Part shown: in pieces, positions 1 through 64,000 of the stretch
Position numbering within the stretch: the first letter of the stretch is position 1
Layout of the letters: each line of letters starts with the position of its first letter
Origin: Betaproteobacteria bacterium
GTDB taxonomy: Bacteria; Pseudomonadota; Gammaproteobacteria; Burkholderiales; Burkholderiaceae_D
Reading direction: 5' to 3'
Length of the DNA stretch: 64,000 nt
Assembly: GCA_025362735.1 (NCBI GenBank)
Contig: JANYFL010000040.1
Location: 1 to 64,000 of the forward strand
Translations under genes and position numbers: made by a program
Notes under the pieces: model-generated
The model's input: only the letters and a program-made list of their open reading frames with translations
Told to the model about the DNA's origin: nothing
Databases searched by the model: none

Positions 1-90
1 GTCTTGTTTGTCATGCTCAAGAATGGTACAGATTATGTGATGCCGGTCGTCTCAACCCAGCTTCACAACAAGGCCAATGACCCCGCTTGA
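1..90 (+). pseudogene. possible 3' remnant of an IS110-type transposase, cut by the window edge
   Basis: Frame 1 is open from the window edge to a TGA at 88-90 and reads VLFVMLKNGTDYV followed by an unrelated tail. The phrase LFxMLxxGTDYV resembles, from memory, the C-terminal part of IS110-family transposases, which normally run on for another 25-30 residues. Here the similarity stops after DYV, so if this is a transposase end it is truncated. Only about 29 codons are visible, so the call is weak. Nothing else recognisable lies between here and the flagellar gene at 234, apart from a short TCCGGC/GCCGGA hairpin at 203-217. Confidence 0.3.
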
Positions 91-233
91 ACCGACCAAC
101 TTACCCAAAAATCCCTTGCAATTTCCAGAGGGATGTTCAGGCTCGAATATATGTAGTCGTTTCGACATGATCTGACAGTTTCCTGATGTGAAGCTGGGGC
201 GGTCCGGCCAAGCCGGAACGACTCTGGTTGTAT

Positions 234-1067
234 TCAAAAAGAAGTCAGCCCCGCATTCCATCCCAAGCCACTAAGTTTGGCATTCCGCCCCCGTTCTAGC
301 GACAGGATGTAACGCTGCAAGAGGTTGCCGGTGGCGTTCGAGAGTTTGAGGAAACCCAGGCCGATACGGTGTTTGGTTTTGCCCGTAGGAAGTACCACTT
401 GCTGCGCATTCGTGACTTGCAGATCGGCGAAGATGACACCAACGCCAGGCAGGTTGATGCGGCAGTTTTCATAACGGTGACCCACAGTGTCGTCCAAATG
501 AACCTGATCGTCGAATAATCCCATTCCACCAAAGCTCAGATCGGTTGGCTTGAGCGTCAGTGCGACAGTCCCATCGGGTTTATCGAGAAGGATCGTGCAT
601 TCGACGGGATGCATGATTGGTACAGGAATACGGAAATGTTCGCGGCGCTGCAGGCGTATCAGACGATCTGGAATTTTCGCGCGCAGGGCGTGACGGCCTT
701 CGTAAAGGGAGAACTGCAAGGCTTCGAGCGTGAAACTGATGCGGATATTGTCGAGCAGGGTTTCCAGTTTGACGCTTTTTGATCGCATCGCGGCCACGTT
801 GATCGCAGGGTTCTGGGCAGAATCGATGATGAGTTGATTGTCGTGTTCGTCTACTTCAATGATCGAGCTGACAAAGAATTCCGGCGTTGCATCAGGGCCT
901 GAAGTGAAGCTTACCGTGGTGAGCAGGCTTTGATCAGCAATGGTGTTAAGCAGAGCCAAAATTTCAGTACGCCCGCGCAGTGTATAAGGCGTCAGATCAA
1001 CTTTCCTGAAGTCGATAGTTGGTAATGAGCCGGTCGATGCAGTCTGCGTTGAGTTTGACTTGTCCAC
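234..1067 (-). CDS. ycgR: flagellar brake protein, YcgR type (PilZ c-di-GMP receptor)
   Basis: 277 residues. Proteins of this family bind cyclic di-GMP through a C-terminal PilZ domain and then act on the flagellar motor to slow or bias rotation. The N-terminal YcgR half spans roughly residues 25-135. The PilZ domain follows, with the arginine-rich entry motif RREHFR at 141-146 and the second signature DLSFGGMG at 176-183, so both c-di-GMP contact motifs are intact. It lies 14 bp downstream of the FlhB-tail gene, at the end of the late flagellar cluster, which fits a motility brake. A diguanylate cyclase encoded a few kb upstream is a plausible source of its ligand (inference). Confidence 0.88.
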   Translation of the reverse strand: MDKSNSTQTASTGSLPTIDFRKVDLTPYTLRGRTEILALLNTIADQSLLTTVSFTSGPDATPEFFVSSIIEVDEHDNQLIIDSAQNPAINVAAMRSKSVKLETLLDNIRISFTLEALQFSLYEGRHALRAKIPDRLIRLQRREHFRIPVPIMHPVECTILLDKPDGTVALTLKPTDLSFGGMGLFDDQVHLDDTVGHRYENCRINLPGVGVIFADLQVTNAQQVVLPTGKTKHRIGLGFLKLSNATGNLLQRYILSLERGRNAKLSGLGWNAGLTSF

Positions 1068-1081
1068 AGTCTTTGCTGTCC

Positions 1082-1390
1082 TTAAGTAGGCAGGTAGGGT
1101 CGTATTGGATTGAATGCGGCATTCCCTGATGCGGAGGATTCAATGGCATAAAGCCAAGCCAGTAACTCTGCCACTGCGCGGTAAAACGCGGCCGGAATTT
1201 CGCGATCCAGATCAACCTGCATCAAGAGGCTGACCAATTCCTTTGACTCATGCACAAAAACGCCATGTTCGCGTGCTCGGGCAATGATTTCTTCGGCGAC
1301 CAGTCCGCGTCCCTTGGCGACAACCATCGGCGCACTGCTGCCACCGTGATAGGCCAACGCGACGGCGTCTTTGAGCTGATCGCGGTTCAT
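1082..1390 (-). CDS. FlhB C-terminal-domain paralogue (FhlB/YlqH-like)
   Basis: A 102-residue protein matching only the cytoplasmic C-terminal domain of the flagellar export gate protein FlhB, without the membrane part. It shows VVAKGRGLVAEEIIARARE and then HESKELVSLLMQVDLDREIP, the usual order of the FlhB substrate-specificity domain. The NPTH autocleavage motif of full FlhB is not present. Stand-alone copies are common next to fliK in beta- and gammaproteobacteria, and their role in switching export specificity is not firmly established. The start codon overlaps the stop of the upstream FliK gene by 4 bp, so the two are probably translationally coupled. Confidence 0.82.
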   Translation of the reverse strand: MNRDQLKDAVALAYHGGSSAPMVVAKGRGLVAEEIIARAREHGVFVHESKELVSLLMQVDLDREIPAAFYRAVAELLAWLYAIESSASGNAAFNPIRPYLPT

Positions 1391-2514
1391 GTGGACTCAC
1401 TCGCTTTAGCCGGTACCGATTCCTCAAGCCCCTCACGGATCGTCAATGCCGTCAGGCCAATACCAGCGCTGCTCATGCGTTCAGACAAATGCAGGCCCTG
1501 ACGCTTCAGTTTTTGTACGGTTCCGGCATCCTGGCCTTGCATTTCAATCTGTACTCTTTCGTCTTGCAAACGAATGCGGGCATGGACTGGCCCCAGCCCG
1601 GGCAGGTTCAGGCTCAGCGTGGTCACCCAGGATTTTTGCTCGGTATCGGCGCCTGAATGTTTTGGTGTTGCCCCATGTTCAGTGGTTTGTTCTGTTTCTT
1701 CGTTGGCCGTCCACAGCATTAACTGGTTGGGCCAGATTTCTCCCTGCCATTGAAAGCGCTTATTTTCCAGTGTATCGATCTGGGCATTTACCAAAGACGA
1801 TAACTCGGCGCTCGCACTGATCGGAGTTGCTGGATTATCCGCAGTAGAAGTAGTTTCAATTATTAAAGCGGAAGGGCTTGCACCTGTATCAACCGTATTG
1901 CTAGCCACCGGCTTGATGGCCGATTGGGCGAGCTGGATTTTTTGAAACAGCTGCTGTTGTGGCTCTTGCTGGAGTAGTGCAAGCGGACGGGTTCCATTCA
2001 GCCATTGCATCACGTGGGCTTCATACGACAGACCACTGGTTTCGATGACTTGACGTAACGCTTGTTCAATCTGGGCACTGGGCATTTGCGCAGTGTTGAG
2101 CACTGGTGTTTTGCCAGTCAGGACAGCCGGACTCTCCTTGCGGTCGACCAGAATGTTTTCCAGCAAGCGCGCACCGGAACTCAGTGAAGTCCCTGTGGTG
2201 TCCGTATCAGGTTCAACTTGAAAAGTGGGCTGGGGCGACTTGCTGATCAGAGAAAGGTTGATTCTCTGCCCGACTCGGGTTTCCGCAGGTAAAGTCATGC
2301 GGGTACGCAGGTTTGCTGCAGCACTACCGAGGTCGACAATGAAACTTCCGTCTTCAAGTTTGGCCACGGCACTGGCTTGCAATATCTGGCCGATGTTGAT
2401 GCGCTCCAGCCGGTCTTGCGTTTCCCGACGTGGACTGCCGACGGCCTCGATTGGCAAAAAGCCTTCGATCCGCGTTACGAGGCGCTCAGTCAGGGATTCC
2501 AGACGTGTGGCCAT
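1387..2514 (-). CDS. fliK: FliK-type flagellar hook-length control protein
   Basis: 375 residues. The C-terminal part (about 295-365) carries the FliK core with LSLNLPGLGPV near 300-310, then HARIRLQDERVQIEM and a closing segment rich in leucine and glycine. The rest is a low-complexity Gln/Thr/Ser-rich linker, as expected for a molecular ruler. FliK is secreted during hook assembly and triggers the switch from rod/hook to filament substrates. It sits between fliT and the FlhB-tail gene, its functional partner type. The central region is poorly conserved in the family, so identification rests on the C-terminal domain and context. A second FliK could exist elsewhere in the genome. Confidence 0.78.
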   Translation of the reverse strand: MATRLESLTERLVTRIEGFLPIEAVGSPRRETQDRLERINIGQILQASAVAKLEDGSFIVDLGSAAANLRTRMTLPAETRVGQRINLSLISKSPQPTFQVEPDTDTTGTSLSSGARLLENILVDRKESPAVLTGKTPVLNTAQMPSAQIEQALRQVIETSGLSYEAHVMQWLNGTRPLALLQQEPQQQLFQKIQLAQSAIKPVASNTVDTGASPSALIIETTSTADNPATPISASAELSSLVNAQIDTLENKRFQWQGEIWPNQLMLWTANEETEQTTEHGATPKHSGADTEQKSWVTTLSLNLPGLGPVHARIRLQDERVQIEMQGQDAGTVQKLKRQGLHLSERMSSAGIGLTALTIREGLEESVPAKASEST

Positions 2515-2543
2515 CGTAGTTCCTCAGGGCAACTCAGCCCGCG

Positions 2544-2882
2544 TCAGCCCGGCGGCGCCGCGCCGTAGGTATTGCTGAGCTTGCGTTTGGCGCCATTGCT
2601 GTTGAGCAAGTTGGCCAGGTGATCAATCCAGGGTTCCGTGATCTCGCGGATCGCTTTGTCGTCAGCCAGAATCTTCTGAATCATTCTGAGCTTGTGCTCG
2701 CGTTCCGATGCCGTCAGCGGCGTGCCCGCTTCTCCGGATTTGAGTACATTGACATGCACGGCGCATTCCGTCTCAAGGGTAGACAAGCGCTCCCAGTCAC
2801 TCGATTGGGCAGCCAACAGCATTTGTCCCGTCAGTTCCGAAACGGCGGTGTAAGTCGCAATCACCTTGTGGTTATCCATCAT
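2544..2882 (-). CDS. fliT: flagellar protein FliT (FliD export chaperone)
   Basis: A small helical protein of 112 residues if translation begins at the ATG at 2882. I chose this start because GAAAG lies 7 bp upstream and the reading frame then does not overlap fliS; an ATG one codon later is equally possible, and a longer in-frame start at 2927 would overlap fliS. FliT binds the cap protein FliD and in enterobacteria also down-regulates FlhDC. The sequence is mainly amphipathic helix (SELTGQMLLAAQSSDWERL, then IREITEPWIDHLANLL), as in the FliT family, which is weakly conserved. The position directly after fliS and fliD supports the call more than the sequence does. Confidence 0.72.
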   Translation of the reverse strand: MMDNHKVIATYTAVSELTGQMLLAAQSSDWERLSTLETECAVHVNVLKSGEAGTPLTASEREHKLRMIQKILADDKAIREITEPWIDHLANLLNSNGAKRKLSNTYGAAPPG

Positions 2883-2892
2883 TATTGTTCTT

Positions 2893-3390
2893 TCAGAAAC
2901 TGGAACTGCGATAAGAAGACAGCCCATTGGTCAATGGCTGTCCTGCAGATGTACTGGAAGTGGCTGATATTGTCTCAGAAGATTCCATGCCCGCGGCGGT
3001 CTGCTTGGGCATGTTTTCCCAGGCGGTTTTCAGATCCTGCAGCAGCTTTCTCACTTCTTCAATCTTGGTCACATTGTTGTGCAGATTCGCCATGAACAGG
3101 CAATTACTCATGTATTGATATAGCGCGTCGAGATTCAGCGCGATATCGCCACCCACATCCTTGTTCAGACTGGCACGCAGGCCACTTTCGATGATCATGA
3201 TGGCTTTGGAAATCGTCTGGCCTTTTGATTCGATGCGACCTGCACGCATTTCGGTCAGCGCCTGATTGGTAACCACCAGAGCACCTTCAAACAGCATGAC
3301 AATCAACTGGTGTGGATTGGCTGCTTCCACACCGGTTTCGATGCCCACTTTGGCATAAGCTTTCGACGGATGATGCGGCGATCCGAACAT
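2893..3390 (-). CDS. fliS: flagellin export chaperone FliS
   Basis: 165 residues. FliS binds the C-terminal helices of flagellin in the cytoplasm and keeps it unpolymerised until export. The conserved opening YAKVGIETGVEAANPHQLIVMLFEGA and the later ALNLDALYQYMSNCLFMANL are typical of the family (a four-helix bundle). The last 35 or so residues (Ser/Thr-rich) extend beyond the usual FliS length of about 130. AGGAAA lies 6 bp before the ATG. It follows fliD and precedes fliT. Confidence 0.92.
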   Translation of the reverse strand: MFGSPHHPSKAYAKVGIETGVEAANPHQLIVMLFEGALVVTNQALTEMRAGRIESKGQTISKAIMIIESGLRASLNKDVGGDIALNLDALYQYMSNCLFMANLHNNVTKIEEVRKLLQDLKTAWENMPKQTAAGMESSETISATSSTSAGQPLTNGLSSYRSSSF

Positions 3391-3419
3391 GAAGTTTCCT
3401 GGTTAAATTTTTAAGTTAG

Positions 3420-5420
3420 TTAATTTGAGCTGTTCTTGCTGCCGTTCAGCGTGGCGAGCTGCTGGGTCAGGAAAGTGCTGGTGTTTTTCAAACTGCTGAT
3501 CGTGGTGTCAAGAGCATTGAACTGGGCACGGTATCGTGCCTCAATCGCGGTCAGCCGACTATTGAGCGCATCTTCCTTCTTGCCGATATCAGTAATCGAG
3601 CGTTGCAGACCATCGGTACGACTGGCGATCAAGCCTTTGGTTGTGAGCATGCCATCAAGCAGGGCATTCAGTTTGCTGCTCAGACCTTGAGTAATGGTGA
3701 CCGTCCCACGGTTACCGGTGGCACCACCACTGACGAGCAGACTCAGTCCTTGTGTGCTGCCATTGGTTCCCAACAAAGTTTGTCCGCTGGCTGTCGTCGC
3801 ATTGCCGCCGATTGTGCCAGCCAGACTGGTACCGCTGGTACTGGTTGCGGTACCCAAAAGCGCCGCGACTGCATTGCCTCCCAAAGTCAGGCTCGAGCTT
3901 GAGCCATAGCTGTTGGAGCGAAGGGTCAACAACCCGGCTGACTGCGTAACGGTCACGCCCAATGCCGTCCCTTTGACGAGATTTGCCCCGTTAATTGCGG
4001 ATTGAATTTGCGCGGCAATCTGAGACTGGTTGTAGCTGCCATGTGCGAGAGTGACCGAACTGGCCACACCATCCAGCGTAAATGTCAGCGCATCATTGCT
4101 GCCGTCAATGACGGTCGTCGTGCCCAATGGCGTTGATCCGACTGCACTGCCTTGCGTGGCTACGCTTGAAATATTCACACCATAAGTGCCGGGTATCGTC
4201 GAAGAAGTCGAACCGATGTAAGTGACCAGGGCATCTGTCGTCTTTCCCGATGTGGCGAACAACGAGGCCACAGCCGTAGGATTGGCGGTCAGTGCGGTCT
4301 GCAGTTTATTGCTGTCGAGTGCGAGCGCCCCGTCTTTCTGGAAAGCCACGCCGATCTGCGAAAGCGTCGTGTAACCATTGCCTTGAATGGCGCTGGTCAA
4401 CACACCGCGGATTGAAGATTGGATTCTTTGCGTGGTTGAATCGCCCAGAAGCAGTCCGCCTTGCTTGGTCGAGGCATCGTAAGCGGTCAGACCGGAGAGG
4501 GTCTTGGCCGTATCGTTATAGGCGGATACGAAACCCTGAACGGCTGTCTTGATCGCGGTTTGGTCGAGACTGGTATTCAGGCTGGCCGTACCTGTCTTGA
4601 GCAAATTCAGGGTAACACCTTGCAGCGTATTACTGACCGTATTCGAAGCGCTCGTAATGGCCAGGCCGTTGACAGTGAGATTGGCATCTTGCGCCACTTG
4701 TGCCTGAACCAGATTCTGCGTACCGGTCGGGTCGTTCGCCAGCAGGCTGCCTAAGCTGGCATCGCCACTGACGCTGATCTTGACGCTTGAAGCAGCACCG
4801 GTTTTGCTGGAGGTCAACACCAGTCGATAAGGCGTGGCGCTACCGTCATTGACGATAGCGGCTGTGACACCAAGGCTGGCATTGTTGATCGCGTCCCGAA
4901 TCCCGATCAGGCTGTTGTTGCTGGCATCAATGGTGAGGGAACCGGATGCAATATTGGGATTGGCGGTGAAGCTGGCGCCGGTGTACACACCGCCACTCAA
5001 GCTTCCTCCGGCAATGCTGCCGAAGTCAAAGCTGATGGTTGTTGTCGCGCCGCTGCCAATGCTGGCTTTGGGGTCAGCCTGTCCCGCTGCAGAAAGACTT
5101 TGGGCTTGAGCGAGCTGACCGACATTGATGGAGTAGCTGCCTGCGCTGGCATTGGTTGCCGTAGTCGCAGTCAAAACATTGGGGTCGCTGACATTGGTCG
5201 TTAGTTTGGTCAGTGACGTTACATTGCTCAGGCTGGAAAGCGAATTCTGGAAAGAGCTGAGCGAGCCTTTCAAGGTTCCATACGCCGATATCTTGGCTTG
5301 ATATCCCGCTTCTTTGGTCTTGAGATCGTTCAGCGGCTGCTGCTCAATCGTCATCAACTGCGTGACGATGCTGTTGACGTCGAGACCGGAACCTATGCCA
5401 GCGGATGTAATCGAGGCCAT
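3420..5420 (-). CDS. fliD: flagellar hook-associated protein 2 (filament cap) FliD
   Basis: 666 residues. FliD forms the cap at the filament tip and folds incoming flagellin. The N-terminus has the family signature ITSAGIGSGLDVNSIVTQLM and QQPLNDLKTKEAGYQAKISA (coiled-coil D0). The C-terminus has the matching D0 helix, SLKNTSTFLTQQLATLNG. The middle is Ser/Thr/Ala/Gly-rich and carries the variable D2-D3 head; the protein is on the long side for FliD (often 450-500), so the head is enlarged. It is followed by fliS and fliT. There is no strong ribosome-binding site before the ATG. Confidence 0.93.
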   Translation of the reverse strand: MASITSAGIGSGLDVNSIVTQLMTIEQQPLNDLKTKEAGYQAKISAYGTLKGSLSSFQNSLSSLSNVTSLTKLTTNVSDPNVLTATTATNASAGSYSINVGQLAQAQSLSAAGQADPKASIGSGATTTISFDFGSIAGGSLSGGVYTGASFTANPNIASGSLTIDASNNSLIGIRDAINNASLGVTAAIVNDGSATPYRLVLTSSKTGAASSVKISVSGDASLGSLLANDPTGTQNLVQAQVAQDANLTVNGLAITSASNTVSNTLQGVTLNLLKTGTASLNTSLDQTAIKTAVQGFVSAYNDTAKTLSGLTAYDASTKQGGLLLGDSTTQRIQSSIRGVLTSAIQGNGYTTLSQIGVAFQKDGALALDSNKLQTALTANPTAVASLFATSGKTTDALVTYIGSTSSTIPGTYGVNISSVATQGSAVGSTPLGTTTVIDGSNDALTFTLDGVASSVTLAHGSYNQSQIAAQIQSAINGANLVKGTALGVTVTQSAGLLTLRSNSYGSSSSLTLGGNAVAALLGTATSTSGTSLAGTIGGNATTASGQTLLGTNGSTQGLSLLVSGGATGNRGTVTITQGLSSKLNALLDGMLTTKGLIASRTDGLQRSITDIGKKEDALNSRLTAIEARYRAQFNALDTTISSLKNTSTFLTQQLATLNGSKNSSN

Positions 5421-5520
5421 GACGTAATCAGATAAGTCGAATTGGTTAAGTCGCTAAATAAATCTGTTTCAACAGAGCAAAATGATGCGCTGTCGGTGCG
5501 GGTAAAACTTCAGGTAGAGC

Positions 5521-5883
5521 TTAAGCAGAATCATTGACCAGAGTGCCCTTGAATTTCGTCAAGGCATGAGCGATGCGTACCACGACTTCAGCCGGAAACT
5601 GGGCAACCACTTCTTTGGTGTTCGAATCAACGACCCGAACGACAGTCATTCCGCTATCGTGATCAACGCTGAAATTCAGATCCCGACTGGGATTCGAATC
5701 CCTGATTTCGGCATTGATTTCGTCGAGCGCCTTTTTGTTGCTGACCGTTGAAGTGGATGGGTTGACCGAAGCCGCAGGAGCCGGTGTCGCCGCAGGCGTG
5801 TTCTGAGTCGTGACTGCGGACTTGAGCGCAGGCGTATACACCGTCGAAGGCGATGCTGCTGCTGTCAAATTTGAAAGGTCCAT
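5521..5883 (-). CDS. flaG: FlaG family flagellar protein
   Basis: 120 residues. The conserved C-terminal half contains LNFSVDHDSGMTVVRVVDSN and VVAQFPAEVVVRIAHAL, diagnostic of FlaG. The N-terminal half is an Ala/Pro/Thr-rich tail. FlaG affects filament length in several bacteria, though its mechanism is unclear. It sits between fliC and fliD as in Aeromonas, Pseudomonas and many betaproteobacteria. AGGAA precedes the ATG at a good distance. It is separated from fliC by an apparent terminator, so it is probably transcribed partly by readthrough or from its own promoter. Confidence 0.88.
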   Translation of the reverse strand: MDLSNLTAAASPSTVYTPALKSAVTTQNTPAATPAPAASVNPSTSTVSNKKALDEINAEIRDSNPSRDLNFSVDHDSGMTVVRVVDSNTKEVVAQFPAEVVVRIAHALTKFKGTLVNDSA

Positions 5884-5896
5884 GGCAGTTCCTAGT

Positions 5897-5933
5897 TAAA
5901 AACCCCGACCGGCCTGTTTAGAGGTCGATCGGG
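5897..5933 (-). terminator. intrinsic terminator after fliC
   Basis: Read on the minus strand, CCCGATCGACC and GGCCGGTCGGG form a stem around a TCTAAACA loop and are followed by GTTTTTAA. It lies between the fliC stop codon and the flaG start, as expected for a highly expressed flagellin gene transcribed on its own. Confidence 0.7.
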
Positions 5934-5953
5934 TCATTACTGTTACGGTCTGA

Positions 5954-7369
5954 TTACTTCAACAGGGTCAGCACCGTGTTCGGCAAGGCATTGGCCTGAG
6001 CCAGAATCGCCGTACCGGCTTGTTGCAGCACTTGGTTCTTGGTCAACGACGCCGTTTCCGCAGCAAAGTCAGCATCCTGAATCCGCGAACGTGCAGCTGA
6101 AAGGTTCTCAGACGTCGTTTGCAGATTGGTCACGACCGAGGCAAAGCGGTTTTGAATGGCACCGAGATTGGCGCGGCTGGAGTTGACTTGAGCCAGGGCA
6201 GCGTCGATCGAAGACAGCGCGGTATTAGCGCCATTCACGCTCGAGATATCAATGGCTGCGATGGCCGTACCGGTTGGAGCAATGGCAGTCGTATTGGCGA
6301 ATGCGCCCGCAAAGACAACGTTGCCCGTCGTACCGGCTGGAGCCTGGTAGGTCAGATTGATCGTTGCACCGGTGGTTGCAGCAGCAGCCAGGCCATACGA
6401 AGCCAATGCGGCGCCAGTGGCACCTCCTGCAGCGAAGTTTGCGACGGTGATGTTGCGGCCATCGGCTGCAGACAGGCTTACGCCGGCGCCAGTGTCAGTG
6501 GCGATCACGCCGGTTACGGAGGACTGGGCATTGATCGCGGATACTGCATTGGTACGGTTGGTGGTCAGGTTGGTTGTGCCTGCAATCGTGATGGTCAGGC
6601 CGTTGATGTCAACGGTGGAGTTGCCGGCTGCGGTTGGCGCCGTGCCGGAAGTTCCAGCAGCGACTGTCGTGGCGTTTGCTGTGGCCGACAAACCGGTTAC
6701 TCCGGCAGCATTGACTGCTGCCGCAATGGCTTTGGCATCGGTAGCGATGGTGCCCAAAGAAACAGCGCTGCCGCTGCCGATCGTAACCGTGCTTGCGGTG
6801 GTCGAGTTACTGGCTGTACCGATGCTCAGATTGGTTTGCGTATAACCCTGGAATTGACCCAGAGCGCTCGAGCGGGCACTCGCGATCGAGGAAATTGAAA
6901 TGGTCTGACCGGCATTTGCACCGACCTGGAAAGCTTGGGCAACGAAGGAACCGTCCAGCAACTTGACGCCGTTGAAATCGGTTTGTGCGCCGACACGGTC
7001 AATTTCTGCTACGAGCTGTGAAACTTCCTGTTGCAGAGCGGCGCGATCCGAAGAGCTGTTGGTTGCATTGGCTGACTGTACAGCCAGCTCACGAATGCGC
7101 TGCAGATTATCGCCGACGCTGGAGAGGGCGCCTTCAGCCGTTTGCGCCAGCGAGATACCATCGTTCGCGTTGCGTGCAGCAACATTCAGGCCATTGATCT
7201 GGCTGGTGAAGCGCTGGCTGATGGCGAGACCGGCAGCGTCGTCTTTGGCGCTGTTGATACGCAGGCCGGTCGACAGACGTTGCAAGGAAACGTTCAGCGC
7301 GCTTTGCGAGCTGTTCAGGTTACGCTGCGCGTTGAGCGAAGCAATGTTGGTGTTGATTGTTTGTGCCAT
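5954..7369 (-). CDS. fliC: flagellin FliC
   Basis: 471 residues, the filament subunit. The N-terminal D0/D1 region (about 1-170) starts [18 protein letters not shown] and includes [19 protein letters not shown]. The C-terminal D1/D0 region (about 380-471) includes [16 protein letters not shown] and ends [13 protein letters not shown], so both filament-core segments are complete. The middle is a variable Ala/Thr/Gly-rich surface domain. AGGAG lies just before the ATG. Transcription starts from the sigma-28 promoter at 7473-7500. There is only one flagellin gene in the window. Confidence 0.96.
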
Positions 7370-7472
7370 TTGTAAATCTCCTAGAGGGTAGAGGGGTCCG
7401 ATGAACCGGCTTGTGAGCCATCAACATTGGTTGGCCTCTAGATGAGGCAGTAAAACCGCCGTTATGTTTGGT

Positions 7473-7500
7473 TTATCGGACTGGACTGGAGAAAGTTTAG
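7473..7500 (-). promoter_or_regulatory. sigma-28 (FliA) promoter of fliC
   Basis: On the minus strand the sequence reads CTAAA, exactly 15 bases, then TCCGATAA. This differs from the enterobacterial FliA consensus (TAAA-N15-GCCGATAA) at one position. It lies about 100 bp upstream of the fliC start, leaving a leader of roughly 95 nt. Confidence 0.85.
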
Positions 7501-7591
7501 GCGGCTGTTACACCTGCGTTACACCATTCTTCTCCGGACCAGTCAGAATTCAAGCCCGTGCTCCCCCTTTCGGCTGCAATTGTCAAAATCT

Positions 7592-9187
7592 TTAATCATG
7601 CAGGGCGTCAGACGCAGGTTCCGGCAGCGCAGGATGCGCAGTAACGACCTGGTTTTTCCCTTCTCTTTTCGCCTGATACATCGCCTCATCTGCGCGCTGA
7701 GTTAGCGCCTCAAGATTCTCGGGCGGTATCCGTAATGCGATCCCGGCGCTGAAAGTAATAACCAGGCGCTTTTCGTCTGCCATAAAAAAACGCCGGGTCA
7801 ATTCACGCTGGACTCTGGTCAAAATCTCTGCGGCCTGTTCGAGACTGGTTTCTGGTAAAAGAATCAGAAATTCTTCACCGCCATAGCGCGCAACTTCATC
7901 TGTGGGTCGCAGGGTTTGCTTGATGATGTCAACCAGATGAATCAGCGCATCATCGCCGACACCGTGCCCATGTGCATCGTTGAGATCCTTGAAGTTGTCG
8001 ATATCCAGCATGGCGATAGACAAAGGTGCCCCACTACGATCTGAACGCGCGACCTCACGATCAAATGCTTCTTCGAGGCCACGACGATTCAAGCTGCCGG
8101 TCAATTGATCTTCACGCAGTTTTTCACTGACGGCATCCAGTTCGGCTTCAAGCTGTTGAATCCGCAGTTCAGCGCTTTGAACTTCCATTTGCGCCATCAA
8201 AATCGATTCGCGCGCCTGCATGGTTTCGTTATGCACACTCTGGGTTTCACGCATGACTTCATCGAGTATCGTGTGCAGGGTATTGATGTCCGTCGCACGT
8301 CCAATTTTTTCCGTGTACTTCGCCATTTTTTCGTTGTAGTCACCGGTCTTGGTCGCAATGGTGCCGAGCCGATCCACGAAGGTAATCATCATGTTTTTCA
8401 GCGTCAGCTTGGCTTCTTTCAAGCTATGTTTGACGACGCTTTGCTTGTAGATAATTTCTTTGAGGCTTTTGGTGGCGCTGTCCAGCATGCCAATGTCAAT
8501 CTGACCGGCAATCAGTTGACGTACTACTTCAACCTGGCCCGACAGCCAGCTATCATCGTCAAGCAGTTCGCTGATGTTTTCCAGCAGCAGAGCGAGCAGA
8601 CGCCGCATCATTTCCTGCTGCTCGGACAATTCGCCGCTGCGGGTTTCGATGCGATAACAAAGTTGTTTCAGGCGGCTGGCAATGCGTACCAATTCTTCTT
8701 CGTTGGTAGCCTCTTTCACAGCCAAGCCTAAGGCTTCAGCCTCGGTCAACAAATCAGGAGCGCCTTCGACCAATGCGGCCACGGCAACGGTCAGCGTGCG
8801 CGAGAGCAGCACCCGCAACAATTGGGCTTCATCCGCATCGTTGGAAACCTGGATATTGGTCTGGGCAAAGGATTTCTGATTGAGGCGACGTTCAATCAGC
8901 AGGCTTAGGGTTTTACTGCATTCACGCCAGTCACTCGACTGGATGGTGCGTTTCAGACGCTGACCAAAATCGATGGTGTCACCGCCGTTCCGGGTCAGAT
9001 GGGCTGCAAACTGGGTCAGGACGGTTTCGGCATTGTTTTCTTGCCCAGCGCCCGTGATTTCCAGATAAGCAGCGCGATAGGCGTCTGGCGTCGGCGCAAT
9101 GCGGCGCGTTGCCATCATGCGAAACGCTTCGCGAGCAATATCTGCGGGATTCCGCGATTCCGGCTGCGGTGGGCGACTAGCCTGCAT
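7592..9187 (-). CDS. diguanylate cyclase with a C-terminal GGDEF domain
   Basis: 531 residues. The C-terminal domain begins with DQLTGSLNRRGLEEAFDRE. It has an active-site GGEEF at about 436-440 and an intact allosteric inhibition site RPTD at 427-430, five residues upstream, so the enzyme should make c-di-GMP and be product-inhibited. The first 350 residues lack membrane segments. They are mostly helical, with a coiled coil (SAELRIQQLEAELDAVSEKL) feeding the GGDEF domain, and include an unnamed sensory region. It is the next gene upstream of fliC and on the same strand. The same cluster ends with a PilZ brake, suggesting local c-di-GMP control of motility (inference). Confidence 0.9.
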   Translation of the reverse strand: MQASRPPQPESRNPADIAREAFRMMATRRIAPTPDAYRAAYLEITGAGQENNAETVLTQFAAHLTRNGGDTIDFGQRLKRTIQSSDWRECSKTLSLLIERRLNQKSFAQTNIQVSNDADEAQLLRVLLSRTLTVAVAALVEGAPDLLTEAEALGLAVKEATNEEELVRIASRLKQLCYRIETRSGELSEQQEMMRRLLALLLENISELLDDDSWLSGQVEVVRQLIAGQIDIGMLDSATKSLKEIIYKQSVVKHSLKEAKLTLKNMMITFVDRLGTIATKTGDYNEKMAKYTEKIGRATDINTLHTILDEVMRETQSVHNETMQARESILMAQMEVQSAELRIQQLEAELDAVSEKLREDQLTGSLNRRGLEEAFDREVARSDRSGAPLSIAMLDIDNFKDLNDAHGHGVGDDALIHLVDIIKQTLRPTDEVARYGGEEFLILLPETSLEQAAEILTRVQRELTRRFFMADEKRLVITFSAGIALRIPPENLEALTQRADEAMYQAKREGKNQVVTAHPALPEPASDALHD

Positions 9188-9316
9188 GGGTTCAAGCCTT
9201 CATAAACGAGATAAACCGCATGCTAAAGCGCAGAGGTCTGATTCAATCAGGCGATTAGGGGTTTAAAACCCTGTTAATTCTGAGGCAAAGTTTGGAGCCA
9301 ATTTGACCCCTAAGAC

Positions 9317-9393
9317 GTCATTCCCGCGAAGGCGGGAATCCATTTTGAATTAAAACCAAAATTAACCTGGATTCCCGCCTTCGCGGGAATGAC
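9317..9393. repeat. paired palindromic extragenic repeat (GTCATTCCCGCG type), copy 1
   Basis: Two arms of 26 bp in inverted orientation, GTCATTCCCGCG...GGGAATCCA and its complement, flank about 25 bp of AT-rich spacer. Each arm also contains an inner palindrome (TTCCCGC/GCGGGAA). A second copy lies at 61488-61566. This is a common type of dispersed intergenic repeat in proteobacteria, and it lies between two minus-strand genes. Confidence 0.85.
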
Positions 9394-9431
9394 AACCCTG
9401 GGTTACTGCTCAGGAAGTACGCGCTTTGAAA

Positions 9432-10088
9432 CTAATCGACCAGCTGATTTTTGATCGCGTAATGCGTCAACTCGGCATTATTTTTGAGCTTCATTTTTTC
9501 CAGCGAGCGTGTGCGGTACATGCTTACGGTTTTTACTGAAAGTGACAGTTCTTCCGCAATGTCTCCGACTGATTTGCCCGATGCAATCATGATCAAGGTT
9601 TGGTATTCCCGGTCGGACAGGGTTTCGTGCGGCGGTGTCTCGTTATCGTTGCCAATCTGGTTGGCCAAGGCCTCAGCCAGCGCAGGACTGATGTGTTTGC
9701 GTCCTGATGCAACTTGCCGGATGGCGGTGACGAGTTCGGTTGGAGCACTTTGCTTGTTGAGATAACCCGACGCTCCTGCTTTGATGGCCCGAATTGCATA
9801 TTGATCTTCACGGTGCATGGACAACATCAACACTGCGATTTTCGGATATTCCTTCTTGATTTGCTTCAGCAGCTCAATGCCACTACGGTCGGGTAGGGAA
9901 ATATCGAGCAGCATCGCATGGCATGGCGTTGAGCGCACCAGCTTGATTGCATCTGCGGCAGATTCGGCCGAGCCAGAGACAATGATGTCTTCGGTCGTGG
10001 CCAGAATCTGCTTGAGACCTTCGCGCACAATCGCGTGATCGTCGGCAATCAAGACTCGAATAGGGTGGGGCAGACCGTTCACGCTCAT
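9432..10088 (-). CDS. NarL/FixJ-family response regulator
   Basis: 218 residues. The receiver domain has the acidic pair DD (16-17), phospho-acceptor Asp62 in MLLDISLPDRSG and the conserved Lys in SGYLNKQS. The LuxR-type helix-turn-helix (about 152-215) contains LSDREYQTLIMIASGKSV and SVKTVSMYRTR. It overlaps the upstream histidine kinase gene by 4 bp, so the two form a cognate pair. The target genes are unknown; no operator was recognised. It is close to UhpA/DegU-like regulators and lies next to flagellar and c-di-GMP genes. Confidence 0.93.
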   Translation of the reverse strand: MSVNGLPHPIRVLIADDHAIVREGLKQILATTEDIIVSGSAESAADAIKLVRSTPCHAMLLDISLPDRSGIELLKQIKKEYPKIAVLMLSMHREDQYAIRAIKAGASGYLNKQSAPTELVTAIRQVASGRKHISPALAEALANQIGNDNETPPHETLSDREYQTLIMIASGKSVGDIAEELSLSVKTVSMYRTRSLEKMKLKNNAELTHYAIKNQLVD

Positions 10089-11563
10089 GTTGGTTCCAGA
10101 GAAATATTGAACGTCACGGTGGTGCCGCCACGCGCACCGGTGGTAATGCTCAGTTCACCACCCAGTGCGATGGCACGCTCAGCCATGCCACGCAAGCCGA
10201 ATGAATTGGGTTTGAGCCGGTCTTTCTTGGTCATGCCACGGCCATCGTCACTAATGACCAGTTGAACATTTTCATCATCCTGAGTGAGCTGCACCGTGAC
10301 CTGACTGGCCTGGGCGTGTTTGCCGACATTGGTCAGAGTCTCCTGGAAGATGCGGAACATCGCAATCGCCTGCTCGGCGCTGAGGTCGATTTCTTCCACA
10401 TTCGAGGTGACATCGCAGGGGATGCCGACCTGTTTTTCGAATTCACGGGCTTGCCAGTTGATGGCTTCGACAATCCCCAGATCGAGAATGCTGGGTCGCA
10501 GATCACGCGAGATACGATGCGCTGCTTCGAAGGTGCGGTCAACCAGTGCGTTGACATAGCTGATTTTCTGCTCCAGCGCCTTGTTTTCTTCGGTCGTGGA
10601 GTTCTGTTGCGACAAACTGGTCAGGGCCATTTTGATGGCGGTGAGGTTGCCTCCCAGATCATCATGAATTTCGCGCGCGATTCGGGCCTGCACCTGTTCC
10701 TTGACGTTCTGCATGTGCGAGGTCAGTTCGGCCAATTGCTGGCGCGAACGCGCCATTTCCGCCTGCTGTTCCTTGCTCTGCGTGATGTTGGTCATAATCC
10801 CGTCCCACTGGAGATCTCCATTCTCAAGCAGCCGTGGTTTGGAGCGCACGTTGATCCACTTCACATCTTCCCAGCCGTCGACTGAAATGCGGCCTTCCCA
10901 GTTCCAAGCGCTCATGTCAGCCGCAGATTTGCGCATCGACTCGATGTAGGAGGGCAAATCCTCAGGCAGGATCAGCGAGTTGAAACGTGCAGGCTCCTGC
11001 GTTAAGGCGACTTCATCGATGCCAAGCAGAGCGTGACAGTGTTCGCTCAAATAAAGATAAGCCAGGCTGCCATCCTTGCGCTGCTGGAACTGATAAACCA
11101 GTCCGGGAGCATTGGAAACCATCGCGCGAAAGCGGACTTCGCTGAGCTCCAGGCTACGTGTCAGGTTTTCATGGTCACTGATGTCATAGCCAACGGCGAT
11201 CAGGGCCTGTACATCTTCATGACCATCGTCTTCGACCTGAAAAAAACGCAACTTTATAGGATAGGTTGAGCCATCTTTACGGATGTGCGTTGTTTTCAAA
11301 ACAACGTTTTTTCTCTTCCCCTCATCAATCGGTTTCAGAACCTGTTTGAGCGTGGCGGCATCAAGGCCTGGGGCGATATCAAACAAATACATCTTGTTGA
11401 GTGCCTTGGCTGAATAATTCAGATTCGTGCGTGCCGCTTCGTTGGCCTGCAGATACCGCATGCTGTTACGGTCGATGACGTAAACTTCATTGAACGACGA
11501 CTGCATCACAGCCTCAAGCCATTCGCTGGGCATCAGTGCTACAGGTTCCTGTCTCGCATTCAT
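10085..11563 (-). CDS. cytoplasmic PAS-domain sensor histidine kinase (NarX/DegS type)
   Basis: 492 residues, with no signal peptide or membrane segments. Two PAS domains occupy about 12-130 and 140-262. A HisKA_3 dimerisation domain follows with REIHDDLGGNLTAIK, phospho-acceptor His300. The HATPase domain shows the N-box IFQETLTNVGKHAQA and the G-box DDGRGM. Because the sensing region is cytoplasmic, the signal is probably intracellular (redox, ligand or gas); no haem or flavin ligand can be assigned. The stop codon overlaps the start of the response regulator. Confidence 0.92.
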   Translation of the reverse strand: MNARQEPVALMPSEWLEAVMQSSFNEVYVIDRNSMRYLQANEAARTNLNYSAKALNKMYLFDIAPGLDAATLKQVLKPIDEGKRKNVVLKTTHIRKDGSTYPIKLRFFQVEDDGHEDVQALIAVGYDISDHENLTRSLELSEVRFRAMVSNAPGLVYQFQQRKDGSLAYLYLSEHCHALLGIDEVALTQEPARFNSLILPEDLPSYIESMRKSAADMSAWNWEGRISVDGWEDVKWINVRSKPRLLENGDLQWDGIMTNITQSKEQQAEMARSRQQLAELTSHMQNVKEQVQARIAREIHDDLGGNLTAIKMALTSLSQQNSTTEENKALEQKISYVNALVDRTFEAAHRISRDLRPSILDLGIVEAINWQAREFEKQVGIPCDVTSNVEEIDLSAEQAIAMFRIFQETLTNVGKHAQASQVTVQLTQDDENVQLVISDDGRGMTKKDRLKPNSFGLRGMAERAIALGGELSITTGARGGTTVTFNISLEPT

Positions 11564-11802
11564 GGAATTCTCAATCGAGCTTTGAATTTTTCACCTACAC
11601 AGTTTCAGCAATTGCCAGTCTTCACTGAATGGACTTGATTGATATGCTGATGCAGGTTCGACGCGTTGATTATAGTGCCCTGCAACCTTAGCGTGAATAT
11701 AAGTTGCCCGACTGACCACAAACAGATGCCGGGTTTGCGATGAGTGTTGCATTCTGCGAGAATCGCCCCCCTACTGACGCTGCGTCCTTTTTGTCCTAAA
11801 CC

Positions 11803-13221
11803 ATGTCACAAGCAAGTCCTTCTTCTTTCCCGAATGGTGTTCGAACACGGTTTGCTCCGTCACCGACTGGTTATTTGCACCTCGGCGGAGCCCGTACGGC
11901 CTTGTTTGCCTGGGCCTTTGCACGACACCATCGCGGCACTTTCATTTTGCGCATTGAAGATACCGATGTCGAGCGATCCACCCCTGAAGCGGTACAGGCG
12001 ATTCTGGACGGCATGCAATGGCTGGATCTAGGGCACGATGAAGGGCCTTTCTATCAAATGCAGCGCATGCCACGCTATCGCGAAGTGGTGGCGCGCATGC
12101 TTGCCGAGGGCAAGGCTTATCACTGCTATGCCTCGCCTGTCGAACTGGATGCGATGCGAGAGGCCCAGCGCGCGCGTGGTGAAAAACCCCGCTATGACGG
12201 ACGCTGGCGTCCCGAGCCGGGCAAGCAATTACCAAATCCGCCGGAAGGCATCAATCCGGTTGTGCGCTTCCGCAACCCGCTTGATGGCGAAGTGAGTTGG
12301 AATGATCTGGTCAAGGGCCCGATCACGATTTCCAATCAGGAAATGGATGATCTCATCATCGCCCGCGCCGATGGAACGCCGACCTACAATTTTTGTGTTT
12401 GCGTGGATGATCATGACATGGCGATTACGCACGTGATTCGCGGCGATGATCATGTCAACAATACGCCGCGCCAGATCAATATCCTGCGGGCTCTGGGAGC
12501 TGAGTTACCCACTTACGGCCATGTGCCGATGATTCTCGGCCCCGACGGTGAAAAATTGTCCAAGCGCCATGGCGCCGTCAGCGTGATGCAATATGCTGAA
12601 GACGGTTATCTGCCCGAAGCGATGATCAATTATCTGGCGCGGCTGGGCTGGAGTCACGGCGACGACGAACTCTTTACCCGTGAGCAGCTCATCGAGTGGT
12701 TTGATGTCGATCACCTGACCAAGTCAGCTGCTCAGTGGGACCCAAAAAAACTCGCCTGGGTCAATAATCACTACATCAAGCTGGCCGACAATCAGCGCCT
12801 GGCTGATCTGGTGCGCCCGCGAATCGTCGCTATTTACGGATCCATTGAAAGTGGACCGCCGCTGGATCAGGTTGTGGCTTTGATGAAGGATCGCTGCGAA
12901 ACACTGGTGCAACTCGCCGAAGCCTCCTTGCTGTTCTATCACCCCTATCAAGTGGATGCTGCACTGAAGGCGGAACACATTTCCGAAACGATCAAGCCCG
13001 TGTTGCAGGACTTTGCAGCTCAGGCTGAGGCCATTGAATGGAAACGCGAGTCGATTCAGGCATTAATTAAATCGGTGCTCGCCAAGCATGGATTGAAAAT
13101 GCCACAACTAGCCGTGCCCTTGCGTGTTCTCGTGACTGGTCGCACCCAAACGCCTTCGGTGGATGCAGTGCTGGAATTGTTCGGGCGGGATGTAGTGTTG
13201 GAACGTGTTCGTTCGGCTTGA
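11803..13221 (+). CDS. gltX: glutamyl-tRNA synthetase
   Basis: 472 residues, class I aminoacyl-tRNA synthetase. It charges tRNA-Glu (and, in non-discriminating forms, tRNA-Gln). The HIGH-type motif occurs in [20 protein letters not shown] near the start and the KMSKS-type motif as EKLSKRHG. The length matches the family. The start at 11803 (MSQASPSS) leaves about 15 residues before the catalytic fold, slightly more than E. coli. It is transcribed away from the histidine kinase gene. Confidence 0.96.
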
Positions 13222-13230
13222 AGAAAAACC

Positions 13231-13257
13231 AGCAGCAATGCTGCTATTTTAAGTTTT
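13231..13257 (+). terminator. weak terminator-like hairpin after gltX
   Basis: AGCAG-CAATG-CTGCT followed by ATTTTAAGTTTTT starts ten bases after the gltX stop. The stem is short, so termination would be partial. A TATAAT at 13264-13269 just downstream could be the -10 element for rpmB, although no good -35 element is seen. Confidence 0.35.
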
Positions 13258-13359
13258 TCCGGTTATAATCACAGGCTTTGCGGTAGTTCTCATTCAAGTA
13301 TTGAATATTGGGTTAGAACAGCCGCCTTCATCAACTTTTAGCAATTTGGAGTGCTGATC

Positions 13360-13593
13360 ATGGCACGCGTCTGTCAAGTTACCGGGAAAAAGCCGATGTC
13401 TGGCAACAATGTTTCCCATGCCAACAATAAAACCAAACGCCGTTTTCTGCCCAATCTGCAGAATCGCCGTTTCTGGGTCGAAAGCGAAAATCGCTGGGTC
13501 AGCCTGCGTTTGACCAATGCCGGTCTGCGTACCATTGACAAGAATGGCATTGATGCTGTTCTGGTTGATTTGCGCGCTCGTGGCGAAATCTGA
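13360..13593 (+). CDS. rpmB: 50S ribosomal protein L28
   Basis: 77 residues, beginning [20 protein letters not shown], the invariant L28 N-terminus. I used the ATG at 13360 rather than an in-frame ATG three codons earlier because all L28 proteins start MxRVC. It includes the RRFLPNLQ segment and ends LRARGEI. It forms an operon with rpmG 13 bp downstream, the normal arrangement. Confidence 0.97.
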
Positions 13594-13606
13594 GGAGTAG
13601 CGAATC

Positions 13607-13762
13607 ATGCGTGACAAGATCAAGCTCGAATCGACCGCAGGTACCGGTCATTTCTACACCACCACCAAGAACAAGAAGACCATGCCTGAAAAAATGGAGA
13701 TCAAGAAATTTGATCCCGTTGCCCGCAAGCATGTGGCTTACAAAGAAACCAAGATCAAATAA
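13607..13762 (+). CDS. rpmG: 50S ribosomal protein L33
   Basis: A short gene of 51 codons, [20 protein letters not shown] to ETKIK. It has the GTGHFYTT and TKNKK(T)[12 protein letters not shown] features of L33. This is the cysteine-free form (no CxxC zinc motifs), so it does not depend on zinc. GAGGAG overlapping the rpmB stop codon serves as the ribosome-binding site. A strong terminator follows. Confidence 0.97.
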
Positions 13763-13778
13763 GTCATTTGATCCCAAC

Positions 13779-13808
13779 AAAAAAGCCCGCATTTTGCGGG
13801 CTTTTTTG
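13779..13808 (+). terminator. rho-independent terminator of rpmBG
   Basis: AAAAAGCCCGC, loop ATTTT, GCGGGCTTTTTT. With A-runs on one side and T-runs on the other it could work in both directions, serving also the convergent desaturase gene. Confidence 0.92.
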
Positions 13809-13839
13809 TTTGTGGATTTCTCCACGAAATGCGATTTAA

Positions 13840-15054
13840 CTAGGCATAGCTCCGTAGTCGCAGACTAAACTCCTGTAGTGATCGAATGCCGCTTTCCTCG
13901 GCGCGCTTACACCAATCCTGCAACTGAACCAGCAACTGCTCACGAGTAGCACTGGAACGTTCCCAGATGGCCATCAATTCACTGCGCATTTGATGAATTT
14001 TGGCCAAGACATGGCTGTGTTCCAATGCCTCCGAAACCTTAATGCGATGCTCTTCGGGTAGCTGTTCGATGTCCCGGTGCAACCATTTGCGTGCCAGTTG
14101 TACTCGGGCTAGTTTCATCTCAGCCAACTTGTCTGCTGAAGCGGTTTTCAGATGAGCGACTTCATCACGGTAGGCTTGCTTGATCGACTTGGCAAACTTG
14201 GCCATGACATCGTAGCGATTGGCAATCACCGCCTGAAGATTTTCGAGATCAACATGCGGGCGTGGCATCTCGAACTTGGGCTTTGGCGCGACTTTCTTGA
14301 TCGTTGCCAGTTTGAGCGCGGACAGGATGCGGATATACATCCAGCCAATATCAAATTCATACCACTTGCTCGACAGCTTGGCTGAAGTCGCATAGGTGTG
14401 ATGGTTGTTATGCAGTTCTTCACCGCCGATCAAGATGCCCCAAGGGATAACATTGCGACTGGCATCGGCGCAGTCGAAATTGCGATAGCCCCAGTAGTGG
14501 CCGATGCCATTGATGACACCAGCAGCCAGCAAGGGAATCCAGATCATCTGCACAGCCCAGACCGTGGTACCCGCGCCGAGGCCGAAGAAAATCCAGTCCA
14601 GCACCAGCATGATGCCAGCACCTTGCCAACGGAAGCGACTATAGACATTGTGTTCGAGCCAGTCATCGGGCGTGCCATGACCATACTTTTCGAGAGTTTC
14701 GACGTTTGCCGCTTCGATACGATAGAGTTCAGCGCCTTGCCAGAACACCTTCTTGATGCCACGGGTTTGCGGGCTATGCGGGTCTTCTTCGGTTTCGCAT
14801 TTGGCGTGGTGCTTGCGGTGAATCGCCGCCCAATCTTTGGTTTGCATACCGGTCGCAAGCCACAGCCAGAGCCGGAAAAAGTGAGCCGGAATCGGATGCA
14901 AGTCCAGAGCACGATGTGCCTGGCAGCGATGCAGATAAATCGTCACGCCCGCAATCGTGACATGCGTCATGACCAGCGTTGCTACAACGATTTTCCAGAC
15001 TGGCCAGGCAAGAACGCCATGAATCAGGAAATTGAGCGCCTCAGTAGGGATCAT
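13840..15054 (-). CDS. membrane fatty-acid (acyl-CoA/acyl-lipid) desaturase
   Basis: 404 residues. Three histidine boxes bind the di-iron centre: HRCQAH at 42-47, HRKHH at 79-83 and HNNHH at 215-219. Hydrophobic stretches at about 20-40, 55-70 and 145-185 give the usual membrane topology. The catalytic fold ends near residue 245. The remaining 160 residues are a charged, helical tail ending LQEFSLRLRSYA. As far as I recall, long tails of this kind occur in betaproteobacterial homologues, so it is probably a lineage feature rather than a fusion. The expected role is introduction of a cis double bond (delta-9 type) to adjust membrane fluidity. It lies downstream of an MscS channel gene. Confidence 0.88.
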   Translation of the reverse strand: MIPTEALNFLIHGVLAWPVWKIVVATLVMTHVTIAGVTIYLHRCQAHRALDLHPIPAHFFRLWLWLATGMQTKDWAAIHRKHHAKCETEEDPHSPQTRGIKKVFWQGAELYRIEAANVETLEKYGHGTPDDWLEHNVYSRFRWQGAGIMLVLDWIFFGLGAGTTVWAVQMIWIPLLAAGVINGIGHYWGYRNFDCADASRNVIPWGILIGGEELHNNHHTYATSAKLSSKWYEFDIGWMYIRILSALKLATIKKVAPKPKFEMPRPHVDLENLQAVIANRYDVMAKFAKSIKQAYRDEVAHLKTASADKLAEMKLARVQLARKWLHRDIEQLPEEHRIKVSEALEHSHVLAKIHQMRSELMAIWERSSATREQLLVQLQDWCKRAEESGIRSLQEFSLRLRSYA

Positions 15055-15098
15055 GTAACTCCAATATTATGCGAACAAAATTAAGTCTAAGCTATTGA

Positions 15099-16481
15099 TT
15101 ATAATTCAGTATTACTTTTTGCGGCAGAATCTTTCAGAGACTTGAGCAGCACTTGATGATCTTCAGCAGTCTGAAGCTGTAAGCGCACATCACGCTGAGG
15201 ATAAGGAATCTGAATGCCAGCTTCTTGGAATGAAGCGAGTATGAGCAAATTGACTTCTGAACGCAGAACAAGCGTTCCTTTTTCCGGATCTGCAACGCTG
15301 AAAATCAGATCGATATCCAGCCCGTCTGCTGCAAAATTGACCAGACTGGCCAAGGGTGCGGGATCCTTCAATACTCTTTCCTGGCTACTGGCAGCTTGAA
15401 TCATCAATTGCATAGCCAGTTTCACATCGCTGTCATAACTGATCTGAATTCTTTGCGTGACATTGATGTGTTTGCCCGCACTACTATGGTTTTGTACCGG
15501 CTGGCTGACCAGCAACTCGTTGGGAATAATGGCTTCCGTGGCATCGAATGAGCGCACAACGGTATAGCGAGTTCGGATCTGGGTCACAGTGCCAAAGTAC
15601 TTATCGACCGTGATCCGGTCGCCCAGTCGCAGGCTACGATCCAACAGGATGATGAAGCCGCTGGCGTAATTGCTCGCGATACGCTGCAGGCCCAAGCCGA
15701 GACCGACACCGAGTGCACCACCAAATACGGACAGCACGCCGAGCGGGATGCCAACGACTTCCAGACTGACCAGTATGGCAATCAGGATCAGGACTGCGCG
15801 ACCAATGCGGGACAAAACCAACTGCAGGCTGCTGTCGATCTCAGCCGTGCCCATCAGTCGATCTTCCAGAGAGGCGCCTGCCCAGAGTGCTGCGATCAAG
15901 GTGACGATGACCCAGAATGTGGCTGTAGCGATTTGCCAAACCGAAATCTCAGTCTTACCGAAGGCAAACTGGATCTCTTCCAGAGTTTGCATGGTTTCCG
16001 GCAACAAGCCCGTGAGATGCAAGGCCACGACACTCCAGACCAGAATCTGAAAGATGCGCTCAAACGCTGCCAGCACACCGCTGGGTTTGAAGATGCGTCG
16101 TATCGCGTAAAAGACAAGGCGGATCACCGCCCCTGAAAACATGACGACAGCAGCGATCTGCAAGAGATGCGTTTGATGTTTCCAGGCTGTGAGGACACGT
16201 GAGGCCACCAAAAGCAGGAGCCAGCTCAAAGTTGGAAACAGGATGACCCGAATTCCAGCGGATCCAGTACGCAAATGCTCTGCGGCAGCAGCGTTGCCTC
16301 TGGTGGCAACCGTCTCGGCGTATTGATCCGCTCTCGTGCGAATGCGCCCACGTAGCCAGTGCGAGATGAATAAACTGATTAACAGGCAAACGGCGATTGC
16401 ACCGATTTGCCAGAATACCAACGGGTTTTGTAATTCTTCCCAGACGTTGGGAAGCAGATCATTTAGTCCTTGATCATTCAT
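15099..16481 (-). CDS. MscS-family small-conductance mechanosensitive channel
   Basis: 460 residues. About five hydrophobic segments occupy the first 280 residues. The pore-lining helix is glycine/alanine-patterned (LGVLSVFGGALGVGLGLGLQ), followed by ASNYASGFIILLDRSLRLGD, the signature entry to the cytoplasmic beta domain, and TRYTVVRSFDATEAIIPNE. It opens under membrane tension to release solutes on osmotic downshock. It is larger than E. coli MscS (286), with extra N-terminal helices. It overlaps the upstream methyltransferase gene by 8 bp. Confidence 0.9.
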   Translation of the reverse strand: MNDQGLNDLLPNVWEELQNPLVFWQIGAIAVCLLISLFISHWLRGRIRTRADQYAETVATRGNAAAAEHLRTGSAGIRVILFPTLSWLLLLVASRVLTAWKHQTHLLQIAAVVMFSGAVIRLVFYAIRRIFKPSGVLAAFERIFQILVWSVVALHLTGLLPETMQTLEEIQFAFGKTEISVWQIATATFWVIVTLIAALWAGASLEDRLMGTAEIDSSLQLVLSRIGRAVLILIAILVSLEVVGIPLGVLSVFGGALGVGLGLGLQRIASNYASGFIILLDRSLRLGDRITVDKYFGTVTQIRTRYTVVRSFDATEAIIPNELLVSQPVQNHSSAGKHINVTQRIQISYDSDVKLAMQLMIQAASSQERVLKDPAPLASLVNFAADGLDIDLIFSVADPEKGTLVLRSEVNLLILASFQEAGIQIPYPQRDVRLQLQTAEDHQVLLKSLKDSAAKSNTEL

Positions 16482-17778
16482 CGGTCTTCGGAGTGGTTTC
16501 GGGTTGAGTGCTGATTGGGGATGACTGGCGTTGCATCACCGCAGCGAAAAAACCATCGGTGCCGTGACGATGCGGCAGCAATTCGAGCATCGGACCAGTA
16601 TCCAATGGGATCTGCTGACTACGCAAGATTTCGGCAGCATTGAGCAACAAAAATTCCGGGTGCTTGGCGAGAAAGCCATCGACGATTTGCCGGTTTTCCT
16701 CGTTGAGCAAGCTGCACGTGGCATAGACCAGCCGTCCGCCTGGTTTCACCAGCTTGGACGCGGCGGTCAGAATGGCGCTCTGCTTTTCATTCATTTCGCG
16801 CACGCTCTGTGGCGTCTGGCGCCATTTCAGGTCGGGATTGCGTCGTAGGGTGCCCAGGCCGGAACAAGGCGCATCGACCAGCACACGATCCGCCTTCCCC
16901 GCCATGCGTTTGAGTTTGGGGTCGCGTTCACTGTCGATGACGACCGGATGCACGTTCGATAGCCCGCTGCGCGCCAGACGTGGTTTGAGATTGGCGAGGC
17001 GCTTGGCAGCGATGTCCAGTGCATACAATCGTCCGGTCGAGCGCATTAATGCACCTAGTGCCAAAGTCTTGCCGCCCGCACCGGCGCAGAAATCCACGAC
17101 CATTTCGCCACGCTTGGGTGCCAGCAGATGGGCCAGTAACTGACTGCCTTCATCCTGCACTTCGATGCCGCCATCGAGAAAAATGGCCAGTTTCTGCAGT
17201 GCCGGTTTACCTTTGAGACGTATACCCAGTGGTGCAAACGGCGTCGGCTCAGCTTCAACGCCGAGTGATTCCAGATTCGACAGCGCGTTCTCGCGGGTGG
17301 CTTTCAAGACGTTAGCGCGCAGATCCAGCGGGGCAGGGCGGTTTAGCGCGTTGCACAGTTGCTCAAGTTCGGTCTCATCAAAGCGCTGCTTGAGCACTTC
17401 GAACAGCCATTCCGGCAGATTGCAGCGGGTCTGGTAGGGCAGGGTGCTGCGCTCAACCGTTGCAATACGTTCCAGCCAGCCTGCTTCGGCGGGGCCCACT
17501 TTGGCAATCACCGCCTCCATGCCCGAGCCATAAGCCAGGCCCAACAAGGTCAGGCGCCGGGTCAACGTGCCGCTGCCGCTCTGGGCAAACTGGGCAAATT
17601 CGAGTTTGTGGCGCAATACCGCAAAGACTGCCTCGGCGACGGTTCCCCGGTCACGATGTCCGAGCTTGGGCTGATTGCGGAAATAACGGGTTGTGACCGC
17701 ATCCGCCGGGTGGGTGAAACGCAGCACATCCTCAAGTAAGGCTTCGGTGTGCTGGATGATGGCGGGATAAATACTCAA
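16474..17778 (-). CDS. RsmB/NOP-family rRNA (cytosine-C5) methyltransferase
   Basis: 434 residues. The SAM-binding motif is DFCAGAGGKTLAL (229-241). The two catalytic cysteines are present: Cys305 in DAPCSGLGTLRRNP and Cys355 in YATCSLLNEEN. The N-terminal 150 residues are a helical RNA-binding region. The family makes m5C in 16S rRNA (position 967 for RsmB itself). Betaproteobacteria often carry a second RsmB-like gene near purN, and fmt is not adjacent here, so I do not assign the symbol. It sits between purN and the MscS gene. Confidence 0.88.
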   Translation of the reverse strand: MSIYPAIIQHTEALLEDVLRFTHPADAVTTRYFRNQPKLGHRDRGTVAEAVFAVLRHKLEFAQFAQSGSGTLTRRLTLLGLAYGSGMEAVIAKVGPAEAGWLERIATVERSTLPYQTRCNLPEWLFEVLKQRFDETELEQLCNALNRPAPLDLRANVLKATRENALSNLESLGVEAEPTPFAPLGIRLKGKPALQKLAIFLDGGIEVQDEGSQLLAHLLAPKRGEMVVDFCAGAGGKTLALGALMRSTGRLYALDIAAKRLANLKPRLARSGLSNVHPVVIDSERDPKLKRMAGKADRVLVDAPCSGLGTLRRNPDLKWRQTPQSVREMNEKQSAILTAASKLVKPGGRLVYATCSLLNEENRQIVDGFLAKHPEFLLLNAAEILRSQQIPLDTGPMLELLPHRHGTDGFFAAVMQRQSSPISTQPETTPKTDE

Positions 17779-17850
17779 AATGGACTCGAATCTGAATGAT
17801 CGCGAAGGATCGTCAATGGTGATGCTGGCTTGGTCAGAATGCTGACCGGC

Positions 17851-18486
17851 TTATTGTGGAATGGTAGACGCAGATGAGAGGGACTCAGCTGCCTGTTGGT
17901 GCTCCGTTTGAACCGTAAAAAACTCGCGCACGACACGCGGATAAATCCGGTGTTCTTCCATCAAGACACGCGCGGCAAGAGTGGATTCGGTATCGCCTGC
18001 CAATACCGGCACCTTTGCCTGTGCCAGAAGCGGACCATGATCCAGCTCCGCCGTTACGAGATGAATGGTCACACCGTGTTCCTTTACCCCTGCATCCAAT
18101 GCGCGTTGATGCGTGTGCAGCCCTGGAAAAGCAGGTAGCAAAGAAGGGTGGATGTTGATCAGCCGCCCCGCATAGTGCTGTACAAAAGCAGGGGTCAATA
18201 CGCGCATGAAACCGGCGAGAACCACCAGATCGGGCTCATAGCGCTCGATACAATCGAGAAGGGATGCATCGAAAGCTTCACGGTTTGCGAAAGCTTTGTG
18301 GTCGACGACCGCAGTCGGAATGCCCTGTTCCTTCGCAAAGTTCAAACCCGCTGCATCGGGCCGATTGCTAATCACAGCGGCGATATGGATGCCAGGATGT
18401 GCCTGCCAATTTTCCTGTTGTGCCGACCGAACGATGGCTTCCATATTGCTGCCCCGGCCAGAAATCAGGATGACGACGTTTTTCAT
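17851..18486 (-). CDS. purN: phosphoribosylglycinamide formyltransferase (GART)
   Basis: 211 residues from the ATG at 18486. An in-frame GTG four codons earlier is possible, but the family starts MKNVVILISGRGSNM, so the ATG is preferred. It transfers the formyl group of 10-formyl-THF to GAR in purine synthesis. Motifs include ISGRGSNMEAI, the catalytic cluster AGFMRVLTPAFV...INIHPSLLPAFPG (His108-type histidine) and the aspartate in AELDHGPLL. Another purine gene, purL, lies at the far right of the window but is not linked. Confidence 0.95.
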   Translation of the reverse strand: MKNVVILISGRGSNMEAIVRSAQQENWQAHPGIHIAAVISNRPDAAGLNFAKEQGIPTAVVDHKAFANREAFDASLLDCIERYEPDLVVLAGFMRVLTPAFVQHYAGRLINIHPSLLPAFPGLHTHQRALDAGVKEHGVTIHLVTAELDHGPLLAQAKVPVLAGDTESTLAARVLMEEHRIYPRVVREFFTVQTEHQQAAESLSSASTIPQ

Positions 18487-18598
18487 GAGATTTTTCACTG
18501 GCGAATTTTATCACCCTGCTGAGTAGGTTCTCAGGGTCGAAGACCCGCGCGTTTATAATTCAAAACCTTTCACCAGTCGTTCTGCTACTTTACACATG

Positions 18599-18712
18599 AT
18601 CAAAACCTCTCCACACAGAGACACAGAGGCGCCGAGTTTCACAGAGAAAACCCTGAAGAAAATCTCTTGGGACTCTCTGTGCCCCTGTGTCTCTGTGTGG
18701 AGAGGTTTTGAT
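18599..18712. repeat. near-perfect long palindrome, ACACAGAG/CTCTGTGT family, copy 1
   Basis: Arms at 18599-18629 and 18682-18712 pair over 31 bp with one mismatch (ATCAAAACCTCTCCACACAG... and its complement). The centre, about 50 bp, holds a further smaller palindrome (CACAGAG / CTCTGTG). It lies between the divergent purN and ribF genes. Related copies are at 36774-36892, 54187-54305 and 62577-62704. Confidence 0.85.
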
Positions 18713-18753
18713 GTTCGATTGACCCGCTTACCCCGTTCACCCAAAGCTGACTG

Positions 18754-19746
18754 ATGCGTGTATATCGCGGCCTGCCCAATTCATCCAGCCGGACGCCCTG
18801 CGCACTGACGGTCGGCAATTTTGATGGGGTACATCGGGGCCATCAGGCCCTTTTGGCACAGGTGAAGGCTGCGGCTGACTGGCTGAATCTTGCGGCTGCA
18901 GTGATGACCTTTGAGCCGCATCCGCGCGAATTTTTTCTGCCGCATACGGCGCCTGCACGAATTGCCAATCAGCGTGACAAGCTTGAGGCGTTAGCGGAAA
19001 ACGGGATTGACCGCGTCATCATTGAACACTTTAATGCCCGCTTTGCCCGCCTGACACCGCAACAGTTCATTCAGGATATTCTGGTCGATGGCTGTCATGT
19101 GCGCTGGCTGATTGTCGGCGACGATTTCCGCTTCGGTGCACGGCGTGTTGGGGATCTGACCTTGCTGCGTGAGGCAGGCCAAGAATTTGGATTTGAGGTC
19201 GTAACTTTGCCCACGATTACCGATGATGCGATTCCCGATTCGATTCATTGCGGAGAACGTATTTCCAGCTCGGCGATACGCGAAGCATTGGCAGCCGGGG
19301 ATATGGATCGCGCGGAACGCTTGCTTGGGCACCATTATTTCATCAGCGGTCATGTTATCTATGGTCAAAAGCTGGGCCGCAATATTGGTTTCCCGACTGC
19401 GAATATTAGTCCGTTCAGCAAATTGAGCCGACACGGTAAAGCCGGTTACAAACATGCGGCCGTATCCGGAATTTTCATCGTGCAAGTGCATGGCGTGAGC
19501 GAACGTCCCTGGCCTGCTGTGGCCAGCATAGGGGTGCGTCCGACGGTCGATGATTCAGGACGGATTCTGCTGGAGACCCATCTGCTCGATTTTGACCAGA
19601 ACCTCTACGGCAAACTGATTCGCGTCGAGTTTCTCAAGAAGCTGCGCGACGAAGAAAAGTACGACGATCTGGAAACTCTGACCGCTGCAATTGCCAGAGA
19701 TGCGCAGCAGGCACGCCAGTATTTCGGACTGCCCCAGACTAACTAA
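18754..19746 (+). CDS. ribF: bifunctional riboflavin kinase / FAD synthetase
   Basis: 330 residues. The N-terminal adenylyltransferase domain shows [16 protein letters not shown] and the later [15 protein letters not shown]. The C-terminal flavokinase domain shows [20 protein letters not shown] and the closing [20 protein letters not shown]. It converts riboflavin to FMN and then FAD. It is followed 43 bp later by ileS, the usual ribF-ileS order. No FMN riboswitch is visible upstream; that space is taken by the palindromic repeat. Confidence 0.96.
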
Positions 19747-19789
19747 TGCATTAAGTAACGCAATAAGTAAGGCTTCATTGAAAATCATT

Positions 19790-22618
19790 ATGTCCGACGA
19801 CGCAAAACCAGACTACAAGAAAACCCTGAACCTGCCCGACACGCCGTTCCCGATGCGTGGCGACCTCGCCAAGCGCGAGCCGGGCTGGATCAAGCAATGG
19901 CAGGACAACAAGGTCTACGAAAAAATTCGCACGGCGCGGCGCGGGCAAAAGAAATGGGTACTGCACGACGGGCCGCCGTATGCCAATGGCGACATGCACA
20001 TCGGTCATGCCTTCAATCGGATTTTGAAAGACATCGTTATCAAAACGCGCGGCTTGAAAGGATTCGATACGCCTTATGTACCCGGTTGGGACTGTCACGG
20101 CATGCCGATCGAAATTCAGATCGAGAAGCTCTATGGCAAAAGTTTGCCCGTACAAGAGGTGCAGGCCAAGGCGCGCGCTTATGCGACCGAACAGGTCGAA
20201 AATCAGAAGGTCGATCTCATCCGGCTCGGCATACTCGGCGATTGGAACAATCCCTATAAGACGATGAACTTCAGTAACGAAGCCGACGAGTTGCGCATGC
20301 TCGGCCAAATTATCCAGAAGGGCTACGTATATCGGGGACTCAAACCAGTGAACTGGTGTTTCGATTGCGGCTCGGCACTCGCCGAAGCGGAGGTCGAGTA
20401 TCACGATAAAGTGGACTGGGCAATCGATGTCGGTTTCCCACTGGTTGATTCCGAAAGAGACAAACTTGCTGCCGCCTTTGGCTTGCCATCATTGCCGGAC
20501 AAGCCGGGCTATGCAGTGATCTGGACAACGACGCCGTGGACGATTCCTGCCAATCAAGCGCTGACCCTGCATCCGGAGTTCGATTACGCGCTGGTCGATA
20601 GCGAACGCGGCCTGCTGGTCCTTGCCGCCGAGCGGGCCGACGCCTGCCTGACCAGTTACGACTTGAGGGGCAGCGTCCTTGCGACTTGTAAAGGTGCTGC
20701 GCTCGATCACATCGCTTTTCGGCATCCGTTCTATGACCGCCACTCACCGGTTTATCTGGGCGAGTACGTTACGCTCGATACCGGTACCGGCATCGTTCAC
20801 ACCGCACCGGCTTACGGCGTCGATGACTTTCTATCATGCAAGTCCAACGGCATGGCAGATGACGCGATGCTTAATCCGGTGACCGGGGACGGGACTTATG
20901 CTTCGACCGAGCCGCTGTTCAGCGGTCAGAAAATTTGGGATGCCAATCCAAAAATTGTCGAGCTGTTGAAGGAGAAGGGCGCACTGTTCAAGGCTGCCAA
21001 GTTCAATCACAGCACCATGCACTGCTGGCGCCACCGGACGCCCGTAATCTATCGTGCGACTTCGCAATGGTTTGCAGGAATGGACAAAGCGCTTCCCGAT
21101 GGCGAGCCCACGTTGCGCGAGACCGCTTTGAAGGCGATTGATGCAACGGCTTTCTATCCATCCTGGAGCAAATCGCGACTGCAGCCGATGGTCGTGAACC
21201 GGCCGGACTGGACCTTGTCCCGCCAGCGTCAGTGGGGGGTCCCGATGGCTTTCTTCGTCCATAAAGAAACCAGCGCATTGCATCCACGCACGCCAGAGTT
21301 GATCGAACAGATCGCACAACGGATTGCCAAAGGCGGCATCGAAGCCTGGCAAGCGCTTGATCCGAGAGAACTGCTCGGTGCCGATGCCGATGTCTATGTG
21401 AAGAACCGGGACACCATTGACGTCTGGTTCGATTCGGGCGCGACGTTCCAGACGGTATTGCAAGGCTCGCATCGGGACGAGTCAAGGTTTCCGGCGGACA
21501 TGTATCTGGAAGGCTCGGACCAGCATCGGGGATGGTTTCAGTCGTCGTTGCTACTTTCGTCGATGCTCAATGGCCGGGCACCTTACGAGGCGGTGTTGAC
21601 GCACGGCTTCGTTCTGGATGGCAAAGGCGAAAAAATGTCCAAGTCCAAGGGCAATGTCGTTGCGCCGCAGAAGGTGGTCGATACGCTGGGTGCCGAAATC
21701 TTGCGTCTATGGGTGGCCAGTACCGATTACTCCGGCGACGTGTCGATATCCGACGAGATTCTCAAACGTGTCGTCGAAAGCTATCGCCGTATCCGTAACA
21801 CGCTGCGTTTTCTGCTTGCTAATACATCCGACTTCGATCCAAAAGTGCATGCTTTACCAGTTGATCAATGGCTGGAAATTGACCGCTATGCCGTTGCGCG
21901 CATGGGCGAGTTGCAGTGTGAAATTCTGGCGCATTACGAGGCCTTCGAGTTTCATCCGACCGTGGCCAAGTTGCAGACCTACTGTTCCGAAGACCTCGGT
22001 GGCTTTTATCTGGATATCCTCAAGGATCGCCTCTACACCAGTGGCGAAAATAGTCCTTCGCGGCGCTCGGCTCAGAATGCGCTCTGGCACATCACCCACG
22101 CACTCTTACGATTGATGGCGCCAATACTGTCTTTCACGACCGAAGAAGCTTGGGCTTTGTTCTCCCCGGAAGCCAGTAAAGCGAACGGCACGGTCTTCAC
22201 GGAAACTTATTACGCTTTACCTGCAATCAATAACGGCCAAGAGCTACTAAGCAAATGGACGGCATTGCGATCAGTGCGCGCGCAAGTAACCAAGTGCCTT
22301 GAGGATGTTCGAGTTGAAGGCAAGATCGGTTCTTCCTTGCAGGGCGAAGTGGAGATCAAGGCCAGTGGTGAGAAATATGTCTTGTTGAACAGTCTGGAAG
22401 ATGATCTGCGCTTTGTCCTGATTACCTCTCAAGCCAAGGTGACGCAAGTCGCAAACGAATCGAATGAAGCGGTCATCGTTTCGCCTTCGACGTACGTTAA
22501 GTGTGAACGCTGCTGGCATTATCGGGCTGATGTAGGTGCGGATGCGAAGCACTCAGCGATTTGCGGGCGTTGTGTTTCAAATCTTTACGGTAGTGGCGAA
22601 ACGCGCAAATTTGCCTGA
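19790..22618 (+). CDS. ileS: isoleucyl-tRNA synthetase
   Basis: 942 residues from the ATG at 19790 ([20 protein letters not shown]). A longer in-frame start would overlap ribF and has no homology. The HIGH motif is in [21 protein letters not shown] is in [11 protein letters not shown], and the editing domain includes [13 protein letters not shown]. The C-terminal zinc site is present (CERCWH and CGRC). lspA, which follows ileS in most proteobacteria, is absent here; a nitroreductase gene comes next. Confidence 0.97.
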
Positions 22619-22649
22619 GTGATTTGGACGATTGAAGAAAGGCTGATGC

Positions 22650-23369
22650 ATGTCCACGAATAACAGTGAAACCATATCGAATGATTTACGAACGCTCATC
22701 GTAGATGAGGCCATTACTTCGCGTCGCTCAGTGCGTGCCTTTTTACCGACTCCGATCCCGCGTGAAACCATTCTCGATATTCTTCACGTCGCAAGCCGCG
22801 CACCCTCAGGCACTAACACTCAGCCCTGGAAGGTTCATGTTCTGACAGGCGCCAAGAAGGATGCTTTATCTACCCAGATTCTTGCGGCTCACAATGATCC
22901 CGAGGCACTGAAGAACCATACGCAGGAATATGCCTATTACCCGGAACAATGGATTTCTCCATACATTGATCGGCGTCGGAAAATCGGCTGGGATTTGTAT
23001 GCACTCTTGGGCCTTACGCGTGAGAACAAGGTGGGCATGCATGCACAGCATGGACGCAACTACCAATTCTTCGATGCGCCGGTGGGGCTCATTTTTACGA
23101 TAGATCGCATCATGGAGCAGGGCTCGTGGCTTGATTACGGCATGTTCCTGCAGAACATCATGGTCGCGGCGCGCGGACGCGGACTGGACACCTGTCCGCA
23201 AGCTGCCTTTACTCCGTTTCATCGCCTCATTCAGGAATTCCTGAATCTGCCGAAAAACGATATGTTGGTTTGCGGCATGAGTTTGGGTTATGCCGACCCC
23301 TCCAAGATTGAAAATCAGCTCGTGACCGAGCGGGCTGCGCCGGAAGATTTTGTTCAGTTTCATGACTGA
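22650..23369 (+). CDS. nitroreductase-family FMN flavoprotein
   Basis: 239 residues. The FMN/NAD(P)H-binding opening is SRRSVRAFLPTPIP followed by ASRAPSGTNTQPWKV, and the second conserved part is ARGRGLDTCPQAAF...GMSLGYADPS. Members reduce nitroaromatics, quinones or related substrates using NAD(P)H. The physiological substrate cannot be told from sequence. It lies 31 bp after ileS and may be co-transcribed with it. Confidence 0.88.
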   Translation: MSTNNSETISNDLRTLIVDEAITSRRSVRAFLPTPIPRETILDILHVASRAPSGTNTQPWKVHVLTGAKKDALSTQILAAHNDPEALKNHTQEYAYYPEQWISPYIDRRRKIGWDLYALLGLTRENKVGMHAQHGRNYQFFDAPVGLIFTIDRIMEQGSWLDYGMFLQNIMVAARGRGLDTCPQAAFTPFHRLIQEFLNLPKNDMLVCGMSLGYADPSKIENQLVTERAAPEDFVQFHD

Positions 23370-23488
23370 ACCGGGGCAAACATAGGTCTGCTTCAAGAAT
23401 TGGATTGAGAAAGCTCATCTATCCTTCTAATTATCTTGAGTATTTTTTGTTTTTTGATAAACTGCACTGCATTCAACCGGGGGAAGAG

Positions 23489-24502
23489 ATGATCCATACT
23501 GTCAAACAGGGAAATAAAGCACTGATATTTGCGATTGTCGGTCTGCTGATCTCGTTTGCCGGAACTCAGTCCCAAGCGGCTACGACTGATGCGGTGGTTA
23601 AAAAGTCATCCACGCGTACCCAGGTCAAAGCGGTCAAGAAAACGGTTGTTCTTGCGAATGGCAAACGCAGCTCGCGTACGGTGTATGTCAAAACGGCTTT
23701 ATACAAAAGTGCAGATCGACCCTCTGCCGCCCAGTTGCAGGGCTTGCGTGGGATTACTGACAAGCTTGACCTGAAATCCAGTTCTGCTTTGGTGTTTGAT
23801 GAAAATACAGCGGATGTGCTGTTCTCCAAGCATCCCGATGTCGCTTTGCCGATTGCCTCCATTACCAAGTTGATGACCTCGTTGGTTGTGCTGGAAGCGA
23901 ATCAGCCGATGGATGAGATCATCGAGATTAACCAGGAAGATCAGGATACCGAAAAGGGCACAGGCTCACGTCTGACCATGGGTACCCGTTTGAGCCGTGA
24001 GGATTTGATGCATTTGGCTTTGATGTCGTCCGAGAATCGCGCGGCGCACGCGCTGGGACGCAGCTATCCGGGGGGGCTGGCTGCCTTTATTCCGGCCATG
24101 AATGCAAAGGCCAAGGCGCTGGGAATGACCAATAGTCGTTTTGTCGAGCCGACTGGACTCTCAAGCCAGAACGTAGCCAGTGCCGGAGATTTGTCCAAAC
24201 TGGTGATTGCTGCTTCCCAGAATCCGACGATTCGTGAATTCTCAACGAGCCATGACTATGCCGTGCCCGTGGGTCGGCGCATGGTTGAGTTTCGCACCAC
24301 AAATGCACTGGTCAGGAGCCCAACCTGGGACATTGTCGTCCAGAAGACGGGCTACATTGCCGAAGCGGGCCGCTGTCTGGTCATGAAAGCGGTGATCGAA
24401 GGACGTAACGTGGTTATTGTCCTGCTCGACTCGGTCGGTACTTATACCCGCCTGGCCGATGCCAACCGTATCAAGAAATGGATGGAAGCCAAGGCCGAAT
24501 AA
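23489..24502 (+). CDS. pbpG: D-alanyl-D-alanine endopeptidase, PBP7/PbpG type
   Basis: 337 residues from the ATG at 23489, chosen because it is preceded by GGGGGAAGAG and gives a proper signal peptide (IFAIVGLLISFAGTQSQA). The penicillin-binding active-site motifs are all present: SITK (Ser124, Lys127), SEN (181-183) and KTG (286-288). A basic Lys/Arg-rich linker follows the signal peptide. PBP7 cleaves D-Ala-meso-DAP cross-links in periplasmic peptidoglycan. There is no C-terminal amphipathic anchor of the PBP5 kind, which supports the PBP7 assignment over a DD-carboxypeptidase. Confidence 0.88.
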   Translation: MIHTVKQGNKALIFAIVGLLISFAGTQSQAATTDAVVKKSSTRTQVKAVKKTVVLANGKRSSRTVYVKTALYKSADRPSAAQLQGLRGITDKLDLKSSSALVFDENTADVLFSKHPDVALPIASITKLMTSLVVLEANQPMDEIIEINQEDQDTEKGTGSRLTMGTRLSREDLMHLALMSSENRAAHALGRSYPGGLAAFIPAMNAKAKALGMTNSRFVEPTGLSSQNVASAGDLSKLVIAASQNPTIREFSTSHDYAVPVGRRMVEFRTTNALVRSPTWDIVVQKTGYIAEAGRCLVMKAVIEGRNVVIVLLDSVGTYTRLADANRIKKWMEAKAE

Positions 24503-24519
24503 ATCCGGCCTTGTTGTTC
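24491..24519 (+). terminator. hairpin overlapping the pbpG stop codon
   Basis: AAGGCCG and CGGCCTT pair around AATAAAT, followed by GTTGTTCT. The T-run is poor. It lies exactly where pbpG and the convergent IclR gene meet. Confidence 0.4.
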
Positions 24520-25292
24520 TACTGTGTAGCGGTATAGCCAAGGGCGCTTGAAATCCGGGTGGCGGTACCAGTCAAATCACCCAGCCAGGATTCCTGTAGT
24601 CGGTCTGCTGGTGCAGTGATCGACAAGCCTGCCACCAGCTTCGCGTTGTCGTCGTAGATCCCTGCGGCGATACACCTTACTCCCAGTTCCAACTCTTCGT
24701 TATCGCGTGAAAACCCGCGTGAACGCACTGCATTCAATTCCCGCTCCAGCTTAGCCAAGTCAGTAATGCTGTTGCGGGTCTGTCCCGACAATCCGGTACG
24801 CATTGCATAGCTGCGCACCTGTTTGGGCTCGTCCATCGCCAAAAACAATTTGCCGACTGATGTTAGGTGCAGGGGGGCACGTCCGCCGATTGTGCGTACC
24901 ACCTGCATGCCGCTGAACTCGCTATAGGCGCGTTCGATATAGACAATCTCGTCGCCCTGTCGTACCGACAAATTGACCGTCTGCCCGGTCGATTTGTGCA
25001 GGTCGCGCATGAAGTCGATGGCGGCATCGCGAACGCTCATGCGCCCTTTGACCAGATTGCCCAACTCTAATAAGCGCATACCGAGACGGTATTGGCCGGG
25101 ATCGGTTCGATCAACGAACCTCGCAGTGACCATATCGTTCAGGATTCGGTGTGCGGTTGAAGGATGCAGCCCTGTGTTTTTTGATAATTCTTTGAGGCTG
25201 ACTGGATCGCGTTCGTGAGCCAGCGCATCCAGTAGAGACATCATTCGTTCAATTACTTGTATGGTCGTAGTCTTGTTCGGTTCGGCAATCAT
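24519..25292 (-). CDS. IclR-family transcriptional regulator
   Basis: 257 residues. The N-terminal winged helix (about 8-70) includes LKELSKNTGLHPSTAHRILN. The C-terminal IclR effector domain includes SVRQGDEIVYIERAYS, LHLTSVGKLFLA and RGFSRDNEELELGVRCIAAG. The regulator usually controls a neighbouring catabolic operon, but none is obvious here. Its only divergent neighbour is a glycine-zipper protein, so the target may be distant or the gene autoregulated. The AT-rich intergenic region upstream contains palindromic sequence. Confidence 0.9.
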   Translation of the reverse strand: MIAEPNKTTTIQVIERMMSLLDALAHERDPVSLKELSKNTGLHPSTAHRILNDMVTARFVDRTDPGQYRLGMRLLELGNLVKGRMSVRDAAIDFMRDLHKSTGQTVNLSVRQGDEIVYIERAYSEFSGMQVVRTIGGRAPLHLTSVGKLFLAMDEPKQVRSYAMRTGLSGQTRNSITDLAKLERELNAVRSRGFSRDNEELELGVRCIAAGIYDDNAKLVAGLSITAPADRLQESWLGDLTGTATRISSALGYTATQ

Positions 25293-25330
25293 TTAAAAGG
25301 GTTAATTGGCAGCGAAGTAGTTATCATATC

Positions 25331-25355
25331 ATGAAATGAAATTGTTCATTATGAA
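25331..25355. promoter_or_regulatory. candidate operator upstream of the IclR gene
   Basis: TTCAT-T-ATGAA (25345-25355) is a perfect palindrome, and another ATGAA at 25331 pairs with the same TTCAT. It lies in a very AT-rich stretch 40-60 bp upstream of the IclR start, where an autoregulatory site would be expected. Short palindromes in AT-rich DNA can arise by chance. Confidence 0.3.
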
Positions 25356-25483
25356 ATTTTTTATGATGCGAAATTTGATCTAAATTGAAAATTCCTATCG
25401 GTTTTTAACTTTTCAGTTACTTCTTAAGAACCAAAGCGTAAACTGGTAGCGAAATTCAGCATCAACCCTTAAAAGGAGACATC

Positions 25484-25924
25484 ATGGCCTCATCCCTTAA
25501 ATCAGTCGCTACTGGAATACTTTCAGTGGTCTTGGTTGGCGGCAGTTTGCTTACGACCGGAACAGATGTATTAGCAGAGCATAGGAAATCCGTTAGATGT
25601 TCCGATTGCGGTACGGTGATTGCAATCAATCGCCGGGATCAAAAGAGCGAAGGCTCGCAGACGACAGGAACAGTGATCGGCGGGGTTGGCGGTGCAGTGG
25701 CCGGAAAAATGATTGGCGATAGCAATACCGCTGCAGTCGTTGGCGGACTGGGCGGTGCCGCACTTGGCAATATTATTGGCAAAAATGTCGGCAAGAAGAA
25801 AATCTGGTCCGTTCAGGTCAAGCTCGAAACGGGCAAAGTGATCGGCATTGACTATGAGGCCGAGCCAGATCTCAGGCAAGGGGATCGGGTCCGAGTGGTT
25901 GATGGCCGCCTGCAGCGCATGTAA
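25484..25924 (+). CDS. glycine-zipper 2TM-domain envelope protein
   Basis: 146 residues. The hydrophobic start (ATGILSVVLVGGSLLTTG) looks like a signal peptide ending near LAEH. It has no lipobox cysteine. A cysteine pair CSDCG follows, then two glycine-zipper helices, GTVIGGVGGAVAGKMIGD and VVGGLGGAALGNIIGKNVG, and a C-terminal beta segment (VRVVDGRLQRM). The organisation matches SlyB/Rickettsia 17-kDa-like outer-membrane proteins, whose role is envelope stability. AGGAG sits 8 bp before the ATG. It is transcribed alone and ends at a clear terminator. Confidence 0.82.
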   Translation: MASSLKSVATGILSVVLVGGSLLTTGTDVLAEHRKSVRCSDCGTVIAINRRDQKSEGSQTTGTVIGGVGGAVAGKMIGDSNTAAVVGGLGGAALGNIIGKNVGKKKIWSVQVKLETGKVIGIDYEAEPDLRQGDRVRVVDGRLQRM

Positions 25925-25945
25925 GCAGGCCAAGCCGCTTCAATG

Positions 25946-25976
25946 AGCCGATGCTTGGACAGCATCGGCTTTTTTT
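25946..25976 (+). terminator. rho-independent terminator
   Basis: AGCCGATGC, loop TTGGACA, GCATCGGCT, then TTTTTTT. It ends the glycine-zipper gene. Confidence 0.93.
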
Positions 25977-25978
25977 GC

Positions 25979-27286
25979 CTATTCAGACAGATCGATTTCA
26001 GTATTGGGTTCCAGCATAGAAACCAGTACCTTGTCGATCCGCTTTCCATCCATATCGACGATTTCAAAGCGCCAGTTTTCCCAGGTGACGTGATCGCCAG
26101 TTGTGGGTACGCGTCCGAGCAAAAGCATGAGCATGCCGCTGAGGGTGTGATAACGACCGCGCTTTTCCTCCAGAACTTCGCGTAATTCCAGAATGTCTTT
26201 CAGTTCTGGAATCGGAATCATCCCGTCGAGTAGCCATGAGCCATCGTCGCGCTGCACGGCCCAGGCGTCCTCTTCGTTGTGTGGCTGGAACTCACCCGTA
26301 ATCGCTTCGAGCACGTCCTGCAAGGTCACGATGCCTTGAATCTCACCATACTCATCAATCACCAAAGCGATGTGTACGCCGGAGGAGCGGAAATTCTCGA
26401 GCAGTTCCATTCCGGTCAAGCTTTCCGGCACGAATACCGTGGGTTGGAGATTTGCCGTCAGGTCAGGCCGCTCGCCTCTCAACGTCTGGGTCAGTAACTG
26501 TTTGGCACTGACGATACCGAGCACCTCCTGCCACCCGCCATTGCAAACTGGGAAGCGAGAATGCTCATTCGCTTCGATTTTCTCCAGATTCATTTCCAGT
26601 GAGTCCGTGATGTCGATGTAAACGATGTCACTGCGTGGAATCATCAAAGAGGCAATGCGGCGGTCGTCAAGGCGGAACACATTGCGCAGCATCGTGTGCT
26701 CATGTTCTTCAATTACTCCCGCGTCCGAACCCTCTTCAAGCAGGGCATGGATTTCTTCTTCGGTAACCGGCTTATTGTGCTTGTCACGCATTCCGAGCAT
26801 GACGAGTAGAAGCTCTGTCGAGATGGTTAATAGTTTTCCGAAGGGTTTCGTAATAATTGCTAGCCACTGCATTGGTCGCGAGACCAGTCTTGCTATCGGT
26901 TCAGGACTAATTTGCCCTAAGCGCTTGGGTACGAGTTCGCCAATCACAATCGAAAAGTACGTAATAACAATCACCACAATGGCAGTAGCGCTGAACTCAC
27001 TCATTTCCTTTTCAATACCGAATGTTTGTAGCGTCAGAGCAAGTGGCTTAGCCAGTGCGGACTCGCCGATGATCCCATTCAGGATGCCGATGGAAGTCAT
27101 GCCGATTTGAATTGTCGAAAGAAAACGGGTGGGCTCTTCGCCCAGTTTGATCGCGGCGGCGGCGCCATGATCTCCATCATCCACCATTTTTTGTAAACGT
27201 CCACGACGCGCAGTGACGAGAGCAATTTCGCTCATTGCAAACAGGCCATTGATAAAAATCAGGCCAAACATGAGAAAGATTTCCAT
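25979..27286 (-). CDS. CNNM/CorC-type transporter-associated protein (DUF21-CBS-CorC)
   Basis: 435 residues. The N-terminal DUF21 membrane domain (about 1-190, opening FLMFGLIFINGLFAMSEIAL) is followed by a CBS pair (about 205-335; MIPRSDIVYIDITDS and IVTLQDVLEAITGEF) and a C-terminal CorC_HlyC domain. Homologues are annotated as haemolysins but are more likely Mg2+/Co2+ export or homeostasis proteins. It lies upstream of pyrD on the same strand, with 15 bp between its start and the pyrD stop, but transcription runs leftward from pyrD into it, so it may be the last gene of the pyrD operon. Confidence 0.87.
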   Translation of the reverse strand: MEIFLMFGLIFINGLFAMSEIALVTARRGRLQKMVDDGDHGAAAAIKLGEEPTRFLSTIQIGMTSIGILNGIIGESALAKPLALTLQTFGIEKEMSEFSATAIVVIVITYFSIVIGELVPKRLGQISPEPIARLVSRPMQWLAIITKPFGKLLTISTELLLVMLGMRDKHNKPVTEEEIHALLEEGSDAGVIEEHEHTMLRNVFRLDDRRIASLMIPRSDIVYIDITDSLEMNLEKIEANEHSRFPVCNGGWQEVLGIVSAKQLLTQTLRGERPDLTANLQPTVFVPESLTGMELLENFRSSGVHIALVIDEYGEIQGIVTLQDVLEAITGEFQPHNEEDAWAVQRDDGSWLLDGMIPIPELKDILELREVLEEKRGRYHTLSGMLMLLLGRVPTTGDHVTWENWRFEIVDMDGKRIDKVLVSMLEPNTEIDLSE

Positions 27287-27301
27287 GGGAATATGTGTTT
27301 G

Positions 27302-28333
27302 TTATTTAGATGTTTTGAGTGATCGAGCACATTCAGTGACCAATGCCGGGCCTTTGTAGATCAAGCCCGTATAAAGTTGAACCAACTTTGCACCGGCGTT
27401 GATTTTGGCTTGGGCATCTGCGCCAGACAAAATGCCGCCTACGCCGATGATCGGAATATCGTCACGTAATTCCTGCTTCAAGGCGTGAATGACAGTATTG
27501 GAAGCATCGCTTACTGGAGCTCCACTCAGGCCGCCCGCTTCTTCGGCATGTTGAAGACCCTTGACCTGGTCACGCGATAAGGTGGTATTGGTCGCAATGA
27601 CCGCATCGAAGCGATGACGCAACAGTGTCTCTGCAATGTTGCGGATTTGATCTTGATCCAAATCAGGGGCAATTTTCAGGGCAATCGGGACGTAACGTCC
27701 GTGCTGATCAGCCAATTTGGTTTGCTCGGTTTTCAAGGCGGAGAGCAGGGCATCGAGTTCGTTTGCTCCCTGCAATTGACGCAAATTCTTGGTATTGGGT
27801 GAGGAAATATTGACGGTGACGTAGTCGGCATGCTCGTACACACCACGCAGTCCGATTAAATAATCCTCCGTTGCGCGTTCGATGGGTGTATCCGCATTCT
27901 TGCCGATGTTCAAACCGAGAATGCCTTGATAGCGAGCCGCCTTGACGTTGGAAAGAAAGGCATCAAGCCCGCCATTATTGAAACCCATACGATTGATCAC
28001 CGCGTTGGCTTCGGGCAGACGGAACATGCGGGGCTTGGGATTGCCCGGTTGTGCGCGTGGGGTCACGGTGCCAACTTCGATAAAGCCGAAACCCAAATGA
28101 CTAAGGCCATCAATGTATGCGCCATCCTTATCCAGACCGGCAGCGAGACCAACCGGATTAGGAAAACGCAGCCCCATCACTGTGCGTGGATCGGCAGTAA
28201 TGCTTTGTCTAACCAGCGAGGCGAGTCCGCACACATCGGCTCGCTTGAGTGCATTAAGGGTCAGGTAATGGGCCTGCTCCGGATCAAGCGCAAATAACGC
28301 TGGCCGGATACAGCGATACAACAAAGTGTTCAC
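27302..28333 (-). CDS. pyrD: dihydroorotate dehydrogenase (quinone), class 2
   Basis: 343 residues. It oxidises dihydroorotate to orotate at the membrane, passing electrons to quinone. The N-terminal helix ([20 protein letters not shown]) is the quinone/membrane segment of class 2 enzymes. FMN-site residues occur in [15 protein letters not shown], and the catalytic serine is in [16 protein letters not shown]. The C-terminus has [19 protein letters not shown]. It overlaps the upstream ate gene by 4 bp. Confidence 0.96.
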
Positions 28334-29073
28334 GTTTTGTTTTGTTTGACTTCCAGAATGTCCCAGCGGCCATTACGTAAGGCTTCAATTGGTTTGAAGT
28401 TCGACTTGTATGCCATGTTGCTACTCTGGGCGATCCAATATCCCAGATAGACGTGAGGCAGATTGAGTTTGCGCGCCTGGTCGATTTGCCACAGGATGTT
28501 ATAGGTACCGTAGCTTGAACCTGGCTGATCCGGATCGTAAAACGTATAGACCGATGACAAACCATCATCAAGGAGATCGATGATGCTGACCATACGCAGA
28601 ATGCCCTGCGGATCGCGAAATTCGACTAAGCGGGTGTTGACCTTGCTTTGCAGCAGAAACTGGCTGTATTGGTCGCGACTGTCCTGGTCCATACCGCCGC
28701 CGGTATGACGCGTGGTTTGATAGCGCAGATACAGGCCGTAGTGTTCCGGGTCAAAGGCCAGCGAGCAGATGCGTGCCTTTAAATCCTTATTCTGTTTTAG
28801 CGCGCGGCGCTGACTGCGATTCGCCTGAAATTCGGCGGCACGCACACGTACAGGTACACAGGCACGGCAACCGTCGCAATACGGGCGATAAGTAAACAGG
28901 CCTGAGCGCCGGAATCCGGAGCGGATCAATTCGCTGTAAACATCAGCGTTGATGAGGTGACTTGGCGTCGCAACCTGCGAACGTGCGTTGTGGTCGGCAA
29001 TATAGCTGCACGGATAGCTCGCCGTGGCATAGAACTGAAGCGTCGAGAAAGGAAGTTCTTTAAGCTGTGTCAT
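28330..29073 (-). CDS. ate: aspartate/glutamate leucyltransferase (Bpt/Ate family)
   Basis: 247 residues from the ATG at 29073 ([20 protein letters not shown]); a GTG three codons upstream, directly after the aat stop codon, is the alternative. The cysteine motif [12 protein letters not shown] and the [19 protein letters not shown] segment are typical. The enzyme adds Leu (Bpt) to acidic N-termini, marking proteins for ClpAP. Bacterial forms are mostly leucyl-transferases, so the symbol bpt would also be correct. It sits directly after aat, the second N-end-rule transferase, and overlaps pyrD. Confidence 0.92.
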
Positions 29074-29082
29074 GCCAAACAC

Positions 29083-29814
29083 TCATGCCTGTACAAGTGA
29101 GGCGGCTACTTGGTGAGGGTTCAAATGCTCGGGCCAGTGTTCAATACCAGGTTGATCAATTAAATTCTGCAACTGTTCAATAAAAGCCGCTCTGGCAATG
29201 GGTCGTGCACCCAGTGAGGCCAAATGCTCTGTTTGCTGTTGGCAGTCTATCATGGGGCAGCCGTGGGAACGCAAGAATGCGACCAGGCAGGCGAGGGCGA
29301 TTTTTGATGCATCCGTGGCGCGCGCAAACATGGATTCGCCATAAAACATCCTGCCGATACTGACGCCATAAAGACCACCAGCAAGTTTGCCATCAATCCA
29401 GGTTTCGACTGAATGCGCCAGTCCAAGCCGGTAGAGATCACAATAGGCCTCAATGATGGGCTCGCTGATCCAGGTGCCCGCCCGGTCGTCGCGTGGTGCC
29501 GCACAGGCCCTCATGACCTGCTCGAACGAACGGTCGCAAGAGATCACGACTGAAGGATCTTGTCCAATGTGCTTGAGCGTCTTGCGTAGAGAATGCGAAA
29601 CACGCAGTTCCTGGGTAAACAAAACCATGCGCGGATTGGTGCTCCACCACAGTACGGGTTGACCCTCACTGAACCAGGGAAAGATGCCTTGCCGGTAAGC
29701 CAGAATCAATCGACTGGCTGACAGATCATCGCTCGCCGCGAGCAGACCATCTGGTTCAGTCAGGGCCTCGCTGACCGGCGGAAAAGAATCAGAGTGTGAC
29801 AGCCAGGGAATCAA
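29083..29814 (-). CDS. aat: leucyl/phenylalanyl-tRNA--protein transferase
   Basis: 243 residues. It attaches Leu or Phe to N-terminal Lys/Arg of proteins, creating an N-degron. Conserved parts are [19 protein letters not shown] and NPRMVLF near the N-terminus, then [19 protein letters not shown] and the C-terminal [14 protein letters not shown]. It is followed with nine bases' spacing by ate, so one transcript covers both N-end-rule transferases and pyrD. Confidence 0.95.
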
Positions 29815-29840
29815 TTCTGGAGAATGATGGTTAGGTCGAA

Positions 29841-30383
29841 CTAACTATGAGGGCGGATATTAATTACCCCGGTATGAACGCCAAATGTCCCCTTGGCCCG
29901 ATCTTCAAAAAACAACTTGAGTGTCATCGCCACGGTTTTAAATGCCAGATCTTCCCAAGGGATTTCATCTTCTCTGCAAAGCTTGACTTCCAGACTTTCT
30001 GGCCCCGGAGCAAAGTTGATGTCAAGCAGCTGGGCACGATAAAAAATATGAACCTGATGCACATGCAGTACATCCAGCATACTGAACAATGGGCCGAGTT
30101 CAATCCGTGCACCAGCCTCTTCATCCGTTTCTCTAATGGCCCCTTGCGCGGTTTCTTCACCGTTTTCAAGAAAGCCGGCACACAGTGTCCAGTAGCCAGC
30201 TCGCGGCTCGATTGCGCGTTTGCAAAGCAACACTTGATCTTTCCAGACGGGGATGGTGCCGACGACGATTCGCGGATTCTGATAATGGATGCTGCCACAA
30301 GCACCACAGCAATGACGTATACGGTTGTCCCCTTCAGGAATCCGGAGGGTAATTGTGGCGCCGCAGTTTGAACAGAAATTCAT
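29841..30383 (-). CDS. Nudix hydrolase with N-terminal zinc ribbon
   Basis: 180 residues. The zinc ribbon has CSNC (4-7) and CCGAC (25-29). The Nudix box fits GX5EX7REX2EEXG exactly, at 70-91 ([20 protein letters not shown]). This layout is the NUDT/ADP-ribose pyrophosphatase-like type found next to aat in betaproteobacteria. It lacks the NudC-specific SQPWPFPxS segment, so NAD+ or decapping activity is unlikely. It lies 26 bp upstream of aat on the same strand and is the probable first gene of the aat-ate-pyrD transcript. Confidence 0.88.
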
Positions 30384-30526
30384 AACGTAAGTTTATCCTA
30401 GCAGCATGGCTCTCCAGAATTGCGTAAAACATGCCTTACTATTTCTGTTCGACGCCCTCCCACTCGATATGCAAACAGGCTCAGCTTGTATGCGTCACAT
30501 GATTCGGGTAGTATTCGCCCCTCAGA

Positions 30527-30603
30527 CGCGGGGTGGAGCAGTCTGGCAGCTCGTCGGGCTCATAACCCGAAGGTCACAGGTTCAAATCCTGTCCCCGCAA
30601 CCA
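30527..30603 (+). tRNA. initiator tRNA-fMet (anticodon CAT)
   Basis: 77 bases including encoded CCA. The cloverleaf is complete: acceptor CGCGGGG/CCCCGCA with the C1-A mismatch that marks initiator tRNAs, a D-arm, and an anticodon arm CGGGCTCATAACCCG containing the three G-C pairs recognised by IF3. The T-arm is ACAGGTTCAAATCCTGT. The anticodon CAT is at 30561-30563. It lies alone between two oppositely oriented neighbourhoods. Confidence 0.97.
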
Positions 30604-30616
30604 CCATTATTTGCAA

Positions 30617-30642
30617 AGCGCCGGTCAGTCCGGCGTTTTCTG
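30617..30642 (+). terminator. terminator after tRNA-fMet
   Basis: GCGCCGG-TCAG-TCCGGCG followed by TTTTCTGTTTT, 14 bases after the tRNA. Confidence 0.8.
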
Positions 30643-30976
30643 TTTTCAGGCAGGCCGGCAAACCGAATGGTGTGTTAAATAAATATGGTTGGCCAATCTA
30701 GCAACCAAAAACACATCCATTGTTTTACATCTATATGGCTTGCCTATCTTAGCCACAGACTCAAGTCGTATTCGATCCGGCCGATGCGATTAGCATTAAG
30801 TCGCCTCCGAAATCCTTCCTTCCCTTTTGCTCGACCTTCAAGGCGGCCTTGCTCATTCTCGACTGCATGAGCGCAGCAGGGTTTGGCGATTCGAGCTTGT
30901 TGTAAGACAAAAGAGGGCAAAAAGTGCCTTAACTGTAATCAATGTTGAGTCGAGGATGATTTATCTCCCATTTATT

Positions 30977-30995
30977 TTATTCACTAGATGAATAA
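30977..30995. promoter_or_regulatory. palindromic site TTATTCACTAGATGAATAA
   Basis: The outer seven bases on each side (TTATTCA / TGAATAA) are perfectly inverted around a 5-bp centre. A second site at 31181-31199 matches at 15 of 19 positions. Both lie upstream of the TonB-receptor gene, 204 bp apart. This is a likely binding site for a dimeric regulator, which I cannot name. Confidence 0.5.
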
Positions 30996-31180
30996 TAATT
31001 AGTGACTGTATTTTTATCTGTTCCAAATTTGCAACGGTACTTCCAAGTGGTTTGTGTAACTTCATCAACACTTCCATAGAGGGAAAAATTGGCAGGTTTT
31101 CATAGAGGAAATCAAAGTGAAATAGCCATCAAGCAGCGATAAAAAATCTTGGTGAAAAGCGGGTTGTTGCGCCGCCGCAT

Positions 31181-31199
31181 TTATTCGCTAAGTGAATAT
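31181..31199. promoter_or_regulatory. palindromic site TTATTCGCTAAGTGAATAT
   Basis: This is the second copy of the palindrome, 89 bp upstream of the TonB-receptor start codon. It shares TTATTC-N-CTA-N2-TGAATA with the first. The conserved core and repeated occurrence argue against chance. Confidence 0.5.
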
Positions 31200-31287
31200 T
31201 TTTTAATCGCCCCACCTGGGAGGTATCTCCAACTGTAAGATTCACCCGTTTTATTTCTAGGTCTAATTACCACAAGGGGAATACTCG

Positions 31288-33744
31288 ATGACAAAAAGAT
31301 TTTTACTAACCAGCAGTGCCTGCTTTGCCGCGTTGATCGCGTCTTCGCTGGCAACTGCTCAAACTCCAACTGCGCCCGGTGCTTCAAGCCAGTCAGTTGG
31401 CGAAATTACCGTTACTGCGCGTCGTCGTAACGAAGCTCTGGTTGACGTTCCACTGGCGATCTCCGTCGTTTCTTCCGCCAAGATCGAACAGCTCGGCATC
31501 AAGGGCACGACCGATCTGGCTAACTATGTTCCAGGTCTGGAATTCAACAACTTTACGCCTGGCAATGCCCGTAATGACCGTGGATCGGGACGTTTCCTGG
31601 CCTTCCGCGGCTTGCTGCTGATCGGTGGTTCGTCACCATCCAGTATGTTCCTCAATGGCGCTGCCGTTGTAGGTAATGAAATTCCAGCCGGTATGGACAT
31701 TGGCGCCGTTGAAGTACTGCGCGGCCCACAAAGCGTTTATTTCGGTCGTTCGACCATGACTGGCGCCTTGTCCTATCGCACCAAAGCCATCCCGGATCAT
31801 CTCTCCGGTGAAGCCGAGTACGAAACCGGTCAACGTAGTCTCAACAACTTTGCGGCCACGATTGCTGGACCGATCATTAACAACGTGCTGGGCGCGCGCT
31901 TGACCTATGTGTCTGAAAAGACCGACGGCTACGTGAGCAACGATTACACCAATGGTGCGACCAAGCTGGGGGCTACCTCACGCCAGTCGTTGTCAACGAC
32001 TCTTGAATACACCCCTAACGAGAATCTCTCGGTCAAGGGTTACTTCAACTACTTCAAGGATGATGACGGCCCTTCGGCAACTGCCTTCGTTAATTCCAGC
32101 TTTAACAATTGTCAATTACCCGGCGCAACACAAAGGACTTTCTGCGGTGAGATTCCAAATCGCAACTCCTCCATCAACTATCTGAGTCCGACTGTTCCCC
32201 CGGTTTCATCGGTAGCTGTCCCGGCAAGTGCTACGGAAATGGCCAAAGTTGCCGCCTATATTTTCAATAACCCACTCCTGTCTGGTGCCCGGATCAAGAA
32301 ACAAGTGGGTGGACAGCGCCAGTCTTCCAATAATGACCTGACCGTCAACTGGAATCTGAATGATTATTTGAAGTTCCAAGCGATCAGTGGCTATCATGAA
32401 AACCTGACGGTTGCGGTTAATGACGGCATGAGCCAGCCGGTTCAGCCATTCAATCTCACGCCATTCCAGGGCGGCGCTGGCGCACAGTTTCAGAATCAGG
32501 TGAATATGTATACTTTCACCCAAAAGTTCCGGGACTTCAGCCAGGAATTCCGCCTGTCGTCGGATCCAGAACGGGCACTGAGCTGGACCGCAGGGGTGAA
32601 CTATATTCAGAACACAGTGAAGACCGCTGCGTCCGTGGGTAACGTAAGAAATACCGGCAACAACTCAGGTTGCCCTTCCAATACCTTCTGCCCGGTCGTC
32701 CAGTCACTCGGTACGCAAACCACCCAAACCTACGGCTACTTCGCTGGTGTGTACTGGAAGATTATTCCCAAGCTGACCGTGAGTGCTGAAGCGCGTTATC
32801 AGGAAGATCATCGTGGTGCCATTTCGCAAAGCATGACCACAGGCGTACAGTCGTCAAATCTCGGCGCAACCTTCTATTCGGTCAGCCCACGCTTGGCAGT
32901 CGACTATGCTCTGGATGGCAAGAAGAAGATTTATGCTTCCTATTCAACCGGCACTCGCCCAGGTGGTTTCAACACGAGCATCCTTTCCCAACTGAACAAT
33001 CCAGCCGCGTATGCGGAAATCCTGGCAAAACTCGGTGGAGCGGGCGTTACGTTTAAGGAAGACAAGCTGAGAGTGGCTGAGTTGGGCTTCAAGGGTGAGT
33101 TTGATGGCGGCAAGGGCTTCTTTGACGTCAACACCTATATCGGCAAGCTGCTCAATCAGCAGGTTAACTATACGGCACAGATTTTTGCTGCTCCGCTGTT
33201 TGGTAATACCGTGTCTGGTACGGCCAACGTCGGTGAAGGCAAGATTCATGGTGTGGAGTTCCAGGGCAATTACAACTTCACACGTGCCTTGTCGGTGAAC
33301 ACAAGCTTTGCCTGGAACTACACCGATCATAGTCAGTTCCTCCAACCGACCGCCGCAGCTCTGGCGCAATTTGGTACACAAAACTTCAATGGTACGAAGT
33401 TCGCTCAAGTGCCTGAATTATCCGGTTCGATCGTCGGTACCTATACGACGCCTTGGAAGGATAACTGGAACTCGTTCACGAACGTTGCCCTGGTCTATCG
33501 CGGCAAGCAATATATGGATGTCAAAAATGCATCCTGGATCAAGGCTCGCTTCCAGACCGATGTGCGTACCGGTATTGAGAACGGCACGTATACCGTTGAA
33601 GGCTATGTCAAGAACATCTTCAACAATCAGGATTACACCGGTGGTGGTGTTTCACCTGATTTCGGAGGCAATACGGGCAATTCCTTCTTTGGCGGCTGGG
33701 CACCTCCCCGGCAGTTCGGAGTTCGTTTGAGAGTGAAGTTCTAA
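31288..33744 (+). CDS. TonB-dependent outer-membrane receptor
   Basis: 818 residues. A signal peptide (LLTSSACFAALIASSLATAQ) is followed by a TonB-box-like segment GEITVTARRR, a plug domain (about 48-165, with DVPLAISVVSSAKIEQLGI and IGAVEVLRGPQSVYFGRST) and a long beta-barrel ending in the terminal phenylalanine of GVRLRVKF. It transports a large or scarce ligand using TonB energy. The plug resembles the broad IAKKFKDIP-type receptors seen in degraders of sterols, aromatics and plant compounds, so the substrate is unknown and not obviously a siderophore. Two matching palindromes upstream suggest dedicated regulation, and a dihaem cytochrome c gene follows. Confidence 0.92.
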   Translation: MTKRFLLTSSACFAALIASSLATAQTPTAPGASSQSVGEITVTARRRNEALVDVPLAISVVSSAKIEQLGIKGTTDLANYVPGLEFNNFTPGNARNDRGSGRFLAFRGLLLIGGSSPSSMFLNGAAVVGNEIPAGMDIGAVEVLRGPQSVYFGRSTMTGALSYRTKAIPDHLSGEAEYETGQRSLNNFAATIAGPIINNVLGARLTYVSEKTDGYVSNDYTNGATKLGATSRQSLSTTLEYTPNENLSVKGYFNYFKDDDGPSATAFVNSSFNNCQLPGATQRTFCGEIPNRNSSINYLSPTVPPVSSVAVPASATEMAKVAAYIFNNPLLSGARIKKQVGGQRQSSNNDLTVNWNLNDYLKFQAISGYHENLTVAVNDGMSQPVQPFNLTPFQGGAGAQFQNQVNMYTFTQKFRDFSQEFRLSSDPERALSWTAGVNYIQNTVKTAASVGNVRNTGNNSGCPSNTFCPVVQSLGTQTTQTYGYFAGVYWKIIPKLTVSAEARYQEDHRGAISQSMTTGVQSSNLGATFYSVSPRLAVDYALDGKKKIYASYSTGTRPGGFNTSILSQLNNPAAYAEILAKLGGAGVTFKEDKLRVAELGFKGEFDGGKGFFDVNTYIGKLLNQQVNYTAQIFAAPLFGNTVSGTANVGEGKIHGVEFQGNYNFTRALSVNTSFAWNYTDHSQFLQPTAAALAQFGTQNFNGTKFAQVPELSGSIVGTYTTPWKDNWNSFTNVALVYRGKQYMDVKNASWIKARFQTDVRTGIENGTYTVEGYVKNIFNNQDYTGGGVSPDFGGNTGNSFFGGWAPPRQFGVRLRVKF

Positions 33745-33770
33745 TCAGTAAGCAATAGATTGGAATGAGG

Positions 33771-33813
33771 CTTGGGCTGGCGAGGGGATTCCTCTTGCCA
33801 GCCCAAGTTGTTT
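33771..33813 (+). terminator. terminator after the TonB-receptor gene
   Basis: CTTGGGCTGGC and GCCAGCCCAAG pair perfectly over 11 bp around a GA-rich loop, followed by TTGTTTA. It separates the receptor from the cytochrome gene. Confidence 0.75.
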
Positions 33814-33890
33814 AATATGTTTGATATTGGGAATTGCGTCGCGTAGCACTAGCTAATATCGATCAGCGATCCTGAATTGTTTTTGGAGAG

Positions 33891-34970
33891 ATGACGAAGA
33901 TGGCTAAAACTCGTACGGCGTTGCTCCCTGTTTTTTTTGCTGTTGGTCTGATTGCCTGGAACGTAGCGAGCCAACCGGTTCCGCCATCTTCACCGGCCGT
34001 CCCCGCAACACCAGTTACCCCCGCCCCAGATTCTTCGGCACCAGCGGCACCTGCTTACCCAGCGAACGACCCACCACCCTTGTGGGCCTTTGCGATGGAC
34101 CCGCCAGAGACGGCGCATTTCCAGAAGTCTGCGGACGACGACGTTCCTAAATCTGTTCCCAATAGCACGGTTCAACTCAGCCGCAAACAGGCATTTAATC
34201 TGTTCGATGCGCCCGACTGGCATCCGGACAGTCATCCTCCCGCACCAGACATCGTCATGCATGGTCGTCGACCCCGGCCAGCCGCCTGCGCGTTCTGTCA
34301 CTTTGCGCATGGCATGGGCATTCCGGAAGGCGCAACCCTAGCCGGTCTTTCAGAAAATTACATACTGGAGCAGATCAACGCCTATCGATCTGGTGCGCGC
34401 GGGACGGTCCGACCCGACATGATTGCTTTCCGCGGCATGGTCGGCGTCGCCAAAGCGTTGACCGATGAAGAAGCCAAGGCGGCTGCAAGTTATTACGCGT
34501 CTCTAAAAGGTCGGCCATGGATCAAAGTGGTTGAGACCAAAACGGTCCCCAAGACGATTGTGAAAGCCTATACATTGGTGCGTGATCCAGCAGGTGGAAC
34601 GGAGCCAATTGGCAACCGGATTATCGAAATGCCGCTTGATGAAAATCTCTTTGATCTGCGCGATGATGGTTCGGGCTTTATCGCCTACGTTCCAGTCGGC
34701 AGCATCAAGCGTGGCCGTGCTCTCGTGACCACCGGTGGCAAGGGCAAGACGATCCCTTGTGCCGCTTGTCACGGATCAGACCTGCGCGGTATGGGCGACG
34801 TTCCCGCGATTGCCGGTCGTGGCCCGAGCAACCTCACGCGTCAGCTCTACAACATCCAGTATGGCGCTCGGAACGGTACTCAGGTTGACTTGATGAAGCC
34901 CGTCGTGGCCAAGCTGACACCTGAAGATCGGGTTGCCATTGTTGCCTATGTGAGTTCACTCAAGCCCTGA
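33891..34970 (+). CDS. periplasmic dihaem cytochrome c
   Basis: 359 residues. An N-terminal signal/anchor (LLPVFFAVGLIAWNVASQ) is followed by a Pro/Ala-rich linker (about 29-62). Two class I cytochrome c domains follow, with haem sites CAFCH at 133-137 and CAACH at 290-294. Methionine ligands probably lie in the MIAF/GMVG region of domain 1 and in DLMKPV of domain 2. Domain pairs of this type pass electrons from periplasmic dehydrogenases to terminal oxidases. The start is uncertain: the ATG at 33891 is only 2 bp from GGAGAG, and the ATG at 33900 has better spacing. It is separated from the TonB receptor by a terminator and followed 9 bp later by a DUF1272 gene. Confidence 0.9.
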   Translation: MTKMAKTRTALLPVFFAVGLIAWNVASQPVPPSSPAVPATPVTPAPDSSAPAAPAYPANDPPPLWAFAMDPPETAHFQKSADDDVPKSVPNSTVQLSRKQAFNLFDAPDWHPDSHPPAPDIVMHGRRPRPAACAFCHFAHGMGIPEGATLAGLSENYILEQINAYRSGARGTVRPDMIAFRGMVGVAKALTDEEAKAAASYYASLKGRPWIKVVETKTVPKTIVKAYTLVRDPAGGTEPIGNRIIEMPLDENLFDLRDDGSGFIAYVPVGSIKRGRALVTTGGKGKTIPCAACHGSDLRGMGDVPAIAGRGPSNLTRQLYNIQYGARNGTQVDLMKPVVAKLTPEDRVAIVAYVSSLKP

Positions 34971-34979
34971 GCGGCCCTC

Positions 34980-35288
34980 ATGCTTGAACTGAGACCGACA
35001 TGCGAAAACTGCAACAAGGCCTTGCCGCCGGATTCGCTCGAAGCACGCATCTGCACTTACGAGTGCACCTTCTGTGCTGACTGCGTCGATCAAGTATTGA
35101 GTAACGTCTGCTCCAATTGCGGTGGCGGTTTCGTGCCCAGACCGATTCGTCCGTCTACGAACTGGAAAGGGGACAACTACCTTGGCAAGGATCCCGCGAG
35201 CACGAAGGTCAAGCACAGGCCGGTTGACCCAGACGTGCATGCACGTTTCTCAGCGGCCATCAAAACCATTCCACCAGAGAAACGTTAG
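34980..35288 (+). CDS. DUF1272 cysteine-rich protein
   Basis: 102 residues. The first 60 contain eight or so cysteines in pairs (CENCN, CTYECTFCADC, CSNCGGG), the layout of DUF1272, probably binding zinc. The start MLELRPTCENC is the family start. The C-terminal 40 residues (about 60-102) are charged and unlike the short typical domain. The function is unknown; it lies 9 bp after the cytochrome gene and presumably shares its transcript. It overlaps the convergent transporter gene's stop codon by 4 bp. Confidence 0.85.
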   Translation: MLELRPTCENCNKALPPDSLEARICTYECTFCADCVDQVLSNVCSNCGGGFVPRPIRPSTNWKGDNYLGKDPASTKVKHRPVDPDVHARFSAAIKTIPPEKR

Positions 35289-36658
35289 CTGGTCTGCTTG
35301 GCCGGTGGGCGTATCGCCGCCGCCTTCAATGCTGCAGTCCCCGCAAGATCCGCAGCATCAATATCCTGCAGCGAAACTCCACGGGTTTCTTTGAGCGCGA
35401 AGATTGCGATGGCAGTCGCAACGCACGTGACAAGAAGATAGATCGCAACTGGCGTTGAAGAATGAAAATGATCGAGCAATGAAGTGGCAATGATCGGGGC
35501 CATCGAACCCGCTACGATTGAAGTCACCTGATAGCCGAGAGATACACCCGAGTAGCGCATTCGCGTCGGGAACATCTCGGCCATGATGGCCGGTTGCCCG
35601 GCATACATCAGCGCATGAAAGAGCAGTCCAATCGTCACCGAGGCCAGGATGATGAAGTCATTGCCGGTGTCCATCATCGGAAACCCGAAAAAGCCCCAGG
35701 TCGCACCCGTGATTACGCCGAGAAAATAGGTCGGCCTGCGACCGATCTTGTCCGAGAGACGACCCACCTGCGGAATCGCAAGAAAGTGAACCGCGTGCGC
35801 AATCAGCAGTAACAGCAGGATGTGCGAGGTGTCCGTCTTCACCACAATCTTCAGGTAGGTGATTGAGAAGGTCACTACCAGGTAATAGAGAATGTTTTCG
35901 GCGAAGCGCAGGCCCATCGCAGTGAACACGCCGCGCGGGTAGCGTTTGAAAACTTCGACGACGCCATAGCCCACGTTTTTGTTGGCCTCGACCTGCTTTT
36001 GAGCTTCAAGAAAAATCGGCGCGTCGCTCACCTTGGTGCGAATGTAATAGCCGATCCAAACAATAATGGCCGAGAGCCAGAACGCAACGCGCCACCCCCA
36101 GCCGAGAAAGGCTTCTTCGCTCAAGGTATAGGAGAGCGTCAGCAGAACGCCCGTCGCCAGCAAGTTTCCCAAAGGAACGGCGGACTGTGGCCAGCTCGCC
36201 CAAAAGCCGCGCGATTCCTTCGGGCTGTGCTCGGCCACCAGCAACACCGCGCCGCCCCATTCACCGCCGACGGCAAAACCCTGAATAAATCGCAGCACGA
36301 CCAATAGAATCGGCGCACGATATCCAATCGAATCAAAACCCGGCAGGCAACCCATCAGGAATGTCGCCACACCGACCAGGATGATGCTGAGCTGAAGCAG
36401 GTTCTTTCGTCCGAATTTGTCGCCGAAGTGACCGAAGACAACACCACCAATTGGCCGCGCAATAAAACCGACCGCGTAAGTGAGAAAAGCCTTCATGATC
36501 CCGTCAAGTTCGGAGTTCGAATTCGGGAAAAAGAGTTTTCCAAAAATCAAGGTGGCTGCTGAGGCATAAAGAAAGAACTCGTACCACTCCACGACGGTCC
36601 CGGCCATTGATGCAGCGACCACTTTTTTAAGGGCCGAGGTTTCTTCACGTGACGACAT
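35285..36658 (-). CDS. MFS transporter, metabolite:proton symporter (MHS) family
   Basis: 457 residues with about 12 membrane helices. It opens with the MHS-typical AASMAGTVVEWYEFFLYASA, and the first cytoplasmic loop has GHFGDKFGRKNLL. The sixth-to-seventh loop contains SDAPIFLEAQKQVEANKN. The family includes ProP, ShiA and KgtP and moves small organic acids or betaines with protons. The substrate cannot be assigned. It is convergent with the DUF1272 gene. Confidence 0.9.
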   Translation of the reverse strand: MSSREETSALKKVVAASMAGTVVEWYEFFLYASAATLIFGKLFFPNSNSELDGIMKAFLTYAVGFIARPIGGVVFGHFGDKFGRKNLLQLSIILVGVATFLMGCLPGFDSIGYRAPILLVVLRFIQGFAVGGEWGGAVLLVAEHSPKESRGFWASWPQSAVPLGNLLATGVLLTLSYTLSEEAFLGWGWRVAFWLSAIIVWIGYYIRTKVSDAPIFLEAQKQVEANKNVGYGVVEVFKRYPRGVFTAMGLRFAENILYYLVVTFSITYLKIVVKTDTSHILLLLLIAHAVHFLAIPQVGRLSDKIGRRPTYFLGVITGATWGFFGFPMMDTGNDFIILASVTIGLLFHALMYAGQPAIMAEMFPTRMRYSGVSLGYQVTSIVAGSMAPIIATSLLDHFHSSTPVAIYLLVTCVATAIAIFALKETRGVSLQDIDAADLAGTAALKAAAIRPPAKQTS

Positions 36659-36773
36659 CAGTTTTCCTTGTTTTCATATGGATGAGTTGACCGGAGTTCC
36701 AGCGCTCAAATCCTGAAGTAATTTTAGCAAGTCTGTTCTGGCCATAAATTTACTCCATGCAAAACCAAAATTA

Positions 36774-36892
36774 TTGACATAGAGAACACAAAGACCATCG
36801 AGGACAAAGAGAAAAGCAAAAGCGAGGTGTACCGACGAAATGTCTGTATTTCTCTGCGGCCTCTGCGTCTCTGCGTTGAGAAATTTTGGCGT
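36774..36892. repeat. ACACAGAG/CTCTGTGT palindrome family, copy 2 (degenerate)
   Basis: One half reads TTGACATAGAGAACACAAAGACC; the other reads CTCTGCGGCCTCTGCGTCTCTGCG. It has the same AGAGAACACAAAG / CTGCGTCTCTGCG character as the other copies but is more degraded. It lies between the divergent MFS and OPT genes. Confidence 0.6.
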
Positions 36893-36936
36893 GTGCATCT
36901 AACCCCTTATTACTCGTCAACGGTAAGATTGGGCTT

Positions 36937-38910
36937 ATGGAACCCAAAGAACTCACCAAAGAATTAACCAGAGAACTCACACTGCGCGCGCTCATACTCG
37001 GCGCGCTCATCACAACGATCTTCACAGCAGCCAACGTTTATCTCGGCCTCAAGGTCGGCCTTACCTTCGCTTCATCGATTCCCGCCGCCGTCATCTCCAT
37101 GGCAATCCTGAGTGCGGTGAAAGATTCATCGATCCTCGAAAACAACATCGTTCAGACCGTCGCCTCCGCAGCGGGCACACTGTCCGCAATCATCTTCGTT
37201 CTGCCTGGCCTTGTGATTGTCGGCTGGTGGACGGGCTTTCCGTTTTGGCAAACCTTCCTCATCTGCTTGAGCGGCGGTGTGCTCGGTGTGCTGTTCACCA
37301 TTCCGCTGCGACGCGCCTTGGTTACCGACTCCAAGTTGCCATACCCCGAAGGCGTAGCGGCCGCCGAAGTATTGAAAGTGGGATCAGGCACACGCAACGA
37401 AACCAAAGATGACAAGGGCGAAGCGAAACAGGGACTGGCCGCCATTTTCTTTGGCGCCGTTGCGTCGGGCGGCCTTGCAATCATCACGGCAACTCGCGTC
37501 GCTGCAGCGGAAGTCTCGGGCTTTTTCAATGTCGGCACTATGGCTTCAAGCGGCTACAACATCGCGTGGTCGCTCGCGCTTTTCGGCGCCGGGCATCTTG
37601 TTGGTTTGTCAGTCGGCTTGGCGATGCTCACCGGTCTGATCATCGCGTGGGTGGTCGCTGTGCCGATCTTGACCGCGATGCACCCCGCTGCGGGAGTTGA
37701 ACTCGCCGCCCACACCTTAACCATCTGGCGCACCCAGGTTCGGTTCATCGGGGCAGGGGCCATCGGCGTGGCTGCGATCTATACATTGGCCTCGCTTGCC
37801 AAGCCCGTCATCAGTGGACTCATCAGCACACTCGCTGCCTCGCGAGCAGCGAAGACGGCAGACGTGCGCGACCGTGATCTCTCACCACCGTGGATCATCG
37901 CGTTGACCGCTGCATGCCTGATGCTGGCCGGGTGGCTGGCCTTCAGCTTTGCGCGTTCAACCGTTCTGGCACCGAGTGCATGGACACTCACCTTGATTGC
38001 AGTGCCGTTCGTCCTGTTCATTGGTTTTATCATCGCCGCGATTTGCGGCTACATGGCCGGATTGATTGGTGCCTCGAACAGTCCCATCTCAGGTGTCGGC
38101 ATTCTGTCGATTGTGCTCTGTGCTTCCGCCATCATCATTGCCGTGACGCCAACGGATGCAACGCGGCCTGCGCTCGTCGCCTTTGCGCTCTTCGTCACGG
38201 CCATTGTCTTTGCGTGTGCCACGATATCCAACGACAACCTGCAAGACCTTAAAACCGGTCAGCTCGTCGGCGCATCGCCAATGCGTCAGCAGATCGCGCT
38301 CATCGTCGGCGTCGCGGCGGGTGCAGCCGTGATTCCGCCGATACTCAATCTGCTCGCGCATGCCTACGGGTTTGCCGGTGCGTCCAACGTTGGCGTGGTG
38401 GCATTGAATCCGCTGCCCGCACCTCAGGCCACGCTCATCTCGGCACTTGCTCAGGGCGTGATCGGTGGCAGTCTCGAATGGAAGATGATTGGTATTGGCG
38501 CGCTGGTTGGCATCGGCCTCATTCTGCTCGACACAGCTCTCGGCGCGATGAACAAACTGCGTATTCCGCCACTGGCAGTCGGCATCGGAATCTATCTGCC
38601 GATGTCCGCGACCTTCGCCGTATTCATCGGCGCCGCGGTCTCGCATTGGTACGATAGTCGCGCGCGCTCGACTGCCGATCCCGAGCGCGCCAAGCGACTC
38701 GGCACACTCGTCGCATCGGGACTGATTGTCGGCGAGAGTCTCTGGGGTGTGATCAACGCCGGTCTGATTGTTGGCTTTTCGAATGACGCGCCCATCGCAC
38801 TCGTACCCGAAGACTTTGCGTTGGCCCCGTGGTTGGGCCTGCTCGGATTCGTGACGGCAATCATCTTGTTGTACGGCTGGATGTTGCGCCGTTCAAAGGC
38901 AGCGCGGTAG
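36937..38910 (+). CDS. OPT-family oligopeptide transporter
   Basis: 657 residues from the ATG at 36937 (MEPKELTKELTRELTLRALI). An in-frame start 17 codons earlier lies inside the upstream repeat and has no family similarity. About 15 hydrophobic segments run through the protein. The OPT signatures NIVQTVASAAGTLSAIIFVLPG and YPEGVAAAEVLKVGSG are clear. Bacterial members are thought to import oligopeptides or metal chelates. The gene after it, a GNAT acetyltransferase, is on the opposite strand. Confidence 0.9.
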   Translation: MEPKELTKELTRELTLRALILGALITTIFTAANVYLGLKVGLTFASSIPAAVISMAILSAVKDSSILENNIVQTVASAAGTLSAIIFVLPGLVIVGWWTGFPFWQTFLICLSGGVLGVLFTIPLRRALVTDSKLPYPEGVAAAEVLKVGSGTRNETKDDKGEAKQGLAAIFFGAVASGGLAIITATRVAAAEVSGFFNVGTMASSGYNIAWSLALFGAGHLVGLSVGLAMLTGLIIAWVVAVPILTAMHPAAGVELAAHTLTIWRTQVRFIGAGAIGVAAIYTLASLAKPVISGLISTLAASRAAKTADVRDRDLSPPWIIALTAACLMLAGWLAFSFARSTVLAPSAWTLTLIAVPFVLFIGFIIAAICGYMAGLIGASNSPISGVGILSIVLCASAIIIAVTPTDATRPALVAFALFVTAIVFACATISNDNLQDLKTGQLVGASPMRQQIALIVGVAAGAAVIPPILNLLAHAYGFAGASNVGVVALNPLPAPQATLISALAQGVIGGSLEWKMIGIGALVGIGLILLDTALGAMNKLRIPPLAVGIGIYLPMSATFAVFIGAAVSHWYDSRARSTADPERAKRLGTLVASGLIVGESLWGVINAGLIVGFSNDAPIALVPEDFALAPWLGLLGFVTAIILLYGWMLRRSKAAR

Positions 38911-38932
38911 AACCTTAAGGTCCCCCTGCGGC

Positions 38933-39538
38933 CTAAGCTGCGTCGACCAGATCTGATCCCTGCGCAATAGATGCAATCCCAAGCCTGGCATTGAAGCGCT
39001 TCCATGCAGCGGAATGCAGCTTGAGCGCATGGTCGTACACCGCAAACTTGTCGGACACGTATTCACCCGTGATTGACACCAGCGAAGCCGGTGGCAGCTC
39101 AAGATGTGCATCCGCTTCCTCGATGTTGGTCACAACGCTCATGCCGCTGCGCCGGGCAATGTGCATTATCGCGCCATTTTCCCTGAGGTAATGCATGAAC
39201 AACTTGGACATACCCCGGTTGCGTGCGTGGACTGCGCCGCGCTCGAATAGTGCACTGCCGACGCCATGATGACGATGTGACGGCAAGACCGAGAGCCCAA
39301 GCTCCGCCTGCTCATCGTTGAAGGCAACATGGGCCACGCCGACAAGATCGAGTCGATCATCTTCAACCCCAAAGACTGCATCGTGGTCGAAGTCGATATT
39401 GTGAATGTAAGCAATGAGGGTCTCGTCAGGAAGCGACAATCCAAACCGCAAGCGCCGATCCTCTTTGGACAATGCGAGAAAATGCGTCACCAGTGCGGCG
39501 CGGGCTTTTTCGGTAAGGCGTTGTACATCGACAGTCAT
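38933..39538 (-). CDS. GNAT-family N-acetyltransferase
   Basis: 201 residues. The acetyl-CoA-binding motif A occurs around ELGLSVLPSHRHHGVGSALF (R/Q-x-x-G-x-G/A form: RHHGVGSA) in the middle of the protein. The N-terminal part (HFLALSKEDRRLRFGLSLPD) is as in a broad group of bacterial GNAT proteins. The substrate is unknown. Confidence 0.85.
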   Translation of the reverse strand: MTVDVQRLTEKARAALVTHFLALSKEDRRLRFGLSLPDETLIAYIHNIDFDHDAVFGVEDDRLDLVGVAHVAFNDEQAELGLSVLPSHRHHGVGSALFERGAVHARNRGMSKLFMHYLRENGAIMHIARRSGMSVVTNIEEADAHLELPPASLVSITGEYVSDKFAVYDHALKLHSAAWKRFNARLGIASIAQGSDLVDAA

Positions 39539-39918
39539 GATGATTCTCAGTTAGCTTGAATATGGGCAAACCGCTATGGAATGCCACGATTAAAGATAGT
39601 GAGGAGTGCTAACCGAAGCAAATCATCCTTTTAGATCATCTCTATCAGGGGAACGGATGGAACTTATTTGTGCATGATCTTCACTAAATGGTGCATGACT
39701 GTAGATGTTTCAGGTTCCAATGTTTCGATCATCCTTCGATACACCGCACTTCGTGCTGCACTCAGGACGAACGGAAATTTGTTGAACTACAGGTCATCTG
39801 AAACACCGCTGCACTCCTGACCCGTTCGTCCTGAGTAGCCCGAAGGGCGTATCGAAGGATGAAGGGGTAATGAGTGCTTGAACGAAACGCCTCAAACCAC
39901 GAACACACAAACACCAAA
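39539..39918. other. non-coding gap with a dispersed palindrome
   Basis: The 380 bases hold no convincing gene. From 39730 to 39864 they contain a full copy of the CGTTCGTCCTGAG-type repeat (listed separately). Upstream of it the sequence is AT-rich, with no recognised regulatory site. Confidence 0.6.
39730..39864. repeat. CGTTCGTCCTGAG-type palindromic repeat, copy 1
   Basis: The left arm has CATCCTTCGATAC...CACTCAGGACGAACGG and the right arm CCGTTCGTCCTGAGTAG...GTATCGAAGGATGA. They are inverted relative to each other, with smaller stems inside each. The second full copy is at 56570-56690. This repeat type is seen in several proteobacterial genomes. Confidence 0.85.
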
Positions 39919-41055
39919 ATGAAATCACTCGGCAAAAAATCGGAAGGCCTGCGGCTGGAACGCATCAAGGCATCACCGCTATGGTCGGGCGAATCCTTTC
40001 GCAACATTCATCCCATCCTGCCGCGACTACTTAACTCCGGCGTGCCGTCGCCCACCATCACCGAATTCATTTGCGGAGGAGAGCGGCGTGTGCCAGAAGG
40101 GCGCTTGCCCGCCCTCGATCCCACTGCGGCCTGGACGAAAAAATCCGCCACCGGCCTGCGAGCCACCTGGCTTGGTCATTCCACCGTGTTGCTGGAGATG
40201 GATGGCATGCGCGTCCTGACCGATCCGGTGTGGGGTCCGCGCGCATCGCCCTCACGGATCATCGGCCCCAAGCGGTTCCAGCCCGTGCCCATTCCATTGC
40301 GCGCACTGCCACCGATCGACGTCGTGGTCATCTCGCACGACCACTACGACCATCTTGATTACCCCACCATTCGCGAACTGGCGAAATGGGATGTGCCCTT
40401 TGTTACCTCGCTCGGCGTCGGCGCGCATCTGGAGTCATGGGGCGTACCGCCCGAACGCATCACCGAACTCGAATGGTGGCAGAGCTACACCTTGCCTAGC
40501 GCCGACCTCACTATCACCGCTGCGCCTTCGCAGCACTTCTCCGGTCGTAGCCTCAAAGACCGCAACGCCACGCTCTGGTCATCGCTCGTCATCCGCTCCC
40601 GCAAGCACGCCGTCTTCTTCAGCGGCGACACCGGTCTCACCACCGAATACGCCACCATCCGCGAACGCCTGGGACCGTTCGATCTGGTGATGCTGGAGGT
40701 GGGTGCCTTTCATCCATCATGGGGCCACATCCACCTCGGCCCCGAGAACGCGCTCGAGGCTCTTGCACTGCTCGGCGGCGGCGCTTTCCTGCCCGTGCAT
40801 TGGGGCACCTTCGCCCTCGCCATGCATGTCTGGGACGATCCCGTCGAAACCCTGCTCGAACTCGCACCCCAACGCGACGTGCAACTGGTCATGCCGCGAC
40901 TGGGTGAACCAGTCGAACCGGCCCATGCAGAAATCGTCACGCCTTGGTGGCGTGTGGCCGATACACCTAGACGCAGTAAAGCGGCATCGGTCGATACGCC
41001 TGTTGAATTGGGAGAGACAGAATTGCCAAAGACGATGCCTTGGCCGATTGATTGA
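39919..41055 (+). CDS. metallo-beta-lactamase-fold hydrolase (UlaG/NAPE-PLD-like)
   Basis: 378 residues from the ATG at 39919 (MKSLGKKSEGLRLERIKASP); an earlier in-frame start at 39874 lies just beyond the upstream repeat and has no support. The metal-binding HxHxDH motif is SHDHYDHLD, followed by later ligands in SGDTGLT and PVHWGTF. The N-terminal segment WLGHSTVLLEMDGMRVLTDPV is typical of the Lactamase_B_2 subfamily (UlaG, RomA, NAPE-PLD). The reaction is unknown; relatives hydrolyse phosphodiesters or lactones. Confidence 0.88.
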   Translation: MKSLGKKSEGLRLERIKASPLWSGESFRNIHPILPRLLNSGVPSPTITEFICGGERRVPEGRLPALDPTAAWTKKSATGLRATWLGHSTVLLEMDGMRVLTDPVWGPRASPSRIIGPKRFQPVPIPLRALPPIDVVVISHDHYDHLDYPTIRELAKWDVPFVTSLGVGAHLESWGVPPERITELEWWQSYTLPSADLTITAAPSQHFSGRSLKDRNATLWSSLVIRSRKHAVFFSGDTGLTTEYATIRERLGPFDLVMLEVGAFHPSWGHIHLGPENALEALALLGGGAFLPVHWGTFALAMHVWDDPVETLLELAPQRDVQLVMPRLGEPVEPAHAEIVTPWWRVADTPRRSKAASVDTPVELGETELPKTMPWPID

Positions 41056-41097
41056 AAAATTTTGTGCTTTATCGAGGTAAGCGGACAATCAAAATTC

Positions 41098-42279
41098 ATG
41101 CTTACATTTTTATATTTGGAAAATCTTGTGCCAACAGTAAATGAAGATATTGTCAAACGTGTCGGCGGGAATGACCTTATTGGTTGGCATCACTGTAACG
41201 GCAGGGATATTGATGCTTCCGTATATCAGGAGCTCTATCGGAGCGTATTACTCAATGGTCTGAGCCGTACAAAGCGCCTCTATTTAGATACAAACTATTG
41301 GATCTGCTTGCGCGATGCTGAACTGGGCTGTGGAACACCTGATGCTATTAGATTGTTGCAAACTTTGCGTGCGATGGTTCGTTCTCGCGAAATCATATGC
41401 GTGGGTCATTTTCCCTCTTTCTTAGAGATTGGAAAGCAGGACGAGACATGTCTTCGTGTAACTGCCAGCTTACTCGACGAGTTAACTGAAGCTGTCGTGA
41501 TTGCGTCGCCTGACAACCTTCTTGCCTTCGAGTGTGCTGAGTATATTGAGGCCAAGCTTGGTTTCCAATTGCATCATGGTTTGAGCGTATGGACTAAAGC
41601 GGGGCTGATTCACAATCAAGAATTGCCTAATCAGATATCCGAACCAACGACACCTGTCAGTAGTAATGTGATCTTGAAATCGTTGATCGACACACTTTGG
41701 AATGCGTCATTTAAAGATATCTTTGGGACGTTCGAATGGGACACCAAGTCGAGCCTAAATCCAGACATCGACCAGGAAGTTCTTCTGCAAGTTGAACAGC
41801 GCAAGAAAGAGCAAGAGGCAAAAGGACTATTACGCAAGCAAGTGCGACAAAATGAGTTTTTGCAGGTCGTATCTGAGCAGCTTAGGCCTGTCTTCACCGA
41901 TCAGTTAAGAAAGTGGCATATCCAGCAAGGATTTTCACAAGGGCTGGGTGCCATCTTGGTCAACCTCCAAGTGGTACTTGAATCTGCTGTAAAAGAATTT
42001 AGGGCTGGCACTTTGGGCCGACTGCTTCCTTGTGTAGCTATTCCCGTCGAGCTCTATTCTCTATACGAGACAAATCATTTCAAGAAAGCTCCCCTTTTGA
42101 CAAACGACTGGTTTGATTGGAAACACGCAGCAGCAGCTGTGGCCTACTGCGATCTATTCTTTACAGAAAAACATCTTGCTCACCTACTTTGCCAAGAGCT
42201 TAAAGCTGATCAGCAATATGGATGTGAAGTGATTAGTAAGCCTGGCGACGGGTTGCGGAAGCTTTGTGCCATGCGCTAA
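41098..42279 (+). CDS. unrecognised protein with PIN-like nuclease features
   Basis: 393 residues if started at the ATG at 41098; an in-frame TTG at 41062 is the alternative. I do not recognise the family. Two regions resemble the ends of a PIN-type nuclease: RLYLDTNYWICLRD (Asp64) and, near the C-terminus, DWFDWKHAAAAVAYCDLFFTEKHL, with D-x2-H-x8-D-x3-T spacing as in the last PIN acidic residues. Between them is a long insertion with a charged helix (QVEQRKKEQEAKGLLRKQ). Codon usage is AT-richer than in the neighbours, which suggests transfer. There is no antitoxin-like partner beside it. Its 3' end overlaps by 4 bp the remains of a thioesterase gene on the other strand. Confidence 0.6.
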   Translation: MLTFLYLENLVPTVNEDIVKRVGGNDLIGWHHCNGRDIDASVYQELYRSVLLNGLSRTKRLYLDTNYWICLRDAELGCGTPDAIRLLQTLRAMVRSREIICVGHFPSFLEIGKQDETCLRVTASLLDELTEAVVIASPDNLLAFECAEYIEAKLGFQLHHGLSVWTKAGLIHNQELPNQISEPTTPVSSNVILKSLIDTLWNASFKDIFGTFEWDTKSSLNPDIDQEVLLQVEQRKKEQEAKGLLRKQVRQNEFLQVVSEQLRPVFTDQLRKWHIQQGFSQGLGAILVNLQVVLESAVKEFRAGTLGRLLPCVAIPVELYSLYETNHFKKAPLLTNDWFDWKHAAAAVAYCDLFFTEKHLAHLLCQELKADQQYGCEVISKPGDGLRKLCAMR

Positions 42280-42841
42280 CCGGTCTTGATTTTCAAAGTC
42301 AGCTTCGCATCAAACTTCGCCTTATCAATCACAAAGCGTTCATGCTTGCCACGTGAAATCACGTCGACACATCGTGTGCTTCGACGATAAAGACTCGAAG
42401 CCATCTCAAAAATTACTGCGCGGCTGCGATGCGGCGTTGGCAGTGCTCGAAATCCTCGTGTACATCTACGTACACTCCGGTTTCTGTGCGCTGTCCGCCT
42501 TGCCTCGCAACCGCTCGCTACATTTTTGAGAGGGCTTCTGGTTTTCTTCCCACCACTCCAATGAGTTCCACGCTTGCCCTGACTTCCAGTCCGGGCGGGG
42601 TGGCGGCTTCGTGGCTGACGTTGATGTGGGTGCCGACGGTTTGTTCTTGCGGCCAGTCGAAGTGGGGGTTAATGGCCTTGATGCAGGCCCATTCGAGAAA
42701 GCCGACCAGGTAGCCGGTGGCGAAGACATCGGGCATTTGCACGAACTCTTCGGATTCGGGATAGAGGGCAGGGACGGTCTTTGATCTGGGCACGGTGAAA
42801 CGGTGTTCGTACTGAATGCCGGGTTGTCGGCTGGATTTCAT
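42276..42841 (-). pseudogene. FlK-type acyl-CoA thioesterase gene, split by a palindromic element and a frameshift
   Basis: The 5' part (from the ATG at 42841) reads VFATGYLVGFLEWACIKAIN and EQTVGTHINVSHEAATPPG, as in fluoroacetyl-CoA-type hotdog thioesterases. It breaks off after VVGRKP, where a 142-bp repeat (42397-42538) supplies a stop codon. On the other side of the repeat the same gene resumes as VFIVEAHD and, after a one-base deletion near 42370, as SRGKHERFVIDKAKFDAK to a TAG at 42276. Removing the repeat joins GRKP to VFIVEAHD as the family expects. The catalytic Thr/His region lies before the break, but the fold is incomplete. Confidence 0.85.
42397..42538. repeat. 150-bp hairpin element, copy C, inserted in the thioesterase gene
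   Basis: The ends are inverted: GAAGCCATCTCAAAAAT at 42397 and ATTTTTGAGAGGGCTTC ending at 42538. The interior shares with copies A and B the stretches ACTGCGCGGCTG-GATGCGGCGTTG, GCAGTGCTCGAAATCCTCG and TACACTCCGGTTTCTG. It is the most diverged of the three copies in its ends and middle. Confidence 0.9.
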
Positions 42842-43161
42842 TGATTTGATGGAAATAGGTAGACACTGGAATATTCTTACGTGCTATGATTCACACCCAG
42901 TTTTACGCGAACGTTCGAAGGCTGAAAAGCCCAAAACCGAGTTCCCGTAACGAATCTTCCCGAACAAGAACAGGCTGTGTATTCGCCATCGGGCAAGAGA
43001 TGAATGGCACCAGCAAGTCGGCCTCATCTTGTTTCTCATTGCAGATATTTATCCCCAGTGGGCAACAATTGCAGCTCTACTTGCAGGCATGCTTTGAAGA
43101 TTTTTTTGAACACGTTCATTCCCCTGATCGATTATTGATTGTTCGCTCCTGGCGGAGCTCC
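42842..43161. other. gap between the thioesterase remnant and scpB
   Basis: The 320 bases lack a clear gene. One frame upstream of scpB stays open with no homology. Another, after a TAA, reads [20 protein letters not shown] before stopping, which looks like a membrane segment but has no start codon and may be a decayed gene end. GGCGGAG lies 5 bp before the scpB ATG. Confidence 0.4.
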
Positions 43162-43764
43162 ATGGATACCCTAGAAGCTAAAACCGTGCTCGAAACTGCG
43201 CTGCTCTGTGCGCAGGAGCCTCTGACCCTGGATGAATTGCGTCGTCTGTTCGCCGATGAGCTGGATGCGCAGTCGCTCACTGCCTTGCTGCAGGAGTTGG
43301 GCGCGGACTGGGAAACGAGTGGGCTGGAACTGGTCAAACTGGCATCGGGCTGGCGCTTTCAAAGCCGTGCGTCGATGCAGGATTATCTGGCTCGTCTGCA
43401 TCCAGAAAAGCCGCCGCGCTATTCGCGTGCTGTGATGGAGACGCTGGCGATCATTGCTTATCGCCAACCGGTCACGCGTGGTGACATTGAAGACATCCGC
43501 GGCGTGACGGTCTCGACGCAGATCGTCAAGTCGCTGGAAGACAGGGGCTGGATTGATGCCATCGGCCATCGCGATACGCCGGGACGTCCTGCGCTGTACG
43601 CGACGACCAAGAGCTTTCTGAATGATCTGGGGCTGCAGTCTCTGGATGAATTACCTCCGCTTGCGGAGCCGGGTGGAAGCGAGCCGCTTCCTGATGAATT
43701 TTCCAACCTGCTTGAACAAAAGGTGATCGACTTTGCGCCGACTGAATCGACATCCATTGCGTAA
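43162..43764 (+). CDS. scpB: segregation and condensation protein B
   Basis: 200 residues from the ATG at 43162 ([20 protein letters not shown]), which has GGAG at 5 bp; the frame is open 92 codons further upstream but without homology. ScpB is a dimer of two winged-helix domains that joins ScpA and Smc in chromosome compaction. Conserved parts are [20 protein letters not shown] and [20 protein letters not shown]. scpA is not adjacent, which is normal in this group. rluB follows, overlapping the end. Confidence 0.95.
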
Positions 43765-45583
43765 ACCCCGCCCCAAAGAAGATGGCTCCAGAGACAACCT
43801 GGATGCTGGCCCGGTTTCATCGCCAGCGCCGGTAGACGGATTTGTGTCCGAGCCGGGCCCGGTGTCGTTCAATGAGGCCAGTCCTGCTGGCGTCGCGCCA
43901 GCGCCGGGTAACGATCCAGCCAAGCCTCGTGGCTCGCGCTTGAATCGTGGCCGTTATGGACAGCGTCAGAATCGTATGCAGCGGCCACCCAAGCCCGCCG
44001 CAGAGCAGGGCGTGCTTGCCGAAGGACAAGAAGCTGCTCCAGTTGTGCAAGTTTCGCGCAAGCCCAATCCAAATCGCCCCGCACCTGGACATACGCCGCG
44101 CTTGCGGGTTGATCATGAACCCTGGCGTTTACAGGATGAACTGGAAGGCCGGATTATTACGGCGCCCCTTGAACCCCAAATCGAAGAGCCGCAGCGCGAG
44201 AGCTTTGATGCGGACAGCGATGATGAGGATTGGGAAGAGGACTTCGCCCATCTGGAAGATCAGCCGCCGCCTTCCTTTGTCAATGGCGAATCCCAACTTC
44301 ATATTGCGCATACCGACCTGCGCCGCCAGACGCGTGGCCCAAGCCGCCGGGTCGTGATTGATGCTGACGATGCCCCCAAGCTGCACAAAGTTCTGGCCGA
44401 TGCAGGTATGGGTTCGCGTCGGGAAATGGAAGAATTGATTGTCGCCGGGCGGGTTTCTGTCAATGGTGAGCCCGCTCATATCGGTCAACGTATTGGGCCG
44501 GAAGATCAGGTGCGGATCAACGGAAAACCGGTGCAGCGCCGGATTGCCAGTCTGCCGCCGCGCGTGCTGATTTATCACAAGCCTTCGGGAGAAATCGTCA
44601 GTCACGACGATCCGGAAGGTCGTCCCAGCGTGTTCACGCGTCTGCCAGTTTTGAAGACCGCTAAGTGGCTGGCCGTGGGACGTCTTGATTTCAATACGGA
44701 AGGCCTCTTGATCCTGACGACTTCAGGTGATTTGACCAATCGTCTGGCCCATCCCCGTTATGGTTTTGACCGCGAATACGCGGTGCGCGTTGCGGGCGAG
44801 TTGGACGAAGACAGTCGCCAGAAATTGCTGAACGGCATTGAACTCGAAGACGGTATGGCCCGTTTTTCCAAGGTTGATTTTGGCGGCGGTGAAGGCTTGA
44901 ACCACTGGTACAACGTGGTCATTTCCGAAGGCCGCAATCGCGAAGTGCGACGTATGTTTGAGGCGGTGGGCCTGACGGTGAGCCGCCTGATTCGCATCCG
45001 TTACGGCGGCATTCATTTGCCCCGTGAACTGCCGCGTGGCAAATGGCATGAACTGGACCGGCCAGTGGTCCAGCAATGGTGTACCGAACTGGGCATTGGT
45101 CGTCCGGCGGGCGGCACTTCCGGCAAGACCGGACGGGGCCAGCCGCTGCGCGAGCGGGCCAATGAGCGTAATAATGAGCGTACCAATGATCGCCCTCAAA
45201 ATGCGCATCGTGGCAAGCCCGGTGGGCTGCGTTCGCCGCAAGCGGCAGTGGGTATCGATGCGAATGGGGAAGCAAAACCACGACGCGATGGGCGGGGTCG
45301 AAATTTCCCAAACCAGAATCGCGGACGTAGTGGCAACCTTGCAGCCAATCCCAACGCCCCGACCGATCCCTTTGCAGGTACACGCAATGGCCCGAATGCG
45401 GATCGCAACAAGGCCAGAAATGCCGCGCCCGGTCGTTCGCGCGACGGTCAACAACGTACGCCCCGGAAAATTGATCCACTGATGACTGCTTTGGGTGGTT
45501 TTTCGCAGAACACAGGTGCCAAACCCTCAGCCGGACGCGGTTCCGGCAAGCCCAACGGCATCCGCCGCCGTCGCCCCGGCTGA
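43733..45583 (+). CDS. rluB: 23S rRNA pseudouridine-2605 synthase (RluB type) with long low-complexity tails
   Basis: 616 residues in the open frame from a TTG at 43733, which overlaps scpB; the true start may be later. The core (about 210-450) has an S4 domain ([20 protein letters not shown]), then the RluB catalytic motif [11 protein letters not shown] with the active-site Asp, and [16 protein letters not shown]. Long Pro/Arg/Asn-rich tails on both sides (for example [16 protein letters not shown] before and [17 protein letters not shown] after) are common in betaproteobacterial RluB and are probably disordered RNA-binding segments. It modifies U2605 of 23S rRNA. Confidence 0.9.
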
Positions 45584-45655
45584 GCCTGTGTTGATTGATC
45601 AGGCCCTTTCGTGCTGAAAATGGCCTGAAACCTGCTCGGCAAGGGGCATAAGCTG

Positions 45656-45684
45656 TTGTCTGAACAGCGCTTTTCGCATATAAT
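45656..45684 (+). promoter_or_regulatory. sigma-70 promoter of the rimP-nusA-infB operon
   Basis: TTGTCT at 45656-45661, a 17-bp spacer, then TATAAT at 45679-45684. It lies 206 bp upstream of the rimP start. The -10 element is a perfect consensus and the spacing is optimal. It implies a transcript leader of about 200 nt. Confidence 0.85.
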
Positions 45685-45805
45685 CAGTGGCTCTGAATGG
45701 TTTTCGTGCGGATCGTGTTTGCTTCGGCGTCTGAGTGGCTGACTTGGCGGCTCACTACGCAACTCAATCCGGAAATTCATTCTTATCAGTTTAAAAAATA
45801 GCAGT

Positions 45806-45831
45806 AATGGGCGGTTCGCCCATTTTTTTTT
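45806..45831 (+). terminator. terminator in the rimP leader (apparent attenuator)
   Basis: AATGGGCG, loop GTT, CGCCCATT, then nine T. It lies between the promoter at 45656 and the rimP start codon, and no gene ends just upstream of it. A second hairpin, GGCCCAA-AGTA-TTGGGCC (45850-45867), follows and shares the GGGC/GCCC core, so alternative pairing is possible. Confidence 0.85.
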
Positions 45832-45889
45832 GGCGTGACGAGATAAGTGGGCCCAAAGTATTGGGCCAGCACGGGGTGGGTAAAGAGTA

Positions 45890-46372
45890 GTGCAAACAGC
45901 GCAACAAGTAGTTGAGACAGTTCTGGTGGGTTTGGGCTATGAGCTGGTGGATCTCGAATGGGCCGGTGGCGGCGTGCTTCGGGTCTTTATTGATCGGCCG
46001 GATGCTTCCGGTGTGACGATTGAGGACTGTGAGCGGGCCAGCAATCAGTTGTCCCATGTGCTGACAGTTGAGAACATCAACTACGAGCGGCTCGAGATTT
46101 CATCGCCCGGTCTGGATCGGCCCTTGAAGAAGCTGGCCGATTTTGTGCGGTTTACGGGTTTGGAAGTGTTGGTCAAGTTGCGCAGGCCATTTGACGGTCG
46201 AAAGAACTATCAGGGTGTATTGCAGGAACTCGAAGACAAGGACGACGATACGAAAATCGGTCTGGTCTTCGAAGGTAAAGACGGCACGCCACAGTTGTTG
46301 CAGTTCGCGCTGGGTGATGTGGACAAGGCGCGACTGGTGCCGCAGATTGATTTCAGGAGTAAAAAAAGATGA
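45890..46372 (+). CDS. rimP: ribosome maturation factor RimP
   Basis: 160 residues, GTG start at 45890. It is needed for 30S assembly. Conserved segments are [33 protein letters not shown] and [20 protein letters not shown]. It overlaps nusA by 4 bp (ATGA). The operon order rimP-nusA-infB is universal in this group. Confidence 0.96.
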
Positions 46373-47844
46373 GCCGGGAAATTCTTTTGTTGGTCGATGC
46401 GCTGGCGCGCGAGAAAAACGTGAGCAAGGAAATCGTCTTCGGGGCGCTGGAGCAGGCTTTGGCCGCCGCGACCAAGAAACTCTATCCGGGTGATGTCGAG
46501 ATTCGCGTTTCGGTGGATCGCAACACGGGTGAAAACGAGGCGTTCCGCCGCTGGCAAGTCGTGCCTGACGAAGCCGGTCTGGAGTTTCCGGATCGCCAGG
46601 AACTGCTGACCGAAGCCAAGGAGCAGATTGACGATATCGAAGTCAATGAGTTCATCGAAGAGCAGCTCGAACCCGCAAGTTTTGGCCGTCGTTTTGCGCA
46701 GGATACCAAGCAAGCCATTCTGCAAAAAATCCGCGATGCCGAGCGCGAACAAATTCTGAACGACTTTTTGGCGCGTGGTGAAAGCATCATTACCGGTTCG
46801 GTCAAGCGCATGGACAAGGGTGATGCGATTGTTGAAGCGGGCCGGGTCGAGGCGCGTCTCAAGCGTGACCAGATGATCCCCAAGGAAAATCTGCGAGTGG
46901 GCGATCGCGTACGGGCTTTTGTGCTGACGGTCAACCGTGATCAGCGCGGTCCGCAATTGATGCTGTCACGTACTGCACCTGAATTCATCATGAAGTTGTT
47001 TGAGATGGAAGTGCCTGAAATCGAGCAGGGGCTGTTGCAGATCAAGGCTGCTGCGCGCGACCCCGGTGTACGTGCCAAGATTGCTGTGTACACGACCGAT
47101 CGTCGCATCGATCCGATTGGTACTTGCGTCGGTATGCGTGGTTCACGCGTGCAAGCGGTGCGTAACGAACTCGGTGGCGAGAACGTTGATATCGTGCTGT
47201 GGTCGGAAGATCCCGCGCAGTTCGTTATCGGCGCACTCGCTCCGGCAAATGTGTCATCGATTCTGGTCGATGAAGAAAAGCACAGTATGGATGTGGTGGT
47301 TGATGAGGAAAATCTCGCGATCGCCATTGGCCGTAGCGGGCAGAACGTGCGCCTGGCGAGCGAACTGACCGGCTGGCAGATCAACATCATGAGTTCGGAA
47401 GAGTCGGCTCAAAAATCTGAAGCCGAAACCAGCAAGACGCGCCAGATCTTTATCGACAAGCTGGATGTTGATGAAGAAGTGGCTGACATTCTGGTGCAGG
47501 AAGGTTTTGCCAGCATTGAAGAAGTGGCCTATGTGCCGCTTAACGAAATGCTTGAAATCGAATCCTTTGATGAGGACACGGTCAACGAATTGCGTAATCG
47601 TGCCCGTAATGCTTTGCTGACCGAAGCGATTGCTAACGAAGAAAAAGTGGAAAGCGCATCGGAAGACCTGCTTGCGCTGGAGGGTATGGATAAGAGCCTG
47701 GCGGCCAAACTGGCCGATGGCAATGTGCATAACCGCGAGGAGCTGGCCGAATTGGCGCTGGATGAATTGACCGACATGACCGGTATTGATCAGGAACGTG
47801 CCAAGGCTTTGATCATGAAGGCGCGGGAACACTGGTTCGCATGA
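46369..47844 (+). CDS. nusA: transcription termination/antitermination factor NusA
   Basis: 491 residues. The N-terminal RNA-polymerase-binding domain is about 1-125, S1 about 135-200 ([14 protein letters not shown]), KH1/KH2 about 205-345 ([18 protein letters not shown] and [17 protein letters not shown]) and two helix-hairpin-helix acidic repeats at the C-terminus. It controls pausing and termination and in enterobacteria autoregulates this same operon, which is relevant to the leader terminator upstream of rimP. It is 72 bp upstream of infB. Confidence 0.97.
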
Positions 47845-47916
47845 GAACCCAGGCGGTTGATGTTTGGGTTCGTGCTGTAGTAGTTTGTGATGGTGAAAAA
47901 GAAAATAGAGGACTGA

Positions 47917-50664
47917 ATGGCGAGCAACAACGTTGCCCAATTTGCTGCGGAACTGAAAATGCCAGCCGACGTGCTGCTGGAACAGTTGCGCGCGGCCGGT
48001 GTGAACAAAGCTTCGCCTGATGACGAGCTGAATGATACGGACAAGTCACAGCTGCTGAACTCATTGCGCAAGGCGCATGGTTCGGTCGATTCCGAAAAAA
48101 AGAAAATTACGCTCACGCGTAAACAGACTACTGAAATCAAGCAGGCCGATGCCACCGGCAAGGCGCGCACGATTCAGGTTGAAGTGCGCAAGAAGCGGGT
48201 TTTCGTCAAGCGTGATGAACCCGTTGCAGAGCCAGTACCAGAAGTTGTGGCAGAGCCTGTGCCGGTCGCAAAAGTGCCCGTCATTGATGAAGAGCAGCGT
48301 AAGTTGCGCGAGGAAGAAGCGCGTCGCCAATCGGCCTTGATCGAGCGTCAGGCCGCAGAGGCACGCGAGAAACAAGAGCGTCTGGAACGCGAGCGTCAGG
48401 AAGCTGAAGAACGCGATCGTGCCGAGGCTGCTGCCTTGGCCCAACGCACGGCAGAAGCGACGGATCCGGCTGAGGCCGAGCAGGCCAGGCAAGCTGCACA
48501 AGTAGCGGAATTGCGTGTACGCGAAGCCGCCGAGGCGCGCGACACTGCACGTCGTGCAGTAGAAGCTGAAGTGGCTGGCATCAATAAGCTGATGACCGCG
48601 AAAAAAGTAGCCAAGGCACCTGCACCCGTAGCAGTGCCAGCCCCGGTTGCTCCGATTGCAGGTACTTTGCACAAACCAGCCGCCAAGGCTGGAGCCAAGC
48701 CTGCGGGTGCAGCCGATCCCAAAAAAGACAAGAAGCAGCTCAAGTCGGCTGCACTGTCATCAACCTGGCAAGACGAAGCAGCCAAGAAGCGCGCGATCAA
48801 AACGCGTGGCGATACTTATCCGGCTGGCTGGCGCGGACCACGTGGTGGTGGGCGTCATAAACATGCGGAAGATTCGGCGAACACGACGTTCCAGGCACCG
48901 ACCGAAGCCATTGTTTACGAAGTGCACGTGCCGGAAACCATTACCGTGGCCGACCTCGCGCACAAGATGGCCGTCAAGGCATCCGAAGTGATCAAGCAGT
49001 TGATGAAGTTGGGCCAGATGGTCACGATCAATCAGCCGCTGGATCAGGAAACGGCGATGATCCTGGTCGAAGAAATGGGCCACAAGGCGTTTGCGGCCAG
49101 ACTTGACGATCCCGAATCCCTACTCACCGAAAGCGATGCTCAAGAGGCCGAACTGCTGCCACGCGCGCCTGTCGTTACCGTCATGGGTCACGTTGATCAC
49201 GGCAAGACCTCACTGCTTGATTACATTCGCACCACGCGTGTGGCCAGCGGCGAAGCGGGTGGCATCACGCAGCATATCGGTGCCTATCACGTCGAAACCT
49301 CGCGCGGCATGATTACCTTCCTCGATACACCGGGTCACGAAGCGTTTACTGCCATGCGTGCGCGCGGCTCTAAGGCGACCGATATTGTCATTCTGGTTGT
49401 TGCGGCCGATGACGGCGTGATGCCCCAAACCAAGGAAGCCATTGCCCATGCCAAGGCGGCAGGCGTGCCGATGGTGGTGGCCGTGAACAAGATCGACAAG
49501 CCCGGTGCCAACCTGGACCGCGTCAAGCAAGAGCTGGTTGCTGAACAAGTTTTGCCCGAGGAGTATGGTGGCGAGACCCCGTTTGTTTCGGTTTCAGCCA
49601 AGACCGGTGAGGGCATCGACGCGCTGTTGGAAAGCGTCCTGCTGCAAGCCGAAGTCATGGAACTGAAAGCGCCGAAAGATGCCCCTGCCAAAGGCCTGGT
49701 GATTGAAGCCAAGCTTGACAAGGGTAAGGGCCCGGTCGCCACCGTGCTGGTTCAAACGGGAACCTTGAAGCGTGGCGACATCGTTCTGGCGGGCTCCAGT
49801 TTTGGACGTGTGCGCGCCATGCTGGATGAGAACGGCAAGTCGATCAACGAAGCGGGCCCATCAATGCCAGTCGAGATTCAAGGTCTGACTGAAGTTCCTG
49901 CGGCCGGTGAAGAAGTGATTGTGCTGGGTGACGAACGCAAGGCGCGTGAAATCGCACTGTTCCGTCAGGGCAAGTTCCGCGATACCAAGCTGGCCAAACA
50001 GCAGGCCGCCAAGCTCGAAAACATGATGGATCAAATGACAGAAGGCGAAGTCAAGCTGCTGCCATTGATCATCAAGGCCGATGTGCAGGGTTCGCAGGAA
50101 GCCCTGGCGCAGTCGCTGCAAAAACTGTCGACCAGCGAAGTGCGCGTGCAGATCGTGCACGGTGCAGTCGGTGGTATTAGCGAATCGGATATCAACCTCG
50201 CTATTGCTTCGAAGGCGGTTGTCATTGGCTTTAATGTGCGTGCCGATGTGGCCTCGCGCAAACTGGCCGAAAGCAATGGTGTCGATATCCGCTACTACAA
50301 CATCATCTATGACGCTGTGGATGAAGTGAAGGCCGCGATGGGTGGCATGCTCTCGCCAGAAAAACGCGAGAACCAAATTGGTATGGTCGAAATTCGCCAG
50401 GTCTTCAAGATTCCCAAGGTCGGTGCCGTGGCCGGTTGTATGGTGCTCGATGGGGTGGTCAAACGTGGTGCCATGGCGCGTTTGCTGCGTGACAATGTGG
50501 TCACCTGGACCGGCGAACTCGACTCACTCAAGCGTTTCAAGGATGACGTCAAAGAAGTCAAGCAAGGCTTCGAGTGTGGCTTGTCGCTGAAGAACTTCAA
50601 TGACATCGTCGAAGGTGACCAGCTGGAAATCTTTGAGGTACAAGAGGTTGCTCGCACACTGTAA
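47917..50664 (+). CDS. infB: translation initiation factor IF-2
   Basis: 915 residues. The N-terminal IF2N domain ([20 protein letters not shown]) is followed by a charged Ala/Glu/Arg helix to about 240, and a second IF2N module. The GTPase domain has [26 protein letters not shown] and NKIDKPG. C-terminal domains end [10 protein letters not shown]-like (EVQEVARTL). It delivers fMet-tRNA to the 30S subunit; the initiator tRNA is also in the window. AGAGGAC lies 3 bp before the ATG. Unusually, rbfA does not follow directly. Confidence 0.97.
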
Positions 50665-50667
50665 ACA

Positions 50668-50817
50668 GGGTGTTGCAAAACTACTGCGCGGCTGTGATGC
50701 GGCGTTGGGCAGTGCTCGAAATCCTCGTGTACGTCCCAGTACACTCCGGTTTCTGCGCGCTGTCCGCCCGAATGTTGAAATTCGTCACAACCGCTCGCTA
50801 CGTTTTTCAACACCCCG
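50668..50817. repeat. 150-bp hairpin element, copy A (after infB)
   Basis: It starts GGGTGTTGCAAAACTACTGCG three bases after the infB stop codon and ends CGCTACGTTTTTCAACACCC. The two ends are an imperfect inverted repeat. The interior holds a nested palindrome, GAAATCCTCGTGTACG / AGTACACTCCGGTTTC. It is almost identical to copy B. Confidence 0.92.
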
Positions 50818-50862
50818 TTGGTCTCGTTATAAGCCTTTGTAATTGCTGCGCGTTATTCGTCA

Positions 50863-50911
50863 TGCGCTTTGCTTGATAGGCTAGTGGCTTATCAAGCAAA
50901 GCGCAATTTTT
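50863..50911 (+). terminator. strong terminator after infB
   Basis: TGCGCTTTGCTTGATA and TATCAAGCAAAGCGCA form a perfect 16-bp stem around about 11 bases, followed by ATTTTTAT. It ends the rimP-nusA-infB transcript before the glycosyltransferase gene. Confidence 0.92.
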
Positions 50912-50934
50912 ATCTCCGTCTCTCGTAACTTCTC

Positions 50935-52551
50935 GTGAATCGTCTTCATCCCGTTCCCTCGTTAACCCGGCTGGACTGGTTCTACGTGATTGCCATATCG
51001 GCATTGGCAGCATGGTTGCGTTTTACCAGTATTGCCAGTGAGCCCTTCTGGATTGATGAAGGCTATTCGTGGTGGGACGCGCAGCAATCCTTGCATGACT
51101 TGTGGGCGCTGGTGCCGCAATGCGATCCTCATCCGCCACTTTATTTTCTGTTGCTTAAAGGGTGGATGAATCTGTTCGGAGACGGTGCGGCTGCGATGCG
51201 TGCGCTGTCAGCCATCATTGGTGTTGCAACGACCAGCGTGGTGTTTTTTGCCGGGCGGGAAATTGGCCGCCGTGTCGCCTGGATCTCCGGTTTGCTTTTT
51301 GCTGCGGCACCGTTTCAAATTTATTTTGCGCACGAAGCGCGGCCTTATGCGCTGTTATGTTTTGGCGCCTCGCTGATGTTGTTGGGGGCGATACGCGTCA
51401 CGCGTTCGATTACGAACCGGCAAACATCCCATCCCGAAACGGTGCAACCTTCAATGCGAGCGTGGCTACCGCTAATTGTTGGCGGGGCAATGGTGCTGTG
51501 GACGAACAATACGTCGGTGCTGTTGCTCGCTTCGTTGACCATCGCCTTTGTGCTGATTTTTTGCTTTGATCGCGACAGTCGCTCTGCGGTACGAGCGACA
51601 CTTCTGTGCGGGCTCGTGATCCTGATTTTGTGGGCACCGTATATTCCTGAGTTGATTAATCAGGCCCGTGGTGTCTCGGCCGATTTCTGGATTCAGCGTC
51701 CCAATCTTTGGGGGATGACGGAAGAATTTCGCTACATGTTTGGTTTGAATTCAGGCCCGGCTGGCTGGTGGATGATCTTTATCATGCTCTGCGGTGTGGG
51801 GTTGCTGTGGCGACTTAATTGGCAGATGGCCTTGATGCTGCTGGCACTGGCTGTATTCCCCGCGTTGATGAACATTGCCATTAGTCTCACAGTAAAACCC
51901 ATTTTCATTTCCCGTGCATTGATTGGCATCGTGCCCGCTTTCACGCTCGCGTTTGCGGTTGCCATTGCATTGGTACAGAGCCAGGTTTTGCGCGTGATTC
52001 TTGTTTTGCTGCTTGCATTCATGCATATCAACGCGGTCCACGGATTGCTGAACACGCACAATCTGAAAGAGCCGTGGGATGAATTGGCCACAAAAATGTT
52101 GCAAGAGAATGGGCCGGTCACGAAAAATACGGCCAATGACACCATCATCCTGATGATTTCCAATGAACTGGTGTTGCCCCTGACTCACATGCTTTCGCAC
52201 GGGCCCTTTGTTAGCCGTAATGCGATGATGATTCCGCGCCAAGGGCTTCCAGCCAACTACCCCGCACCCGGCCTGGATCTGCGTTACCCGTCAGGCAAGT
52301 GCGATCCGGCCGTAATGGGCATGGATTACAAAACAATTAACGCTATGGTTGCTGGACGCAAACAGGTGTTCTTCATCACACGCCGTAACAATACCTACGA
52401 TCCAAACAACAGCATACGCAGTTATCTGCTGGAACATGGATGGCGCGAAACCAGCATGGCTATTTTTCAGCCTGGTGACCTGGAGTTATTTCGCTTTGTC
52501 CCGAGCGCAGAAGCGTCTGCAAATGCAGCGACAAATTCGAGCGCACAATAG
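50935..52551 (+). CDS. membrane glycosyltransferase, GT39/ArnT-like
   Basis: 538 residues, GTG start at 50935. About 11 hydrophobic segments. The first periplasmic loop has the acidic signature EPFWIDEGYSWWDAQ, followed by CDPHPPLYFLLLKGWMNLFG and AHEARPYALLCF, as in GT-C enzymes that use polyprenyl-phosphate sugars (PMT/ArnT/RfaJ-like dolichol-P-mannose transferases). The acceptor is unknown. It lies between infB and rbfA, where no gene is normally found, and is bounded upstream by the element copy A and a terminator. It is 30 bp upstream of rbfA. Confidence 0.85.
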   Translation: MNRLHPVPSLTRLDWFYVIAISALAAWLRFTSIASEPFWIDEGYSWWDAQQSLHDLWALVPQCDPHPPLYFLLLKGWMNLFGDGAAAMRALSAIIGVATTSVVFFAGREIGRRVAWISGLLFAAAPFQIYFAHEARPYALLCFGASLMLLGAIRVTRSITNRQTSHPETVQPSMRAWLPLIVGGAMVLWTNNTSVLLLASLTIAFVLIFCFDRDSRSAVRATLLCGLVILILWAPYIPELINQARGVSADFWIQRPNLWGMTEEFRYMFGLNSGPAGWWMIFIMLCGVGLLWRLNWQMALMLLALAVFPALMNIAISLTVKPIFISRALIGIVPAFTLAFAVAIALVQSQVLRVILVLLLAFMHINAVHGLLNTHNLKEPWDELATKMLQENGPVTKNTANDTIILMISNELVLPLTHMLSHGPFVSRNAMMIPRQGLPANYPAPGLDLRYPSGKCDPAVMGMDYKTINAMVAGRKQVFFITRRNNTYDPNNSIRSYLLEHGWRETSMAIFQPGDLELFRFVPSAEASANAATNSSAQ

Positions 52552-52581
52552 GCTCTGACGTAATCATCAAGTGAGTCCATC

Positions 52582-52950
52582 ATGGCCCGATTTTCCAAAT
52601 CCACCTTCAGTCGCAGCATCCGCATCGCCGAGCAGATTCAGCGTGACCTTGCTGAGCTGATTCCGCGCGAAGTGCGCGATCCTCGTGCCATGCTGATCAC
52701 GCTCACCGGTGTAGAAATCACACCGGACTATGCGCATGCTAAAGTGTTTTTCACCACACTGACCGGTGATCCCGAAGATGCGCGTCAAGCCCTACAAGAA
52801 AAAGCCGGATGGTTGCACAGCCTGTTGTTCAAACGCCTGCATATTCATACCGTACCGACTTTGCATTTTGTTCATGATCAGTCGGTCGAGCAGGGCGTAA
52901 AAATGTCTCGTCTGATCGATGAGGCCAACGCAACGCATTCGAAAGATTAG
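52582..52950 (+). CDS. rbfA: ribosome-binding factor A
   Basis: 122 residues. A KH-type cold-shock factor for 30S maturation. Typical parts are [39 protein letters not shown] and the closing [20 protein letters not shown]. Followed two bases later by element copy B and then truB. Confidence 0.96.
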
Positions 52951-52952
52951 CA

Positions 52953-53103
52953 GGATGTTGCAAAACTACTGCGCGGCTGTGATGCGGCGTTGGGCAGTGC
53001 TCGAAATCCTCGTGTACGTCCCAGTACACTCCGGTTTCTGCGCGCTGTCCGCCCGAATGTTGAATATTCGTCACAACCGCTCGCTATGTTTTTCAACACC
53101 CCG
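52953..53103. repeat. 150-bp hairpin element, copy B (between rbfA and truB)
   Basis: It starts GGATGTTGCAAAACTACTGCG two bases after the rbfA stop codon and ends TTTTTCAACACCCCG. It matches copy A apart from a few substitutions and one extra base near 53062 (TTGAATATTCG versus TTGAAATTCG). Confidence 0.92.
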
Positions 53104-53114
53104 CGAACACTGAT

Positions 53115-54065
53115 ATGAGTGCGCGTTGTGGGAAAATACCGCGTCGAGCGGTGCACGGAGTGCTGTTGCTCGACAAGCCAAGTGGCATGGGTTCGACGAC
53201 TGCCGTGGCACGTGCCAAGCGTGCCTTTCAAGCGCTTAAGGCTGGCCACACTGGCACTTTGGACCCGATGGCCAGTGGCCTGTTGCCCATCTGTTTTGGC
53301 GAGGCCACCAAATTTGCCGCCGACTTGCTCGATGCGGATAAATCCTATGAAGCGACGCTGCAACTTGGCGTGACAACGACGACCGGTGATGCCGAAGGCG
53401 AAGTGCTGGAAACAAAGCCGGTGCAAGTCGATGCGGACATGCTTGAAAATGTTCTGAGTCAATTCCGTGGCGCCATCGAACAAATCCCTCCGATGTACTC
53501 GGCGCTCAAGCGCGATGGCCGGCCACTGTACGAGTATGCCCGTGCCGGCGTCACACTTGAACGTGAGGCACGGTCGGTGATGATTTACCGCCTTGACCTC
53601 ATTTCAATTGATGATGCAGAGTCTGCTTCGCGAGTCAGTATTGCAGTCGATTGCAGCAAGGGTACCTACATTCGCACGCTCGCCGAAGACATCGGCACGG
53701 CACTAGGTTGCGGTGCGCATCTGACCGCCTTGCGCCGTACGCGTGTCGGCTCGCTCGACATTAAAAATGCCGTCACGCTCGATATGCTGGAATCTACTGA
53801 TCCCACACAGCGGGAAGCATTGCTGCAACCAGTTGATGCTTTGATTGCCTCCTTACCACGCGTTGATCTCGACGTAACGATGACGACCCGCTTTCGTCAG
53901 GGCCAGCGTTTGTCCTTATGGCAGCGTCAACCCGCAGTCGAAAGCCGTGGTCTGGTGCGTGTTTATGGTTTGAATGACGAAGGACAGAACTTGTTGCTGG
54001 GTACGGCGGAGATGCGTGATGATCTGGTGTTGGCTCCAACACGGTTGATCTTGATGAGTGCCTGA
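53115..54065 (+). CDS. truB: tRNA pseudouridine-55 synthase
   Basis: 316 residues. The catalytic Asp is in KAGHTGTLDPMASGLLPICF and the second motif is IPPMYSALKRDGRPLYEYAR. A C-terminal PUA-like region is present. The ATG at 53115 is 12 bp after the element copy B. Confidence 0.96.
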   Translation: MSARCGKIPRRAVHGVLLLDKPSGMGSTTAVARAKRAFQALKAGHTGTLDPMASGLLPICFGEATKFAADLLDADKSYEATLQLGVTTTTGDAEGEVLETKPVQVDADMLENVLSQFRGAIEQIPPMYSALKRDGRPLYEYARAGVTLEREARSVMIYRLDLISIDDAESASRVSIAVDCSKGTYIRTLAEDIGTALGCGAHLTALRRTRVGSLDIKNAVTLDMLESTDPTQREALLQPVDALIASLPRVDLDVTMTTRFRQGQRLSLWQRQPAVESRGLVRVYGLNDEGQNLLLGTAEMRDDLVLAPTRLILMSA

Positions 54066-54070
54066 GTTTT

Positions 54071-54152
54071 GTAGGATGGATGAGCCGCAGGCGTTATCCA
54101 CCACATCATGCGGTCTACCGTAGCCTGGCTAGAGCGCAGCGAAAGCCGGGAC
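54071..54152. repeat. two short extragenic palindromes (GTAGGATGGATGAG and CGTAGCCTGGCTAG types)
   Basis: GTAGGATGGATGAGCCGCAG...TTATCCACC at 54071-54103 and CGTAGCCTGGCTAGAGCGC...AAGCCGGGAC at 54119-54152. The second unit recurs at 62527-62558. Both belong to widespread hairpin repeats of the GTAGCCCGGATGGAGCG-like class. Confidence 0.7.
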
Positions 54153-54186
54153 AATGGTCAGCGCACTGAGGCACAGCTAAACCTAA

Positions 54187-54305
54187 AAGCTTTACACAGA
54201 GGTCACAGAGAAAAACCAGAGACACAGAGGAAAGACCCATGAAGTTCTCTGTGAATCTCCGTGCCTCTCGTATTTGCTCAACAGCGTCTGTGTTGGGAGG
54301 TTTAA
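54187..54305. repeat. ACACAGAG/CTCTGTGT palindrome family, copy 3
   Basis: Left part TTTACACAGAGGTCACAGAG and right part GCTCAACAGCGTCTGTGTTG. It is an inverted relative of the copy at 62577-62704, sharing TTTGCTCAACA-CGTCTGTGTTG and TTACACAGAG-TCACAGAGAAA. Confidence 0.8.
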
Positions 54306-54574
54306 TTTCAAACCATTGCCATGCCCCGGTTTTCGCTAGGGATGCCCGAATAGATACAATCCGAGCGAATTTCCCAAAACAATTCATCGGTTTACCCTAC
54401 ACAGCATGCTAAAATTGCTGCTTTGCAAAAATTGCTCCGAGCCTGTTTAAGCAGCCCGTACAGATTCATAATCGAGCTTCACAATTCTCAGCGTTCACAC
54501 CGCTGTTCCCCGAACCACCTGATTTTCCGCTTCGAATTGGCCAATGCCATGTACCGAAGTTCTTTGGAGTTGTC

Positions 54575-56401
54575 ATGAGTAATACCCGCGCACTTAGAAA
54601 CGTCGCCATCATCGCCCACGTTGACCACGGCAAGACTACGCTGGTTGATCAACTGCTGCGTCAATCCGGTACCTTCCGCGAAAACCAGCAAATCGCTGAG
54701 CGCGTCATGGATAGCAATGACCTGGAAAAGGAACGCGGCATTACGATTCTGGCGAAGAACTGTGCGGTCGAATACGAAGGTACGCACATCAACATCGTTG
54801 ACACCCCAGGCCACGCCGATTTCGGCGGTGAAGTCGAGCGCGTGCTGTCGATGGTTGATAGTGTGCTGCTGCTGGTCGATGCCGTCGATGGCCCGATGCC
54901 GCAAACACGTTTCGTCACGCGCAAAGCACTCGCGTTGGGCTTGAAGCCTATCGTCGTCGTCAACAAGATTGACCGTCCGAGCGCACGGCCTGACTATGTA
55001 ATCAACGCGACGTTTGATTTGTTCGACAAGCTTGGCGCTACCGAAGAACAGCTCGATTTTCCAGTGGTGTTTGCCTCGGCCCTGAACGGTTATGCCGGTC
55101 TGGATGCCAGCGTGCGCGAAGGGACGATGAAGCCATTGTTCGATGCCATTCTGCAGCACGTGCCCGTGCGTCCCAATCGTTCCGACGAGCCGCTGCAATT
55201 CCAGATTTCGTCGCTTGATTACTCCAGCTATGTCGGCAAGATTGGCATCGGCCGTATCAACCGGGGCCGCATCAAGGCGCTCCAGGATGTGGTCATTCTG
55301 AACGGCCCTGACTCCACGCCGATCAAGGCTCGCATTAACCAGGTGCTCACCTTTCGTGGTCTCGAGCGTGAAGTGGTGTCCGAGGCGCAAGCCGGTGACA
55401 TCGTGCTCATCAACGGTATCGAAGACCTCGGCATTGGCTGTACCGTCTGCGCGCCCGATGCGCCGGAAGCACTGCCACTGCTGCGCATCGATGAGCCCAC
55501 GTTGACGATGAACTTTTGCGTCAACACCTCACCGCTGGCCGGTCGCGAAGGCAAGTTCATCACCAGCCGCCAATTGCGTGATCGCCTCAACCGTGAGTTG
55601 AAGGCCAACATGGCCCTGCGCGTGCAGGACACCGGCGATGAAACGATTTTTGAAGTGTCGGGGCGTGGTGAATTGCATCTCACCATCCTGATCGAAAACA
55701 TGCGTCGTGAAGGTTACGAGTTGGCTGTGTCACGTCCTCGCGTCGTACTGAAAGAAATCAATGGCGAAAAGCATGAGCCCTACGAGTTGCTGACCGTTGA
55801 TGTCGAAGAAGCCAATCAAGGCGGCGTGATGGAAGAGCTGGGTCGCCGCCGTGGTGATCTGACCGACATGCAGCCCGACGGTAAAGGTCGGGTGCGTCTT
55901 GAGTATCGCATTCCCGCTCGTGGCCTGATCGGCTTCCAGGGTGAGTTCATGACCCTGACACGCGGCACCGGTTTGATGAGTCACATCTTTGACGACTACG
56001 CGCCCCTCAAAGGTGGCGAAATGGCCGAGCGCCGCAACGGTGTGTTGATCTCGCAAGACGATGGCGAAGCCGTCGCCTACGCGCTCTGGAAGCTGCAGGA
56101 TCGTGGCCGCATGTTCACGGTGCCGGGTGATCCTGTTTATGAAGGCATGATCATCGGCATCCACAGCCGCGATAATGATCTCGTCGTTAATCCCATCAAG
56201 GGCAAGCAGCTGACCAACGTCCGTTCCTCCGGTACCGACGAAGCCGTGCGTTTGGTGCCATCGATCCAGATGTCGCTCGAATACGCGGTGGAATTTATTG
56301 CCGATGACGAGCTGGTTGAAATCACCCCAACCAGCATTCGTTTGCGCAAGCGTCACCTCAAGGAACACGAGCGGAAAAAGGCAGTGCGCGAAGCCGCTTG
56401 A
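54575..56401 (+). CDS. typA: translational GTPase TypA/BipA
   Basis: 608 residues. A ribosome-associated GTPase for assembly and stress or cold growth. The GTPase motifs are [46 protein letters not shown] and [12 protein letters not shown]-like domains and the BipA C-terminal domain follow, with NRFVYS-like parts here as [20 protein letters not shown]. The length is as in the family. It is the last gene of the conserved scpB-to-typA stretch. Confidence 0.97.
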
Positions 56402-56415
56402 TTAGTCTTTGAAAC

Positions 56416-56450
56416 AAAAAAGCCACGAATACTCTTCGTGGCTTTTTTGT
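56416..56450 (+). terminator. rho-independent terminator after typA
   Basis: AAAAAAGCCACGAA, loop TACTC, TTCGTGGCTTTTTTGTT. Perfect stem with T-run. Confidence 0.94.
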
Positions 56451-56462
56451 TCAGATTTGGCT

Positions 56463-56562
56463 GTCATCCTTGAGCGCATCGAAGGATCTCCGGTGCTTGC
56501 TTTGTGATGGCAGTCCTCATTGTGGAAAGACCTGAGATTCTTCGCCTTTGCTCAGAATGACA
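56463..56562. repeat. TCATTCTGAGC/GAAGAATCTC-type repeat, degenerate pair
   Basis: GTCATCCTTGAGCGCATCGAAGG on the left and GAGATTCTTCGCCTTTGCTCAGAATGAC on the right, in inverted order. The same sequence type appears at 62393-62500. Confidence 0.7.
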
Positions 56563-56569
56563 ACATACT

Positions 56570-56690
56570 CCGTTCGTCCTGAGTAGACCGCAGGTCGTAT
56601 CGAAGGATGAACAACCACGGAGTGCTAGCGTAAACACCAGTGGGCTGTCCTTCGATACATCGCACTGCGTGCGGCACTCAGGACGAACGG
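56570..56690. repeat. CGTTCGTCCTGAG-type palindromic repeat, copy 2
   Basis: CCGTTCGTCCTGAGTAG...GTATCGAAGGATGA and the inverted CCTTCGATAC...CACTCAGGACGAACGG. It overlaps the last 66 bases of the methyltransferase reading frame, which therefore ends inside a repeat. Confidence 0.88.
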
Positions 56691-58118
56691 GCTGGTGGTT
56701 TGCGCAACCAAAATGCAAAGACCTAAAACAACCCCTTCTGCTCCGTCTTCTTCGCCTCTGCCTTCGCCGCCCTTGACGCTGACGATAATCTTCTCGCTCT
56801 TGCCTTTGCCCACTTCGGGAAAGATCAGCCCGTCGATACCCTGATCCATGCCTTTCTTGCCGCCCTTGTACGGCTGCGCGCCGACGAGGGTGCAGGCCCA
56901 CAACTGGAACTCGTGCTTGTCACGCTCGGCCAGATCGCGCGCGGCGTCAAGGTCCTGCGGCACGCCGATGACATCGAACGCACCTTTAGCTTCCAATTCG
57001 GGAAACGCTTTTTTGATGCGCTTCTCGATCAGGCTCACCGCCAGATGCCTGATGTCGATGCCGATCCAGCGCCGCCCGAGTTTCTGCGCCGCATGCACTG
57101 CTGTACCGCAACCGCAGAAAGGGTCGAGCACGACATCGCCTTCATTCGATGAGACATTGACAATGCGTTCGAGCAAGGCGATGGGTTTTTGAGTGGGGTA
57201 GCCAAGGCGTTCTTGAGCTTGAGAATTGATTGGTGAAATGTCTGACCAAATCGAACCCATGACGCCACCTTTCATTTCTTCAAGGTAGCGTTTCAGGCGT
57301 GGTCGCTTGCTTGTATCGAGTGTGCCATCAGCTAATGTGGGATACCAAATACGTCCCTCAGCTTCCAAACGCTGCATTGTGTTTAATTCATAGCGCCAGC
57401 CCTTATCTGGAAACGGAAACCCTTTCCAAACGTACATCATGTTGGGGCGTGGATTGGGGCTCGTCATGTTGTCAAGTTGATACAGACCGCGTCCATCTAA
57501 ATCGTCATGCCGATATTTGTCTGCGACGTATTCTTCACTATGCATTTCATGTGGGGTATTCCATATGAACTTGGGCCCCTTTGTGTAAAACAAAATAGTG
57601 TCAGCGACGCGGCTCCATGTTCTGCTGTCTGAGTGGGTCGTAGTGCGCTTCCAGATGATTTCGTTCTGATAGTTGAATTTCCCAAACACCCCATCCAGAA
57701 CAATCTTCAAATAATGACTCGCGGTCGGGTCGCAGTGTAGATACAGACTGCCGGTGGGCTTGAGCACGCGATGCAGTTCGAGCAGCCGGTTCGCCATCAT
57801 GGTCAGGTAGGCCATCATGTCGTTCTCACCGAGAAAGTCGCGCAGCGCGCGCATCATCTGCGCGACATCGGTATTCAGATGCTGCATCAGTTCGCGGAAC
57901 TCGTTCTCGGCCTGCTCGCCCCAGTGCCAGGTGTCTTCAAAGGCCGTGATCTGCGCGTCACTCTCCATGCCCTTGGGCGTCTTGAACAGCAGGTTGTAGT
58001 CGCGCTTGGAATTGAACGGCGGGTCGAGATAAATCAGATCAACCGATTCATCGGCGATGTGATCGCGCAGAATGTGCAGGTTGTCGCCGTAGTAGAGTTT
58101 ATTGGTCATGCGCGCCAT
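56625..58118 (-). CDS. DNA methyltransferase (beta-class, type III Mod-like) with a damaged nuclease-like tail
   Basis: 497 residues. The N-terminal half has the catalytic motif IV as DPPFNSKRDYN. The SAM motif comes later (VLDPFCGCGTAVHAAQKLG), so the order is that of the beta class (N6-adenine or N4-cytosine). A target-recognition region lies between. The C-terminal 100 residues look like a PD-(D/E)xK/Mrr-type start: KGGKKGMDQGIDGLIF and KIIVSVKGG. After that the frame changes to sequence that runs into a palindromic repeat. In the alternative frame the same DNA reads AKAEAKKTEQKGLF and stops at 56723, a natural-looking end. I infer an internal deletion with frameshift; the methyltransferase part could still be active. 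No restriction partner gene is adjacent. Confidence 0.82.
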   Translation of the reverse strand: MARMTNKLYYGDNLHILRDHIADESVDLIYLDPPFNSKRDYNLLFKTPKGMESDAQITAFEDTWHWGEQAENEFRELMQHLNTDVAQMMRALRDFLGENDMMAYLTMMANRLLELHRVLKPTGSLYLHCDPTASHYLKIVLDGVFGKFNYQNEIIWKRTTTHSDSRTWSRVADTILFYTKGPKFIWNTPHEMHSEEYVADKYRHDDLDGRGLYQLDNMTSPNPRPNMMYVWKGFPFPDKGWRYELNTMQRLEAEGRIWYPTLADGTLDTSKRPRLKRYLEEMKGGVMGSIWSDISPINSQAQERLGYPTQKPIALLERIVNVSSNEGDVVLDPFCGCGTAVHAAQKLGRRWIGIDIRHLAVSLIEKRIKKAFPELEAKGAFDVIGVPQDLDAARDLAERDKHEFQLWACTLVGAQPYKGGKKGMDQGIDGLIFPEVGKGKSEKIIVSVKGGEGRGEEDGAEGVVLGLCILVAQTTSPFVLSAARSAMYRRTAHWCLR

Positions 58119-58137
58119 TCAGGAGTTGCGGTCTAAA

Positions 58138-58314
58138 TTATTCTGTCTTGCGCCGCGCCAGGATTTCATTGGCCGCAGTGAGGGTGACGAATAAAACAAA
58201 GCCGATGCCGAAAAACAGCAGGGAATCGTCTTCGCCGCTTTGGGTTAGCGTATAAATAAACCCGGCCAGTGTGTAGCCGGAAACCAGTCCGAAAATTGCG
58301 GTGAGCCAGTGCAT
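58138..58314 (-). CDS. small membrane protein, unknown
   Basis: 58 residues, ATG at 58314 and TAA at 58138. Two hydrophobic helices: WLTAIFGLVSGYTLAGFIY (3-21) and SLLFFGIGFVLFVTLTAAN (31-49), with the polar tail EILARRKTE. It is on the same strand as the methyltransferase, ending 20 bp upstream of its start, and starts 12 bp after the LysR gene's stop codon. No family recognised. The helical pattern and tight packing between neighbours suggest it is real, but there is no homology evidence. Confidence 0.55.
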   Translation of the reverse strand: MHWLTAIFGLVSGYTLAGFIYTLTQSGEDDSLLFFGIGFVLFVTLTAANEILARRKTE

Positions 58315-58325
58315 GGGGCTTTATT

Positions 58326-59258
58326 CTAGCGTGATGTTGCAGGGCGCTGTGCTGGCTTTAGCCCAAGCACCATGACGACGAATTCGATGAAAGCGCGTAC
58401 TTTCGCGGCAGGCAAGTGACGTGACGGGTAAAGTGCATAGAGAGGGAACATCTCGTCCGGCCAATCCGGGAAAAGGTCGATCAGTTTGCCTGCGTCAACG
58501 AGCTCTTGTATTCCTATCGCCTTGATCTGCGCCACGCCCACACCCGAAAGACAAGTGCTCAGGATGGTTCCAACCTCGGTCACGAGTATTCGTCCTGAGG
58601 TTGGCACCTTGATTTTCTTGCGCCCGCGTTGGAATTCCCAAGGATAAGGTAGACCTGTTACCGGGTTGCGTACCTGGATGCAAACATGGTTCGAAAGTTC
58701 TTCAGGTTTGTTGGGACGTCCGTGGCGTTTGAGGTATTCCGGCGTCGCTACGGTGACGATGCGAGTGTCTAGCAATTTGCGTGCAACCAGCGATGAGGTG
58801 GGTGGTTCGCCAAAGCGAACCGCAATGTCGAAGCCTTCGCCCACCATGTCGCCCAGTTGGTCGCGCGCAATCAATTCGAGCGAGATGTCCGGGTAAAGCT
58901 CCAGAAACCGTGGGAGATGCGGCGATAGTAGTAGCCGGGACGTAAAGGCGTCCGTATTGACGCGCAAGCGGCCACGCACGGCTTTGGATGAACCCATTGT
59001 GTGCGTCACGGCATCTTCGATACCCAATAGCAAGGGATTGATGTTGGCGTAAAGATGCCGGCCTTCGTCAGTCAGGCTGACCGAACGCGTGGTCCGGTCG
59101 AGCAGTCGTACACCAATGCGCGCTTCCAGCCGTGCAATGGCGCGACTGACGCCGGAAGGCGTCATGCCCAGCGCTTCGGCAGCTCTGGCAAAGCCGCCGC
59201 CTTCGATGACCGCAGTCAACACCCCGACGTTCGAGAGCAATCTTCCATCAATGGTCAT
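58326..59258 (-). CDS. LysR-family transcriptional regulator
   Basis: 310 residues. The winged helix (about 1-66) includes VIEGGGFARAAEALGMTPSGVSRAIARLE. The effector domain follows with KAVRGRLRVNTDAF and a typical C-terminus. It resembles the subgroup that regulates oxidoreductase or SDR genes transcribed divergently. The neighbour on the other side is an NmrA-like NAD(P)-binding gene, and a perfect palindrome lies between the two. Confidence 0.92.
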   Translation of the reverse strand: MTIDGRLLSNVGVLTAVIEGGGFARAAEALGMTPSGVSRAIARLEARIGVRLLDRTTRSVSLTDEGRHLYANINPLLLGIEDAVTHTMGSSKAVRGRLRVNTDAFTSRLLLSPHLPRFLELYPDISLELIARDQLGDMVGEGFDIAVRFGEPPTSSLVARKLLDTRIVTVATPEYLKRHGRPNKPEELSNHVCIQVRNPVTGLPYPWEFQRGRKKIKVPTSGRILVTEVGTILSTCLSGVGVAQIKAIGIQELVDAGKLIDLFPDWPDEMFPLYALYPSRHLPAAKVRAFIEFVVMVLGLKPAQRPATSR

Positions 59259-59268
59259 TGCGTTTGTT

Positions 59269-59291
59269 ATTCATGATTCGATGTCATGAAT
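59269..59291. promoter_or_regulatory. operator-like palindrome between the LysR and NmrA genes
   Basis: ATTCATGA (59269-59276), seven bases, TCATGAAT (59284-59291): an exact 8-bp inverted repeat, about 10 bp from the LysR start codon and 86 bp from the NmrA start. A second small palindrome, AATCAC-GA-GTGATT, lies at 59317-59330. The location fits LysR autoregulation with control of the divergent gene. Confidence 0.55.
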
Positions 59292-59377
59292 GATATGACA
59301 TGGATTGCCTTTATTCAATCACGAGTGATTTCTACAATTCAATCCATCAATGTTCAATAACCGAAAGGAAAGTACGT

Positions 59378-60235
59378 ATGTATGCAATTACTGGAATTAC
59401 TGGCAAGGTTGGCGGTGAAGCTGCGTGCAATTTACTGTCAGCAGGAAAACGGGTTCGCGCGGTCGTCCGTGACGCGGACAAGGGCAGGGCTTGGGCCGAA
59501 CTGGGCTGCGAGGTTGTACTCGCCGAAATGGAAGATGCGGCGGCGCTAACCCGTGCATTCACTGACGTTAAGGGTGTCTTCATCTTGCCTCCTCCGGTTT
59601 TCGACCCGGAGCCCGGCTTTCCGGAGGCAAAGGCCGTTATCTCTGCGGTCTATAAAGCGCTTGATGCGACCCGCCCAGCCAAAGTCGTTTGTCTCTCGAC
59701 CATTGGAGCGCAGGCGGAGCAGCCCAATCTATTGAGCCAGCGTACGTTGATCGAAGAGGCGTTGTCGAAGCTGCCGCTTGCCACCACTTTTCTGCGTCCC
59801 GCATGGTTCATGGATAACCTGGCCTGGGACATAGAGCAGGCGCGCGAACAGGGTGTGCTTTCGTGTTTCCTGCAACCGCTCGACAAAGCCATACCGATGG
59901 TTGCGACTTTGGATGTTGGACGCGTTGCAGCCGAACTGTTGCTGCAAGACTGGAGTGGAAAGTGAATCGTCGAACTCGAAGGGCCTCATTGGGTGACGCA
60001 GAACGAGATTGCTTCCGAACTGACCAGGGCGTTGCATCGTCCGGTTCGAGCCGAAGCGGTGCCGCGTGAGAATTGGGGCGCAATCTTTCGGGCGCAAGGT
60101 ATGCGTGACCCGATTCCACGCATTCAGATGCTTGATGGTTTTAACGAAGGCTGGATCAAGTTTGAGGGGAATGGTGCCACCTCCATCAAGGGCAGAACAA
60201 GCCTTGCAGAGGTCGTACTCAAGTTCGTGGTTTGA
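59378..60235 (+). pseudogene. NmrA-like NAD(P)-binding oxidoreductase gene interrupted by an in-frame TGA
   Basis: The ATG at 59378 opens MYAITGITGKVGGEAACNLL, the Rossmann dinucleotide motif of NmrA/SDR proteins. The frame continues through RPAWFMDNLAWDI and LLLQDWSGK, then meets TGA at 59963-59965. The frame stays open afterwards for a further 89 codons, with IVELEGPHWVTQNEIASEL and GFNEGWIKFEG, which match the normal C-terminal part of the family. A single C-to-T change of an arginine codon (CGA) would give this stop. Without readthrough the product is 195 residues and lacks its substrate-binding end. GAAAGGAAAG precedes the start. It could be a sequencing error. Confidence 0.85.
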
Positions 60236-60318
60236 TCCATTGAAATTAATTATTGGGGGTAAGTTGTCCATATGGATTCATTTCAAAACGGAGCCGATTC
60301 GCGCGTAAACTGAAGACC

Positions 60319-61431
60319 ATGACCGAACGCCACACCCCCCTCCATTTGGAGGCCTTAAAGGGCCGGGGCGCGGTGGCGAACATGCAAGGTCGATATGAAC
60401 GCGATGTGCGCGAGGATTTTGATGATGGCTGGGAACGCGATCAAAATGATGTGCCTCCACTCAAGACTATAGTCACCGAGGAACGTGCCAAGAGCATCCT
60501 GAACCGCAACGATTCACCGGACATTCCCTTCAATCAATCGCTCAATCCTTATCGTGGTTGCGAGCACGGCTGCATTTATTGTTTTGCTCGACCCACGCAC
60601 AGTTATTTGGGACTTTCGCCCGGTCTGGATTTTGAGTCGCGCTTGTTTGCCAAGGTCAATGCAGCTGAGCTATTGCGGCGCGAACTGGCGGCACCAAATT
60701 ACCAGCCCGAAGTGACCGCACTTGGGATAAACACCGATGCGTATCAACCGATTGAGCGTGAACTAAAAATCACGCGCGCCTGCGTTGAAGTGATGCACGA
60801 AACCCGGCATCCCTTCACGATCCTGACCAAGTCGTCTTTGATCGAACGCGACATTGACCTGTTGGCTGATCTGGCGCGCGATCAGTTGTTCCGGGGTGCA
60901 GTCACCATCACCACTCTCGACCATGAGGTTTCACGCAAGCTCGAACCGCGCGCGGCCAGTCCCGCGCGACGTTTGCGCGTGATTCGTACATTGGTCGATG
61001 CTGGCATTCCAGTGGCCGTCAGTGTTTCTCCGATTATTCCCTTCATCAACGATAGTGAGATGGAGCGCATCCTCGAACAGGCGGCAGCTGTGGGTGCCAA
61101 ACGTGCCCACTTCATCGTGCTGCGGCTACCCTGGGAATTGAATGATGTGTTTCAGCAGTGGCTGCAAACTCACTTTCCCTTGCGTGCCGAGCGCGTGATG
61201 AATCGCATACGCGACATGCGCGGTGGCAAGGATTACGACAGCCGCTTTGGCAAGCGTATGACTGGTGAAGGCATCTGGGCTGATTTGTTCCGGCAACGGT
61301 TTCGGAAGGCCTGTCACAAGCTGGGTTTGAACCAGACTGAGGGCAAGAGTTTTGATCTCACGCGTTTCAGAAAGCCCGTGGTTGTACCGCCCAGGAAGAA
61401 AGATTCGGACCAACTGGATTTGTTTGCTTGA
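60319..61431 (+). CDS. radical SAM protein, PA0069/SplB-like family
   Basis: 370 residues from the ATG at 60319 (MTERHTPLHLEALKGRGAVA); a longer frame start has no homology. The cluster-binding motif is CEHGCIYC (CX3CX2C, residues 81-88). The surrounding text, NPYRGCEHGCIYCFARPTHS, and the FESRLFAKVNA segment match the PA0069 family of radical SAM proteins. The substrate is unknown. The reaction involves a 5'-deoxyadenosyl radical from SAM. Confidence 0.9.
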   Translation: MTERHTPLHLEALKGRGAVANMQGRYERDVREDFDDGWERDQNDVPPLKTIVTEERAKSILNRNDSPDIPFNQSLNPYRGCEHGCIYCFARPTHSYLGLSPGLDFESRLFAKVNAAELLRRELAAPNYQPEVTALGINTDAYQPIERELKITRACVEVMHETRHPFTILTKSSLIERDIDLLADLARDQLFRGAVTITTLDHEVSRKLEPRAASPARRLRVIRTLVDAGIPVAVSVSPIIPFINDSEMERILEQAAAVGAKRAHFIVLRLPWELNDVFQQWLQTHFPLRAERVMNRIRDMRGGKDYDSRFGKRMTGEGIWADLFRQRFRKACHKLGLNQTEGKSFDLTRFRKPVVVPPRKKDSDQLDLFA

Positions 61432-61487
61432 ATTTTGTTGTTTGGGACTCAATCTAATATTTCTGCAAAAGCTAAATTTACCGATGC

Positions 61488-61566
61488 GTCATTCCCGCGC
61501 AAGCAGGAATCCATTTTGACTTTTGATCATTGACTAAACATGGATTCCCGCTTGCGCGGGAATGAC
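61488..61566. repeat. paired palindromic extragenic repeat (GTCATTCCCGCG type), copy 2
   Basis: GTCATTCCCGCGCAAGCAGG... and its inverse separated by about 27 bp of AT-rich spacer. The arms differ from copy 1 (9317-9393) at about two or three positions. It lies between the radical SAM gene and the dioxygenase gene. Confidence 0.85.
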
Positions 61567-61595
61567 GGCATCAAAACAATTGAAATGATTCAACC

Positions 61596-62402
61596 ATGAC
61601 CACTCTCCCAACCTACTACATCCCCCACGGCGGTGGACCCTGTTTTTTCATGGACTGGCCCGAGCCGAATCCATGGAGAAACATGGAGGTCTGGCTGCGC
61701 TCCATGCACAAATCGGTCGGGGTCAAACCGAAAGCTCTGTTGATCATTTCCGCTCACTGGGAAGAGCGCGAGTTTTCAGTCACGGCGCAGAGCAAGCCTG
61801 ATCTGCTCTACGATTACTACGGTTTTCCGCCGCATACGTATGAACTGCGTTATGACGCGCCCGGTTCGCCGCAACTGGCGCAACGTGTGCGCGATTTGTT
61901 GAGCGAAGCCGGACTCAAATCCGAAGCCCATATCGAGCGCGGGCTTGATCATGGTGTGTTCGTTCCATTCAAGCTGATCTATCCCGATGCGGACATTCCA
62001 GTCGTACAGCTTTCGCTCAAAGCCGGTCTCGATCCAGCGCAGCACGTACAAGTCGGACAAGCCATTCGAGCGCTGCGCGATGAAGGGGTCTTGATCGTGG
62101 GCAGTGGCATGAGTTATCACAACCTGCGCGAACGCACCGGGCGTTATGCAGCGCAATCGGCCGAGTTCGATTCCTGGTTAACCGAAGCTGCAACGGCTGC
62201 GCCAGAAAAACGCAATGCCATGTTGAGTGACTGGGCCAATGCTCCATCCGCACGCATTGCGCATCCGCGCGAAGAACATCTGATTCCTCTGATGGTTGCT
62301 GCGGGCGCTGCTGGCGAAGATCTGGGCGTGAAGGTTTTCAGCGACCGCGTGATCGGGGGAACCGTTTCGGCTTTTCAGTTTGGGGCTAGCTTGTCATTCT
62401 GA
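61596..62402 (+). CDS. DODA-type extradiol ring-opening dioxygenase (YgiD-like)
   Basis: 268 residues. The metal-ligand histidines occur in IPHGGGPCF, SAHWEER, LDHGVFVPF and HPREEHLIPL, as in 4,5-DOPA dioxygenase/YgiD proteins of the LigB superfamily. The family cleaves catecholic rings using Fe2+ or zinc; the natural substrate of bacterial members is often unknown. The stop codon TGA (62400-62402) is contributed by the adjacent TCATTCTGAGC repeat: the last three codons TTGTCATTCTGA are repeat-like sequence. The gene may therefore have lost or changed its original end. Confidence 0.88.
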   Translation: MTTLPTYYIPHGGGPCFFMDWPEPNPWRNMEVWLRSMHKSVGVKPKALLIISAHWEEREFSVTAQSKPDLLYDYYGFPPHTYELRYDAPGSPQLAQRVRDLLSEAGLKSEAHIERGLDHGVFVPFKLIYPDADIPVVQLSLKAGLDPAQHVQVGQAIRALRDEGVLIVGSGMSYHNLRERTGRYAAQSAEFDSWLTEAATAAPEKRNAMLSDWANAPSARIAHPREEHLIPLMVAAGAAGEDLGVKVFSDRVIGGTVSAFQFGASLSF

Positions 62403-62500
62403 GCATAGTCGAAGAATCTCAGGTCTTTACAAACCGCCAGCTTGCATCAATGCCTTCATGTTTCAACCACCTGAGACCCTTCACTCTGTTCAGGATGACA
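62393..62500. repeat. TCATTCTGAGC/GAAGAATCTC-type repeat
   Basis: GTCATTCTGAGCATAGTCGAAG on the left, GAGACCCTTCACTCTGTTCAGG on the right, the same unit as at 56463-56562. It overlaps the 3' end of the dioxygenase gene. Confidence 0.75.
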
Positions 62501-62787
62501 ATTAATTATCAACTTGGATCAGATCGCGTAGCCTGGTTAGAGTGCAGCGAAAACCGGAGCATTGCGATAAGCAGATCAAACCTCTCAACACAGACGATGT
62601 TGAGCAAAAGCGAGAGAAAGGGAGATGCACAGAAAAATTCTTGAGGATTTCCGCTGGGTCTCGTAGCTTTTCTCTGTGATCTCTGTGTAACGCTTTTGGG
62701 TTTTATCTCGTAAAGGACAGCTTGAAAGCCGGGGAGATATAATTATGACCTTCCCGCTGTTTCGATTTCAGTCTTCATTCCCCCGCC
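62403..62787. other. 385-bp gap before purL, filled with repeats
   Basis: From left to right: a TCATTCTGAGC/GAAGAATCTC pair (62393-62500), one CGTAGCCTGGTTAG unit (62527-62558) and an ACACAGAG-family palindrome (62577-62704). No gene is visible. The purL promoter is not obvious. Confidence 0.7.
62577..62704. repeat. ACACAGAG/CTCTGTGT palindrome family, copy 4
   Basis: AACCTCTCAACACAGACG... and ...TTCTCTGTGATCTCTGTGTAA. It is the reverse-complement form of the copy at 54187-54305. Confidence 0.8.
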
Positions 62788-64000
62788 ATGCGCAGCAGCT
62801 CTGCCGAGAATTCTCCTTCCAGCATTTGTCTCAAGCTTTCCGGTGCCAACGCACTTTCGGAATTCCGTATTCAGCGCAAGTTACCCGAGCTTCAGCAGAT
62901 TGAGGCCAGGGTGAACGGCTTGAGTGCGCATTATGTTCATTTTGTCTGGTGCGAGCGGGGCTTGCAGCCGGACGAAATGCAAAATCTTCAGGCGCTGCTG
63001 ACTTACGGTGAGCCTGCCTCGCACGAGCATATTGAGGCGGAACGTTTTGTCGTGATTCCGCGTTTGGGCACGATTTCACCTTGGGCCAGCAAGGCGACCG
63101 ATATTGCCCACAATTGCGGGCTGACAGCGATACGACGCATCGAACGCGGTGTGCTGGTCTCAGTGCAGTTGAAAAAAAGTTTGTTGGGCAAGAAAAAGAC
63201 ACTCGATGCCGAAGCACATGCACGGCTGGCTGCGGTTCTGCATGACCGCATGATTGAGGATGTGGTTGCTGAAGATTTTGATTTCTCGCGACTGTTCCAG
63301 ACCTTACCACCCAAGTCCTTGGAAACGGTGGATTTGATTGGGCAAGGCAAGGCTGCATTAGTATCCGCCAATCGTAATTGGGGCCTGGCACTATCTGATG
63401 ACGAGATCGACTATCTCGTTGTTGCCTTCACCAAGGCCAACCGCAATCCGACGGATGTGGAACTGATGATGTTCGCGCAGGCCAATAGCGAGCATTGTCG
63501 CCACAAGATTTTCAATGCTTCATGGATTATCGACGGTGAGGCTCAAGACATGAGCCTGTTCGCGATGATTCGCAATACCGAAAAGCTTGCGCCTCAAGGG
63601 ACCGTCGTGGCCTATTCGGATAATGCCGCGATCATGCAAGGTGCAGTGGCCGAACGTTGGACACCGGGTTCGGATCAGGTCTGGCATGCAAACAGCGAGT
63701 TGACGCACACGCTGATGAAGGTCGAGACGCACAACCATCCGACCGCGATTGCGCCGTTTCCAGGCGCTTCGACCGGGGCTGGCGGTGAGATTCGTGATGA
63801 GGGTGCGACGGGACGCGGCGGGAAACCGAAAGCAGGGTTGACAGGATTCAGTGTTTCGAATTTGCTGTTGCCGGAAGCCATCCGATCCTGGGAGCATGCG
63901 GACGTTCAAAAGCCCTATGGAAAACCTGACCGCATTGCCTCGGCGCTTCAGATCATGCTCGACGGCCCGATTGGTGGCGCAGCCTTCAACAACGAATTCG
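62788..64000 (+). CDS. purL: phosphoribosylformylglycinamidine synthase, 5' part
   Basis: It starts at the ATG at 62788 ([19 protein letters not shown]) and is open to the window edge (404 complete codons seen; the full protein is about 1,300 residues). The N-terminal PurS-like domain is followed by a linker and the start of the synthetase domain. It includes [19 protein letters not shown] and the ATP/FGAR-site segment [20 protein letters not shown], then [19 protein letters not shown]. It converts FGAR to FGAM using glutamine and ATP. This is the large single-chain form usual in proteobacteria. No good ribosome-binding site is seen before the ATG. Confidence 0.95.

Follow-up and report, generated by a model that had tools for sequence, protein, structure and literature searches.

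Within the 64,000-nucleotide stretch of betaproteobacterial DNA analysed here (the window), a gene for a FlK-type thioesterase on the minus strand (42841-42276) is interrupted by a non-coding imperfect palindrome (42398-42537). The locus raises the question of what this palindrome is, how it came to lie within a coding sequence, and why its ends are not those of its relatives in the same genome. An earlier note on this DNA had proposed that a mobile hairpin element split a hotdog thioesterase gene, and the evidence from both the gene and the element bears this out.

The split thioesterase gene

From 42841 the minus-strand frame begins MKSSRQPGIQYEH (reading MKSSRQPG), reaches VVGRKP, continues with EALSKM and ends at a TAG stop (42518-42520) inside the palindrome, giving an open reading frame of 107 residues whose last codons are supplied by the element. 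Both translated flanks belong to one family. The N-terminal part (42521..42841, minus strand) matches positions 11-76 of the FlK profile PF22636 (E 2.6e-17) and, by phmmer, the FlK structure 3kv7. The stranded C-terminal remnant (42276..42393, minus strand; original stop TAG at 42276-42278), recognisable also from homologues, begins VFIVEAHD at the far side of the palindrome, reads on into SRGKHERFVIDKAKFDAK and matches profile positions 78-102 (E 4.3e-4). These are adjoining stretches of the profile, with full-length family membership spread across both halves, and the bridged halves align with 3kv7 from residue 1 to 137 (phmmer, E 2.7e-38), just as the earlier note expected of a protein made continuous by removing the element. 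The later one-base deletion that it described is also present, in a Gly codon near 42368 within the remnant.

The insertion point is uninterrupted in all of the ~30 homologues that can be read there. They have G(R/K)K-L-(V/I/L/T/S)-F at this position, and in nearly all of them the two codons there are AAR CTN. The closest homologues are 82-83% identical over 100 residues, and the best matches in the sampled genomes are 54% for the same family and 71% for the same order; the empty site is thus deduced from homologues at most 83% identical, in a comparison set drawn from outside the genus. The gene is single-copy in its own genome at the threshold used. We conclude that the thioesterase gene is broken by a hairpin of mobile DNA that jumped into it, and the remainder of the gene probably began to decay after the insertion.

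Two other accounts of the locus can be weighed on the same evidence. In favour of a conserved, functional short form, FlK's catalytic T, E and H have their counterparts within the 107-residue product. All relatives read are full-length here, however, the stranded tail is still FlK-like and carries a frameshift, and a hotdog fold cut short at this point would lack its final strands, which makes a functional short form very improbable. We give hardly any credence to an artefact of draft assembly: the draft comprises 71 contigs and the element is repetitive, but the two halves of one gene flank the insert in the right order, and its end sequence occurs in no other copy, so it does not come from collapsed siblings.

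The insert amounts to 144 bp (140 bp plus a 4-bp target duplication) and is in frame, and it is the element's own stop codon that ends the protein. Read along the gene strand, the junction is AAA-CCAG-[AAGCCC...GGCTT]-CGAG-TCTTT. The earlier note was right that the frame stops inside the palindrome; its size of 142 bp has been refined to 140 bp, and corresponds to a second parse, in which the element runs G...C and the duplication is TA (2 bp); the two parses are indistinguishable, each accounting for 144 bp inserted.

Sibling copies and target choice

The element has 18 matches in its own genome, the best after the thioesterase copy itself at E 1.1e-42, and so it is not a chance palindrome. 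We assign it to the plus strand, on which its core reads GCAGTGCTCGAAATCC...CCGGTTTC, and delimit it from these copies together with fold, alignment and pair covariation. The usual sibling form in the alignment is CAGGGTGTTGAAAAACTACTGCGCG...CGCTCGCTACGTTTTTCAACACCCTG, of ~141 bp; in longer forms, of 152-164 bp, one arm or both are extended by ~12 bases. Two of the longer siblings lie in the window on the plus strand: one of 152 bp (50666..50817), directly behind a stop codon with an infB-like frame upstream, and one of 153 bp (52951..53103), whose left flank TTAG includes the stop of an rbfA-like gene and which is followed by a truB-like frame. In these two and in three siblings elsewhere (L132, L135, L138) the extra bases sit in the left arm, the right arm or both, as if arm length were copied between them.

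The siblings show a marked target bias. Among the 4-mers flanking family copies, 18 of 36 are YTAR, against a window background of 0.36% (binomial ~1e-34), and YTAR stands at both sides in seven copies, identically in four. About half of the siblings lie directly behind a stop codon. In at least five (52951-53103 in the window, L127, L131, L133 and L135) the in-frame stop of the upstream gene is the TAR of the left flank, and the element begins at zero distance behind that gene; in two more (L128 and L130) the flank is CTGA, one base off CTAA, with TGA as the stop. An insertion at such a site would leave the gene intact, because the duplicated YTAR restores TAA or TAG. In several copies the left-flank duplication thus includes the stop codon, and surviving copies tend to occupy sites where the duplicated target restores the stop. 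The YTAR rule thus explains why these repeats stand right behind stop codons, and the thioesterase copy, the sole one observed in mid-gene, exemplifies the outcome elsewhere. An apparent bias of copies behind genes towards the sense orientation (~11 versus 5, by eye) is too weak to claim.

The neighbours of some siblings deserve mention. One (L129) adjoins a frame resembling puhA, for subunit H of the photosynthetic reaction centre, which makes a phototrophic betaproteobacterium the probable host. A ybaB-like gene directly precedes core-bearing palindromes both in this genome (L130) and in another (L146 in G039), in two families of the order.

At the thioesterase gene the flanks are CTGG (42538..42541, plus strand; CCAG on the gene strand) and CTCG (42394..42397, plus strand; CGAG on the gene strand). 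We propose that they are the two degraded copies of a duplicated CTAG. This is the most likely ancestral target judging from flanks and homologues, because the gene family, with its AAR CTN codons, predicts CTNG and the siblings predict YTAR. The T of CTAG is lost in both proposed copies, and the duplication is not directly visible there. The earlier note had stated that the target preference of the family can be read from this insertion point. This holds, with CTNG read from the gene family and YTAR from the siblings; the duplication is degraded, and the insertion is a qualified example of the family's choice because the terminal repeats of this copy are not the family's.

Terminal repeats of two kinds

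Over 120 bp, the interior of the thioesterase copy shares up to 92% identity with its siblings. Its terminal 16 bp read AAGCC(A/C)TCTCAAAAAT, against CAGGRTGTTGMAAAAC in the siblings; at roughly half of these positions the copy departs from the family, and the departures are alike at the two ends. The left terminal inverted repeat, AAGCCATCTCAAAAAT (42398..42413, plus strand), is unlike that of the 17 siblings, and 15 of its 16 positions are complementary to the right one, AAGCCCTCTCAAAAAT (42522..42537, read on the minus strand). Ends of this GAAGCC type occur only once in the genome.

Both kinds of end resemble those of IS5-family transposons. The sibling ends, CAGGRTGTTGMAAAAC, are like those of an element of NCBIfam type IS5_4 from Sinorhizobium meliloti plasmids (transposase WP_088196807; L226/L227), which has ends CAGGGTGTTGAAAAA and a YTAR duplication as the siblings do. 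It reads CTAA/TTAA, CAGGGTGTTGAAAAAG, ~1.5 kb, CTTCTTCAACAGCCTG, CTAA/TTAA, with duplications CTAA..CTAA and TTAA..TTAA, and its transposase scores 266 bits as IS5_4 (cut-off 140). Unlike the siblings it is autonomous and ~1.5 kb long, and the thioesterase copy is without these ends. The ends of the thioesterase copy, GAAGCCMTCTCAAAAAT, are instead like those of an IS5_3-type element of Leptospira weilii (L229/L231). Here GAAGCCATCTCAAAAAT agrees with GAACCCATCTCAAAAAT at 16 of 17 positions, and the Leptospira ends are flanked by TA preceded by C, a TA duplication in a CTA-G context. The single-end matches behind this result have E values of 0.4-5, and its weight comes from their having turned out to be both ends of an IS5-family transposon. 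Both frames of the Leptospira transposase are above the cut-off for IS5_3; this element differs in being an autonomous two-frame insertion sequence of a distant phylum, without the hairpin core. The autonomous elements with matching ends come from distant bacteria.

Within the order, the end of the thioesterase copy matches, at 17 of 17 positions, an end of a ~66-bp palindrome, otherwise unrelated, in another genome (G437), with CTA and TAG as flanks. Beyond the window and this small palindrome, a search of 399 genomes from the order and 145 from the family yielded only single sites of the new end type, and 45 viral contigs have one exact site each. Matches in Sinorhizobium, Priestia, Listeria, Vibrio and Variovorax were set aside as chance or unpaired. 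The G437 genome also has a ~519-bp stretch (C36:48851-49369) with ends GACCCCATCTCAA and TA flanks, possibly a further IS5_3-type derivative.

The element is short and non-coding, with terminal inverted repeats that match an autonomous element and many copies, the copy number being 18 matches of which a single one has ends of the thioesterase type; these are the marks of a MITE. Because the sibling ends match IS5_4-type elements and those of the thioesterase copy match IS5_3-type ones, one core appears, on this comparison, to carry the ends of two IS5 subgroups. That the thioesterase copy has its siblings' middle but the terminal repeats of another transposon group suggests that the hairpin can change its ends and thereby its carrier.

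Our preferred reading, to which we give a probability of about 80%, is that an IS5-type MITE moved in trans into CTAG, keeping the core but with IS5_3-like ends in place of the siblings' IS5_4-like ones; the later decay of the gene is included in this figure. A DDE transposase of IS5 type would act in trans on the non-autonomous element, which would enter CTAG inside the thioesterase gene with duplication of the target, and the stop in its first codons would truncate the protein at residue 107 and leave the rest of the gene to decay. The ~60-bp core hairpin would be kept, and the outer arms, terminal repeats included, would vary between copies and lineages while staying self-complementary, with IS5_3-like ends going with a TA/CTAG target and the siblings' IS5_4-like ends with YTAR. 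Insertion sequence copies often collapse in draft assemblies, and the assembled genome (71 contigs, 93.6% complete) yielded no IS5-type transposase with PF01609, PF05598 or PF13340. Movement in trans is the usual proposal for MITEs (PMC10969869; PMC2229807). For the exchange of ends, the best candidate explanation might be that recombination replaced one end and that the change was then copied through the hairpin onto the other arm; ends of independent origin around a selected core would come second, and slow joint drift third.

Alternatively, an ordinary CAGGG-ended sibling could have inserted and both arms changed later in place, through mutation and template-switching correction of the palindrome, in which case the present end type played no part in the jump. 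The CTAG target is already explained by the siblings' YTAR rule, and the arms of many copies covary, both of which would suit such a history. Random change would not be expected to bring the arms into agreement with genuine transposon ends at 16-17 of 17 positions, though, and we regard this account as unlikely, if worth keeping in mind.

A conserved core with variable arms

The core hairpin (42436..42497, plus strand) recurs at ~141 bp in other Betaproteobacteria and in E. coli, Salmonella and Aeromonas, with further arms that have no sequence relationship yet are self-complementary. The core of the window copy is 77-82% identical to those of the G055, E. coli and Aeromonas copies, with arms near shuffle level; between families generally the cores are 72-85% identical and the arms no more alike, or hardly more, than shuffled sequence, with lengths of 140-143 bp. 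The G055 copy has ends GAACCTGTTTACGATC and a duplication TTA or TAA. In E. coli one copy lies between qseE and qseG with CTAA on both sides (L174) and another between glnL and glnA (L249), and a core match is found in 5,375 of 5,426 genomes, at a median of four places. A Salmonella copy stands behind yheS (L246), and the core occurs in a Comamonas palindrome as well (L248). L247 is a further intercistronic palindrome with the core and unrelated arms. In Proteus mirabilis (L251) the core hairpin carries an internal tandem duplication, GGGCAGTGCTCGCAATGCTCACATACTTTAAGTATGT. The Comamonas palindrome (880-1060) runs 10 nt into the end of the upstream coding sequence (GGTTCGTAACTGA / GGTTCGTGGCTGA), as if host flank had been copied, inverted, onto the opposite side. 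We considered whether outer arms are inverted host flank in general; this is suggestive in the Comamonas copy and weakly so in L127, but most copies stop at the duplication and we make no such claim.

Within the genome of the window, two-sided changes occur in 19 of 58 stem pairs, compared with 4.7 in shuffles (0 of 500 reached this number) and 2-6 in slid controls, counts that the kinship of the sequences can raise above shuffles without structure. Sixteen of the 19 covarying pairs are in the outer stem, and the core is nearly invariant. Four G.U pairs are kept on the core strand only (in 15-17 of 17 copies), which would suit a structured RNA at 3' ends or between cistrons, held by selection, with mobility incidental and the thioesterase copy a by-product; so would the placing of copies immediately after stop codons, and often within apparent operons between two genes, in several bacteria. 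Target duplications, transposon-like ends and the mid-gene insertion speak for transposition instead, a stop codon within the duplication explains the position without selection on RNA, and no Rfam family reaches its gathering score (Rfam covariance models over the window matched only a tRNA). We therefore consider an RNA element of this kind rather improbable.

The movement of an IS5-type MITE with exchanged ends may be one instance of something wider. We suggest, tentatively and with less than even confidence, a superfamily of ~141-bp palindromes in Beta- and Gammaproteobacteria with a fixed core and arms replaced repeatedly, moved by transposases of several IS5 subgroups, of which the thioesterase copy would be an exchange caught in the act; hairpin-templated copying would keep the two new arms complementary.

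The palindromes of E. coli, Salmonella and Aeromonas (qseE-qseG, glnA-glnL, behind yheS; 141-143 bp) are among the closest known systems. Their cores are 80-85% identical to the family consensus, and they share the CTAA or TAA duplication, often with a stop codon, but their arms are at shuffle-level identity and their ends are like GAGCCTATCCCATTAGG. Those of E. coli may be an already named repeat, possibly RSA. An exact search for the core letters in openly licensed papers gave no match, and we found no description of end exchange on a conserved core in that literature, where the E. coli repeats may carry an older name. YPAL / RU-2 of Yersinia (PMC2759123, PMC2229807) is likewise palindromic, ~168 bp long, mobile and intergenic; homology was rejected, as the local alignment score of 11 equals the shuffle mean of 11 and the sequences are unrelated. 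QMITE2 of Coxiella (PMC5896051) is a palindromic MITE found mainly in 3' untranslated regions, of which other genera keep a different part, but it has variable duplications of 7-11 nt and a GTAG REP inside, and it is its tip that diverges, not its arms.

A MITE family is usually recognised by its constant ends, which decide which transposase moves the element. If the end exchange is real, a kept middle bearing another subgroup's ends would break the rule of classing MITEs in this way; it would explain how a small repeat could, by changing carriers, have extended from Betaproteobacteria to E. coli, and would raise the question of what role the core has. IS5-family MITEs (PMC10969869) are like the present element in being short and non-coding, with terminal inverted repeats, a short target duplication (a proposed, degraded one at the thioesterase copy), many copies and the ability to disrupt genes. 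Gene inactivation by MITEs is well known (PMC10969869), and this part of the story is ordinary; the surprising part is the conserved core with exchangeable ends, for unlike those MITEs the copies described here have a common core but different ends.
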